Source of the DNA: a virus
IMG/VR virus record: IMGVR_UViG_3300022658_000327
Span: 1 to 39,517 of that record
DNA length: 39,517 bases
Direction: 5' to 3' (one strand)
Part shown: one piece after another, positions 1-39,517 of the stretch
How the letters are laid out: each line of letters starts with the position of its first letter
How positions within the stretch are numbered: the first letter of the stretch is position 1
Notes under the pieces: model-generated
Database searches by the model: none
Seen by the model: the letters and a program-made list of their open reading frames with translations, nothing else
What the model was told of the DNA's origin: nothing
Position numbers and translations under genes: made by a program

Positions 1-636
1 CTATCCCCTGTGTGCCTTGGCAGTCTCAGCCTCTCTATGGGCAGTCGGTGATTTGAACAGGTTGTTGGCCGCGGAGCTGTTGGTGTTGAGCTGTTGCATC
101 GCTGCCTGGCCGGCCGCAATCGCCGACTGGGCCGACGTGCTCATGTTGGTCTGCTGCAGCGCGGTGGCGTTGTTCATCGCCGTGTTCTGCAGCGTCGTCG
201 ATGCGTTGAGGTTGGCCAGGTTCGCCTGGTTGGCTGCCGTCGCGTTCTGCGATGCGTCGGATTGCTTGGCGTTGAAGTTGGCCAGGGCCGTCGCCTGGCT
301 GGTCTGCGCATCCTGCTGTGCAATCGGCAAGGCCGCGCTGATCGCGGCAGACTCCCCAGCACCAGCCGCCATGGACGAGTTGATCAGGCCGCGGTCGTTG
401 GCGGTCTGCATCGCATTGCTGCGTGCCAGCTGCATGTAAGGGGAGTTGGAAGCGATCAGGCCGTTGAGTTGGCCGGAAACCGTCTGGTTCGTTCCGACCT
501 GCATGTCGGGCGTTGACTGGACGTTGACGGATTGGGCCGTGGTGTTCGGTGTCGTGGACGGCGCTGTATAGCCGGTCATACCGGAACCGTTGAAGTTGTT
601 GCCCGCTACTACGCCGGCATTTGCAGTATCGGCCAT
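1..636 (-). CDS. Ala/Asn/Gln-rich virion protein (internal or tail-associated)
   Basis: A complete 211-residue protein; its stop codon is the first three bases of the window, so further late genes should lie to the left. It is low in aromatic residues and very rich in Ala, Asn, Gln, Ser and Thr. The middle carries the segment ANDRGLINSSMAAGAGESAA followed by ALPIAQQDAQ, which I recognise from structural proteins near the tail genes of many phages. The C-terminal half (about residues 115-190) is a long predicted helix of Asn/Ala/Gln heptads. Family knowledge suggests a virion component, perhaps an ejected internal protein; the exact role is not known. It is preceded by its own promoter and terminator (713-741, 647-683). 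Confidence 0.7.
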   Translation of the reverse strand: MADTANAGVVAGNNFNGSGMTGYTAPSTTPNTTAQSVNVQSTPDMQVGTNQTVSGQLNGLIASNSPYMQLARSNAMQTANDRGLINSSMAAGAGESAAISAALPIAQQDAQTSQATALANFNAKQSDASQNATAANQANLANLNASTTLQNTAMNNATALQQTNMSTSAQSAIAAGQAAMQQLNTNSSAANNLFKSPTAHREAETAKAHRG

Positions 637-646
637 AGAGGCTCCA

Positions 647-683
647 CAAAAGAAAAAGCCGCCGAGCGCAATGCTCAGGCGGC
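647..683 (-). terminator. Intrinsic terminator upstream of the 1-636 gene
   Basis: On the minus strand GCCGCCTGAGC pairs with GCTCGGCGGC around an ATTGC-like loop and is followed by TTTTTCTTTT. It lies between a promoter (713-741) and the start of the next gene, so transcription from that promoter must read through it. Confidence 0.85.
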
Positions 684-712
684 TGAAATTTGGACGGACT
701 AACCTGCCCGGG

Positions 713-741
713 ATTCTATGGTTTTAGGATTCCCCTGTCAC
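713..741 (-). promoter_or_regulatory. Promoter P1 with GGGGAAT spacer block
   Basis: Minus-strand -35 GTGACA (741-736), 17-bp spacer beginning GGGGAAT, and -10 TAGAAT (718-713). Spacing and hexamers fit sigma70. The GGGGAAT block is shared with four other minus-strand promoters in this window. An intrinsic terminator follows within 40 bp. Confidence 0.7.
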
Positions 742-787
742 CACCAAAACCGACACATCAGGTACGGCCACATGACCCACAGACCGA

Positions 788-970
788 TCACTTCTCATCT
801 CCATTGTCTCGCATCAGCTTGTCGCGGACGGTGACGTAGATATTGATGGCGGTGAATGTGATCGTCATCCAGGTGGCGACTTGGGAAGCGGTCAGGCTGC
901 TGATCGACATCAGCGCCCACGCGACCCCAGTCTTCACCCAGATGAACCAGCTGGGGTCTTGGTCATGCAT
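788..970 (-). CDS. Putative holin (single-span membrane protein)
   Basis: A 60-residue protein counted from the ATG at 970; an in-frame TTG at 985 would add five residues but sits in the terminator T-tract. One strong hydrophobic segment (about residues 12-40, with TGVAWALMSISSL then ATWMTITFTAINIY) is followed by a charged tail ending RDNGDEK. Small size, membrane span, charged C-terminus and position in the late operon suggest a holin or similar lysis protein. No endolysin is seen beside it, so the assignment rests on form and place only. Confidence 0.5.
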   Translation of the reverse strand: MHDQDPSWFIWVKTGVAWALMSISSLTASQVATWMTITFTAINIYVTVRDKLMRDNGDEK

Positions 971-983
971 GGTTTTCTCGGGC

Positions 984-1020
984 AAGAAAAAAAAGCCGCC
1001 GAGCTTGACGCTGGGCGGCC
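984..1020 (-). terminator. Intrinsic terminator before the holin-like gene
   Basis: On the minus strand GCCGCCCAGCG and CTCGGCGGC form a stem followed by eight T residues. Its arms resemble the 647-683 terminator. The holin-like ATG follows 14 bp later, and promoter P2 lies just upstream. Confidence 0.85.
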
Positions 1021-1048
1021 TGTTTTTGGACGGATTTATCTGGACGAG

Positions 1049-1077
1049 ATTCTAGTCGCAGATCATTCCCCTTGGTC
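1049..1077 (-). promoter_or_regulatory. Promoter P2 with GGGGAAT spacer block
   Basis: Minus-strand -10 TAGAAT (1054-1049) with a 17-bp spacer starting GGGGAAT (1071-1065). The -35 position reads GACCAA, a poor match, so it may need an activator. It overlaps the stop of the 1077-1430 gene and is followed by the terminator at 984-1020. Confidence 0.55.
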
Positions 1078-1430
1078 TAGTCAATGTGCACGCCAGACGG
1101 ATCAAACGGGTCCAGGATCGGCTTGATCGCATACGCCACCTTTTGCTGCCACCAGTTGCCGCTGGCCTTCCAACGCTTGAGTCGTGCCGTCACGGTCGGC
1201 TCGCTGGGCATCTCAAAGCCGATGACCGTGATCACGCCGATGTCGGCATTGAAGTCCAGGAAGTACCCGATCGCCAGGACGATGGCGCCCAGGTCTTTTG
1301 ACGGCGCATTCAGCCCCTGCGTATCGTTGACACGCTTGAGGTTCATCACGGCGAGGTAATAGACCCACAACGAAAACAAAGACACAACGGCATAGATGCA
1401 ATACCAAAGAAGAAAATGCAGGAACATCAT
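1077..1430 (-). CDS. Conserved phage membrane protein
   Basis: 117 residues from the ATG at 1430; the longer frame starts at a TTG inside the preceding gene. The N-terminus is hydrophobic (FLHFLLWYCIYAVV, then LFSLWVYYLAVMNLKR) and a second hydrophobic stretch covers AIVLAIGYFLDFNADIGVITVIGF. The C-terminus ends with KPILDPFDPSGVH, a tail I recognise from many small phage proteins found near tail fibre or lysis genes in proteobacterial prophages. The function is unknown; an inner-membrane location is likely. It lies between the tail-fibre genes and the holin-like gene, so a role at lysis or host takeover is possible but unproven. Confidence 0.6.
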   Translation of the reverse strand: MMFLHFLLWYCIYAVVSLFSLWVYYLAVMNLKRVNDTQGLNAPSKDLGAIVLAIGYFLDFNADIGVITVIGFEMPSEPTVTARLKRWKASGNWWQQKVAYAIKPILDPFDPSGVHID

Positions 1431-1434
1431 GGCG

Positions 1435-1782
1435 TCACACAATCAAGTTGCGCAGTGCCGCGATCTGATTATCCAGATCCTTCAGCTTGCGATAGCCGAT
1501 GTTCATCTGGTACAGCTGGTCAGCCGTGATGTTCTGTGACGCCGCCGTCATCACAGCCTGGGCCAACATGAATTCTCGTGTGATGCGTGGGATCATGGAT
1601 TCACGCTCTAGAGCGTCGATCTGTTGCTGAGGCGTCAATGATTGAATGGGGTCTGCTGGATGTGGAGTGTTTCCGGAAGCAAGCCATTCCAGATATACGG
1701 CGTAATCCGAGTTAGCGGGATCGGCAGGGATAGTAGTGCCATCGTCACGGACGATGCTGGTCGAGTCGGTCAGCTTGTACAT
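1435..1782 (-). CDS. XkdW-like tail-fibre-associated protein
   Basis: A 115-residue protein directly downstream of the tail fibre gene (3 bp apart). The first 45 residues carry the pattern DDGTTIPADPANSDYAVYLE then WLASGNTP, typical of XkdW-like small proteins that accompany phage tail fibres. The C-terminal half is helical and ends with a short coiled-coil-like stretch (KLKDLDNQIAALRNLI). Small proteins in this position often act as fibre chaperones or fibre-base partners. That role is inferred from position and from the N-terminal motif, not shown by the sequence. Confidence 0.6.
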   Translation of the reverse strand: MYKLTDSTSIVRDDGTTIPADPANSDYAVYLEWLASGNTPHPADPIQSLTPQQQIDALERESMIPRITREFMLAQAVMTAASQNITADQLYQMNIGYRKLKDLDNQIAALRNLIV

Positions 1783-1785
1783 GGT

Positions 1786-3150
1786 TTATAGCTCCGCAGA
1801 CAATTGGGCAACATAAGTAGTCAGCGATGCACCTGCTGCTGCAGACCTAGCTAGATCACTCATGTAGTAAACTCCAGCACTTCCAGCGCCTGGCAATGAT
1901 GAGTTCGTGAAGCTCCCGGAAGTCCTCGTAAGGGATGGCGAAGCTCGCATTGGGACCGGGTAGTTCACATAGGCGTAAACGTCTTGAACACCCGTAGCGT
2001 TGAATGACACTGACCACAACAGCTGTTGCCAATATCTCTGGCACAGAGTCCACTCAAGTCCAATAGGACGCGACTCAAATGGGGTAACAACTGGACCCTG
2101 CTCCAATTGCCAGTCAGCAACGTAATACTGCTGTGAAGTCACTGCGCCGATGTTGTTGAACTGGACAATGACTTCAAGACCATTGCTCGCATCCGAAGAA
2201 CCAAGCGCCAAGCTGTAGCTCACAGTGCCGCCCGTCATGGCTCCAGTTGTCGTACTGCCAAGTGTGGTAGTAGCAGAGAAGTTGTCCTGGGAGTTGGCCT
2301 TGTTGATCGTGATCGAAACCGTCTGCGACGTAGCCAATCCAACCTTGCAGCTAAAAGTGATTGTTTTGCTGTTCAGGTTGGCTACGTTGTTGGACTCATA
2401 GCGATGGCGGAATTGAATACTTCCCGTGCCAGTAGTTGTAATGGTCTGCTGACAAGAAAAACCAGATGAAGATGCTGGATTACCAGTCGCTCCCCCTTGC
2501 ACCAGTAAACCACTGATTGTCGTGAATCCAAAGTTGTAGCAACAGAATCGATCTACCTGCCCGTATTGGAGCGTAGAAGCGGAAATAGCTGTTGCAGGAC
2601 GCTGTGCAATCACCATCGAACCATTGATGGTCTTATTGCGAAGCGTGAATGCAGAAGAGCTTGGGCCGCTGGTAGCTTCAACCGTGTTGGTGCCAGTTGC
2701 CAAAAGAGTCTTGTTTGTCAGCGTATCCGTGGTAGCCCGGCCAACAAGTGTGTCCGTGCTTGTAGGCAAGGTCAGCGTGCCAGTGTTGACGATCTGCGAG
2801 ATCGTTGGCTGCGTCAGCGCCTTGTTTGTCAGCGTCTGCGCGCTGTTGGTATCGACCAGGGTCTTGGACGTCGGGATCGTCGTGCCGTTTACTGTGCCAT
2901 TGACGGTGACGTTGGTGAAGGTTGCAGCTGCCGGAGTAGTTCCACCGATGACGATACCGTCCAGCGTGCTCTGGGCGACCAGGGCAGTGCCTCCTGGGTT
3001 GACGGCAATAACGAGGCCGCCATTACCCGCCAACGTTGGCAGCAACGCAAAGCCAGCTGAAATGGCGTCAAGTTCAGCGCGCAAGGATGCGCTTGATCCG
3101 GCCGATCCCGTCGCCGGGTACGAGCCGTGTGTGTAATAGGGATTCGCCAT
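1786..3150 (-). CDS. Tail fibre / receptor-binding protein
   Basis: 454 residues. The N-terminal 75 residues look like a virion-attachment part. Residues about 95-160 contain TLTNKAL and TLTNKTL repeats, a hallmark of phage fibre shafts. The C-terminal domain is a beta-sandwich-like module with VDRFCCYNFG near its start, a VADWQLEQGPVVTPFE segment and then LEWTLCQRYWQQ, a pattern common at the ends of phage fibres that bind carbohydrates. The product probably forms a trimeric fibre recognising the host surface. The start at 3150 has a good ribosome site (GAGGTAATCC) inside the end of the upstream gene. The C-terminal domain should set host range. Confidence 0.8.
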   Translation of the reverse strand: MANPYYTHGSYPATGSAGSSASLRAELDAISAGFALLPTLAGNGGLVIAVNPGGTALVAQSTLDGIVIGGTTPAAATFTNVTVNGTVNGTTIPTSKTLVDTNSAQTLTNKALTQPTISQIVNTGTLTLPTSTDTLVGRATTDTLTNKTLLATGTNTVEATSGPSSSAFTLRNKTINGSMVIAQRPATAISASTLQYGQVDRFCCYNFGFTTISGLLVQGGATGNPASSSGFSCQQTITTTGTGSIQFRHRYESNNVANLNSKTITFSCKVGLATSQTVSITINKANSQDNFSATTTLGSTTTGAMTGGTVSYSLALGSSDASNGLEVIVQFNNIGAVTSQQYYVADWQLEQGPVVTPFESRPIGLEWTLCQRYWQQLLWSVSFNATGVQDVYAYVNYPVPMRASPSLTRTSGSFTNSSLPGAGSAGVYYMSDLARSAAAGASLTTYVAQLSAEL

Positions 3151-3153
3151 GGA

Positions 3154-5223
3154 TTACCTCAGTGCGCGTCGAGCGCTGTAATGCAAGATCACCGAATTCA
3201 CGGTAAAGGGTTTGAAGGCGTTGGAGTTGCAGGAGAAAGTGATGGCGACGTTCTCGCCGGTGCCCTGCATCTCGCACTCACTCGGGATCAGGGTCTGGCC
3301 GTCCCAGGTGAATGCGTCCCAGGTGAAGCTGTCCCAGTTGGACTGCTGGAACTGAGACGGGTAATTCAGAGTTCCATTGGCCTGGGCATAGGCGCTGTTG
3401 CCGTACTGCAGGGAATAGCCGAAGTCGAGCGCGCAATAGCCTGGTCCGTTGACCTCAACGGATGCCTTTCGGTAGCGCTTGAGCACGCGCGGAGAACGGT
3501 TGAAGTTCCAGGCCAGCGTGCAGCTGGCATTGATCGCTGTGCCATCAAACGACGTCCCGGCATCGAGCTGGTAGACGTAGCCGTTGGCGCTGCCGAAGAA
3601 TGTGACTTCCGTTCCCGACGACAGCCTGGACTGCACCAGGCAGTTGACCGGGTTGGGGAACCACACCGGCATGCAGCCCAACTGCTGGCCATCGACCTGG
3701 GTGACATACAGACCCCATCCATCGCTGAAGAAAAGCCGGTACTGGCTCTTGCCGCGGTTGATGCAGGCATAGGTCGTCTTGGTCAGCTCGGATAGGACGA
3801 AGGTCTTGACGCGATTGCTCAGAGATACCGTGTCGAAGTTGCCATAGTTCAGGGTAGCCTTCAGGCTGACAATGCCCCGGTAGTCCAGGGCATAGGCGTC
3901 ATCCATGTTGTAGGCGGTGTAGTCGATACACCCTGCGCCGGTGTTGTAGGTAATGAAGTTCCAGGAGCTGTTCCCGGTCCCGTACAGCACGAAGGTGTTT
4001 TGCGCTCCGTACACAGCCATGGCGCCAGTGGTTTGCGCACCCGGCAAGACCAGCAGGCCGGTGACGGTGTCTCCAGCGCCGATCGTTCCGGCGCCTGCAG
4101 CGGCTGACCAGTTGTAGGGCAGTCCTGCCCCGCTCCATCCGATGGATGTCTGCACCGAGACAAACAGGTAGCCCTTGTGTGCGCAGATGTGTTTCGGCGC
4201 GTCAGGGCTGAATCCAGTGAAGATCGGCACAAAGACTGTGCCGTCGAATTCAAACGCACGGTTGATGCCGTCGCAGCCGTACATCCGGTAGGTCGACAGC
4301 GAGCCGTAGAAGTTCGCATTGACGAACTCAAACTTTCCGCCCGGGTTCAGGGTGATGGCAGTTTGTGCACCACCACAGGTGGCCTGCGATGTGCCGCCGA
4401 CTTTCAGGCCTTCGCCGGCCTGGAATGTCCCAGTGATTGACTGGAACACCAGGATGCCGGCCGCGTTCGATCCCCAGGCACCCGACTGCACGCAAGCGCG
4501 CGAGACGACCCCGGTCGCGCCGGACGTAGCACCGGTGACGGTTACACCGTCTGTAATGGTGCCGGTGCCGGCGCTGAAGGTGATGTAAGAGCCGAATGTG
4601 ACCTGCGACCAGCCGGACGTGGTCGCCTTGTACATCAGGGTTTGCGTGCCTCCGGCGTTGTCTCGGAAGGCATAGACCGTGTCGTTGTACAGCCAGACGC
4701 CACGCACTGGGCCAGCCCCCGGAACCGGACTGATCAGCGCGCGGTAAACGTCGGCCGCCGCCGCGGTGATGGTAGCGTCCAGCTGGGACGAAACGCCAAC
4801 GGTCGGCGAGGTGGTTGTGCCGATCGTGGTCGCTCCGACCTTGACGACTTCACCAGTCTGGAATGTGCCGGTGATCTTTGTCACGGCCATCCAGGTGGCC
4901 GATCCAGTGGCCACGTAGATGATGGTTGCCGTGGCACCAGAGGTTTGACCGGTCAGCGTCTGATTGGCGGCCGGCGTGTTGGTAAATGCCGTGACCTGGA
5001 TGACCTGATAGGTCGCTGAAGACGGATAAGCGGTATGCCCGTCATAGCGCTCATAGCCAGGGATGCGGCCATAGCCACCGGTGGGCAGTACCTCGAAATT
5101 GACCGAGTTGCGCGCGTATCCAGGATCGAGGTCCATGGTCGGCGTGACCTGGTCCATGCCGCCCTTGAGGACGACGACATCGCGCTCGACGGGAGGGAGT
5201 TGGATTCCTTGGGAGCGTGCCAT
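3154..5223 (-). CDS. Tail nozzle/hub-like structural protein
   Basis: 689 residues. The N-terminus reads VVLKGGMDQVTPTMDLDPG, followed by RNSVNFEVLPTGGYGRIPGY, a start seen in phage proteins that plug onto the connector. Two copies of a small beta module occur near residues 75-130 and 215-290 (SGATA..., GTFQTGE or GTFQAGE, then LKVGGT or VKVGAT). The middle has propeller-like strands with HKGYLFVSV, TGLLVLPGAQT and FVLYGTG. By analogy to phage P22 gp10, this may be the beta-propeller nozzle of a short tail. The analogy rests on gene order and strand pattern, not on clear sequence identity. Confidence 0.6.
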   Translation of the reverse strand: MARSQGIQLPPVERDVVVLKGGMDQVTPTMDLDPGYARNSVNFEVLPTGGYGRIPGYERYDGHTAYPSSATYQVIQVTAFTNTPAANQTLTGQTSGATATIIYVATGSATWMAVTKITGTFQTGEVVKVGATTIGTTTSPTVGVSSQLDATITAAAADVYRALISPVPGAGPVRGVWLYNDTVYAFRDNAGGTQTLMYKATTSGWSQVTFGSYITFSAGTGTITDGVTVTGATSGATGVVSRACVQSGAWGSNAAGILVFQSITGTFQAGEGLKVGGTSQATCGGAQTAITLNPGGKFEFVNANFYGSLSTYRMYGCDGINRAFEFDGTVFVPIFTGFSPDAPKHICAHKGYLFVSVQTSIGWSGAGLPYNWSAAAGAGTIGAGDTVTGLLVLPGAQTTGAMAVYGAQNTFVLYGTGNSSWNFITYNTGAGCIDYTAYNMDDAYALDYRGIVSLKATLNYGNFDTVSLSNRVKTFVLSELTKTTYACINRGKSQYRLFFSDGWGLYVTQVDGQQLGCMPVWFPNPVNCLVQSRLSSGTEVTFFGSANGYVYQLDAGTSFDGTAINASCTLAWNFNRSPRVLKRYRKASVEVNGPGYCALDFGYSLQYGNSAYAQANGTLNYPSQFQQSNWDSFTWDAFTWDGQTLIPSECEMQGTGENVAITFSCNSNAFKPFTVNSVILHYSARRALR

Positions 5224-5226
5224 GTC

Positions 5227-5916
5227 TTACGCCAGTGGCGCCCCGAATCCAATGGTGCCGATCTGGTCGATCTCCAGGGCGGACAGCATGCGCGCGTAGG
5301 CTTTTTCGGCCTTGGCGATCACTTCTCCGGCTGCCTCGAAATAGCCGTACTTCACCATGGCACCGTAGACGATCAGCATGTGGTACTTGGACGGCATGTT
5401 GGGCACATCTGTGTCGGCCGACAGGATCTGGGGCGAGCGGTAATACTTGCCCAACACCGTCCAGCCGGTCGAATCTGGGATCGGTCCCAGCAGCAGGTTC
5501 TTGGTGCCTGGCTCGACAGCAAAGCAGACCGGTCGCGCGTAGGTGGTGCGCATCGTCCCGTACTGGTACTGGTTGCGAAACACCAGGTAATCCACCGGCA
5601 GCACCAGCTGTTCATCCAGGAAGTTATTGCCGGCCGTGTACGCGCGGAACGTGTCGGTATTCCAGATACCCAGATCCGACAGGCCTGCCTGGGCCGGCGT
5701 GTAGCTTTGCTGCTGGGCGGTCGTGTTGAAACTGAAATCGGCCATCAGCCAGTTCCAGTTCTCATGCAGTTCCTGCAGCTCGGTGTAGGACTGCACGACC
5801 CAATCGACAATCCGCCCCATCTCGCCGGTCTGGTTCTGGCAAGTCGTGGGCGCCGATGGGACGCCGCACTCCTGGCAGGTCTTGGCTGCCAGCTGCAGAA
5901 ACGTCATTGCGGCCAT
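5227..5916 (-). CDS. Head-tail adaptor protein
   Basis: 229 residues, starting MAAMTFLQLAAKTCQECGVP; the second Met (M4) is an alternative start. The helical N-terminal part (TGEMGRIVDWVVQSYTELQE then HENWNWL) and the later LPVDYLVFRN and YYRSPQILS segments match the small adaptor proteins that join the portal ring to the tail in short-tailed phages. It should assemble as a ring under the portal in the virion. Its ATG overlaps the upstream stop by one base (TAATG), so translation is probably coupled. It lies between a capsid-region gene and the nozzle-like gene, as expected for an adaptor. Confidence 0.7.
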   Translation of the reverse strand: MAAMTFLQLAAKTCQECGVPSAPTTCQNQTGEMGRIVDWVVQSYTELQELHENWNWLMADFSFNTTAQQQSYTPAQAGLSDLGIWNTDTFRAYTAGNNFLDEQLVLPVDYLVFRNQYQYGTMRTTYARPVCFAVEPGTKNLLLGPIPDSTGWTVLGKYYRSPQILSADTDVPNMPSKYHMLIVYGAMVKYGYFEAAGEVIAKAEKAYARMLSALEIDQIGTIGFGAPLA

Positions 5917-6344
5917 TAGGCAGCCTCAGCCATCACTTTGTTGAGCCAGGCGCGACCGCGGGGATTGCGGTCGGTGATCAGGTCAAACGGGTAGCACATA
6001 CCCTGGCGACCGATCAGCGAACGGTCAGACGGATCGGCCGGGTTGTTGTTGACCTGGTGGTATTTGGTTTCCTTCATGCGCGCCAGAACCTCGACGAACT
6101 TGCGCTTGATCTCCTGGTTCACGCCGCGAGCCACCGGCTGGTTGGTGCCGTTGACGTTCAGGATCACGTAGGGAGGCGCGTTCTCGTCCGACACCGGGTG
6201 GACGTAGATCGTGACGGGCTCATTCATGAAAGCCTCTTCAGCCGCCAGTTCGTGCAGGTCGACTTCAGAGCCTGGCTGAACCAGGTCGACTTCGGGCTCT
6301 TGGATGTCGATTGCGATGCTGTTGTTGCTGTTGGCGCGGGCCAT
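5916..6344 (-). CDS. Conserved phage structural-region protein
   Basis: 142 residues, conserved among phages with this type of structural module, function unknown. The first 50 residues are acidic (Asp/Glu-rich). The middle reads VTIYVHPVSDENAPPYVILN, a short beta region, followed by NQPVARGVNQEIKRKFVEVL and a C-terminal part with CYPFDLITDRNPRGRAW. It could be a head-completion or capsid-associated protein. It directly precedes the adaptor gene and follows an intrinsic terminator at 6358-6385. Confidence 0.55.
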   Translation of the reverse strand: MARANSNNSIAIDIQEPEVDLVQPGSEVDLHELAAEEAFMNEPVTIYVHPVSDENAPPYVILNVNGTNQPVARGVNQEIKRKFVEVLARMKETKYHQVNNNPADPSDRSLIGRQGMCYPFDLITDRNPRGRAWLNKVMAEAA

Positions 6345-6357
6345 GGGAATTCACTCC

Positions 6358-6385
6358 AAAAAAAAGGCCACCCCGAAGGGCGGCC
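6358..6385 (-). terminator. UUCG-loop intrinsic terminator
   Basis: Minus strand GGCCGCCC, loop TTCG, GGGTGGCC, then eight T residues. A second hairpin with the same CCCTTCGGG core lies just upstream (about 6397-6413) without a T-tract. The ATG of the 5916-6344 gene follows 14 bp after the T-tract. Confidence 0.85.
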
Positions 6386-6422
6386 ATGATTGATGCTAGC
6401 CCCGAAGGGCTCAGGTTGACGT

Positions 6423-6638
6423 TTAGGCGGTCTGCGGGAAGGCCGGCAGCGACATCACGTTTTGCGGGGTGGCAACGGTCACGCCGGTGGCGTTCCAGTT
6501 GCTGGTGCCGAATGCGAAGTTGGCGGACAGCGTGCTGGCGGTACGGATGACCACATAGGCCACGGCCGTCAGCGTGTCGGGCAGAGCCGGGAACTGCGGA
6601 GCGGCCGTCCAGTTGCCGGAGTCGTCCACGTTGGTCAC
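6423..6638 (-). CDS. C-terminal part of a split capsid-region protein
   Basis: 71 residues from a GTG that overlaps the stop of the 6635-6952 frame (GTGA). Read without regard to that start, the frame continues upstream as TTGAVTNVDD, which joins smoothly to the upstream protein if one base is missing near 6640-6655. The joined product would be about 176 residues. The segment TAVAYVVIRTASTLSANFAF resembles the C-terminal part of the neighbouring 6965-7503 protein. Either this is a coupled second gene or, more likely, the 3' half of one gene broken by a single-base deletion. Confidence 0.55.
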   Translation of the reverse strand: MTNVDDSGNWTAAPQFPALPDTLTAVAYVVIRTASTLSANFAFGTSNWNATGVTVATPQNVMSLPAFPQTA

Positions 6639-6952
6639 GGCGCCAGTGGTGCGGCCTGGACCGGGATCGGGCCTTGGGCAACGCCGTAGTTACCGGAGGC
6701 GTCCAGCGTCCAGACGAAGACACAGCCCTGGTTCTTGCCCAGTGCCTTGAAGGTGGCGCCGGTCACGACGTCGGTCGTGGGAGTGGTGCCGCCGGACACC
6801 TGGGCCTTGCTGTACAGCTTGCCGCCGATGGCGTAGGTCACGGCGGTGGCGCCGGTCGAGTAGGTGGTTGCCGCACCGGACAAGCCAGTCAGGCCAGCGC
6901 TGGACAGCGCTACGTTGCCACCAAAGATGGCGTTGTTGATGTTGTAGCTCAT
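6635..6952 (-). CDS. N-terminal part of a split capsid-region protein
   Basis: 105 residues, starting MSYNINNAIFGGNVALSSAG. It is rich in Ala, Gly and Thr and has YAIGGKLYSK followed by FVWTLDASGNYG. These features recur in the neighbouring gene at 6965-7503, so the two are probably paralogues. The frame ends PVQAAPLAP then a stop; one extra base would give PVQAAPTGAVTNVDDSG and carry on into the 6423-6638 frame. The location just after the major capsid gene suggests a capsid decoration or head-fibre protein, but that is inference. Confidence 0.6.
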   Translation of the reverse strand: MSYNINNAIFGGNVALSSAGLTGLSGAATTYSTGATAVTYAIGGKLYSKAQVSGGTTPTTDVVTGATFKALGKNQGCVFVWTLDASGNYGVAQGPIPVQAAPLAP

Positions 6953-6964
6953 GCTTGGCTCCTA

Positions 6965-7503
6965 TCAGATGGGGGTGACGGGGTAGAACGGGCCGGTGAC
7001 GTTGATGTAGGTCACACCAATGTTTGCGGCGTCCAGGTTGGTCGTGCCGCCGGTAAAGGCGGTGTTGGCGGCCGTGTTGTTGATCACGATGGCGCCGATG
7101 ACGCAATACGTCTCGGGAACCACCGGCCAGACGATGGCGGCCAGTGCAGCAGCGGCGGACGTGGTCGTCGACGTGATGTTGGTCGGGATCGTGACGATGT
7201 TGCCGGCGTTGTCCAGGGCGATCAGGAAACCGCCTGCGTTGTAGGTCGAGGCGACAGCGGACCAGCTGACTGCGGTGGGCACTGCCTGGGCGGTGGCCGC
7301 GGTCTTGGTAAGCAGCACGCCGCCGATCATGTAAGGCAGCGCCGAAGCGTTACCCATCTTCCAGGTCGGTCCTGCAGCGCCGTTGATGGCCAGGGCAGCG
7401 GAGCCCAGGCACTGGCGGGTAAACAGATCCTGGACCGCGCGGAAGATGTCTTCCGGCTTGGCGCCAGGCTGGCCTGCCATCAGGTACTTTTTGATTTTTC
7501 CAT
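6965..7503 (-). CDS. Capsid-region structural protein (start disrupted by apparent 1-base deletion)
   Basis: The open frame can begin at an ATG at 7543 or 7480. The best ribosome site (AGAAAGGA) serves an ATG at 7503, whose frame stops after seven codons. One more A in the run at 7495-7499 would give MEKIKKYLMAGQPGAKPEDI and open the gene from 7503 (about 179 residues). The ATG at 7543 lies inside a hairpin and is unlikely. The protein has YMIGGVLLTK, FLIALDNAGN and PVVPETYCVIGAIVINNT, a layout shared with the 6423-6952 pair. A virion surface or head-tail role is possible; no specific function is recognised. Confidence 0.6.
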
Positions 7504-7523
7504 GGGGAATCCTTTCTGTGTCA

Positions 7524-7541
7524 GAGGGGCCGAAGCCCCTC
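7524..7541 (-). promoter_or_regulatory. UUCG hairpin after the major capsid gene
   Basis: GAGGGGC, loop TTCG, GCCCCTC, ten bases after the capsid stop and with no T-tract. It is better read as an mRNA-stabilising hairpin than a terminator. It may protect the abundant capsid message or set its ratio to the next gene. Confidence 0.6.
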
Positions 7542-7549
7542 ATCGGTCA

Positions 7550-8614
7550 TCACAGGTTGGTCACGCCCACTTCAACGCGCGCCATCCAGGCTTCGTTCAA
7601 GCGCACGGCGTTGAACCAGGTCTGGGCACCCACGTAGCCGAACTGGCCCAGCGGGTTGGCGTGGTTCTTGTCGCTGGCCTTCAGCACCACCGGGGTGATG
7701 GAGTTGAAGCCCTTCAATGCGACCTGGCCCCAAGCGTCTTCAGCCACCACCAGAACGGGGTAGACGTCGACGTTGGCGTTACCAACCGACACGCAGCCGT
7801 TCAGCGTGCTGGAGCCAGCAGCGGAGAACGGAGCGAACAGCGGCGAGCTGACGAAGCGGAACTGCTCGACGGCGCCCACTTCGCGGTCGTGGGCCGGCTT
7901 GTAAGAGCCGTATTCCTCGACACGGGTGAAGCCCGGCAGGTTGCGCACGTCGGATTCCACGTCGGTGTGGATGAACACCAGGTAGGCCGGCTGCACCGAG
8001 CGGGTGGCGAAGTTGGGACCGGGAGCCAGGCGGCTGGTCACACGGCGAGCGCGGTTCGACTCCAGAACGCGAGCGGCCTTGCGCAGCACGTTCAGGGAGA
8101 TCGGGGTGTTGACGCTGGAGCGGCTGGAGCCGTTGGCGTACAGCACGGTCGAGCCGGCTTTCATCACGCCATAGCGAACCAGTTCAAGCACTTCGGCCAT
8201 CGTCTCGCCGACCAGCTTGACCATCTCGCCGGGGATGTCATCCTCGTACAGAGATTCGACCTTGCTGGAGAACTTGAACAGGACACCGTACTGCTGGAGC
8301 TGCACGGACACGTCCTGGAAGCTGATGCTCTGGCTGTTAGGGGTCACACCTTCCGACAACAGGAAGTTGTTGGCGGCGATGCTGGCGGTGCCGATGTAGC
8401 CGGCCGGGCCACCGTTCTGGATGTTCGTGCCGGTCAGCGAAGCGCCCAGAGGCAGCGTGCGACGGAACACCAGGGTGTCGGTGGAGTTCTGGGGCATCTC
8501 GCGCTGGGTGCCGAAGTCGCCCAGAACGGTGATGGGTTGTGCATGCTCAAGCATGCCTTGGGCCGCGCGGATAAGGTTCCGGGAAGCGGCCGTGCTGTAG
8601 CCTTGAAATGCCAT
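7550..8614 (-). CDS. Major capsid protein, N4-gp56 family
   Basis: 354 residues, the usual size for this family, which has the HK97 fold and builds the icosahedral head. Recognised segments include EGVTPNSQSISFQDVSVQLQ, then YGVLFKFSSKVESLYEDD near residues 105-140, FIHTDVESDVRNLPGFTRVE near 220, and the C-terminal PVLVVAEDAWGQVALKG. The gene follows the scaffold gene by 16 bp and has a strong ribosome site (AAAGGAG). Gene order portal, scaffold, capsid supports the call. Confidence 0.9.
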   Translation of the reverse strand: MAFQGYSTAASRNLIRAAQGMLEHAQPITVLGDFGTQREMPQNSTDTLVFRRTLPLGASLTGTNIQNGGPAGYIGTASIAANNFLLSEGVTPNSQSISFQDVSVQLQQYGVLFKFSSKVESLYEDDIPGEMVKLVGETMAEVLELVRYGVMKAGSTVLYANGSSRSSVNTPISLNVLRKAARVLESNRARRVTSRLAPGPNFATRSVQPAYLVFIHTDVESDVRNLPGFTRVEEYGSYKPAHDREVGAVEQFRFVSSPLFAPFSAAGSSTLNGCVSVGNANVDVYPVLVVAEDAWGQVALKGFNSITPVVLKASDKNHANPLGQFGYVGAQTWFNAVRLNEAWMARVEVGVTNL

Positions 8615-8630
8615 GTCTGGCTCCTTTCAA

Positions 8631-9506
8631 TCAGTTGGATTGGTTGGCCTTGGCGCGACGGTTAGCCTCGTAGTCCCACAGTTCCTCGGGGGTCATGTCG
8701 GCAACGCCCTTGCGGGGTGCGACCTTTTCACCGCGGGGGGTGGCAGAGGCGGCCAATCGGCTTTGGCGATCAGTGGCGATCGAAGTGGCGGGTGTTTCCG
8801 TCGACTTCTTGTAAAGGTCGAGCATGCGAACGGCGTCGGCCGGGTTGTCGCTGGCGGCAAGCGCCTTGATTTCCGGTGACTGCACCTGCGCCCAGGCCGC
8901 AAACTCGGGGGTCTTTACGGTGTCTTTCCAGCCCTCGTGGCGCGTCTCGACGAACATCTCGTTGACACGAGTGGCCATCTCGGCACGCAAAGTGGCTTCT
9001 TGCTGCTGAAGACGCTCCTGCATCTGCTCGGGCGTGATCCCTGCGGCTTGTGCGCCAGGCTGTCGGGTGGCCATGTAGGCCTCGATGCCTTCCGCCCATT
9101 CCGGGAAATCGGCCTTGAGCTTTTCCCACGCTTCCGGGGTTTTGGCGGCCGTCTGCATCTGGGTGCTGGTGGGCGCTTCGCCTTGGGTTTGCTGGGCGGC
9201 GGCAGTGCCGGCGGCCAACGCATCCTTGGTGCGCTTCAGCTCAGAGGTCAGACCACCAATGTGGCCTTCGGTTTTGCGCAGGCGGTCCTGCAGTTGCGCG
9301 ATGTGTGATCGCAATTCCTCGGTCGGGTCAACCGCCGGGGTGTCTGTCGAAGTCTGCTCTGGCGCGCTTGCTTGCGGCTCAGATTCAGTGCTTGCCGTCT
9401 GCTCCGGCGGAGTTTCCTCGGCGGGAGTTGCCTGGGTGTCGTCACCCTTGGCAGCGGCTGCAGCTTCCTCTTCCCACATGGCCTGCAGTTCTTCGTGCGT
9501 ACTCAT
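8631..9506 (-). CDS. Capsid scaffolding protein
   Basis: 291 residues, very acidic and rich in Ala, Glu, Gln and Thr, with almost no aromatic residues in the first 120. Residues about 65-105 form a predicted coiled coil (LRSHIAQLQDRLRKTEGHIG). The middle has LKADFPEWAEGIEAYMA and the C-terminus is basic (RGEKVAPRKG, ANRRAKANQ), the usual capsid-binding end of a scaffold. It sits directly upstream of the major capsid gene. This fits a protein that guides procapsid assembly and then leaves. Confidence 0.85.
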   Translation of the reverse strand: MSTHEELQAMWEEEAAAAAKGDDTQATPAEETPPEQTASTESEPQASAPEQTSTDTPAVDPTEELRSHIAQLQDRLRKTEGHIGGLTSELKRTKDALAAGTAAAQQTQGEAPTSTQMQTAAKTPEAWEKLKADFPEWAEGIEAYMATRQPGAQAAGITPEQMQERLQQQEATLRAEMATRVNEMFVETRHEGWKDTVKTPEFAAWAQVQSPEIKALAASDNPADAVRMLDLYKKSTETPATSIATDRQSRLAASATPRGEKVAPRKGVADMTPEELWDYEANRRAKANQSN

Positions 9507-9514
9507 CGTCTCTC

Positions 9515-9544
9515 CAAAAACAAAGAGCCACCCGAAGGCGGCTC
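9515..9544 (-). terminator. Intrinsic terminator upstream of the scaffold gene
   Basis: Minus strand GAGCCGCC, loop TTCG, GGTGGCTC, then TTTGTTTTT. The scaffold ATG lies about 8 bp beyond the T-tract. Readthrough would be needed for the scaffold and capsid genes to be made from upstream promoters. Confidence 0.85.
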
Positions 9545-9567
9545 ATAAGGGGGGTTGATCGAACGGG

Positions 9568-9771
9568 TCAGGCGACCGGTTCGGTATGGGCTGCAGTCGC
9601 GGCTAACTTGGTTGGCAGCAACAGCAGGTCTTTGACGGCAGCAATCCGGGCGCGGAGTGCCACCGTTTCGGATTCGGGCATCTGCGTGTCGTTCTTGACG
9701 CGCAGCTTTTGGAGTTCTTCGTCCAGGTGGCGTTTGATGGCCACCCAGGTCGGGTCATGTGCCTGGATCAC
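9568..9771 (-). CDS. Small helical phage protein of unknown function
   Basis: 67 residues starting at a GTG that overlaps the stop of the upstream gene (GTGA). It is largely helical: PTWVAIKRHLDEELQKLRV, then SETVALRARIAAVKDLLLL. Proteins of this size and pattern sit between portal and scaffold in several phages and may help head assembly. Nothing in the sequence fixes a function. Confidence 0.6.
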   Translation of the reverse strand: MIQAHDPTWVAIKRHLDEELQKLRVKNDTQMPESETVALRARIAAVKDLLLLPTKLAATAAHTEPVA

Positions 9772-9974
9772 CGGCCCATGCCTGCGAGGTCAATCCGGTG
9801 GCAGGCCACCGAGACGGTGACGGCAGCGCCACCGGTGCCGGCCGATGCGCGCGGACGCACATAAACAGGACGGTCGGCAGATGTGAAAACACCGGCAGCC
9901 GTGGTCGCGGTCTGCGTGCCACCGGCGCGGCCAGTCAGCGGCGCCCAGTTGGTGCCGTCGTTGGAGCCTTCCAA
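9768..9974 (-). CDS. C-terminal part of a split beta-rich structural protein
   Basis: 68 residues in a frame starting at a TTG. It begins EGSNDGTNWAPLTGRAGGTQ, then VYVRPRASAGTGGAAVTVSV, a pattern common in small beta-sandwich phage proteins. Joined to the 9935-10153 frame by one added base near 9970-9976, the junction becomes GITLEGSNDGTNW, the natural form of this motif. I therefore read it as the 3' half of one gene of about 128 residues. Confidence 0.6.
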   Translation of the reverse strand: MEGSNDGTNWAPLTGRAGGTQTATTAAGVFTSADRPVYVRPRASAGTGGAAVTVSVACHRIDLAGMGR

Positions 9975-10153
9975 GTGATGCCAAGCGAGCCGGTGAACGA
10001 TCCGGTGATGACCCAGGTCTTGTCGGACCAGGCCGAAAATGGAATCGCTACACCAACGTCACCGCTGGCAGCAAAGCCGGTCCAGGTGGCGACGATGACG
10101 GAGTCGTCTTGGCTGGCGACTTGCCGGTCGAGAGAAAATGGGATGGTTGCCAT
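9935..10153 (-). CDS. N-terminal part of a split beta-rich structural protein
   Basis: 72 residues, starting MATIPFSLDRQVASQDDSVI, then WTGFAASGDVGVAIPFSAW. The ribosome site (CAGGAG) lies in the end of the portal gene. After about residue 60 the frame turns to KAPTTAPTGRR, which looks like out-of-frame sequence. Restoring one base joins it to the 9768-9974 frame. The whole protein is probably a small virion or head protein; its role is unknown. Confidence 0.6.
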   Translation of the reverse strand: MATIPFSLDRQVASQDDSVIVATWTGFAASGDVGVAIPFSAWSDKTWVITGSFTGSLGITWKAPTTAPTGRR

Positions 10154-10156
10154 GGG

Positions 10157-12709
10157 TTACTCCTGAGTGGCAGGCATCCCTGGCATGACGTCCGGCGGGT
10201 TGGCCGCATCGGTCACGGTCTGCAGGTGATGCATGTTGATGTCGTGGCGGCGGCTGCGTTCGTTTTCCATCGCGGCCATCTGCAGCTCGGTCTGAGCCAG
10301 TTCGCGCTTGGTCTGCTCCTGCATCTGCACCTTGGCCAGCTCGGCATTGATCTGCTGGATGGTCATCTGGTGCTGGTTCGCGTAGGTCAGCATGGCTAGG
10401 CGCTCCTGCATCTGCAGCTTGAGCACATCGCCGGCCTGGTTGTCCTTGGCCATTTGCGCTTCGGTGTTGGCGTAGGCGATCTCGGCCTGGGCGCGGGTCT
10501 GCTCGATGGCCATGGTGGCCTGCGATCGAGCCTGCTGCAGAGCCAGCTGGCCCTGGTTGCGGGCTTGAGCGACCTGCAGGTGGGCCTGGGCATTGATCAT
10601 CGCGGCCTGCACCTTCGGATCGGTCGGCCCCTTGCCGGCTTGCTGCTTCTGGATCTCGTCGATCTCTTCGTCGGCGCGCATGATTTCGGCCGGGTCGATG
10701 TGCTGGGCCTGCAGCGCCTTTTCAAACAGTTTCTTGGGGTCGATGTAGACCCCGTAAATCGGGTTTTGAGCCAGGTTCATCAGGTTGATGAAGGCCTGGT
10801 TCTGGATGTCGCGGGTCACAAGCGCAGAGCTGCCGCGGGCATCCACCTGAAAATCGCCCTTGATTTCCGGGTTTGGGTTGTGCTCCATCATCCAGTCGTA
10901 ATACCGACGCAGATGGGGGCGCGTAATCATGTCGTCGTACTGCTTGACCAGTCGGCGCACCACGGTGTTGGCGCTGGCCATCAGGATCTGCATGCCGCCC
11001 ACGGTGTCTGGCACGCCGTCGTGCTCGCCTTGGGCGATCTGCGGTACACCAGATTCCGAGTCCATGAACTGCTCGGCCATCTGGATGATCTGGGCGTAAT
11101 CGTTCTGGTGGCTGTTGAACGAGAACGTGGCAAATGCATTGCGCACGTCGATGCTCTCGTCAGTGCACCACCAGACTTTTCGCCCTGAAATCTCCCAGCG
11201 CTGGTCAGCTGGCTGTATGACGCCGGACTTGACGACGATCTGATCGCCGACCACGGAGCCAGCGTTGTCCATCATCATCCGCCAGGCGGAATTGATGACG
11301 CGCTGCTGCCACTTGACCAGGTGCGGGACGCCGTAGCCGGCCCAGCTGTTGGCGCGCTTTTCCCAGACGTACACGTCATAGGGAAGCTCGCCGGTTTCCA
11401 TGGGGTGCAGGAAGGCCTTGACGATCGTGTCGTTGATCATCACGACACAGCCGGACATGGCCTTGAGCGGGTCGGTGCCCACGTCAACGCCAGCAGCCTT
11501 GAGGTCTTCGGCGTCGAATTCGCCCCAGTATTCCCAGACTTCGTACAGGCTGGACTGGCCGTTGATCAGGGCAGGATCTTCGGCGCGCATGCGGGCCATG
11601 ATCCGGGCGTCGATGGCGCCGGTGGCCTGGCGCGGGCCTTCTTCCAGCACCTGAGCGATCTGGTCTTTCAGGTAGCCCGGCTGCTTGGCCAGCTCACGAA
11701 CCTTGCGCGGCGTCAGAAACTTGAGTTCCATCGCGCCGCCACCGTCGTGGATGTTGTCACCACAGGACGGGTCGGGGAAGAAGTTCCACAGGCTGACCCA
11801 AGCGCTGGATGCGTTGAGTTCTTCCTTGATCTCCAGCACCTGCACCACGTTGCCGGTGATGTCCTTCACTGGCGTCCAGGCACGTTTGATGGTCGAGGTG
11901 GCGAACGGCCCCTTGCAAACACCGGTGCCCAGGACGGCAGCGTCGTGGATCACCTTGCGCTGGATGCCATTCCAATCGCAGTCGATCAGTGCATCCTCGA
12001 TGGTGTCCTGCATTGCCTCTGCGGCCTGCAGGGCTTCGTCCCAGATTTGGCTGGCGGCCTTGGTCTGGCCCGGCTGCTGCACCACCATGCCCGGCTGCGG
12101 CTGGCCTGGCGTCCAGGGCATGTTCTCCGGCTGGCTCGGCTGCATGGCTTGGCCGGCGGCTTGTGCCACTGGCGTCTGCTGGGCCAGTGCCGGCGACTGG
12201 ACCGGCTGCTGCATCTGGGCAGACATCGCCTGCTGTTCGGCTTGCTGCTCGCGCTTGATGGCGGCCGTCAGCTCGGGCTTGGGGCTCGGCTTGATGCCCC
12301 AGTTACGGTCGTCGGTCGGCAGCAGGATGTCAGCAATGCGCGCTTCGGCGACGTTGGTCTTCTGGCGTGTGACGCCGACAAAGACAGTCGAGCGGGTCGG
12401 CTTGGCCTTGTTGTTGACGATCGGGCCGCCAGCGGCGACCGCGTCCATCATGGCAGCGGCTGATCGGTTGGCGTCGTCGATGCTGTTGTAAGCATCTTCG
12501 GCCTCCAGCCATTCCTTCTCCAGACCGGACGCGCGGCGACCGTCGACGTAGTGCTTTCGCGTCTTGGCGACCGCGGCGCTGAAAAGCTGCAGCCGCTCGG
12601 CCATGGCTTGCGCCTGGGCCTGCTGACGCTCTTCGTCGTCCATGATCGCGTCGACATCAATATCGTCGACCGGAGATTCCTCCGGGTCTGCGAAGGTCGG
12701 GAAGTCCAT
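10157..12709 (-). CDS. Portal protein
   Basis: 850 residues, long for a portal. Core portal features include QKTNVAEARIADILLPTDDR near residue 110, AVLGTGVCKGPFA near 260, WNFFPDPSCG near 310, GYGVPHLVKWQQRVINSAWR near 475 and SGVPQIAQGE near 560. Residues about 160-220 are a Gln/Pro/Met-rich insert. From about 690 the protein is one long helix rich in Gln and Ala, as in portals with an internal barrel such as that of P22. It should form the dodecameric ring at one head vertex through which DNA is packaged. Its ATG overlaps the preceding stop (TGATG). Confidence 0.9.
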   Translation of the reverse strand: MDFPTFADPEESPVDDIDVDAIMDDEERQQAQAQAMAERLQLFSAAVAKTRKHYVDGRRASGLEKEWLEAEDAYNSIDDANRSAAAMMDAVAAGGPIVNNKAKPTRSTVFVGVTRQKTNVAEARIADILLPTDDRNWGIKPSPKPELTAAIKREQQAEQQAMSAQMQQPVQSPALAQQTPVAQAAGQAMQPSQPENMPWTPGQPQPGMVVQQPGQTKAASQIWDEALQAAEAMQDTIEDALIDCDWNGIQRKVIHDAAVLGTGVCKGPFATSTIKRAWTPVKDITGNVVQVLEIKEELNASSAWVSLWNFFPDPSCGDNIHDGGGAMELKFLTPRKVRELAKQPGYLKDQIAQVLEEGPRQATGAIDARIMARMRAEDPALINGQSSLYEVWEYWGEFDAEDLKAAGVDVGTDPLKAMSGCVVMINDTIVKAFLHPMETGELPYDVYVWEKRANSWAGYGVPHLVKWQQRVINSAWRMMMDNAGSVVGDQIVVKSGVIQPADQRWEISGRKVWWCTDESIDVRNAFATFSFNSHQNDYAQIIQMAEQFMDSESGVPQIAQGEHDGVPDTVGGMQILMASANTVVRRLVKQYDDMITRPHLRRYYDWMMEHNPNPEIKGDFQVDARGSSALVTRDIQNQAFINLMNLAQNPIYGVYIDPKKLFEKALQAQHIDPAEIMRADEEIDEIQKQQAGKGPTDPKVQAAMINAQAHLQVAQARNQGQLALQQARSQATMAIEQTRAQAEIAYANTEAQMAKDNQAGDVLKLQMQERLAMLTYANQHQMTIQQINAELAKVQMQEQTKRELAQTELQMAAMENERSRRHDINMHHLQTVTDAANPPDVMPGMPATQE

Positions 12710-12951
12710 CAGGCGGCGCTTTCCTCGGCGACAGCGTCAGGCTTTGCAACCTCCACACCTTCAGGCAGGTCGGTCAATTGAAACGGCGGCAGCGCAGCCA
12801 GGAACTGGCCCATGGCTTCGGTGTGCTTGCTCAGGCGCAGCACGGTCAGGTGTGCAGCAGAGCCAGGATTCAGGATGCCTTCAATGCCACCGGACACGGT
12901 GACATCGCCCGGCGTCTCGCCGTCTTCAAATTTCAGGTATGCAACGCCCAT
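12709..12951 (-). CDS. Small phage protein upstream of the portal gene
   Basis: 80 residues. It starts MGVAYLKFEDGETPGDVTVS, a short beta-strand pattern, then has ILNPGSAAHLTVLRLSKHTE and a Pro/Ala/Glu-rich tail. Its stop overlaps the portal start by one base, so the two are probably co-translated. The function is not known. Confidence 0.6.
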   Translation of the reverse strand: MGVAYLKFEDGETPGDVTVSGGIEGILNPGSAAHLTVLRLSKHTEAMGQFLAALPPFQLTDLPEGVEVAKPDAVAEESAA

Positions 12952-12984
12952 GGCGCTCTCTCCGGTTGGTGGTTGGGGAATAGG

Positions 12985-13218
12985 TCAGACAGCGGCGGCG
13001 GGATCTGCCGGGGCTGCAGGTTCAGCGGGAGCGACGACAACGGGCTCGCCAGGTGCGGCCGGTGCGTCTTGGGCACCAGCGGAAGACAGCGAAGCGGCGT
13101 ACTCGTCTTCGGTCAGCCAGTGCTCGACGTCGGCGATTTCGGCCTTGAACCCAGCGACGGCGTCATCGAACAGGACGACGGTCTGCTCGGTCAACTTGTG
13201 AATCAAGGTCGTGAACAT
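12985..13218 (-). CDS. Small acidic hypothetical protein
   Basis: 77 residues. The first 45 are helical and amphipathic (MFTTLIHKLTEQTVVLFDDA, FKAEIADVEHWLTEDEY) and the last 30 are mostly Ala, Pro and Val (APAEPAAPADPAAAV). The helix plus Ala-Pro tail suggests a scaffold-like or accessory head protein, but nothing specific is recognised. It lies in a chain of small genes between terminase and portal. Confidence 0.5.
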   Translation of the reverse strand: MFTTLIHKLTEQTVVLFDDAVAGFKAEIADVEHWLTEDEYAASLSSAGAQDAPAAPGEPVVVAPAEPAAPADPAAAV

Positions 13219-13223
13219 GGTTT

Positions 13224-13484
13224 TCAGACCTTCCCGTTGATGACGCCGCCACCGGAGAACTTGCCCGGGTTGCGGTGCATGGAGCCAGAGCCGCCGGTCA
13301 CTTGACCCTTGTTGAAGCCGGCCTGCGGGCTGGGCTTCTTGCCGCCGCCGTCAGAAGTGGTGCCGGTGCCGCCGTTGTTCTGGCCCTTGTTGAAGCCAGA
13401 GCCGATGGACTTGCCGCCCGCGGGCGCAGCAACCTTGGTATTGAGATTGCGGCCAGACGGCGAAGAGAAATCTTGCATTGCCAT
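13224..13484 (-). CDS. Small Gly/Lys-rich hypothetical protein with GFNKGQ repeats
   Basis: 86 residues, largely disordered in appearance: Gly, Ser, Asn and Lys dominate. The motif GFNKGQ occurs twice (about residues 30-35 and 57-62). It has no clear fold. Such basic disordered proteins near the portal may bind DNA or the capsid interior, but this is a guess. The ribosome site is good and spacing to its neighbours is 5-9 bp. Confidence 0.5.
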   Translation of the reverse strand: MAMQDFSSPSGRNLNTKVAAPAGGKSIGSGFNKGQNNGGTGTTSDGGGKKPSPQAGFNKGQVTGGSGSMHRNPGKFSGGGVINGKV

Positions 13485-13493
13485 AAAGGCTCC

Positions 13494-13796
13494 TTAGTAG
13501 GATTGGGATTGCTGCGAGCGAGCTGCAGCGGTCTTGGCGGCCTCTTGGTTCCACATATCAGAGCCAGACGCGCCGCCTGCGCCTTGGCCTTGCAGGATGT
13601 CCTTGACAGCCTGGAGAACTTCACGGATGGAACCGCAGGTGATGGAGTTGCCGCCCTGGCTGGAATCGCCAGAGCCGGAGTCGTCGCCGGCGGCGTCACC
13701 GCCAGCTGCCTGCTCCTGGGCTTCGTCTTGATCGCTTTCGACCTCGACGGTGTATTGGCCCTGGGAGTCCGGGCCGCTGATTTCGATGGTGGCCAT
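13494..13796 (-). CDS. Acidic hypothetical protein
   Basis: 100 residues from the ATG at 13796, which has a GGAG ribosome site; an in-frame TTG at 13808 is less likely. It begins MATIEISGPDSQGQYTVEVE, turns into a Gly/Asp/Ser/Gln stretch and ends with a helix (SIREVLQAVKDILQGQ) and a Gln/Ser tail. No function is recognised. It is the first gene after tandem terminators and promoter P3. Confidence 0.5.
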   Translation of the reverse strand: MATIEISGPDSQGQYTVEVESDQDEAQEQAAGGDAAGDDSGSGDSSQGGNSITCGSIREVLQAVKDILQGQGAGGASGSDMWNQEAAKTAAARSQQSQSY

Positions 13797-13811
13797 CTGG
13801 CGCTCCAAATG

Positions 13812-13844
13812 AAAAAGGCCCGCGCAGATCGAATCTGGGCGAGC
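13812..13844 (-). terminator. Intrinsic terminator, second of a tandem pair
   Basis: Minus strand GCTCGCCCAGA, loop TTCGA, TCTGCGCGGGCC (imperfect stem), then TTTTT. It lies 15 bp before the ATG at 13796. Confidence 0.7.
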
Positions 13845-13854
13845 CTCGGAAATG

Positions 13855-13879
13855 AAAAAAGCCGGCTTGTGGCCGGCTT
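13855..13879 (-). terminator. Intrinsic terminator, first of a tandem pair
   Basis: Minus strand GCCGGC, loop CACAA, GCCGGC, then TTTTTT. It lies about 40 bp after promoter P3, so any transcript from P3 meets two terminators before a gene. Confidence 0.85.
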
Positions 13880-13920
13880 GTCATGAGTCTGCGGTTAATG
13901 GACGCACTGACTCGGGGGGG

Positions 13921-13949
13921 AATGTAGCGCGAACGCATTCCCCTTTCAA
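13921..13949 (-). promoter_or_regulatory. Promoter P3 with GGGGAAT spacer block
   Basis: Minus strand -35 TTGAAA (13949-13944), a 17-bp spacer starting GGGGAATGC, -10 TACATT (13926-13921). The first 15 bases are identical to promoter P4 at 19605. It starts 4 bp after the stop of the 13953-14213 gene. Confidence 0.7.
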
Positions 13950-13952
13950 GCG

Positions 13953-14213
13953 TCAATGCGCAAAAGAGTGTCCACCACCGCGCAATGGAGTGATTGACCC
14001 GCAGATTGACTGCCACCACGTTGGAGGCGGCGGGTCTTCATGCATCGGGGTCGGCCATGCCACTGGCTGCGCTGGGTGCGCCGGTGCACCGCTGCCTCCA
14101 TCCTGGGGACGACGACGGGTGTTGAACGGTCGGAACATGGCCAGCTCAGCTTCCAGCTGGCGGACGCGCTCGCGCAGCTCCTGGACTTCGTGATGCAGCT
14201 TCAGGTAGCTCAT
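13953..14213 (-). CDS. Hypothetical protein with N-terminal coiled coil
   Basis: 86 residues. Residues 1-28 form a charged helix with heptad spacing (LHHEVQELRERVRQLEAELA); the rest is Pro/Gly-rich (QDGGSGAPAHPAQPVAWPTP, HEDPPPPTWW). It may be a small oligomer with a flexible tail. I do not recognise a family. It ends at promoter P3. Confidence 0.5.
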   Translation of the reverse strand: MSYLKLHHEVQELRERVRQLEAELAMFRPFNTRRRPQDGGSGAPAHPAQPVAWPTPMHEDPPPPTWWQSICGSITPLRGGGHSFAH

Positions 14214-14215
14214 GG

Positions 14216-14437
14216 TCAGGCTTCCTCGTAAGTGGCCAGGAAAATGTCCATCTTGCAGGGGTAGATTTCGCCCTTCACTCCAGTGAGTAGCATGTCGTCA
14301 GGCGTCATGAACATCGAGCCCTCCAGTGTGGGGATGATGTAGGCGCGGTCATGCTCATGCGTGATCGGATGTCCGGAATACATGAATGACCACGCATGCC
14401 GTTGATGATGTTGTGCTCTCTGCCTTCCAGAATGCAA
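14216..14437 (-). CDS. C-terminal part of a split conserved phage protein ([10 protein letters not shown] family)
   Basis: The meaningful part is the last 55 residues or so: [53 protein letters not shown]. This is the C-terminal half of a widespread small phage protein whose N-terminus is in the 14305-14514 frame. One base added near 14391-14400 joins them as [11 protein letters not shown]. The family is common in phages of many hosts and has no established function. Confidence 0.65.
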
Positions 14438-14514
14438 ATCTTGCGGCCATGCTCGATGAACTCGTCCCAGGTGATGGCTTCAATGACGACAGGTTTCTTT
14501 CGGTACTTGGCCAT
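14305..14514 (-). CDS. N-terminal part of a split conserved phage protein ([10 protein letters not shown] family)
   Basis: It starts [20 protein letters not shown], the standard N-terminus of this family, with AAGGA as ribosome site. Family-like sequence continues to EHNIINGM, after which the frame drifts into [12 protein letters not shown] and a stop. The true product would be about 99 residues ending at 14216. The reading break is a single-base deletion, either real or from the assembly. Confidence 0.65.
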
Positions 14515-14516
14515 GG

Positions 14517-14639
14517 TCAATCCTTGTTGAAGCCGTCCAGCAGCCCCATGAATCCGGCGATGATGATCAGCACGAACACTGACAGCCCAAGTCCAAGGAC
14601 TGCGGCCGATATGTGCTCAAACAACAGTTCAGGCGTCAT
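14517..14639 (-). CDS. 40-residue single-span membrane peptide
   Basis: A small gene with a clear ribosome site (CAGGAG, 7 bp before ATG). The peptide starts MTPELLFEHISAA and has one membrane span (VLGLGLSVFVLIIIAGF) before a short tail GLLDGFNKD. It fits exactly between its neighbours: 3 bp after the previous stop, and its own stop is 2 bp before the next ATG. Tight packing supports translation. No function is recognised. Confidence 0.6.
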   Translation of the reverse strand: MTPELLFEHISAAVLGLGLSVFVLIIIAGFMGLLDGFNKD

Positions 14640-14642
14640 GGA

Positions 14643-14804
14643 TTACTCCTGCAGGCCATTGGCCCGGTAGTCCTCGATCACTGCGTGCACCTCATAGCCG
14701 GCTTCCCAGTCCACCTCAACGATGGATTCCTGGACGCCGTTGACGTAGCGCGCAGCATGGTCGCCCTGGATCAGCACCAGGGCCGGCTTGCGCGGCGCGC
14801 TCAT
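14643..14804 (-). CDS. Small hypothetical phage protein
   Basis: 53 residues from the ATG at 14804, which overlaps the stop of the preceding gene (ATGA). It starts MSAPRKPALVLIQGDHAARY, then VEVDWEAGYEVHAVIEDYRA. The strand-helix pattern is compact and it may be a small folded domain. The function is unknown. Confidence 0.55.
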   Translation of the reverse strand: MSAPRKPALVLIQGDHAARYVNGVQESIVEVDWEAGYEVHAVIEDYRANGLQE

Positions 14805-15421
14805 TCGACGATCACCCAGTCTTCGGCAACAATGTCCGTCGGCAATGGACCCCACACATGACATTCGTCACGGTGCGCGCTGTATTCACAGACGAGGTCA
14901 CCAGCCATATACAGGTAGTTACCCAGCCAATTGATGCGCGTTACCCTGGCGCCGTCCTTCAGCAGATGCAGCGCATCGCCAAAGTCCAGCAGCCCATCAT
15001 CGACATCGAGATCGGCAAACGGGCATTCATCCCAGTCGCTGCAGCTGCAGTCGTTGACCTCAGACACCATGCCGGACTCGACCATGTAGCTCACGACGGC
15101 GGCGGACAATGCCTCCATGTCAAGCGGCTTTTCTGTTTTCTCAGCCTTGGCGGCCTGGCCTACTCGGTATGGCATCCACTCCCAGCAGCCATAGGTCGGG
15201 CGGCTTTCGGGGTTGCTGTTGAGGTAGGCGCTGCTGACGAAGTGTTTTCCACCCTTGTGATCCACGACGAACAGGTTGACGCAGGTGTCTCCCCATACGT
15301 GGATGATGGTGGCATCCATCGGCTGCTCGCTCAGTTTGAAGTTACCAATCGGGCCGGTGCCAGGGAAAAACCAGACCTTGCGGCCGACAGTGGGTTTGAT
15401 CGTTGCGGTCATGGCGTTCAC
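14801..15421 (-). CDS. Two-domain phage protein with C-terminal Tad2-like (Thoeris anti-defence 2) domain
   Basis: 206 residues from a GTG at 15421 (ATG at 15412 is an alternative). Residues about 8-90 form a beta-rich domain widespread in phages (TVGRKVWFFPG, HVWGDTCVNLFVVD, TYGCWEWMPY). The C-terminal 62 residues read LDFGDALHLLKDGARVTRIN, then WLGNYLYMAGD, and end DIVAEDWVIVE. This is the layout of Tad2-like proteins: a FGEAL-type helix, an R-x-x-W turn and a final DW motif. Known Tad2 proteins bind the signal molecule of the Thoeris system and so block it. Whether this one does is an inference; the fusion and the Cys-rich linker (NDCSCSDWDECPF) could change its ligand. Confidence 0.65.
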   Translation of the reverse strand: MNAMTATIKPTVGRKVWFFPGTGPIGNFKLSEQPMDATIIHVWGDTCVNLFVVDHKGGKHFVSSAYLNSNPESRPTYGCWEWMPYRVGQAAKAEKTEKPLDMEALSAAVVSYMVESGMVSEVNDCSCSDWDECPFADLDVDDGLLDFGDALHLLKDGARVTRINWLGNYLYMAGDLVCEYSAHRDECHVWGPLPTDIVAEDWVIVE

Positions 15422-15939
15422 TTTCGACGGATGGAGTAGGAGACGGACGGAGACGTGCGGACGCTGGCGTAGCTGGTCGGCCCGCTGTACTTGGGAGTCG
15501 CTGCAGGTGTAGGCTTTGGAGTGGCTGCAGGAGGCGGCGCAGACACGGCCGGCTTGGCATCGGGCGCATGGTTGACGGTCTGGTTGACCTGCGTCTGGTG
15601 AATGACGGTCTTGTTGACGACGGTCGGGCGCTGGCTGCTGTAGCCGCCACCACCGCCAGATCCACCGCCGGACAGTGCATGTCCGATCATTCCGCCGATC
15701 AGCATGTCACGGACCATGTTGTCGCCACCGCCCTGCTGGACGATGACCGGCTGCGCTGGAGCCTGGACGACGGCAGGCGCTGCTTGCTGCTGGACGTATG
15801 GAGGCGGGGCTACCTGCGGCGGTACGCCTTGCTGGTAGACAACGTCATCGCGTCGGCTGCATCCGGTTGCCGCCAGCAAAAAGATGACAACGACAGCCAG
15901 GCACAGCAGGTAGATGCCTACGAACTTGCGGCCGCTCAC
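15418..15939 (-). CDS. Prophage lipoprotein with Gly-rich middle
   Basis: 173 residues from a GTG at 15939 with a GGGAG ribosome site; the GTG overlaps the upstream stop. A signal segment (YLLCLAVVVIFLLAATGC) ends at a lipobox-type cysteine. After it come Gln/Pro-rich repeats, then DNMVRDMLIGGMIGHAL and a Gly stretch, then Pro/Ala/Lys/Thr-rich sequence. It is probably lipid-anchored in the envelope. Lipoproteins in late phage operons may act in lysis or superinfection exclusion; this one sits away from the lysis genes, so its job is open. Confidence 0.6.
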   Translation of the reverse strand: MSGRKFVGIYLLCLAVVVIFLLAATGCSRRDDVVYQQGVPPQVAPPPYVQQQAAPAVVQAPAQPVIVQQGGGDNMVRDMLIGGMIGHALSGGGSGGGGGYSSQRPTVVNKTVIHQTQVNQTVNHAPDAKPAVSAPPPAATPKPTPAATPKYSGPTSYASVRTSPSVSYSIRRK

Positions 15940-16397
15940 GATGCGCTCCCGCCGATTGAGTTGCGGCAGGCTTCGGCCACGATGGCGGCCTGGTGCAGAC
16001 GCTCCTTGAGCTGGTAGCCCATCAGCGGCCAAATCTTTGCCACGGCGTTCTGGCGCGCGATCTTGCGGCCGATCTCGGCGTTGAAGTTCTCAGGGCTGGC
16101 GCAGGCCGACTCACCGGTGACGGTGAAGCCGTTCTTCAGCACCAGGACGCAGAAGGTCAGCAAGTCCAAGCACCGCAGTGGAGCGTCAAAACTCCCTTCC
16201 GGAATGTGCAGTGTCTCGGCCTTGTTATCTGCCGCAATAGCCCCTAGCGTTCCTTGGGCAGCGGTGAAATAGTGCTCGCCAACGATGTTCGCCTCGACGT
16301 CCGCCGTTGTCACGCGGGGCGCCACGTTGGCATTGACTCGCTGGATGGCGGCCTCGATGGACTCGTCGCTGACGGGCTCGATGTGCTCGTGCTTCAT
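15936..16397 (-). CDS. Phage Gp49-like protein (N4 gp49 / Sf6 gene 66 family)
   Basis: 153 residues. The signature region is clear: EHYFTAAQGTLG, LLTFCVLVLKNGFTVTGES, then FNAEIGRKIARQNAVAKIWP and LMGYQLKERL. This matches the N4 gp49 / Sf6 gene 66 family, small proteins common in phage genomes with no assigned biochemical role. The ATG has a GGAG ribosome site. It follows the large terminase gene by 24 bp. Confidence 0.8.
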   Translation of the reverse strand: MKHEHIEPVSDESIEAAIQRVNANVAPRVTTADVEANIVGEHYFTAAQGTLGAIAADNKAETLHIPEGSFDAPLRCLDLLTFCVLVLKNGFTVTGESACASPENFNAEIGRKIARQNAVAKIWPLMGYQLKERLHQAAIVAEACRNSIGGSAS

Positions 16398-16421
16398 GGG
16401 TTGATCTCCGGGTTGGGGTTG

Positions 16422-17153
16422 TCAATAACCGGTGCTGGCGTCCAGGACGCCGTAACCGATCGTGGGGAGTGCTTTGGGAATCTCAGGCTGCGTCAGGTAG
16501 CGCCGCATCTCTGGCTCTTCCTTGCGCGCCAGGCAGTCCATGGCGTCGTCGTGGGCAGCGACCGGGAAGGCGGTGTATTCCGCCCGGAAGTCGTCCATGA
16601 TGTCTCTCTGGTGTCCGTCAGACATGACGCGCACCATTGACTGCGGCATCCAGGTGCGACCCATCTGGAACGATGGAATCAGGCGCCGGATGCGGTCCTC
16701 TTTCTTGGTCGATCCACCCAGCTCCATCACGCGGAAGCGGAACTGCTGCCGCTCCATCTCTTGCTTGATGTGCTCGATGTCTGCCTGCAGGCCGTACTGC
16801 TCATAGCCAACGCATGCCGGCTTGTGACGGCGGACCAGCTCAAAAACCTTTTCGGTGCGCTCGGTCAGGTTCAGGCGGTCGCGGATGCCGTCGACAACGT
16901 AATCGTTCCCGTCTGGCCCCATGCCGACCACCCACATGCTGGTGAAGTCGCCGCGGGTCTTGCTCTTGCCGGATGATGGATCGACCAGCAGGATCTTCTG
17001 GCCGACCATTGGGGTGCGTCCCCAATACTGCAGCCATTCCTTTTGAACTCGCCGCCACCGATGGGACGCGGCTCCTGCTGGTACAGCGCCGACCAGGTGC
17101 GCGGCTCGCGCTTGGCGATGGCCACCATCTCGGGCGTAAACCATTCCGGCCAC
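16422..17153 (-). CDS. terL: Terminase large subunit, C-terminal nuclease part (frameshifted gene)
   Basis: From about residue 38 this frame reads KEWLQYWGRTPM, then KILLVDPSSGKSKTRGDFTS and GYEQYGLQADIEHIK, and later AAHDDAMDCLA. This is the RNase H-like nuclease domain of a large terminase, with the first catalytic Asp in LLVDPS and late acidic residues in HDDAMD. The first 37 residues in the frame are out-of-frame shadow. It joins the 16871-17905 frame at the A-run 17041-17044: one more A gives GGEFKKEWLQYW. As written, the nuclease and ATPase would not be made as one chain. Confidence 0.75.
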   Translation of the reverse strand: MAGMVYARDGGHRQARAAHLVGAVPAGAASHRWRRVQKEWLQYWGRTPMVGQKILLVDPSSGKSKTRGDFTSMWVVGMGPDGNDYVVDGIRDRLNLTERTEKVFELVRRHKPACVGYEQYGLQADIEHIKQEMERQQFRFRVMELGGSTKKEDRIRRLIPSFQMGRTWMPQSMVRVMSDGHQRDIMDDFRAEYTAFPVAAHDDAMDCLARKEEPEMRRYLTQPEIPKALPTIGYGVLDASTGY

Positions 17154-17905
17154 AGCGTTTCGCCAGGCTCGCGGCCCAGCGGATCGTCCAGGCCGGCTTC
17201 CATCGGGATCTTGAGCACCTTGACGCGCTGGCCCGGGTGTTTCTTGATGTCCTCCAGCAATCGGCCGGCCAGGTCGTCTTCGTGCCAGCGGGTCATGATG
17301 ATGACGATGGCGCCGCCCGGCTTCAGGCGGGTCTGCAGGTCATCACGGAACCAGGCCCATTGCTTTTCGCGGATCGTCTCGCTGTCGGCTTCCTCTCGGC
17401 TCTTGACCGGGTCGTCAATCAGGATCAGATCGCCACGGCGACCGGTGATGGTGCCGCCGACACCGGCAGCAAAGTATTCTCCGCCTTTGGTGGTTTCCCA
17501 CCGCCCTGCAGCTGCCGACTCGGCTGACAGCTCGCTGTCCGGGAAGATGGAGCGGTGAGCCTGGCCGCCGACCAGTCCGCGGGAACGGCGCCCGAAGCGC
17601 TCGGCCAGCTCTCCGGTATTGGACGCGCAGATCACGCACTTGTGCGGATTCTTGCCCAGATACCAGGCCGGGAAGCCAACGGACGAATAAGTCGACTTCG
17701 CAGAGCCTGGCGGCATGGAGATGATCAGGACGTCCAGTTCTCCAGCTTCAACGCGCTCCAGCTCATGGATCAGCAGCTTGTGGTGCAACGCTGGCTCATA
17801 GTCCATCGTTGCGCGCACGTAATCGGCATAGCTGTCCTTGGCCCTGTCGTGCAACTGCTTTTCCAGCAGCTGCATCAGCTCCAGTCGGTCTTCAAGCGCG
17901 GCCAA
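16871..17905 (-). CDS. terL: Terminase large subunit, N-terminal ATPase part (frameshifted gene)
   Basis: Starts at a TTG at 17905 with a GGAGAGG-type ribosome site, 14 bp inside the small terminase gene. The Walker A region is MPPGSAKSTYSSVGF (about residue 64) and Walker B is DLILIDDPVKSREEAD (about 155), followed by the coupling segment VIIMTRWHEDDLAGRL. This is the packaging motor ATPase. Good sequence runs to EPRPIGGGEFK (about residue 290), after which the frame is lost to RNGCSIG and a nonsense tail. The full gene would be 16422-17905, about 495 residues. Confidence 0.85.
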   Translation of the reverse strand: MAALEDRLELMQLLEKQLHDRAKDSYADYVRATMDYEPALHHKLLIHELERVEAGELDVLIISMPPGSAKSTYSSVGFPAWYLGKNPHKCVICASNTGELAERFGRRSRGLVGGQAHRSIFPDSELSAESAAAGRWETTKGGEYFAAGVGGTITGRRGDLILIDDPVKSREEADSETIREKQWAWFRDDLQTRLKPGGAIVIIMTRWHEDDLAGRLLEDIKKHPGQRVKVLKIPMEAGLDDPLGREPGETLWPEWFTPEMVAIAKREPRTWSALYQQEPRPIGGGEFKRNGCSIGDAPQWSARRSCWSIHHPARARPAATSPACGWSAWGQTGTITLSTASATA

Positions 17906-18536
17906 GCTTCCTCTCCAACTCAGCGATGCGCGCGTCCACGTCTTCAGGACTCAATTTGTCCAGAGGATTGACGCCCTTACCCTTGTCGTCGGCGTCCAGG
18001 CCGTAGGCTTTGCGCTCCAGCTCGACCAGCGTCTTCAGCGTGTCGGCCAGCTTCTTCATGCTGTCCACGCGCTGCGGAAGGCTGATGACCTTGCGGTAAA
18101 TCTCATTCAGCCGGTCGACACCCTTGTCGTCCTCGCGGCGCATCAGCTCGCCCAGTTCATCCAGGATGTCGGCGTTTTCAGTCTGCCCTTCCAGTTCCTG
18201 GAGCAACTTGGTCGTCAACTCACGATTGCGGCGTATGTCCGAGCGGTGGGCCAGCCGGACGTCAGCAATCCGCATGGCGTTGGCTTCGATAACCTGCCGC
18301 TCGGTTGCAGCGGTTTCCGTGGAAACTTGGCTGGAAACCTCACGCTTGGAAACCAGTGCTTCAGCCTTGGCCTGGATCTTTGCCTGAAGGTCGCGTTCCC
18401 ATCCTTCAGCCTTGGCGCGCTTGTTGATGGCTGTATGCGAGATGCTGTGTGTGGCGGCGATCTCACGGACAGACAGAACACCAGCGCGATATTCAGTTTC
18501 AATTCGCTCCCAATCGGGAGCCTTCTTCTCAGTCAT
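17892..18536 (-). CDS. terS: Terminase small subunit
   Basis: 214 residues. The N-terminus holds a helix-turn-helix (ERIETEYRAGVLSVREIAAT, HSISHTAINKRAKAEGW) typical of small terminases that bind the packaging site. A long helical middle (KIQAKAEALVSK to about residue 150) should drive ring formation, and the C-terminus ends DARIAELERKLGRA, next to the large subunit it contacts. It overlaps the large terminase gene by 14 bp. It is the first protein gene after the structured late leader. Confidence 0.85.
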   Translation of the reverse strand: MTEKKAPDWERIETEYRAGVLSVREIAATHSISHTAINKRAKAEGWERDLQAKIQAKAEALVSKREVSSQVSTETAATERQVIEANAMRIADVRLAHRSDIRRNRELTTKLLQELEGQTENADILDELGELMRREDDKGVDRLNEIYRKVISLPQRVDSMKKLADTLKTLVELERKAYGLDADDKGKGVNPLDKLSPEDVDARIAELERKLGRA

Positions 18537-18568
18537 GGGTGTTACCCGCTCCGTTATGGGGTTGGATG

Positions 18569-18592
18569 AAAAGCCGGCGCGCCCCAGCCGGC
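18569..18592 (-). terminator. Terminator in the leader of the small terminase gene
   Basis: Minus strand GCCGGC, loop TGGGGCGC, GCCGGC, then TTTT. It is 33 bp before the terS ATG and is the second terminator between promoter P4 and the packaging genes. Confidence 0.65.
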
Positions 18593-18739
18593 GATGGGTT
18601 AGTTCGCGCTACTGGCTGGGGCGGTCGGCGGCGGAGGGTTTGCCCACCCTGCCGCTGGGGCCAGGCTGTTCCTTCCAGATCCGGGTGGAGGGAATCCCGG
18701 TGGTCGGGTGAGCTGCCTGGGTTTTCTGGGTGTCAGAAA

Positions 18740-18773
18740 CAAAAAAGCCCCTGGGCATTTCTGCTCAGAGGCT
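18740..18773 (-). terminator. Terminator at the 3' end of the late structured RNA
   Basis: Minus strand AGCCTCTG pairs with CAGGGGCT around an inner stem and GAAA loop, followed by TTTTTT. It should define the 3' end of the RNA starting at promoter P4 unless an antiterminator acts. Confidence 0.85.
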
Positions 18774-19060
18774 TCTATGGGTTGATGGCCCCAGTGTCGT
18801 GACGCTACCTGGGTCGCAGCGGGAACGCCCTGCCTGGCACGGTGTCAAGCCGCTCATCGCGGGTTCCTCCGCTTTGGTGGCTGATGGCGCCCGGGAACCC
18901 CCAGGCCTGCTCATGGAAATGATCTTATGGGGGTCTAAATCCCCCGCCATGTCGCTTGACCATCACAGCTGCAACCTGACCGCCAGGGCGGTTGGCGCTC
19001 CATGCCATTACCCGCTTGGAGCCAATGGGCTGACTCGTCTGCAGGCTATCAAGCCGCATG

Positions 19061-19090
19061 TGTGATGGCCCCAGTCTTTCCTGGGTGTCA
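19061..19090 (-). ncRNA. 30-nt hairpin element, late copy
   Basis: On the minus strand: TGACA, stem CCCAG, loop GAAAGA, stem CTGGG, then GCCATCACA. TGA and TCA can close an outer stem, leaving internal loops CA and GCCA. The same element occurs on the plus strand at 27685-27714 with two differences, both in one base pair. Its last eight bases can pair with TGTGATGG at 18967-18960. Confidence 0.75.
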
Positions 19091-19113
19091 CTGCTGCTGT
19101 GTCCTCTGCAACT

Positions 19114-19181
19114 CCGGGCGTGGAGGACTCTCGATACCTTACGGTTTCGGCCTCAGTGGCCTCATCAGTCGAGTTGCCCGG
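19114..19181 (-). ncRNA. Hammerhead ribozyme (stem I open)
   Basis: All core elements are present on the minus strand. Stem I: CTCGA (19173-19169) with TCGAG (19134-19130), extended by CCGGGC (19181-19176) with GCCCGG (19119-19114). Core CTGATGA at 19168-19162. Stem II: GGCC, loop ACTGA, GGCC (19161-19149). Core GAA then A (19148-19145). Stem III: ACC, loop GTAA, GGT. The cleavage triplet is GTA, so cleavage is expected after 19135. The internal loop AA / AGTCCTCCAC in stem I could contact loop II, as natural ribozymes need. The chance of all parts arising together is very small. Confidence 0.9.
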
Positions 19182-19317
19182 GCTTGACCTACCTATTCAC
19201 CAGCAGACGGGTAGGAAACGCTCATCCCCGTCTTTCCGAGGTGTCCGGCCTTGGGTGGCCTTCCCTGTGGTTCGCATGATCCGGCGCAGACCCACACAAA
19301 CTGCGGCCCGGTGCTCT

Positions 19318-19398
19318 TTGATGGCGGGCAGACTGTCCATCCTGCCGGCCTCCGGGTTGCCCCGGCGCTCTATCTAGGTTCTGAGCTACACCATCAAG
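19318..19398 (-). ncRNA. tRNA-like cloverleaf within the late RNA
   Basis: TTGATGGTG (starting 19397) pairs with CGCCATCAA (ending 19318) as a 9-bp closing helix. Inside are three hairpins: GCTC/GAGC, CCGGG-GCAA-CCCGG and GGCAG/CTGCC. The first 20 bases (GATGGTGTAGCTCAG) look like the 5' end of a tRNA, but the D-loop lacks GG, the middle hairpin has a 4-base loop and there is no T-loop. It is not a working tRNA; it may be a tRNA remnant or mimic. Confidence 0.5.
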
Positions 19399-19464
19399 GC
19401 TGAGGGCTGTAGGCCACGGTTTAAACGCCGAAGCAAGCCGCAACCCAACAACCCACAGTCTTGA

Positions 19465-19539
19465 TGGCTCCAAAGGCTGGGATCGAACCAGCGACCGACG
19501 GATTAACAGTCCGCTGCACTACCGCTGTGCTACCTTGGA
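19465..19539 (-). tRNA. tRNA-Asn (GUU) with encoded CCA
   Basis: Minus strand acceptor TCCAAGG (19539-19533) pairs with CTTTGGA (19475-19469), with one G-T pair, then discriminator G and CCA (19467-19465). D-arm GCAC/GTGC, anticodon arm GCGGA-CTGTTAA-TCCGT with anticodon GTT, variable CGGTC, and T-arm GCTGG-TTCGATC-CCAGC. All parts are regular. It is about 30 nt after the predicted start of promoter P4, so it would be the first product of the late transcript. Processing at CCA would release the 5' end of the structured RNA. Confidence 0.95.
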
Positions 19540-19576
19540 ACATCTGGGCCAGTGCAGACGCACCAGCCCGAGCGAT

Positions 19577-19605
19577 ATTTTCTCAGGGGAGCATTCCCCT
19601 TTCAA
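19577..19605 (-). promoter_or_regulatory. Promoter P4, candidate late promoter (pR'-like)
   Basis: Minus strand -35 TTGAAA (19605-19600), 17-bp spacer beginning GGGGAATGC, -10 GAAAAT (19582-19577). It lies just beyond the Q-like gene and upstream of the tRNA, structured RNA, two terminators and the packaging genes. In lambda-type phages the Q site lies between -35 and -10 of this promoter, which is where the shared GGGGAAT block is. GACTATT, a half-site of the CI/Cro operator, abuts the -35. Confidence 0.65.
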
Positions 19606-19608
19606 TAG

Positions 19609-20070
19609 TCACAGCTCCATATCCGTGGCAAGTTTTTTCATGATGTTGCCTGCGACCATGCGCTCCAGGCTAGCCAAGTACTCGACCAGGTCGCGTTCGG
19701 CTTCACCCTCAATGGTCTTGCGTCCTGAACCTTGGCAGGCCGGGCAGACTTCATCGGACAGGATCGGTGTGTCGGGGATAACCTGGTATCCCCTGCCCTC
19801 GCAGTCGTCGCACCGGTCATTGGCGATGTGCTTCAGGACTTTGACAACCAGCCGGCGGTCGTACCCCATAACGATCAGCTGGCTGGCCAGGTAGAACACC
19901 TCACGGCGATCATCGGCGTACTTGAAACGCCACAGCGCCAAGCCGATCGGGTTGTCCTGGCCGGCCATTCCGCAGGCGCGGATGACGTCGATGTCGCCGA
20001 TCTCGTCGACGGGCACGTCACCCAGGTCTGAGGATGTCTGGGCGTAGGAGATGCGTTCGCGGGCGGTCAT
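19609..20070 (-). CDS. Zinc-finger protein, possible Q-type late antiterminator
   Basis: 153 residues from the ATG at 20070, which has a GAGG ribosome site; the longer frame starts inside another gene. Residues about 88-125 contain two CxxCxGxG knuckles (CDDCEGRGYQ and CPACQGSGRK), a zinc-binding pair like that of DnaJ. The N-terminal part is helical with LALWRFKYADDRREVFYLAS. Some phage Q proteins of the 82 type carry such a zinc motif. The gene is last in the early operon and lies directly before the late promoter, as Q does in lambdoid phages. The call rests on that position plus the zinc motif. Confidence 0.5.
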   Translation of the reverse strand: MTARERISYAQTSSDLGDVPVDEIGDIDVIRACGMAGQDNPIGLALWRFKYADDRREVFYLASQLIVMGYDRRLVVKVLKHIANDRCDDCEGRGYQVIPDTPILSDEVCPACQGSGRKTIEGEAERDLVEYLASLERMVAGNIMKKLATDMEL

Positions 20071-20192
20071 GCTTGCACCTCGGCAGAAGAACGGACGACC
20101 ATCGCGCAGGGAAAATCTCCGCAGCCATGATGCTTCGCTTGGCTTCCTGCTGGATCGCAGGCACATTTTCTGAAAGCATCTACGACTACCAT
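20067..20192 (-). CDS. 41-residue Cys/His-rich small protein
   Basis: A small gene between two larger ones. Its ATG overlaps the end of the 20186-20470 gene and its stop overlaps the ATG of the next gene (ATGA). The peptide starts MVVVDAFRKCACDPAG and has HHGCGDFPCAM, giving four Cys and two His that could bind zinc. The tight overlaps on both sides argue that it is translated. I do not recognise a family. Confidence 0.5.
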   Translation of the reverse strand: MVVVDAFRKCACDPAGSQAKHHGCGDFPCAMVVRSSAEVQA

Positions 20193-20470
20193 TTCCGATT
20201 CATACTTTTCATGTGCTCTCGGAAAACCTCAGCCGGGTCAAACGGAGGTTCTACCTCGTGCTGCATCTCTTGCCAGCGCACCAGCGTGTCGATGGCTTCC
20301 TGCACATCCTGGCTGATGTCCTTCGCGCCGCGGCCGCCGGCGACCAGCAGCTTCTTGATGGCGTGCTGCAGGCAGGGGTTGATGACCTGGAACAGTTCCA
20401 GAACCCGGTACACGTCGACTTTCTGCAGGTGGCTCACGTCTTTGAAATAGTGGCTGTGCTTTTGGGTCAC
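20186..20470 (-). CDS. Conserved phage protein, early operon
   Basis: 94 residues. HYFKDVSHLQKVDVYRVLEL, then INPCLQHAIKKLLVAGGRGA and VQEAIDTLVRWQEMQ resemble the small phage proteins that share an HAIKYLLR-type helix (DUF3310-like in style). These are common next to replication genes, with no settled function. Its start overlaps the stop of the upstream gene by 4 bp. Confidence 0.6.
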   Translation of the reverse strand: MTQKHSHYFKDVSHLQKVDVYRVLELFQVINPCLQHAIKKLLVAGGRGAKDISQDVQEAIDTLVRWQEMQHEVEPPFDPAEVFREHMKSMNRKW

Positions 20471-20991
20471 GCTGCAATGCTCCGTTGTGGTTGATTGGCG
20501 GCCATCAGGCCAGTGAACAGCCCCGCGAACGGGTTGAATTCCGCTTCCTTCCAGGCTTCATTGAGCTGGACTTTCTTGACCAGTCCCACACTCACGCCGA
20601 ACTGCTCGGCGATTTCCTGGCGGGTCTTGACTCCCTTGAGCGCACGCATATCCCGGGCGATAGCCATGTTGATCTTGGCCAGTGGGTTGCTGTCGCGGGT
20701 GCGCAGGTTGGCAGCGATCTTGCGCGCCTTGACGTCGGGTCGGGCCATCACTTCCGCGGCAACGCTGGATTTCGTTTTCTTGGCCAGGTGTGCCAGGCAC
20801 ATCACATTGCCGCAGGTGCTCACGATCACTTCGTTCTTGGCCAGTGGCCCACGGCTGGCAGTCCACAGCGCGCGCTTGGCGGTGTGCTTGCCCAGCATCG
20901 GATGGCCTTTGGTGGAGCATGAACCCGTCCAGATCAGACAGTCGCCGTCTTCGCGGCACAGGTTCAGCAGGCGTTCTTTTCGGGTGGTCAT
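20467..20991 (-). CDS. HNH-like / homing-type endonuclease with C-terminal HTH
   Basis: 174 residues from the ATG at 20991, which overlaps the upstream stop (ATGA). The N-terminal half has CLIWTGSCSTKGHPMLGKHT, then ALWTASRGPL and STCGNVMCLAHLA, the layout of HNH proteins that recognise a cognate site. A classical HNH histidine pair is not obvious, so catalysis is uncertain. The C-terminal half reads AIARDMRALKGVKTRQEIAE then FGVSVGLVKKVQLNEAW, a helix-turn-helix often fused to these nucleases. In phages they act in DNA processing or as selfish elements. Here it is embedded in the operon, so a phage role is likelier. Confidence 0.55.
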   Translation of the reverse strand: MTTRKERLLNLCREDGDCLIWTGSCSTKGHPMLGKHTAKRALWTASRGPLAKNEVIVSTCGNVMCLAHLAKKTKSSVAAEVMARPDVKARKIAANLRTRDSNPLAKINMAIARDMRALKGVKTRQEIAEQFGVSVGLVKKVQLNEAWKEAEFNPFAGLFTGLMAANQPQRSIAA

Positions 20992-21248
20992 ACGGTAATC
21001 AGTCGTTGAATCGTTACGTTCAAAGCGTCCAGCTCGTCCATCTTGCGCAGGCTCCAGGCGCGCTTTTGGCCATGCCATCCCAGCAGGGAACCCTGGTGGC
21101 AGCTCTTGCACAGGGCGACCACGGTGAACTGGTTTCCCTGCTTGACGTGGTGGGCGTCACTCGGTCCGGGCTCGTCACAGACAGAACACGGAAGTTCTTT
21201 GACGCGCGCGATGTGCAGGCGCTCTTTGGCGTTCAGCTTGTTGTTCAT
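20988..21248 (-). CDS. Ref-like zinc/HNH recombination protein
   Basis: 86 residues. KELPCSVCDEPGPSDAHHVK, then VVALCKSCHQGSLLGWHGQK make a small zinc-bound HNH-type site (C-x-x-C, HH, C-x-x-C-H, H). The end ELDALNVTI is typical of phage Ref-type proteins, which cut DNA with RecA. The family call is from motif order. It sits beside ninB, as expected for a recombination or nin region. Confidence 0.7.
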   Translation of the reverse strand: MNNKLNAKERLHIARVKELPCSVCDEPGPSDAHHVKQGNQFTVVALCKSCHQGSLLGWHGQKRAWSLRKMDELDALNVTIQRLITV

Positions 21249-21679
21249 TGCTGCCAGCTCCAGGCGGGAAGTCGGACATCACGGTCGGCGGCGGTCGCGT
21301 AGAGGAACTCAATCCAGTCGCGGAACTGCTCCTTGGTGAACTTGCTGGTGCGCTGTCCCAGCAGGACAACGCCACCGTTGAGTCCCATGGCTAGGCGGAC
21401 CTGCTCGCCACGGAATGCGGCTGTCAGCACGTCCTTCCACTCGTCGGGCTCCATGCGGGTCATACGGCCATCGACAGGCCACTCAAGCTGGCGGCTGAAC
21501 TCGGTCAGGATCGGCCACATGAGTCGGTTCTGAGCCATGCTGCGCGTCTCGGGCACCAGCTTCATAATCCAGCGCTTTTCTGCCTGCAGGACTTTGGCCA
21601 GAAACGGAAACAGCTGCTCTTTGATCGCCGCCCAGGCCTGCTGGCGGTTGAACAGTTGGATGGTCAGCGTCTCAGCCAT
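21245..21679 (-). CDS. ninB: NinB recombination protein
   Basis: 144 residues from the ATG at 21679; an upstream in-frame start lies in the RuvC-like gene. Key segments are TRSMAQNRLMWPILTEFSRQ, RMEPDEWKDVLTAAFRG, LNGGVVLLGQRTSKFTKEQF and WIEFLYATAADRDV, all characteristic of NinB (lambda Orf family), which binds single-stranded DNA-binding protein and single-stranded DNA and can replace RecFOR. It overlaps the resolvase gene by 8 bp. Confidence 0.9.
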   Translation of the reverse strand: MAETLTIQLFNRQQAWAAIKEQLFPFLAKVLQAEKRWIMKLVPETRSMAQNRLMWPILTEFSRQLEWPVDGRMTRMEPDEWKDVLTAAFRGEQVRLAMGLNGGVVLLGQRTSKFTKEQFRDWIEFLYATAADRDVRLPAWSWQQ

Positions 21680-22097
21680 GGGCAGCCTTCCGGTACGGCC
21701 AGGCCACCATGGCGGCATCTCGCGTGTGCTGGTTTGATTGACCCGTCCAGCCAGTCAGCGTGCAAAACATGACGTGATCCATCTTGATGCCCTTGCCTTT
21801 CGGGCTGATGCCATGGGCGGTGATGCGAAGGTCGCCGCAGATCGAAGTGATCAGCCGGCACCAGGCGTCAATCTCGCCGACGTTGCGCGCCATCTTCAGC
21901 GCAGCCGGTCGGCTTTTTACCTGGCTCCAGGTGTGCGACTGCAGGCGGCTGTCTTCAAACACCACCCTATCCGGCACAAACAGGCTGATGGCGTTTTCGA
22001 TCTGGTGCGGCTCAATGGTGGCCAGCTTGTCCAGCTTTCCGTCGATGTAATAGGCTATGCCGGTATTCACGCCCGGGTCGATCCCCAAAATCAGCAT
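21672..22097 (-). CDS. RuvC-like Holliday junction resolvase
   Basis: 141 residues. It starts MLILGIDPGVNTGIAYYIDG, with the first catalytic Asp in GIDPG, then VVFEDSRLQS with an acidic residue and TRDAAMVAW near the C-terminus with the last Asp. This is the RuvC / RNase H fold of phage junction resolvases. It probably resolves recombination or replication intermediates before packaging. The start overlaps the end of the upstream gene. Confidence 0.85.
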   Translation of the reverse strand: MLILGIDPGVNTGIAYYIDGKLDKLATIEPHQIENAISLFVPDRVVFEDSRLQSHTWSQVKSRPAALKMARNVGEIDAWCRLITSICGDLRITAHGISPKGKGIKMDHVMFCTLTGWTGQSNQHTRDAAMVAWPYRKAAHG

Positions 22098-22287
22098 TCC
22101 AATCCCTCAAACAGATCCATGGTCTTGATGTCTTTCTCAGCCGATGCCTTGGCGCGCGCAGCTTCAGGCGCCGGCCCAGTTGCATCAGGCCGTTCTTCCT
22201 GGCGCAGTGCGGTCCGATCGGCTCAGAGCCAATCCAGACGGCCGGGCGCAGGGTCAGGCGGTTGCAGATGGCGCAGCGCAGCTTCAT
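22091..22287 (-). CDS. Small zinc-binding protein (frameshifted)
   Basis: The frame starts MKLRCAICNRLTLRPAVWIG, then GPHCARKNGLMQLG, a small C-x-x-C and C type zinc protein common in betaproteobacterial phages. After LG it drifts into Arg-rich nonsense and runs to 22012. One base added near 22171-22178 gives LGPAPEAARAKASAEKDIKT and the end MDLFEGLEC, stopping at 22091, just inside the next gene. The corrected length is about 65 residues. Function unknown. Confidence 0.65.
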
Positions 22288-22288
22288 G

Positions 22289-23425
22289 TCAAACGCCCAT
22301 CACGCATTCGATGAACGCGCGCGCCGCTTCAGCATTGATGGCGTTTCCATAGGCGCGCAGGCGTCCCACTCGGGAGGGAGCCCCATGAGCCAGCGGGAAT
22401 GTGCCGGGTTCAACTGGCCGCCACTTTCCATCCCTGCACAGGAGCCAGTCAGCATCTGCCCAGAGGCCGTTAGTCGGGCCGGGCCTGGCAGCAGGTGCAC
22501 CGCGATGTCCGCTGTGCTGATCTGCGGGTCGGTGGGCTTGCGCCTTGATGTGATCGGCGGGTTGGGCTTCGCATCCACTACGGTGCTGTTTGGCGTCGGC
22601 CATCCAGCTAGCACTGCCGAATGATTCAGCGTTATGTTCGGCGTTATGAAGTTCTGCGACGGCACCCGATTGGCATCCGTCTTTGTTGTCGTCGGCCAGC
22701 CGGCCAGCGTGAAAGCCTGCTCGCTCAGAGGCTTCCCCCTGGATTCCTCCAGTCGCCCCGCCAGGAACTCCGGCGATGCGCTGGCACTCTTCCAGTCCCG
22801 CGTTGCCGGCGTTGCCCAGGATGCTAGACACACAGATGCGGCCAGATCCGGCCCATGATTGCGCATCGCCTCCAGCAATCCGCCCTCCAGCGTTCGCACG
22901 CCCTTGTCGGCCAATGCGCTCGTCGGTGTTGGCCACCCAGTACAGTCGGTCGCGGATGTGCGGCGCACCGATGCCCGCAGACGGGAACGGGATCGCCCCG
23001 AAGGCGTAACCCAAGGCCTCCATGTCAGTGTGTACAAGGTCGATCCAAGGGTCTGCGTCTTTGCTCGCAACCTGTTCTCCAAGGACGATTGCAGGCTGGC
23101 ACTCTTTGATGAGGTGGTGGAAGGCTGGCCACAGGTGCCGCTCGTCAGCAAACCCAGATCCTTTGCCTGCCGAGCTGAAAGGTTGACACGGACAGGAACC
23201 GGTCCAAACAGGTCGGTCATCACTCCAGCCTGCTCGGCGAAGCGCATGGATCCAGACGCCAATGCCGGCGAAGAAGTGGCACTGGGTGAAACCCTTGAGG
23301 TCACTGGGATAAACATCCTCGATGCTCCGTTCGTCTACGATGCCCGGCGCGATGTGGCCGGCGTCAATAAGGTTGCGCAGCCACTGGGCTGCATATGGGT
23401 CAATTTCGTTGTAATAGGCAGTCAT
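22289..23425 (-). CDS. DNA cytosine-5 methyltransferase
   Basis: 378 residues from the ATG at 23425, overlapping the preceding stop (TGATG). Motif I is [17 protein letters not shown], motif IV is [14 protein letters not shown] with the catalytic Cys, motif VI is VLGEQVAS, motif VIII is [11 protein letters not shown] and motif X is [20 protein letters not shown]. The middle (about residues 165-320) is the variable recognition region, with repeats beginning VANT, LGNA, LADD and MADA. It should modify phage DNA, likely against host restriction. The target cannot be told. A long second frame overlaps it (next entry). Confidence 0.9.
22300..23220 (-). CDS. Overlapping ORF in the methyltransferase gene (GWPTP-repeat family)
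   Basis: A second open frame in the same strand as the methyltransferase, about 306 codons from [20 protein letters not shown]; the frame is open to 23316. It has [20 protein letters not shown] then [17 protein letters not shown], four GWPTP-type repeats (GWPTPT, SWATPA, GWPTTT, GWPTPN), and the end [20 protein letters not shown] then PEWDACAP. I recognise this protein from many phage annotations. Its wide conservation suggests either a true overprinted gene or a shadow of conserved methyltransferase codons. Confidence 0.45.
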
Positions 23426-23664
23426 CACTTCACCTTTGGCTCAACGGCCAGCGGACCCTTGACCAGCGCGCGGATCTGCTGCTCGCTGTGCCCCATGGCC
23501 ACCCAGTCGGCCAGAGCATTGGTCATCCTGGCGCTGGCCTCTTGCCGCGGCAGGCCCATCGCCTTGATTCGCTGAATCAATCTCGCTCCGCAGTAGACGC
23601 ACGACGGCGTGAACCAGCGTCGACCGGGAAACTCGCGTTCCTGTGTGCAGCGTTCGCATGTCAC
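23425..23664 (-). CDS. Small zinc-finger protein
   Basis: 79 residues from a GTG that overlaps the stop of the 44-residue gene (GTGA). MTCERCTQEREF and FTPSCVYCGARLIQRIKAMG give two C-x-x-C pairs, a zinc ribbon. The rest is helical (QEASARMTNALADWVAMGHS then EQQIRALVKGP). It could bind DNA or partner with the replication proteins upstream. The role is inferred from location only. Confidence 0.65.
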   Translation of the reverse strand: MTCERCTQEREFPGRRWFTPSCVYCGARLIQRIKAMGLPRQEASARMTNALADWVAMGHSEQQIRALVKGPLAVEPKVK

Positions 23665-23795
23665 ACAACCCCCTCGGCATCGCCCAGGATCAGCAGCGCT
23701 TCGGTGATGTCATCCAGCGATATGTCTGCGCCAAAACGAACAGCGTCCAGCAGTCGAGCGGCTGCCAGCTGCTTGGCGCTCAAGTGGTCACGCAT
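23661..23795 (-). CDS. 44-residue small protein
   Basis: Ribosome site GGAG 8 bp before the ATG, which lies inside the end of the upstream gene. The peptide starts MRDHLSAKQLAAARLLDAVR, then ISLDDITEALLILGDAEGVV; it is acidic and helical. Its stop overlaps the next start (GTGA). Coupling at both ends supports expression. No family is recognised. Confidence 0.5.
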   Translation of the reverse strand: MRDHLSAKQLAAARLLDAVRFGADISLDDITEALLILGDAEGVV

Positions 23796-24453
23796 TCGGG
23801 ATCTCCTTCAGAACCGGAAGGCGCTTTAGTCCAGAGTCCAGCGCATCCAATGCCGCAAACGTGATGGCTGTCTTTCCGGTCAGCTGGCCGGCCTTGAACA
23901 CCTGGCGAGCCTGGTCGACATCACCAACGACGGCAGGCTTGGGCGGCGGCAGGCCGCGCTTGGCAAACAGTTCATCAGGGCCGCGGTCGCCGCGCAGTCG
24001 GCGCGGGTAGTCGGTCACGCCTCGCGCTACGTAGGCCCGGTACGACTCGGTAAATCGGTGCTGCAGGTAGGACAGTTCATCCAGCTCGGTGCGGCAGACC
24101 TTGGGCCACCCTCCCAGGTCGTCGATCACGGCATGGATGATCGGATCGTCAAAGACGACATCGGAGTAGGCGCCGACGCTGCTCATGGCGTCGTGTGTCT
24201 TGCCCCAGGCCACAGCAGCTCGGTCGGTTGACGTGCCACCCAGCAGGCGCACGACATCGGCGGGCTTCGGAGCGTACTGGCCGCGCTCAGGGTCTACGGC
24301 ATGGCGGGTGAAGGCCTTGGCCACCTGCTCAAACTCGAAACGCTCGCACGCGTTCCACCAGACATCCAGGGCGAAGGTGCTGACATCCTGGCGGTAAAAC
24401 GCCATGGCGTTGGTCAGCAGATCCTTGAAATTCTTTTTGTCTGCGGTGTTCAT
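23788..24453 (-). CDS. Phage replication-region protein (possible helicase-loader analogue)
   Basis: 221 residues from the ATG at 24453, which overlaps the upstream stop (TGATG). Segments AMAFYRQDVSTFALDVWWNA, HAVDPERGQYAPKPADVVRL and DDPIIHAVIDDLGGWPKVC are typical of a family found right after the initiator in betaproteobacterial prophages. The place corresponds to lambda P, so a loader of the host helicase is a fair guess. The C-terminus (LPPPKPAVVGDVDQARQVFK and beyond) is less conserved in style. Confidence 0.65.
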   Translation of the reverse strand: MNTADKKNFKDLLTNAMAFYRQDVSTFALDVWWNACERFEFEQVAKAFTRHAVDPERGQYAPKPADVVRLLGGTSTDRAAVAWGKTHDAMSSVGAYSDVVFDDPIIHAVIDDLGGWPKVCRTELDELSYLQHRFTESYRAYVARGVTDYPRRLRGDRGPDELFAKRGLPPPKPAVVGDVDQARQVFKAGQLTGKTAITFAALDALDSGLKRLPVLKEIPNA

Positions 24454-25223
24454 CACGCCACCCCCTGCTGACGCAGCCACTCATCGCCGACGGCTCGGTT
24501 GCGTTCCTCCAGCGCTTCCTGGCGGTTCACCGGCTTTCGGTCGCCACGCAGCCGCTGGCAGCAGGCAGTCAGGAAGGAAACAGGATCGACAGGACGCTCG
24601 ATGACAGCGGTTCGGACTGCCTCGACAACGATCTCATTGCCATAGTCCTTGGCCAGTTTGCCAACGATGGAGCCACATTGGGCCTTGGGAATACCGGCGT
24701 TTTCCAGCAGGGACTTGCCGGCTTTCCAAAGCTCGTCCTTGGTCATCGCCGTGATGTCGATGACGGCAGCGCCGTCCGTTACGTCAGTAACGGAAGTATC
24801 TTGAATCAGTGAATCAGGAATCAGTGAATCAGCAAGATTTCCACCGTCCTGCTTGCGTGGCTTCACGGTCTTTAACGGTGGTTTAACCGTTAATTCACCG
24901 TTAGGGCCTGGATATGTCGAGGCCTTTTCCGTGTGATGGGGGTTCTGGTGCTTGTCCCAATTCAGTATCTGAACGTACTTCACACCGTCTACCTCGTAGC
25001 GCAGAACGAAACCACGCTCGTGAAGCGCCTGGAGCATGCAGTTGATGTCTACGTCGTCCGCCGGGAAAACGTCGATCTTGATCTTCTTGGGACGGTCTTG
25101 CAGTCGACCTTCACGGTCGGCCACCGTCCACAGGCCAGCGAACAGAAGCCGGGTGGCGAAGTCAAGCTCTACAAGGTCTTCGTTCGTAAAGAACCCAGGT
25201 TTGATGTTTCGTGCTCGTGCCAT
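24453..25223 (-). CDS. Phage replication initiation protein (O-like)
   Basis: 256 residues. The N-terminus reads MARARNIKPGFFTNEDLVEL, then DFATRLLFAGLWTVADREGR and VQILNWDKHQNPHH, the winged-helix part of phage replication organisers. The middle (residues about 105-150) is a Pro/Lys/Ser/Thr linker and may contain the origin, since in lambda-type phages the origin lies inside this gene. The C-terminal half is helical with DPVSFLTACCQRLRGDRKP. It should bind the origin and recruit the loader and helicase. Confidence 0.8.
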   Translation of the reverse strand: MARARNIKPGFFTNEDLVELDFATRLLFAGLWTVADREGRLQDRPKKIKIDVFPADDVDINCMLQALHERGFVLRYEVDGVKYVQILNWDKHQNPHHTEKASTYPGPNGELTVKPPLKTVKPRKQDGGNLADSLIPDSLIQDTSVTDVTDGAAVIDITAMTKDELWKAGKSLLENAGIPKAQCGSIVGKLAKDYGNEIVVEAVRTAVIERPVDPVSFLTACCQRLRGDRKPVNRQEALEERNRAVGDEWLRQQGVA

Positions 25224-25325
25224 GATGTGCCTCTTGGCGGCCTCAAAAAGGGAGCCAGCGGCAGGCAGTGAGGCGCTGCTGTTCGGTCCGGGGAGCTAAC
25301 CCATTCCTAGCCGTGGCAAAACTTG

Positions 25326-25538
25326 TCATTTCCGGTCGGAGTCCGGTGCAAACGGATTGATGTCTGCAACTCGGCAGATCACAGTGACCTCATGCTTCTT
25401 GTCCGCACTCCACCCCAGCAACAGGTCACGCATCACGCCGGCCTTGGTGGCGCCAGTTGCCTGGCAGAAGCCGTCCAGCACGCGCGCGTCGCTGGTCGGG
25501 ACTTCAAAGCGGATCTCGGTCATGCCCTCGTGTGTCAT
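25326..25538 (-). CDS. Ribbon-helix-helix-like regulator
   Basis: 70 residues, ATG adjacent to the Cro-like stop, with a GGAGG ribosome site. TEIRFEVPTSDARVLDGFCQ, then ATGATKAGVMRDLLLGWSAD gives a strand plus two helices, the layout of Arc/MetJ-type DNA-binding proteins. It is the second gene of the early minus-strand operon, a place where lambda has cII. A regulatory role is likely but its targets are unknown. Confidence 0.55.
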   Translation of the reverse strand: MTHEGMTEIRFEVPTSDARVLDGFCQATGATKAGVMRDLLLGWSADKKHEVTVICRVADINPFAPDSDRK

Positions 25539-25739
25539 TCAGGCCTCCATGGGTTTGCGTTTGCGCTTGAGCTGCTTGAGCAGGGTTTCCAGCGCGATGT
25601 AGTTGCGAGCCAGTACGTCACGCACAGCCCCGCGTTCGATCTTGGAAATGGTCGACTGGGGTATGCCGGTGCGCTCTGCGACCTGCACCTGGGTTAGTCC
25701 GTATGCACGAACCTGACGAAGAAAATCCTGGGCGTTCAT
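25539..25739 (-). CDS. Cro-like repressor (XRE-type HTH)
   Basis: 66 residues. AYGLTQVQVAERTGIPQSTI, then SKIERGAVRDV is a complete XRE helix-turn-helix. It is the first gene of the early minus-strand operon and is transcribed away from CI, so it is the Cro counterpart. The ribosome site is AAGGA, 9 bp before the ATG. Its promoter (P5) is overlapped by a perfect inverted repeat that CI and this protein probably both bind. Confidence 0.85.
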   Translation of the reverse strand: MNAQDFLRQVRAYGLTQVQVAERTGIPQSTISKIERGAVRDVLARNYIALETLLKQLKRKRKPMEA

Positions 25740-25743
25740 CTGT

Positions 25744-25763
25744 AATAGTCCTTAACGACTATT
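25744..25763. promoter_or_regulatory. Operator for CI/Cro (inverted repeat)
   Basis: AATAGTC, 6-bp spacer CTTAAC, GACTATT: a perfect 7-bp inverted repeat covering the -10 and start of promoter P5. The same half-site recurs at 27077-27083, next to the start of the plus-strand early operon. Confidence 0.75.
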
Positions 25764-25789
25764 CTATCAAGTCGCATTCCCCTATTCAA
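25761..25789 (-). promoter_or_regulatory. Promoter P5 for the Cro-like/replication operon
   Basis: Minus strand -35 TTGAAT (25789-25784), 17-bp spacer with AGGGGAATGC, -10 TAGAAT (25766-25761). It is the strongest-looking promoter of the set and is covered by the operator. The GGGGAAT block is shifted one base compared with P1-P4. Confidence 0.8.
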
Positions 25790-25810
25790 GTGGGCTTGAA
25801 TGGCGACACC

Positions 25811-26500
25811 ATGGATACGTTGGCGAAACGACTACGTCATGCGCGTAAAGCGCGCAACCTCACGCAAGTAGAACTAGCAGAAAAGTCTGGCGTGGCCCAG
25901 TCAGACATTTCAAAAATTGAAAGAGGTGAAACCTTAAGCACCACTAAATTGGTTGCTCTATCAAATGCGCTAAATGTGAACCCAAACTGGTTGGACACCG
26001 GGGACGGTGAAATGACGCCGGCAGTGCGCTTGTTGCCTGGCGTCTCCCTTCGTATTGGTGCAATCAACCTCGACAATAATCCGGACTTTCCCGCAATAAG
26101 AAGAGTCAGGTTCAAATTGTCAGCAGGTGCTTCAGGCTTCGGGGTTGACTATGCCGATGAGGACGGCGACCCTATCGTTTTTCGCAAAGTGTGGTTTGAA
26201 AAGAATGGCTATGAGCCCGATCGGCTCTTTGCTGTCCGCGTGGCCAATGGCTCCATGGAGCCAGGGCTGTACGACGGGGACACGGTAGTCGTCAACACAC
26301 AAAGTGCAACCCCCAAGGATGGCACGGTCTTCGCCGTGAACTACGAGGGCGAGATGGTCATCAAGCGATTGATCAGAGACGCCGGCCAGTGGTGGCTGGC
26401 CTCTGACAACCCAGACCAGAGGCGGTATCCCCGCAAGGTGTGCGACGAGAACTCCATCATCATCGGAGAGATCGTGCACAAGCAGTCAGAGAGGATCTGA
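25811..26500 (+). CDS. cI: CI-type phage repressor (HTH plus S24 peptidase)
   Basis: 229 residues from the ATG at 25811; an open frame reaches back to 25703 but crosses the operator. Residues about 1-65 hold the XRE helix-turn-helix (NLTQVELAEKSGVAQSDISK). The C-terminal domain is a LexA/CI-type S24 peptidase with Ser148 in VANGSMEPGLYDGD and Lys185 in GEMVIKRLIRD. A likely self-cleavage site is Ala105-Gly106 in KLSAGASGF. The protein keeps the prophage silent and should be cleaved when RecA is activated. Its codon use is less GC-rich at the N-terminus than that of its neighbours. Confidence 0.9.
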   Translation: MDTLAKRLRHARKARNLTQVELAEKSGVAQSDISKIERGETLSTTKLVALSNALNVNPNWLDTGDGEMTPAVRLLPGVSLRIGAINLDNNPDFPAIRRVRFKLSAGASGFGVDYADEDGDPIVFRKVWFEKNGYEPDRLFAVRVANGSMEPGLYDGDTVVVNTQSATPKDGTVFAVNYEGEMVIKRLIRDAGQWWLASDNPDQRRYPRKVCDENSIIIGEIVHKQSERI

Positions 26501-26892
26501 TGCGCACCAGAGCCAATCAAGCCATACAAGTCGTCACCGGCTTCGCCTTGATTGGCGTGGTCCTCCTGGCGCTCTATGGCGCCACACACATATACCAAGC
26601 CAACTTCGGCGCTGACCGGCCCAGCATCAAGGCGCAGGAACATCGAGCCGATCGCCAGCGGGCTGCCGCTGCCGTTCTATCGGCCGGCCCGACCTATGAC
26701 GTCCACAACCTGCCGGGCGGCCAACTCATTTCGGTAGACATCCCATTGCGGGCCGAGCGTGGCTGGGTCGAGCGTACAGGCTGCGTCATCTGGCGAGATG
26801 CCGAGTACAAGACATCGACCATCAGCTGCCCCTCTGCTCCCACGGAAGAACTGCCAGCTCTGGTTCAAGAGACTGAGCGCAGCCAGCCGTAG
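26500..26892 (+). CDS. Small membrane protein co-transcribed with cI
   Basis: 130 residues; its ATG overlaps the cI stop (TGATG). One membrane span (TGFALIGVVLLALYGATHIY, about residues 14-33) is followed by a soluble part with TYDVHNLPGGQLISVDIPLR and RGWVERTGCVIWRDAEYKTS. Because it would be expressed with CI in the lysogen, a role in superinfection exclusion or lysogenic conversion is possible. The sequence does not show it. A terminator follows. Confidence 0.6.
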   Translation: MRTRANQAIQVVTGFALIGVVLLALYGATHIYQANFGADRPSIKAQEHRADRQRAAAAVLSAGPTYDVHNLPGGQLISVDIPLRAERGWVERTGCVIWRDAEYKTSTISCPSAPTEELPALVQETERSQP

Positions 26893-26910
26893 CTACCACA
26901 AAACACTGAC

Positions 26911-26935
26911 CAGCCGCCTACGGGCGGCTTTTTTA
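26911..26935 (+). terminator. Terminator of the cI operon
   Basis: GCCGCC, loop TACG, GGGCGGC, then TTTTTT, about 20 bp after the stop at 26892. It separates the lysogeny transcript from the plus-strand early operon. Confidence 0.9.
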
Positions 26936-27028
26936 CGTACTTCTTTAGGGTCTTTACATAACTTTGCAAAGAGACAAGAGACGCTACCCATTCAGTCACT
27001 TCTGACTCATACACAGAAACTGGCAGTG

Positions 27029-27096
27029 TTGTCAAGCGATTTATTTTTGCCTGAAATATTCTTTCCCGCTCATTTGAATAGTCTTTGGTGCATAAT
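27029..27096 (+). promoter_or_regulatory. Candidate pL-like promoter region with operator half-site
   Basis: TTGTCA (27029-27034), 17 bp, TGAAAT (27052-27057) is one possible sigma70 promoter. Further on, AATAGTC (27077-27083) matches the CI/Cro operator half-site and is followed 6 bp later by GCATAAT, a 4/7 match to the other half that overlaps a -10-like CATAAT. The exact start is not clear. Confidence 0.45.
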
Positions 27097-27449
27097 TTGC
27101 TCCAGGCCAGCACATCACTGCTTCCGGCCAAGTGGGCACAAAACACGCACCGCAGGCAGTCGCGGAATACAAAAGTCTGTCGTCGCTCTACCACGCGGGC
27201 CGAAAGGTCTGGAGTCACTGGGAAAGGCCTCGCAAAGTGCTCCCCCAGGCACAGGTTGTGCCTCTACCGCAAAGTGATGTAAGTCGGACTGAGGAACATG
27301 GGGTGAGGCTGAAACGGCCAAGAACAAAAACGTTTCACCAAAGCTCATTCACAGAGTGTGCTTTGGTGGTCAGCCTGGTGGGCGTCTTGCCCGACTTGTT
27401 CGCAAAAATCTGGAGCCAGGCTGATCAACTTATTCAACAGGAGAGAACC
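27097..27449 (+). promoter_or_regulatory. Structured leader of the plus-strand early operon
   Basis: About 350 nt with no convincing gene. Strong hairpins are visible: AGGCACA/TGTGCCT (27246-27263 area), CACCAAAGC with GCTTTGGTG (27337-27369), and CAGCCTGG with CCAGGCTG (27372-27423), which encloses GGGC/GCCC. The last ends about 27 nt before the first ATG. It may hold an antitermination site or control translation of the first gene. Confidence 0.5.
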
Positions 27450-27635
27450 ATGACAAAGATTCAAGCTCGTGAAGTTGCTCAAGCAGAACGCTATCTGGCC
27501 GCAGGATTTCCCGGTACAGCTGCACTGTCCATTTCTGCACTGATCCGCTGCGCCATGTCGAACAAGAGCAAGGCAGAACTGATGCAGGTTGCCCAACGTA
27601 TGGGGCTTGTTTCTCTGCCTGAGTTCGTGATCTGA
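27450..27635 (+). CDS. First small protein of the plus-strand early operon
   Basis: 61 residues from an ATG with ribosome site CAGGAG. A longer frame extends upstream through the leader and is not likely to be used. The peptide is helical: TKIQAREVAQAERYLAAGFP, GTAALSISALIRCAMSNKSK, LMQVAQRMGLVSLPEFVI. Its place, first in an early operon, is where lambda has N, but it lacks an Arg-rich motif. No function is recognised. Confidence 0.6.
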   Translation: MTKIQAREVAQAERYLAAGFPGTAALSISALIRCAMSNKSKAELMQVAQRMGLVSLPEFVI

Positions 27636-27649
27636 AAAGCGTCTGGAAC

Positions 27650-27784
27650 GAGCAAGAAAGTTGGACGTAAAAGCACAGTTGCTCTGACACCCCGGAAAGA
27701 CGGGGGCCATCACATAGGTCAACTCTGGATGACGACCGAACACAAAAGCCTAGTCAGCTTAGTGGGAGTTGGCCTCTGTGATGG
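27650..27784 (+). ncRNA. Structured RNA element, early copy of the 30-nt hairpin
   Basis: Plus strand, in a gene-free stretch. GAGCAA (27650-27655) pairs with TTGCTC (27679-27684). Then the 30-nt element at 27685-27714: TGACA, stem CCCCG, loop GAAAGA, stem CGGGG, GCCATCACA. Its end CCATCACA (27707-27714) pairs with TGTGATGG (27777-27784), and inside that GGTCAACTC (27717-27725) pairs with GAGTTGGCC (27766-27774), giving 17 bp of long-range helix. The inner loop has AAGC/GCTT. The late-leader copy keeps the element and the 8-bp helix. Confidence 0.75.
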
Positions 27785-28017
27785 TGAATGCGCAGGCTGA
27801 TGCGCAACGGAATTAAGGGCCGCGCAAGAGTACGTGGGAATGCAGGCAGCGGACAAAAAAGCAGACCCCCATGCCGGAGATCAGCACCGGCCACCATCAA
27901 CCTTTATGACCGAAAGCGGATGCTGGTAAGTGTCACCCCACTAAGGGTGACCGTCATATGCAACCAGACGCAGCGAGTAGGTCACCCACTTTCCTCCCTG
28001 GCCTCTACGAGGCTTTC
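27785..28017 (+). other. Gene-free stretch between the RNA element and the next terminator
   Basis: No convincing gene. It has a hairpin GTCACCC/GGGTGAC (27932-27951) and only very short open frames. It may be the 3' part of the structured RNA that ends at the 28018-28052 terminator. Confidence 0.4.
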
Positions 28018-28052
28018 GCCCCGGCATCTTGTGGTGTCGGGGCTTTTTCTTT
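28018..28052 (+). terminator. Intrinsic terminator before the 28063 gene
   Basis: GCCCCG with CGGGGC around a CATCTTGTGGTG-type loop, followed by TTTTTCTTT. The next ATG is at 28063, and its ribosome site GGAG lies just after the T-tract. Confidence 0.85.
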
Positions 28053-28062
28053 GGAGCCTGTC

Positions 28063-28350
28063 ATGCATCCACTAGACCCTGAAAACTGCGGATTTACCGG
28101 AGTACTGAGCACCACGATGCACCTGGGTAACGGGGATGCGTTGGTGGTTGTCACCCGTCACTACTTCATGGACGAGGCAGACAAAGACCAAGACGAAGTG
28201 GTGATGAACGGAAAGCCCGTGACACGGCTGATGAACGATGACCACTGGGCCGCGATTGATCGGCACTTTGATAACAACTGGGCGGCTATCAAGGATGAAA
28301 ACCGGGTAGCTCAGGAATGTCTGCACGACGAATGGCTGGAGAAAGCATGA
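28063..28350 (+). CDS. Small hypothetical phage protein
   Basis: 95 residues. It starts MHPLDPENCGFTGVLSTTMH, then DALVVVTRHYFMDEADKDQD and DHWAAIDRHFDNNWAAIKDE. The strand-then-helix layout and acidic character suggest a small folded protein; no family is recognised. The ribosome site is GGAG, 7 bp upstream. It is the first gene of the recombination operon. Confidence 0.6.
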   Translation: MHPLDPENCGFTGVLSTTMHLGNGDALVVVTRHYFMDEADKDQDEVVMNGKPVTRLMNDDHWAAIDRHFDNNWAAIKDENRVAQECLHDEWLEKA

Positions 28351-28715
28351 ACTACATCAAGCAAGTGGCCGAACTGGCCAATTACATACAGGAAACGGCG
28401 TCAGTAATCACGTCACTTGAGACAGAGCGCGACAACTGGTTGAAGCCGGCATTCAAGACCTTTTCCGTTGGCGGCACCCAATACCACGTCATCCGAAAGG
28501 ACGGGACCGTGACGCCGGGCCTTGAGGGCGTCCAAAGCGAGGCCATCAAGCTGCACGACCACATGATTTTCAAGAACAAAAGCAAGCTGGAAGGCCTGCG
28601 ATTCAAGTTGGCTCAGCTTGGAAAACCGGTGGTTCTGCATGAAGAACTTCCTCGTCGGCATCGCCGCCGGCTTTCTCTTCCTGATCGGATGCGGAAAGCT
28701 GGACGGCCTGGATGA
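28347..28715 (+). CDS. Hypothetical phage protein (apparent 3' frameshift)
   Basis: The ATG at 28347 overlaps the previous stop (ATGA). The N-terminal 90 residues are helical with NYIQETASVITSLETERDNW and FSVGGTQYHVIRKDG. The frame then runs through the start of the lipoprotein gene and ends in an Arg-rich tail (RRHRRRLSLPDR), which looks like shadow. One more A in the run at 28622-28625 would end the protein as LGKTGGSA at a TGA overlapping the next ATG, matching the coupling used elsewhere. About 98 residues are then expected. Confidence 0.6.
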   Translation: MNYIKQVAELANYIQETASVITSLETERDNWLKPAFKTFSVGGTQYHVIRKDGTVTPGLEGVQSEAIKLHDHMIFKNKSKLEGLRFKLAQLGKPVVLHEELPRRHRRRLSLPDRMRKAGRPG

Positions 28716-28893
28716 CATCGCTGCAGCCAAGGCCACCGAGCTGGCTGTCCAAGACGTGGCGCAACAGCAGCGACCACATTCACCGCGCGAGAGGGTTATC
28801 CGTCGCGTCTGTTCCAACCTTTACGGAGATCACGCCCTGGTGCAGCGCAATGCGCAAGGCATCTGGGAGTGCTTTCGAACAATCAAAAGCTAA
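28639..28893 (+). CDS. Small lipoprotein
   Basis: 84 residues from the ATG at 28639; an upstream ATG would spoil the signal. MKNFLVGIAAGFLFLIGCGK is a lipoprotein signal with lipobox Cys at residue 18. The mature part is short, with DIAAAKATELAVQDVAQQQR and two more Cys (VCSNLY, WECFRT). It should be anchored in the envelope. Being in the early operon, it may act in exclusion of other phages; this is inference. Confidence 0.6.
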   Translation: MKNFLVGIAAGFLFLIGCGKLDGLDDIAAAKATELAVQDVAQQQRPHSPRERVIRRVCSNLYGDHALVQRNAQGIWECFRTIKS

Positions 28894-28908
28894 CCCGGAG
28901 ATCACCCC

Positions 28909-29673
28909 ATGAGCAACATCGTCCTGGCCCAGACCACAAAGCTGGCCAAAACACTGGGAATGGAAGTCGACAGCGCAGAGCTGGTCGCCACCCTCAAAGC
29001 CACCGCCTTCAAGGGGCAAGTCAGCGATGCGCAGATGAGCGCCCTGCTGATTGTCGCCAACCAGTACGGGCTCAATCCCTGGACCAAGGAAATCTATGCG
29101 TTCCCCGACAAGAACAACGGCATTGTGCCGGTCGTCGGGGTGGATGGCTGGTCGCGCATCATCAACAGCCACCCGCAATTTGACGGTATGGATTTCCTGC
29201 AGGATGCCGAGAGCTGCACCTGCATCATTTACCGCAAGGACCGCACCCACCCCATCAAGGTGACGGAGTGGATGTCCGAGTGCTCACGCAACACCGGCCC
29301 ATGGCAGAGCCATCCCAAGCGCATGTTGCGGCACAAGGCCATGATCCAGTGCGCGCGCCTGGCATTTGGTTTCGTCGGCATCTTCGACCAGGACGAGGCC
29401 GAGCGCATCGTCCAGACGATTGACCCAAGCACCGGGGAAATCAGCCGGGCCGAGCCAGCGCGACCTGCACTGCAGGCTTATCCAGACGCCGATTTCAAGG
29501 CCAACCTGGAAAGCTGGCGCACCGTCATTCAATCCGGCCGCAAAACCCCTGATGACCTGATCGCAATGATCAGCACCAAAGGGACTCTGAGCGACCGACA
29601 AAAGCAAGACATCCGCAACTTGGCAGCCGTTGATGTCGATGCCAGCCAACCCGCCACCGTAGAGGAAAACTGA
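28909..29673 (+). CDS. bet: RecT/Bet-family single-strand annealing recombinase
   Basis: 254 residues. FKGQVSDAQMSALLIVANQY, GLNPWTKEIYAFPDKNNGIV, PVVGVDGWSRIINSHPQFDG and MIQCARLAFGFVGIFDQDEA are the conserved core of Bet-type annealing proteins. It pairs complementary single strands during recombination and works with the exonuclease encoded next. The stop is 1 bp before the exonuclease ATG, so the pair is co-expressed. Confidence 0.95.
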   Translation: MSNIVLAQTTKLAKTLGMEVDSAELVATLKATAFKGQVSDAQMSALLIVANQYGLNPWTKEIYAFPDKNNGIVPVVGVDGWSRIINSHPQFDGMDFLQDAESCTCIIYRKDRTHPIKVTEWMSECSRNTGPWQSHPKRMLRHKAMIQCARLAFGFVGIFDQDEAERIVQTIDPSTGEISRAEPARPALQAYPDADFKANLESWRTVIQSGRKTPDDLIAMISTKGTLSDRQKQDIRNLAAVDVDASQPATVEEN

Positions 29674-29674
29674 A

Positions 29675-31294
29675 ATGCGTATCGTCAATTTGATCCAGGG
29701 CAGTCCCGAGTGGCTGGCCCACCGCGCCGAGCACTTCAACGCCAGCGATGCGCCGGCCATGATGGGCGTCTCGTCCTACAAGACTCGCACCCAGCTGATG
29801 ACCGAAATTAAGACGGGCGTGTCACCAGAAATTGACGCTGCAACCCAGCGAATTTTTGACGACGGCCACCGTTTTGAAGCACTGGCCCGACCGCTGGCTG
29901 AAAAGATCATCGGCCAGGATCTGTACCCAGTCGTCGGCGCCGAAGGAAAGATGAGCGCATCGTTTGATGGCATCACGCTGGACGAGTCGATTGCGTTTGA
30001 GCACAAGACACTCAACGCCAAGCTGCGCGAATCGTTTGACGACATCAACACCGTCGCTCCAGATTGGCGCGAAACCGCCGGCGACAAGCTGCCGATTGAG
30101 TACCGTGTCCAGATGGAGCACCAGGCCATGGTAAGCCAGTGCAAAAAAATACTGTTCATGGCCAGCCGCTGGAACGGCCAGGAACTTGTAGAGATGCGCC
30201 ACGTCTGGTACATCCCCAACCCAGAGTTGCGCAAGCAGATACAAAACGGATGGGCACAGCTGATCCTGGACTTGCAAGACTTCACGCCGGAAATCAAGCA
30301 GGCTGCACCGGTCGGCCGAGCACCAGACCAGCTACCGGCATTGACCGTGTCGATCCGCGGCGAAGTGGCAGCATCCAACCTGGCCGAATTCAAGGCTGTC
30401 GCGCTGGGTGCTATCGAGGCGGTCAACACCGACCTACAGACAGACCAGGATTTCGCCGACGCTGAAAAGGCCGTCAAGTGGTGTGAAGAAGTTGAGTCGC
30501 GCCTGAAGGCTGCCAAGGAGCATGCGCAAGGCCAGGCTGCGAGTATCGACGAACTTTTCCGCACGATGGACGCGATCGCGGCGGAAGCGCGCGCCAAGCG
30601 CCTGGAACTGGACAAGCTGGTCAAGTCGCGCAAGGAACAGATCCGCAACGACATCGTCTGGGGTGCACAGACAGACCTGCGCGATCACGTCGCCAAGCTG
30701 AATGCCCGTATCGGTCGCCAGTTGGTGGCCATGCCATCGGCTGACTTTGGAGGCGTCATCAAAGGCAAGCGCAGCCTTGACAGCATCAAGGCATCAGTCG
30801 ACGAAGAACTGGCCCGGGTAAAGCTGGCTGCCAATGATGTCGCCGACCGCATTGAGATCAACCTGAAAAAGTTGACAGTCGAAAACGAATTCCTGTTTCC
30901 TGATCTTGCCAGTGTCGTTACCAAGGAAGCCGACGACTTCACCAACCTGCTGGCCATGCGAGTGAATGCACACCGTGATGCAGAGGAAATCCGGCGTGAA
31001 AGCGCTCAGGCCGATGCGATCGCAGCGGCACAGGTAGCGGCACAGGTTGTTCAAAAGGCCTCCCGGCCTGCCATCAAAGTTGAGCCTGTCACCTCAGAGA
31101 GACTGGTCAAACTGGGCGAGATCCAGAGCCTCCTGGCTCCCATCCAGATCACCGCTGACGGACTGGCTCAGCTGGGTTTCCCGCACGTCGACAAGGATGG
31201 GGCTTCAAAACTCTACCGCGCCGACTCTTTTGACGACATCTGCCAGGCGCTGATCCAGCACCTGCAAACCGTTTCTTCCACTCAACACGCCTAA
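29675..31294 (+). CDS. YqaJ-family (lambda-exo-like) recombination exonuclease
   Basis: 539 residues. The nuclease part is the first 210 or so: QGSPEWLAHRAEHFNASDAP, GVSSYKTRTQLM, FEALARPLAEKI with the first acidic residue, SFDGITLDESIAFEHKTLNA with the D...ExK site, and YRVQMEHQAMVSQCKKILFM. It should digest one strand of duplex ends to feed the Bet protein. Residues about 250-539 are mostly helical coiled coil (VKWCEEVESRLKAAKEHAQG), an extension seen in some phage exonucleases, of unknown role. Confidence 0.9.
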   Translation: MRIVNLIQGSPEWLAHRAEHFNASDAPAMMGVSSYKTRTQLMTEIKTGVSPEIDAATQRIFDDGHRFEALARPLAEKIIGQDLYPVVGAEGKMSASFDGITLDESIAFEHKTLNAKLRESFDDINTVAPDWRETAGDKLPIEYRVQMEHQAMVSQCKKILFMASRWNGQELVEMRHVWYIPNPELRKQIQNGWAQLILDLQDFTPEIKQAAPVGRAPDQLPALTVSIRGEVAASNLAEFKAVALGAIEAVNTDLQTDQDFADAEKAVKWCEEVESRLKAAKEHAQGQAASIDELFRTMDAIAAEARAKRLELDKLVKSRKEQIRNDIVWGAQTDLRDHVAKLNARIGRQLVAMPSADFGGVIKGKRSLDSIKASVDEELARVKLAANDVADRIEINLKKLTVENEFLFPDLASVVTKEADDFTNLLAMRVNAHRDAEEIRRESAQADAIAAAQVAAQVVQKASRPAIKVEPVTSERLVKLGEIQSLLAPIQITADGLAQLGFPHVDKDGASKLYRADSFDDICQALIQHLQTVSSTQHA

Positions 31295-31307
31295 CCCTGG
31301 AGAGCCT

Positions 31308-31622
31308 ATGTCCCGCAAAAACTACAACTCGCTGAACGGCCAGCAAAAGTTCCAGCTGTGCACATTCTTGAAAGAGAACCATGAGGAACTGAAGCGCGCC
31401 ACCCACAACGAAGCCGCCGAGATTGCCAGCCGAGCGCTGGGGTTTGTGGTCAGCGGCAGCAACGTCGACGGCGCTCTGAAGTCGGTCGGCATCAAGCTGC
31501 GCACCCGAGTGCCATCCGAACAGAAACAGGACGGACACAGCATCCTGGCGCAGCACATCCTGGAGATTTGCAAGCGCTGCAACATCCCATTCACGGATGA
31601 CCTGGTGGCGCTGGCGGCATGA
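31308..31622 (+). CDS. Hypothetical phage protein of the recombination operon
   Basis: 104 residues. QQKFQLCTFLKENHEELKRA, THNEAAEIASRALGFVVSGS and SVGIKLRTRVPSEQKQDG suggest a small helical DNA-binding-type protein, perhaps winged helix. Conserved in style with proteins downstream of exonuclease genes in related phages. The stop overlaps the next ATG. Confidence 0.55.
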   Translation: MSRKNYNSLNGQQKFQLCTFLKENHEELKRATHNEAAEIASRALGFVVSGSNVDGALKSVGIKLRTRVPSEQKQDGHSILAQHILEICKRCNIPFTDDLVALAA

Positions 31623-31800
31623 ACGGCAACTGGCCCACCGTTGAAGAAATCCGGCGCCAAGCGGCGCAGGAACTTAGAGCTGAACGCCTACGCACTGCCG
31701 TTGAGCTGGAAAACAGCGACTGCGCGAGCGCGATAACCGATCCTGGCTGCGCCGGGCTCTGGATACCCGTCCCTTCACCATCACCTGGAAAACACAATGA
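31619..31800 (+). CDS. Small basic phage protein (frameshifted)
   Basis: It starts MNGNWPTVEEIRRQAAQELR, then AERLRTAVELE. The written frame then goes to NSDCASAITD and runs on to 31876. One more A in the run 31710-31713 gives ELEKQRLRERDNRSWLRRAL, DTRPFTITWKTQ, with a TGA overlapping the ATG of the next gene (ATGA). That is a clear improvement, so I take the corrected end. About 60 residues, helical and basic; function unknown. Confidence 0.65.
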
Positions 31801-31997
31801 GCAACGTCAAAAACCTGGAACCTTCCCTGTCCATCCGCGAACAAGCCGAGCAGGAGGTCCGCAAGGAACTGGCTGAGAAAGCCAAGAACAAGATGAAGGA
31901 ACTGCTGCGACAGCGCGCTACCGCGGAGCAAGTCGTCAAGAGCATCGACCTGCAAATCGCCGACCTGGAGCAGCAAATTGTCGATGGGACGATTTGA
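31797..31997 (+). CDS. Small coiled-coil protein
   Basis: 66 residues, almost wholly helical and charged: LSIREQAEQEVRKELAEKAK, MKELLRQRATAEQVVKSIDL, IADLEQQIVDGTI. This is a coiled coil that could dimerise. Its ATG overlaps the previous (corrected) stop and its end overlaps the next gene by 14 bp. No function is recognised. Confidence 0.65.
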   Translation: MSNVKNLEPSLSIREQAEQEVRKELAEKAKNKMKELLRQRATAEQVVKSIDLQIADLEQQIVDGTI

Positions 31998-32544
31998 CCC
32001 GCTACTGAGCCGACCGGCAGAAGTGCACTTTGCCGGGTTTCGGAGCGACACCTTTACCCTGCAGCAAAATGGGTGGTCGCTGGCCATGGAGCAAAACATC
32101 CTCAACGGGGTGATGCGCTTGATGCTGCACCACCGGGATGCCGAGCTGTACATGGTGGCTGCGGATGTCCGCCATGACTTTCTGAGGCCTATGTTCAGCT
32201 ATGGAGAAAGGCCGCTGGTGTTCCAAATCGTCACGGTTGCCAGGTCGCTGCAGTCCTACCGAGTCGCTATGGACTTCAGCAAGTTCAGCGCCATCGACGC
32301 CACTCCGACGATGCGGGTCGAAGAACCAAAACGCATCGAGGACTTTGCCATCTTCGCCGCGCCGCTGGTGCGAACCGAGGAAATCATCGTCGAGCCCCAG
32401 TCAGTCGCCGAGTGCTTGGATCTGATCAAGCGCCTGCAGGCGCCCAACCTTGCAGAGATCCGAGAACGAAACCGACAACGGGAGCGGCTGGAGCCGTCAA
32501 ACCAGACACGGTTTCATGCACAGATCCTGTCCCTAGCAGCCTAA
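31984..32544 (+). CDS. Hypothetical phage protein
   Basis: 186 residues from the ATG at 31984. MGRFDPLLSRPAEVHFAGFR, FTLQQNGWSLAMEQNILN and LMLHHRDAELYMVAADVRHD form a beta-rich N-terminal part. The C-terminal half has AECLDLIKRLQAPNLAEIRE and a basic end. The family is unknown to me. It is the last gene before the terminator at 32548-32571. Confidence 0.55.
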   Translation: MGRFDPLLSRPAEVHFAGFRSDTFTLQQNGWSLAMEQNILNGVMRLMLHHRDAELYMVAADVRHDFLRPMFSYGERPLVFQIVTVARSLQSYRVAMDFSKFSAIDATPTMRVEEPKRIEDFAIFAAPLVRTEEIIVEPQSVAECLDLIKRLQAPNLAEIRERNRQRERLEPSNQTRFHAQILSLAA

Positions 32545-32547
32545 CCA

Positions 32548-32571
32548 ACCCGCCACCCGGCGGGTTTTTTT
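32548..32571 (+). terminator. Intrinsic terminator abutting the rdgC start codon
   Basis: ACCCGCC, loop ACCC region, GGCGGGT, then seven T residues. The rdgC ATG is the very next base, so the T-tract and the 5' end of the gene touch. No ribosome site is present other than the hairpin itself. Confidence 0.85.
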
Positions 32572-33462
32572 ATGTTCAAGAACCTAACCCTTTACACCAT
32601 TGACCAGGATGTCGACCTGAGCGCCGACACAATCGAGCAGGCGCTTATAAAGATGCCGTTCGTTCCCTGCGGACCCACCCAGGAACTGTCAGTCGGATGG
32701 CTGCCAGCGCGCGGAATCCCGCACGGCGCGATGGTCGAGAGCATCGGTGGCCAGCTGATCCTACGCTTCAGCATGGAAACCAAGAGCGTGCCTGGCCCGG
32801 TCGTCCAGAAAGCCCTGGACGAACTGCTAGCTAATATTGAGCGCGAAGAAGGCCGCAAGCCTGGGCGCAAGGAAACCCGAGAGCTGCGAGAGCAGGTGGT
32901 CATCAAGTTGATGCCTAACGCTTTCCCAAAGACAAACCAGATCCTGGTCTGGATCGACCCGAAAGCGCGCCGCTTGGCCATCGCCAACGCTACACAGTCG
33001 CGGGTTGACGAGGTGATCACGGCGTTGGTTCGGTGCCTGCCGGACTTCAAAGCCGCTCCAATCAATACCGCGATGGCACCACAAGCGGCCATGACACAGT
33101 GGCTACTGGCTGGATGCAATGGATGGCCCGAGTTTTTTGTGCCAGGCCGAAAAGTCGAGCTGCACAGCGGCGATGAGATGAAGTCCGTGGTCAAGTTTGA
33201 CCGCCACCATCTCGACGACGAAGAGATGCGCCGCCATATCGAACAAGGAAAGTTGCCTGTCAAGTTGGCTCTTGACTTTGCTGGCCGCGTGTCTTTTGTC
33301 CTGACAGAAGGCGGACAGCTGCGAGCCATTCAACTCCTGGATGCACCAGTGGACAACCAGGAAGACATGGATGCATTCGATGCCGATGTCGTCATCACCA
33401 CCGGCGAGCTGGCCGGTCTGATTGATGAACTGATCAACGCCCTTGGCGGACAACTCCTGTAA
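32572..33462 (+). CDS. rdgC: RdgC-family recombination-associated protein
   Basis: 296 residues, the normal length. The N-terminus MFKNLTLYTI is diagnostic, as are FVPCGPTQELSVGWLPARGI, GRKETRELREQVVIKLMPNA, FPKTNQILVWIDPKARRLAI and SGDEMKSVVKFDRHHLDDEE. RdgC forms a ring around DNA and limits RecA. In a phage it may protect phage recombination or DNA ends from RecA, or delay induction. The ATG directly follows a terminator T-tract, so translation may be weak or need an altered RNA fold. Confidence 0.95.
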   Translation: MFKNLTLYTIDQDVDLSADTIEQALIKMPFVPCGPTQELSVGWLPARGIPHGAMVESIGGQLILRFSMETKSVPGPVVQKALDELLANIEREEGRKPGRKETRELREQVVIKLMPNAFPKTNQILVWIDPKARRLAIANATQSRVDEVITALVRCLPDFKAAPINTAMAPQAAMTQWLLAGCNGWPEFFVPGRKVELHSGDEMKSVVKFDRHHLDDEEMRRHIEQGKLPVKLALDFAGRVSFVLTEGGQLRAIQLLDAPVDNQEDMDAFDADVVITTGELAGLIDELINALGGQLL

Positions 33463-33468
33463 CAAAAC

Positions 33469-33495
33469 GCCCCGCCTGCCGGGGCTTTTCTTTTT
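33469..33495 (+). terminator. Terminator after rdgC
   Basis: GCCCCG, loop CCTG, CCGGGGC, then TTTTCTTTTT. The next ATG is at 33501. Confidence 0.9.
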
Positions 33496-33500
33496 CTGAC

Positions 33501-33965
33501 ATGCAACCCTCCATCCACCGCATTGCCGTAGAAAAAATGTTCCTGCAGGCGACAGAGCCGATGTCCGCCGACCACGTCTCAGAGACGCTTGGAATTGATC
33601 GCAAGATCGTCATGGAGAGCATCAAAGCGATGCGCCATACCAAGCTTGTGACGTCCGAGAAAGTCGCCGGCGTCATCCTCTATACCGTCCGGTATCACAA
33701 AGGCGCCAACATCACCATCACCGAGCCGAAGAAAGTCCCGGTCATGCTCCCCAAGAAAGAGCCAACCATCGAGTACCGGGATGGCTGCAAGTTCACGATC
33801 GTGGACTCCGACTATGAGCGCTTGGTTCTTCCAGACATGGAACCGGCCCGGCCAGGCGCCAATGAACACCTGGATGTCCAGTCGCTGCGACCCGACGGCC
33901 ATGTTTCTCATCGGCCACCGATCTCCATGAGCAGCCGGTTCATCCAGCCAGTCGTGAGGTACTGA
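33501..33965 (+). CDS. Winged-helix-type hypothetical protein
   Basis: 154 residues. The first 60 read like a winged helix-turn-helix (SADHVSETLGIDRKIVMESI, KAMRHTKLVTSEKVAGVILY). The C-terminal part is extended and Pro/Arg-rich, with EPARPGANEHLDVQSLRPDG. It may bind DNA. The gene directly follows a terminator and its stop overlaps the next ATG (TGATG). No clear ribosome site is visible in the short gap. Confidence 0.6.
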   Translation: MQPSIHRIAVEKMFLQATEPMSADHVSETLGIDRKIVMESIKAMRHTKLVTSEKVAGVILYTVRYHKGANITITEPKKVPVMLPKKEPTIEYRDGCKFTIVDSDYERLVLPDMEPARPGANEHLDVQSLRPDGHVSHRPPISMSSRFIQPVVRY

Positions 33966-34429
33966 TGCGAAAGACATCGAAGTACAAGCGCAAGAGAGAC
34001 ATGGCCGCCAAGAACGGGTTTTCACCGATCTTCAGGCTGCCAAAGACCATCCGGTTCGGTGCCCAGGAAGACCGGTTGCTGAAGCTGCTGCCGCACGACG
34101 AGCTGGAGAACTTCCGCCTGGGGCTGGCAACCGACCCCAGCTGGCACACGATCACCGCCCGAATCAACATGGGCTATGTCCTGGCCGGCGAGCACTTCCC
34201 CGACGAACGTGTCCGCATGGAAGCCTGCCTGGCCCACCTGCGCGCCGTCCACGAACGTCATCAGAAAACTGGCACCTGGGGCATGACTGGCGAGGAATTC
34301 CACACGATAGGAGATGGACTGAACTACTGCGACGAGATGCAGAACCAGTGCACGCGCCGAGAACTTGACGACGCCCTATCCGCCGTTTACGCCGTCAGCG
34401 AACTGAAACAGAAAGGCATCCAACCATGA
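33965..34429 (+). CDS. Conserved phage protein of unknown function
   Basis: 154 residues. A basic N-terminus (MRKTSKYKRKRDM) is followed by PKTIRFGAQEDRLLKLLPHD and TITARINMGYVLAGEHF. The C-terminal half is helical, with MEACLAHLRAVHERHQKTGT and LNYCDEMQNQCTRRELDDAL. I recognise the style from betaproteobacterial prophages. It overlaps dut by 4 bp. Confidence 0.6.
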   Translation: MRKTSKYKRKRDMAAKNGFSPIFRLPKTIRFGAQEDRLLKLLPHDELENFRLGLATDPSWHTITARINMGYVLAGEHFPDERVRMEACLAHLRAVHERHQKTGTWGMTGEEFHTIGDGLNYCDEMQNQCTRRELDDALSAVYAVSELKQKGIQP

Positions 34430-34938
34430 AACTCAAGATCCGCAAAATCCATCCCGACGCCATCATCCCGAAGTACGCCACCGCTGGCGCAGCCGCGTTT
34501 GACCTGCATGCGCTGATCCCGTCTGGCCGGCCTGTAACCATCGGGTACGGCGAGCCGGTCAGCATCCGAACTGGCCTGGCGCTGGAGGTTCCTGAAGGTT
34601 ATGGCCTGGTTGTCCTGAGCCGGTCTGGGCATGGATTCAACTGGTCGACCCGCCTGGCCAATGCCGTTGGTCTGATCGACTCGGATTACCGCGGCGAGAT
34701 CATGGTGAAGCTGGCCCGCGATCTGTGCCTGAACGGAACCGAGCCGCTGCAGGTACGCCATGGCGACCGCATCGCCCAGGCCGCGATCGTACCCATGCCC
34801 CGCGTCGAGTTTGAGGAAGTCGACCACCTGGACGACACCGACCGAGGCGCTGCAGGTTTTGGCAGCACCGGCATGGCAGCCCAGATGACCGCCAGCATCA
34901 TCGCCAAGGTTCGCGGCCTGACACCACAGTTTTCATGA
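34426..34938 (+). CDS. dut: dUTP diphosphatase
   Basis: 170 residues, a homotrimeric dUTPase. All five motifs are visible: AAAFDLHA (I), VVLSRSGHGF (II), AVGLIDSDYRGEIMVK (III), HGDRIAQAAIVP (IV) and DRGAAGFGSTG (V). It hydrolyses dUTP to dUMP and so keeps uracil out of phage DNA. The ATG overlaps the upstream stop (ATGA). Confidence 0.95.
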   Translation: MKLKIRKIHPDAIIPKYATAGAAAFDLHALIPSGRPVTIGYGEPVSIRTGLALEVPEGYGLVVLSRSGHGFNWSTRLANAVGLIDSDYRGEIMVKLARDLCLNGTEPLQVRHGDRIAQAAIVPMPRVEFEEVDHLDDTDRGAAGFGSTGMAAQMTASIIAKVRGLTPQFS

Positions 34939-34945
34939 GGTAGCC

Positions 34946-35143
34946 ATGAACTGCTGCAACGAGTACGGCGACTGCCGCCAGGGGCGCGACTGCCCTATCC
35001 GACAAGCCTGCGAGCTACCGATTGACTATGCCGACAAAGAGCCGGTTTCAAAGACTGGGCGTGTGTTTTTCGCCGGGATGGTGATGGGCGGGATTCTTGC
35101 CGTCTGCTTGGTCAGCGCTATTTACCAAGGATTGATGAAATGA
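34946..35143 (+). CDS. Small Cys-rich membrane protein
   Basis: 65 residues. The N-terminus has six Cys (MNCCNEYGDCRQGRDCPIRQ, then AC), and the C-terminus one membrane span (VFFAGMVMGGILAVCLVSAI). I recognise this small protein from several prophages. It may bind metal next to the membrane; the function is not known. Confidence 0.65.
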   Translation: MNCCNEYGDCRQGRDCPIRQACELPIDYADKEPVSKTGRVFFAGMVMGGILAVCLVSAIYQGLMK

Positions 35144-35826
35144 CCCAAGAATCAGACCGCGCACTTTTGCAAGAGGCGCTGGAGGCTACAAAGTTGGCGA
35201 GCGCGGCACTGAGCGAAGCAATCATGATTGCGCCACTGGATAAGTTGCCGCGTCAAGCGGCCAGCGCATTGCAAGCCCTCGACCACTTGGAGCATGGATT
35301 GCTCGAAGCCCTGTCACAGCCTGCCGCGCAGCCGGTGGCGGCGCAATGCCGCTTTATGGTCGTCCGAAAAGAACACCCGCTGTATGAGGAAGGCAAGGGC
35401 TTTGGGCCTTGGCAAGAATGTAGCCTGACCCTTGTACCTCCGACGCTCAGGGCTGTGGATGCTGTCGGTTACGTAGTCGAATACCGCCACCTCTACGAAG
35501 CCGCGCAGCCGGTGGCGATACCTGCCCCCACTGTTTTGCAGGCGCTTGAGGCTCTTGATGAACTTGAGTCATCTGCGCGTGGTGACGAACCCTTCAATCA
35601 TGCGGCTGCGCCGTTGGTTCGCGCCGTGCTTACCGCAGCGCAGCCGGTGGCGATACCTGCACAAATGGAAACGCCACCCCTCTACCCAGACGAGTCTAGG
35701 GAAGATCAGCTACGACAGGCGACCTATGCCCGAGGCTGGAACGCTTGCCGAGCAGCCATGCTCAACGCCGCCCCCGCAGTCACACCCGCAGCAGACATTG
35801 AGCGCGATGCAGGAGGTCAGCGATGA
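35140..35826 (+). CDS. Phage accessory protein with AAQPVA repeats
   Basis: 228 residues. Three copies of AAQPVA (about residues 63, 122 and 168) separate short modules, and the DNA repeats GCGCAGCCGGTGGCG at each. Modules include CRFMVVRKEHPLYEEGKGFG and AVGYVVEYRHLYEA, also PLYPDESREDQLRQATYARG followed by WNACRAAML. The pattern fits the modular accessory proteins of phage early regions that grow by swapping short cassettes. Function unknown. Confidence 0.6.
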   Translation: MTQESDRALLQEALEATKLASAALSEAIMIAPLDKLPRQAASALQALDHLEHGLLEALSQPAAQPVAAQCRFMVVRKEHPLYEEGKGFGPWQECSLTLVPPTLRAVDAVGYVVEYRHLYEAAQPVAIPAPTVLQALEALDELESSARGDEPFNHAAAPLVRAVLTAAQPVAIPAQMETPPLYPDESREDQLRQATYARGWNACRAAMLNAAPAVTPAADIERDAGGQR

Positions 35827-36086
35827 AGCGCACCGACTGGATACCGGGCACTATCAAGCCAGTGCGCGTCGGGTGGTACGAGGTGCGCCACAACCCGCTG
35901 ACGGCGCCGAACAGGCGCAATCGTTACCGCCTGACTGATGCGCCGCGACGCTACTTTGACGGCGTCAACTGGCGTGCAGGGTGGATGCGAGAAGAAATCA
36001 GCATTTTCGGCACTCACTTCAGCCATGAATGGCGTGGCCTGACCCGTAGCGCCTATCGAGCCGCCATTGCAAAGGAGCATCAATGA
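35823..36086 (+). CDS. Small hypothetical phage protein
   Basis: 87 residues. DWIPGTIKPVRVGWYEVRHN, then RRYFDGVNWRAGWM is a beta pattern common in small phage proteins that start with a W-I-P-G motif. Basic overall. Starts and stops overlap both neighbours by 4 bp (ATGA). Confidence 0.55.
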   Translation: MKRTDWIPGTIKPVRVGWYEVRHNPLTAPNRRNRYRLTDAPRRYFDGVNWRAGWMREEISIFGTHFSHEWRGLTRSAYRAAIAKEHQ

Positions 36087-36640
36087 AACCCTCACGCGAA
36101 CGAATCATCACCTGGGCGCGGGAGGCAGGGATTGACGAAGAACTGCCCCACGTTGAGGTGGCATACAGAACACAGTGGTTCAGTTGCACTGCCGAGGAGC
36201 TTGAACGCTTCTACGAACTCGCTATCGCCCGCGCAGGGGAGTCGGAGCCGGTGCCTCGACCGCACCTGTTTGAACTTTGGTGGGCCGAATACATGCCGGA
36301 AGCTACGCAAGAACAGGCGTGGAAAGCCTGGGAAGCAGCACCTCGTGCTGACGGCGTAGGTGTGGTCAATCCTGTCGCATACCTGAATGGTGGCGTGTAC
36401 GGGCCAATCCCAAACCCCGCTACGGCAGGGAATGTGCGTAAGCCGATGACGGATGATCAGATTGACGACCTACACGGAGAAGCCAACCGTGGGTTTGACA
36501 TCGAGAGAGCGCACTACTTCAAAGCCTTCCGTGACGCGGAGAAAGCACACGGCATCACCGACAAGGAGCAGCAATCGGTGCAGCGCTTTGACCGAAACAC
36601 TGAAGCACTACGCCAACACGGAGAACAGGACGAGCCATGA
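36083..36640 (+). CDS. Hypothetical phage accessory protein
   Basis: 185 residues. The N-terminal RERIITWAREAGIDEELPHV, the EEQAWKAW-like segment QEQAWKAWEAA and the later PMTDDQIDDLHGEANRGF are short motifs found shuffled in many phage accessory proteins. No catalytic motif is seen. Its start overlaps the previous gene by 4 bp. Confidence 0.55.
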   Translation: MKPSRERIITWAREAGIDEELPHVEVAYRTQWFSCTAEELERFYELAIARAGESEPVPRPHLFELWWAEYMPEATQEQAWKAWEAAPRADGVGVVNPVAYLNGGVYGPIPNPATAGNVRKPMTDDQIDDLHGEANRGFDIERAHYFKAFRDAEKAHGITDKEQQSVQRFDRNTEALRQHGEQDEP

Positions 36641-37338
36641 CCACCACACCACAAGTCGATCTGGCGGAAGCGCGCAAGCTGGCCAACACCCTGTGGCCGT
36701 TTTCCCCTAGCATACGGAATAACCTATCCATTTCTGCTGACGCCATCCGCGCACTGGCCGACGAGGTAGAGGCGCTGCGCTCACGGTTGGAAGCTCATAC
36801 AAAAGCGGCAAGAGCCTACATGGACACTGTCTACAGAGTTCACGATGCACTCAAAGACGCTGGCTGGCATCCAGGCCGCACGTATGATTTGATTGACGAC
36901 ATCATCAAGGCAAAAGGGAAAGAGTTTTCGTCCATGCAATCCGAACTCGCCGCCCTGAAGGCAGTGGGGCCGGATGTTGACTGGAGCAACAGCGCGACGA
37001 TGCCGACCGAGCTTTGGAAAAATCGCCTGTATTCCATTGCAGATCGCTTGCAGATGGCAGACGGTGCCGTGGCGTATGAGCGATCAGTCGTGCAGAACTT
37101 GCGCGAACAGTTGGAAGCTGTGAAGGCAGTGGGGCCGGATGGATTGCCGCCGTTGCCTGACGAGCGGGATGCGTTCGAGAGCTGGGTGGCCTCGCTGGAA
37201 TCCAGCGACGAGATCAACCTGGAGCGGGCGAAGTTCGGTCCTGGCCTGGAGTACGTTGACACAGTCACTCACGACATGTTCAGCGCATTCAAAGCTGGCC
37301 GCGCAGTCCTTGCACTCGCACAGAAGGGAGGGGAGTGA
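36637..37338 (+). CDS. Coiled-coil phage accessory protein with internal duplication
   Basis: 233 residues. DAIRALADEVEALRSRLEAH opens a coiled coil. LAALKAVGPD (about residue 105) and LEAVKAVGPD (about 165) mark an internal duplication, which is visible in the DNA as GGCAGTGGGGCCGGATG repeats. The last third has DERDAFESWVASLESSDEIN. The function is unknown; its modular make-up is like that of its neighbours. Confidence 0.6.
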   Translation: MTTTPQVDLAEARKLANTLWPFSPSIRNNLSISADAIRALADEVEALRSRLEAHTKAARAYMDTVYRVHDALKDAGWHPGRTYDLIDDIIKAKGKEFSSMQSELAALKAVGPDVDWSNSATMPTELWKNRLYSIADRLQMADGAVAYERSVVQNLREQLEAVKAVGPDGLPPLPDERDAFESWVASLESSDEINLERAKFGPGLEYVDTVTHDMFSAFKAGRAVLALAQKGGE

Positions 37339-37637
37339 TGGACGAGCGCACACTTTTAGTCGTGGCTGCAAAGGCAATCGAAGAGCACGTCGCATGGAAG
37401 GCAAGGAATTCCGCTCGGAAAGCGCTGCGGACCTTCTATAGAAACTACAGCGATGAAACAGGTGAGCGCTTCGATCGAGACGACTGCATTGCTGGCGGAA
37501 TGCATGAAGATGCCGCAGCCTTTGATGCCGTGAGCAACCCTGCGAAAGAAGCTCAACAGAAGCTGACTTCCGCCAGAGCAGCGACCCGCCGAGCCATCGT
37601 CCGGGCCGCAGCAGCCATAGGGGAGAAGATGCCATGA
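37338..37637 (+). CDS. Small hypothetical phage protein
   Basis: 99 residues from the ATG at 37338 (a GTG one codon earlier is possible). RTLLVVAAKAIEEHVAWKAR, then GGMHEDAAAFDAVSNPAKEA is helical; the C-terminus is basic. No family is recognised. TGATG overlap with the preceding gene. Confidence 0.55.
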   Translation: MDERTLLVVAAKAIEEHVAWKARNSARKALRTFYRNYSDETGERFDRDDCIAGGMHEDAAAFDAVSNPAKEAQQKLTSARAATRRAIVRAAAAIGEKMP

Positions 37638-37846
37638 CCTACAAAGTCCATGGATACCTTGACAACAAGCGTGTCATTGATTGGCGAATGGATCACATCC
37701 CCCGTGTTGGGGACACTGTGCGCTTTTCTGGTGATCGTTACAGCAAGGTCACGGAAGTTATCTGGTGTATGGACGAAGACCATGCTGAAGGTCAGCGTGT
37801 CAACATCCGCATGGAGTCTGAAGTTAAGAAAGACGGTGCAGCATGA
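37634..37846 (+). CDS. Small hypothetical phage protein
   Basis: 70 residues. TYKVHGYLDNKRVIDWRMDH, RVGDTVRFSGDRYSKVTEVI and QRVNIRMESEVKK give a small all-beta barrel-like pattern. It overlaps both neighbours by 4 bp. Function unknown. Confidence 0.55.
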   Translation: MTYKVHGYLDNKRVIDWRMDHIPRVGDTVRFSGDRYSKVTEVIWCMDEDHAEGQRVNIRMESEVKKDGAA

Positions 37847-38148
37847 CCACCAGAGACGAAACCATCCAACTGGCACGGCAGGCAGGCTTCAGAACAGGCA
37901 AGCTGGATTACGCCCATGGAGTTGGTTCGATGCCGTTTGTTGAGCCTGTGACTTCTGGTGACGTGCTTCCACAGCTTGAACAATTCGCCACCCTACTCCA
38001 AACCAAAGACCGAGAGGTGATACGGCAGTTGGGGGAGGCGCTGACCGAAATGATGGAGTACGCCGGGATCATCGAAGAACGCTGCGACAGCATCGCAACC
38101 AACAAAGCCCGCGCTGCCCTGCTTGCGGCTAAACCCTATATGGAGTGA
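37843..38148 (+). CDS. Small hypothetical phage accessory protein
   Basis: 101 residues. TIQLARQAGFRTGKLDYAHG opens with a motif (ARQAGF) shared by many phage accessory genes; LEQFATLLQTKDREVIRQLG and a helical end follow. No function is recognised. It is followed 3 bp later by the next gene. Confidence 0.55.
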   Translation: MTTRDETIQLARQAGFRTGKLDYAHGVGSMPFVEPVTSGDVLPQLEQFATLLQTKDREVIRQLGEALTEMMEYAGIIEERCDSIATNKARAALLAAKPYME

Positions 38149-38151
38149 GAG

Positions 38152-38424
38152 ATGGAAACGAAACACACACCAGGGCCTTGGTTGCACCGAGGCAAGAGTG
38201 ACAGCATACACCGGCCTTCAGAAACGCATCCTTATGGAGAGTTGATCTTTCAATTCCATGATGAGAATGGGCCTAGTGACGCTGACCTTGCGTTGATCTT
38301 GGCAGCGCCTGAGCTTCTGGAGGCACTCCTAGATTGTCGTAGGGCACTCGAAATTGCAAACTTCACCCAGGAGCTTGCGGTTCTCAATGCCGTTGTTGCC
38401 AAAGCCACGGGAGAGCAGTCATGA
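38152..38424 (+). CDS. HTPGPW-family phage protein
   Basis: 90 residues. KHTPGPWLHRG near the start and ADLALILAAPELLEALLDCR in the middle are the two marks of a very common small phage protein family, with no known function. The helix with APELLEAL may pair with other accessory proteins. Its stop overlaps the next ATG. Confidence 0.75.
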   Translation: METKHTPGPWLHRGKSDSIHRPSETHPYGELIFQFHDENGPSDADLALILAAPELLEALLDCRRALEIANFTQELAVLNAVVAKATGEQS

Positions 38425-38873
38425 CAGACACCCTACCACCACTGATGACGGATGCGACAGTCGTTCACGTCTACAAGACCAAGGTGTGGATCGAGGACGA
38501 CATGATGGGCTCGCGCCACGTCATGCTCCAGCATGAGACATGCGAGCCTTTCACCTACTGCTCGTTCCACTACGACTATGCCTACACCAGCAATGCAGGC
38601 ACTCACTCCGCAGCAACCGCTATGGCTCTGTCTCTTGGCGCCACTGAGCCCGTCGAGCATCGGACGCGCGAACTGAAGTGGACGAAGCAAGATGAAGCGA
38701 TTACGCAGGCCATACAGGAAGCCGTAGCAGCAGAGCGGGAGGCTTGCGCAAAGCTGTGCAAATATGTCTACACCGAAGTGACCGATGACCGAGACGGCAT
38801 CGCTGCCCTGTGCGAGGCATACATCAGAGGCCAGCAAACACTGGCAAGCAACGAGCCGGAGCTAGACCTATGA
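38421..38873 (+). CDS. Phage accessory protein with AEREACAKLC motif
   Basis: 150 residues. A beta-rich N-terminal part (ATVVHVYKTKVWIEDDMMGS) precedes HSAATAMALSLGATEP. The segment VAAEREACAKLC is a motif seen at the ends of many phage early proteins, here followed by AALCEAYIRGQQ. No enzyme motif is seen. It overlaps its neighbours by 4 bp on both sides. Confidence 0.6.
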   Translation: MTDTLPPLMTDATVVHVYKTKVWIEDDMMGSRHVMLQHETCEPFTYCSFHYDYAYTSNAGTHSAATAMALSLGATEPVEHRTRELKWTKQDEAITQAIQEAVAAEREACAKLCKYVYTEVTDDRDGIAALCEAYIRGQQTLASNEPELDL

Positions 38874-38968
38874 AATCAGCAATTTACATCTGTTCAGGGA
38901 CCGCTCTTTGCTGCTTTGGCAGCCCACTGGCAGGAGCGATGTTGATCGTCTTCGGAATCATTTTGTAA
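38870..38968 (+). CDS. 32-residue hydrophobic peptide
   Basis: The ATG overlaps the previous stop (ATGA). The peptide has Cys-rich hydrophobic sequence (YICSGTALCCFGSPLAGAML, then IVFGIIL) and would span the membrane. It is short, so translation is likely by coupling but not certain. Confidence 0.45.
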   Translation: MKSAIYICSGTALCCFGSPLAGAMLIVFGIIL

Positions 38969-38989
38969 CCACAGACATAGCCACCTAAG

Positions 38990-39015
38990 CCGCCCACCAG
39001 GGCGGTTTCTTTTTG
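38990..39015 (+). terminator. Terminator upstream of the excisionase-like gene
   Basis: CCGCCC, loop ACCA, GGGCGG, then TTTCTTTTT. The excisionase-like ATG is 12 bp downstream. Confidence 0.85.
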
Positions 39016-39027
39016 GAGAAAACCCAA

Positions 39028-39216
39028 ATGAGCATCACAGCAAACGACCTGATGGGAACGTCAGAGATCGCCAACTTGCTGGGTGTCAGCCGCGCGCATC
39101 TCGTCGACCGGCTGAGCAAACGCCCGGACTTCCCAAAGCCTGCACTCAACCTGAGCCAGCGCCTGCGAAAGTGGCGCAAAGAAGATGTTCTGCGCTGGGC
39201 CGGGCTCAAATCGTGA
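39028..39216 (+). CDS. Excisionase-like / AlpA-type DNA-binding protein
   Basis: 62 residues from the ATG at 39028. LMGTSEIANLLGVSRAHLVD, RLSKRPDFPKP and RKWRKEDVLRWA form the winged helix typical of Xis, AlpA and MerR-type small proteins. It ends opposite the integrase gene, with an 11-bp overlap of the 3' ends. It probably directs excision together with the integrase. Confidence 0.75.
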   Translation: MSITANDLMGTSEIANLLGVSRAHLVDRLSKRPDFPKPALNLSQRLRKWRKEDVLRWAGLKS

Positions 39217-39517
39217 GCGCGATGTCCTCGGCCGTCTCCCGGTAATAGGCTTCGATCAACTGGTTCAGATCCTTGTGGCCGCTGATCTTGGAGAGGCGAA
39301 AGACATCCATCTTCTTAGATAGCCGGGTCAGTGCCGCGGCTCGGCTGTCATGGAAGTGCAGATTCTCAATCAGAAGTCGATCGCGCACCTTGCGGAAAAG
39401 CGTGTCAAGGCTGGCAGAGCTGATCGTGAAAAACGCATCGCGCTCTGCAGCCTTTGCCCAGGTGTCCAGCAATCGCAACAGGCGCAGAGCCTTCTTCGTG
39501 AACGGCACAAACCGCAC
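39206..39517 (-). CDS. Tyrosine integrase, C-terminal part (cut by window edge)
   Basis: The frame is open to the right edge, so the start lies outside. The 103 residues seen carry the catalytic end: HFHDSRAAAL (H-x-x-R), KISGHKDLNQLIEAYY with the SGH motif and the Tyr nucleophile (Tyr91 or Tyr92). The other catalytic Arg and the N-terminal arm-binding domain are beyond the window. It would integrate and excise the phage with the neighbouring excisionase-like protein. The attachment site is not visible here. Confidence 0.85.
   Translation of the reverse strand: MRFVPFTKKALRLLRLLDTWAKAAERDAFFTISSASLDTLFRKVRDRLLIENLHFHDSRAAALTRLSKKMDVFRLSKISGHKDLNQLIEAYYRETAEDIALTI

Follow-up and report, generated by a model that had tools for sequence, protein, structure and literature searches.

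The window analysed here is the whole 39,517-nucleotide stretch of IMG/VR virus record IMGVR_UViG_3300022658_000327. It contains two arrays of structured RNA modules on opposite strands, whose features and positions are listed in Table 1. The array on the minus strand (the late array) follows a weakly identified Q-like gene, and is itself followed by a terminator-like hairpin and the terminase and portal genes. The array on the plus strand (the early array) follows a CI-like repressor gene and is followed by a terminator-like hairpin and the RecT and RecE genes. Both arrays contain a small hairpin, which we refer to as hairpin A. The strand that immediately follows it, S1, can pair with a second strand, S2, to form helix P1, and S2 can alternatively pair with a third strand, S3, to form helix P2.

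Table 1. Features of the two arrays and of the genes that flank them in the window, with strand in brackets.
Feature	Position	Description or evidence
Terminase small subunit gene	17892..18536 (-)	First late gene behind array; phrog_1206, E 1e-76
Intrinsic-terminator-like hairpin and U run	18741..18775 (-)	End of late leader array; sequence
CCAUCA unit	18783..18814 (-)	Another such unit, with CCCAG...CUGGG hairpin in front; sequence
TLS2, cloverleaf-like tRNA-like module	18880..18966 (-)	T-arm-like hairpin flush on GCCAUCA; fold
S2 strand, minus copy	18958..18967 (-)	UGUGAUGGUC; fold
S1 strand, minus copy	19061..19068 (-)	CCAUCACA; pairs with 18967-18960
Hairpin A, minus copy	19069..19090 (-)	UGACA-CCCAG-GAAAGA-CUGGG-G; covariance model match, E 2.6e-7
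HH9-like hammerhead ribozyme core	19130..19173 (-)	Between third and minus copies of hairpin A; Rfam RF02275, 17.7 bits (gathering 52)
Hairpin A, third, degenerate copy	19224..19246 (-)	GGACACCUCGGAAAGACGGGGA; covariance model match at 19245-19224, E 0.0019
TLS1	19316..19397 (-)	MFE cloverleaf: 9-bp acceptor, 4-bp D arm, 5-bp anticodon arm with GCAA tetraloop, T arm flush
P1 hairpin starting at CCA of tRNA-Asn	19391..19467 (-)	CCAUCAAG...CUUGAUGG; seen through related locus L014, identical here
tRNA-Asn(GUU)	19465..19539 (-)	ARAGORN and Rfam; occupies hairpin A slot in first unit of late array
Antitermination Q-like gene (weak)	19609..20166 (-)	Upstream of late array; phrog_127, E 9.6e-6
CI-like repressor gene	25703..26500 (+)	Upstream of early array; phrog_4, E 8.6e-54
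Hairpin A, plus copy	27685..27706 (+)	UGACA-CCCCG-GAAAGA-CGGGG-G; covariance model match, E 7.8e-8
S1 strand	27707..27714 (+)	CCAUCACA; begins with CCA, 5' side of P1; pairs with 27777-27784
Insert enclosed by P1	27715..27776 (+)	P1 and inner stem together 19 bp; fold
S2 strand	27777..27786 (+)	UGUGAUGGUG; pairs with S1 (P1) or S3 (P2)
tRNA-like module, plus array	27779..27899 (+)	Acceptor-like P2 (UGAUGGUG/CACCAUCA), AA, D-arm-like hairpin 27789-27806, T-arm-like hairpin 27873-27891 flush on acceptor
Further recurring module	27910..27979 (+)	CGAAAGCGGAUGCUG...CAGACGCAGCGAGUA; behind tRNA-like module; relatives in L041, L043, L048 and L052
Intrinsic-terminator-like hairpin and U run	28018..28050 (+)	End of early leader array; overlaps terminator part of Rfam anti-hemB, below gathering
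RecT-like and RecE-like genes	28909..31294 (+)	Early operon behind array; phrog_252, E 2.5e-90; phrog_7655, E 3.9e-178

A sequence-only reading of the window had described two 30-nt elements, TGACACCCAGGAAAGACTGGGGCCATCACA at 19090-19061 (-) and TGACACCCCGGAAAGACGGGGGCCATCACA at 27685-27714 (+), as agreeing at 28 of 30 positions with one compensatory pair. Comparison of the sequences gives the same result: the two mismatches, at positions 9 (A/C) and 18 (T/G), are paired with each other. A covariance model recovers both with the E values given in Table 1, the two copies being themselves members of the model that scores them, and it also finds a previously unreported third copy. The 8-bp helix said to follow both copies is present in both MFE folds, but its first strand, CCATCACA, belongs to the 30-mer and makes up its final 8 nt. 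This strand pairs with TGTGATGG at 27777-27784 (+), which lies 62 nt downstream, and at 18967-18960 (-), about 90 nt downstream. An outer UGA/UCA pairing across CA/GCCA internal loops had also been suggested. This has no family support, as CCATCA is present in just 43 of 135 homologues, and it is incompatible with the CCAUCACA/UGUGAUGG helix.

Relatives of hairpin A were identified using patterns in which the loop and its flanks were fixed and the stem was left free, and they occur in over 100 viral contigs besides this one. The stem-free pattern TGACANNNNGGAAAGACNNNNNCCATCA gave 44 matches in the viral contig collection, with 10 different stems, and all four free pairs are complementary in 44 of 44. 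A looser pattern ending in RCCA (UGACA-N4-G-GAAAGA-C-N4'-R-CCA) gave 142 matches with 34 stems, 135 of them fully paired. A similarly long pattern written for another hairpin, the D-arm, matched mostly by chance and serves as a negative control. It was fully paired in 15 of 93 matches, a subset that still contains several stem types, showing that the pattern search does not by itself produce pairing. The pairing in hairpin A is far above chance.

Covariation in the stem is correspondingly strong. Among 39 distinct sequences, 99.5% of the cells are paired compared to 64.4% after shuffling, there are 61 double changes compared to 15.1, and the covariation score is 0.906, compared to 0.197 for shuffled and at most 0.126 for slid alignments; this alignment omits five rows that match the pattern, four with unpaired cells and one that duplicates the window sequence. 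The full set of 43 distinct sequences contains 8 G-U cells and 2 A-C cells, a bias that indicates an RNA on the hairpin A strand. Together, the covariation and this bias refute the alternative of a repeat without paired changes or a mobile DNA palindrome, the outcomes that would have spoken against the sequence-only reading. Its proposal of a conserved RNA structure in two different transcripts of one phage is supported, with selection acting on the RNA in the orientation of hairpin A. Conservation of the loop and of the preceding UGACA is weaker evidence, since it is imposed by the search patterns, but the GAAAGA loop or GGAGAGAC is seen again in loci found via another module, and (U/G)GACA precedes it in almost every case.

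We conclude that hairpin A is a phage-specific RNA module in which a purine and CCA come after a 5-bp stem with a GAAAGA loop. It resembles a miniature tRNA 3' end, that is, a T-arm-like hairpin followed by a discriminator and CCA, although in comparison with a canonical tRNA the T-arm-like hairpin and RCCA are all that it contains. Rfam 15 at the gathering score matched only the tRNA in the window; permissive Rfam scans of both arrays placed no family over hairpin A, and scans of 16 related loci returned tRNA, C4, and isrK only. In a blastn search against the phage collection, the minus array was matched by way of its tRNA-Asn only and the plus array had no match. One copy of hairpin A is present in a Delftia MAG, and a search of 400 bacterial genomes related to it gave nothing beyond that seed copy.

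The CCAUCACA tail of hairpin A opens a 14-20 bp helix that is closed by UGUGAUGG. We analysed S1 in 107 distinct loci. A long downstream complement was found in 51 of these and an upstream complement in 25, and the mean score of the complement is 14.2 compared to 8.9 for shuffled sequence; 48 of the 107 hairpin A copies have no clear partner strand inside the scanned range. The P1 stem, comprising S1/S2 together with the inner stem, is mostly 14-20 bp long with a median of 17, and reaches at least 17 bp in 33 of the 51. The inserts enclosed by P1 differ. One insert domain (UGGAUGACGACCGAAC...GCCUNGUCAGC) is common to the window at 27730-27760 (+) and to locus L030 near 1840, in arrays that are otherwise different, which suggests that inserts form families too. 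In L007, L010, L011, and L012 there is a tRNA-like insert directly behind hairpin A, which has a canonical T arm and an anticodon loop of only 3 nt and is enclosed by a perfect 15-bp extension of P1; in L010 and L012 it is matched by the Rfam tRNA model at 47-49 bits. The insert stems of the enteric arrays L020-L138 are often of the form AAGAGCA...UGCUCUUU, where the 3' strand resembles boxA (YGCUCUUU), perhaps by coincidence.

S2 can alternatively pair downstream, where it would form the acceptor stem of a cloverleaf-like RNA that has no normal anticodon loop. In the plus array S2 is followed by AA, a hairpin UGCGC-AGGCUGAU-GCGCA, a variable stretch, and a hairpin GCCGG...CCGGC that is flush on CACCAUCA, which is likewise complementary to S2. 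An exact 24-mer of this tRNA-like module, TGGTGAATGCGCAGGCTGATGCGC, occurs in at least 120 stretches. In approximately 96 viral loci, two pairs of the acceptor-like stem beyond UGGUG/CACCA covary (89/96 and 86/96 paired, with 0 of 2000 shuffles as good), a third covaries weakly, and a fourth does not. The stem is therefore 7-8 bp long, as in tRNA. The downstream module thus shares with canonical tRNA a covarying acceptor of this length, a 2-nt linker, and D-like and T-like hairpins with the T-like hairpin flush on the acceptor, whereas a canonical anticodon arm was found in 0 of 102 modules. An encoded CCA at the 3' end is only occasional, and was therefore rejected as a universal feature of the downstream module. 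P1 and P2 are mutually exclusive; in eight arrays the predicted energies of the two differ by 0.6-10 kcal/mol, and P1 is usually favoured.

The late array contains two further cloverleaf-like modules. TLS1 is, in its predicted fold, unable to decode. TLS2 has a 7-nt loop, AUUUAGA, on a 5-bp stem, which as an anticodon would read UUA (a UAA suppressor); ARAGORN calls no tRNA here.

The slot that hairpin A occupies can also be filled by a genuine tRNA. In the first unit of the late array, the terminal CCA of the tRNA-Asn begins the strand CCAUCAAG, whose pairing partner CUUGAUGG lies where TLS1 starts. For six tRNAs, among them the tRNA-Asn of the window (seen through L014), the CCA-trailer has a complementary strand downstream, and in four cases the complementarity extends over 12 nt; at a loose threshold 1.6 would be expected. 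In other phages, genes for tRNA-Glu, Lys, Thr, and Cys have such a CCA-led hairpin, with 11-12 nt of complementarity. In L241 and L242, a hairpin of the CCAUAUUGAA type (CCAUAU...) is found behind a tRNA in one unit and behind hairpin A in another. Hairpins with different loops occupy the slot at further loci. Given these occupants, hairpin A is best read as the minimal CCA-ended unit. The arrays thus alternate between CCA-ended units (a tRNA, hairpin A, or other hairpins), long hairpins running from CCA to UGG, and cloverleaf-like modules that reuse the same strand as an acceptor.

The hammerhead-like element of the late array precedes the minus copy of hairpin A by 40 nt. Its core, CUGAUGA...GAAA, together with stem II, a short stem III, and a 5-bp stem I, was found by script, and its Rfam score is below gathering. 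In L159 a hammerhead lies directly behind one hairpin A and ahead of another, so that a hammerhead adjoins hairpin A in two unrelated arrays. The HH9-like subtype is also present inside a tRNA cluster in L269 and in another phage leader in L270-L272. It occurs in only 6 contigs, representing about four independent settings, and we therefore rejected the hammerhead as a general partner of the arrays. Compared with Hammerhead HH9 (RF02275), what the window shares is the HH9-like core, which is a neighbouring module and not hairpin A itself.

We also compared the positions of the arrays in related loci. Among co-oriented upstream neighbours, repressor (CI) families account for 19 of 102 and Pfam Q families for 12 of 102. 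Neither figures in the list of 25 families for control genes lying about 3.5 kb away. On the downstream side, the neighbours include holins and, in 5 of 104 cases, N-like antiterminators. Terminator-like sites lie behind 38 of 100 modules, compared to 23 on the reverse strand and 11 of 80 upstream. The B module is co-oriented with its neighbouring genes (71 versus 24 downstream). A related module lies between pR' and the annotated terminator tQ in HK620, between Q and the lysis genes in phiEt88, ES2, and E. coli HS, and near the CI repressor in mEp460 and CSP3. Lytic Ackermannviridae, Schitoviridae, and siphoviruses carry a related module as well, often near tRNAs. Most phages have one local cluster and not one per operon.

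Our best reading is that hairpin A is a minihairpin resembling a tRNA 3' end, within a leader-encoded, processed RNA that mimics tRNA. It builds on features that were computed: the hairpin stem, the CCA...UGG helix, the 7-8 bp acceptor, the alternation of units, the interchange with tRNA, and the location in early and late leaders before terminator-like hairpins. The array would be transcribed as a leader RNA, and the 14-20 bp CCA...UGG hairpins and the hammerhead would be processing sites at which it is cut into units. Hairpin A, as a mimic of a tRNA 3' end, would stack on the CCA...UGG helix and control its pairing, and the released tRNA-like RNAs would act by engaging a tRNA-binding host factor. 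We put the probability that the leader is cut in this way into units that engage a tRNA-binding factor at about 0.5. The variation in loop type of the slot hairpin between loci counts against this reading, and the GAAAGA loop may have a role of its own beyond processing. The hairpin A copies with no clear partner strand, the merely occasional CCA at the end of the downstream module, and the rarity and low Rfam score of the hammerhead also weigh against it. More tentatively, the arrays could represent an undescribed kind of phage leader RNA that is widespread. Its minihairpins with a CCA end, genuine tRNAs, and cloverleaves unable to decode would use a common acceptor strand and could switch between P1 and P2, and the RNA would act either as a co-transcriptional switch or against the host, in both early and late operons.

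The sequence-only reading had favoured a functional RNA, perhaps a protein-binding or antitermination site. The positions support a regulatory role to this extent: the arrays are in leaders before terminator-like hairpins, with Q-like and CI-like genes upstream, and this recurs across phages. A stand-alone site does not survive, since hairpin A is one module of a tRNA-like array, and elsewhere its slot holds other hairpins or real tRNAs. An antitermination role would have hairpin A or the whole array act as a nut/boxB-like or put-like RNA, modifying RNA polymerase to pass the terminators behind the arrays and so to express the operons of both phases. The small stem and GA-rich loop of hairpin A are reminiscent of boxB, the position of the window arrays between operon start and terminator-like hairpin fits a nut/boxB site, and the placement of the HK620 module, the CI, Q, and N-like neighbours, and the excess of terminator-like sites behind the modules all point the same way. 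We nevertheless consider this role unlikely. HK620 and the E. coli HS prophage possess their own Q for the same terminator, the single local cluster of most phages is not what one array per operon would give, the occupation of the slot by tRNAs and other hairpins counts against it, and a Q- or N-type function is less natural in or near the tRNA clusters of lytic phages. HK022, the phage of the put RNAs, lacks every module motif sought and has GGAAAGAC only without the hairpin, and the idea of a put RNA was therefore rejected.

Retention of the acceptor/D/T elbow without the decoding loop would also suit a decoy, in which anticodon-less tRNA mimics and CCA-ended hairpins titrate host factors that bind or cleave tRNA, such as anti-phage tRNA nucleases, in both the early and the late phase of infection. 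The modules are highly modular, diverse, and phage-specific, and lie in leaders that are expected to be well expressed. However, one module is strongly conserved across phages of Burkholderiales, Xanthomonadaceae, and enteric bacteria, which suggests one conserved partner and not diversified decoys, and we consider titration unlikely. There is least to recommend a mobile or recombinogenic DNA palindrome, in which CCATCA/TGATGG inverted repeats are recombination sites that swap tRNA cassettes and the RNA structure is incidental. The inserts between the repeats do vary widely in type and length, and the arrays look mosaic. Against this, the strand-specific bias for G-U over A-C, the co-orientation of the B module with its neighbours, the grammar of loop and flanks, and the leader position all indicate RNA, and we regard the palindrome as very unlikely indeed. 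The function of the arrays is directly testable, because laboratory phages and strains (HK620 and the E. coli HS prophage) carry a related module. The arrays point to a common, unannotated layer of RNA in temperate and lytic phages of Proteobacteria: leader arrays that mimic the ends of tRNAs but do not decode, interspersed with genuine tRNAs and in some cases a hammerhead, at the control points of early and late operons.

Several known systems resemble the arrays in part. The lambda nut/boxB and HK022 put RNAs are likewise small RNA hairpins in early or late leaders before terminators, but hairpin A belongs to a tRNA-like array. Theta ribozymes, which are HDV-like and associated with phage tRNAs, are thought to aid 3'-end formation, and are similarly catalytic or structured RNAs beside phage tRNAs (PMC10879173). 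They differ in that the candidate ribozyme beside hairpin A is hammerhead-like, and its neighbouring RNAs are for the most part not decoding tRNAs; a permissive cmscan found no match of the Rfam HDV clan over the arrays. No description of the element was found in the open-access literature, where the module sequences do not appear in the text of papers and the RAGATH papers are not about hairpin A. A preprint on the Pas sRNA was discarded, as it mentions tRNA-like sequences only as integration remnants. The stable RNAs of T4, species 1 and 2 (rnaC and rnaD), are, like the arrays, small structured RNAs encoded by a phage beside tRNAs, and rnaC, annotated as a small stable RNA, ends in a canonical T-arm sequence (CCGGGTTCGAATCCCGG). 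They lack hairpin A, hairpin spacers of the CCA...UGG kind, and a shared acceptor strand, and they lie in a tRNA cluster, in contrast to the CI or Q leader position of the arrays described here. Phage stable RNAs beside tRNAs are therefore already known, whereas arrays with hairpin A have neither an Rfam family nor an open-access description. A stretch of about 3 kb in Klebsiella phage UPM 2146 (L139, 2400-5740) has no annotated genes; it lies beside a tRNA cluster and is made up of long hairpins and pieces resembling tRNA.
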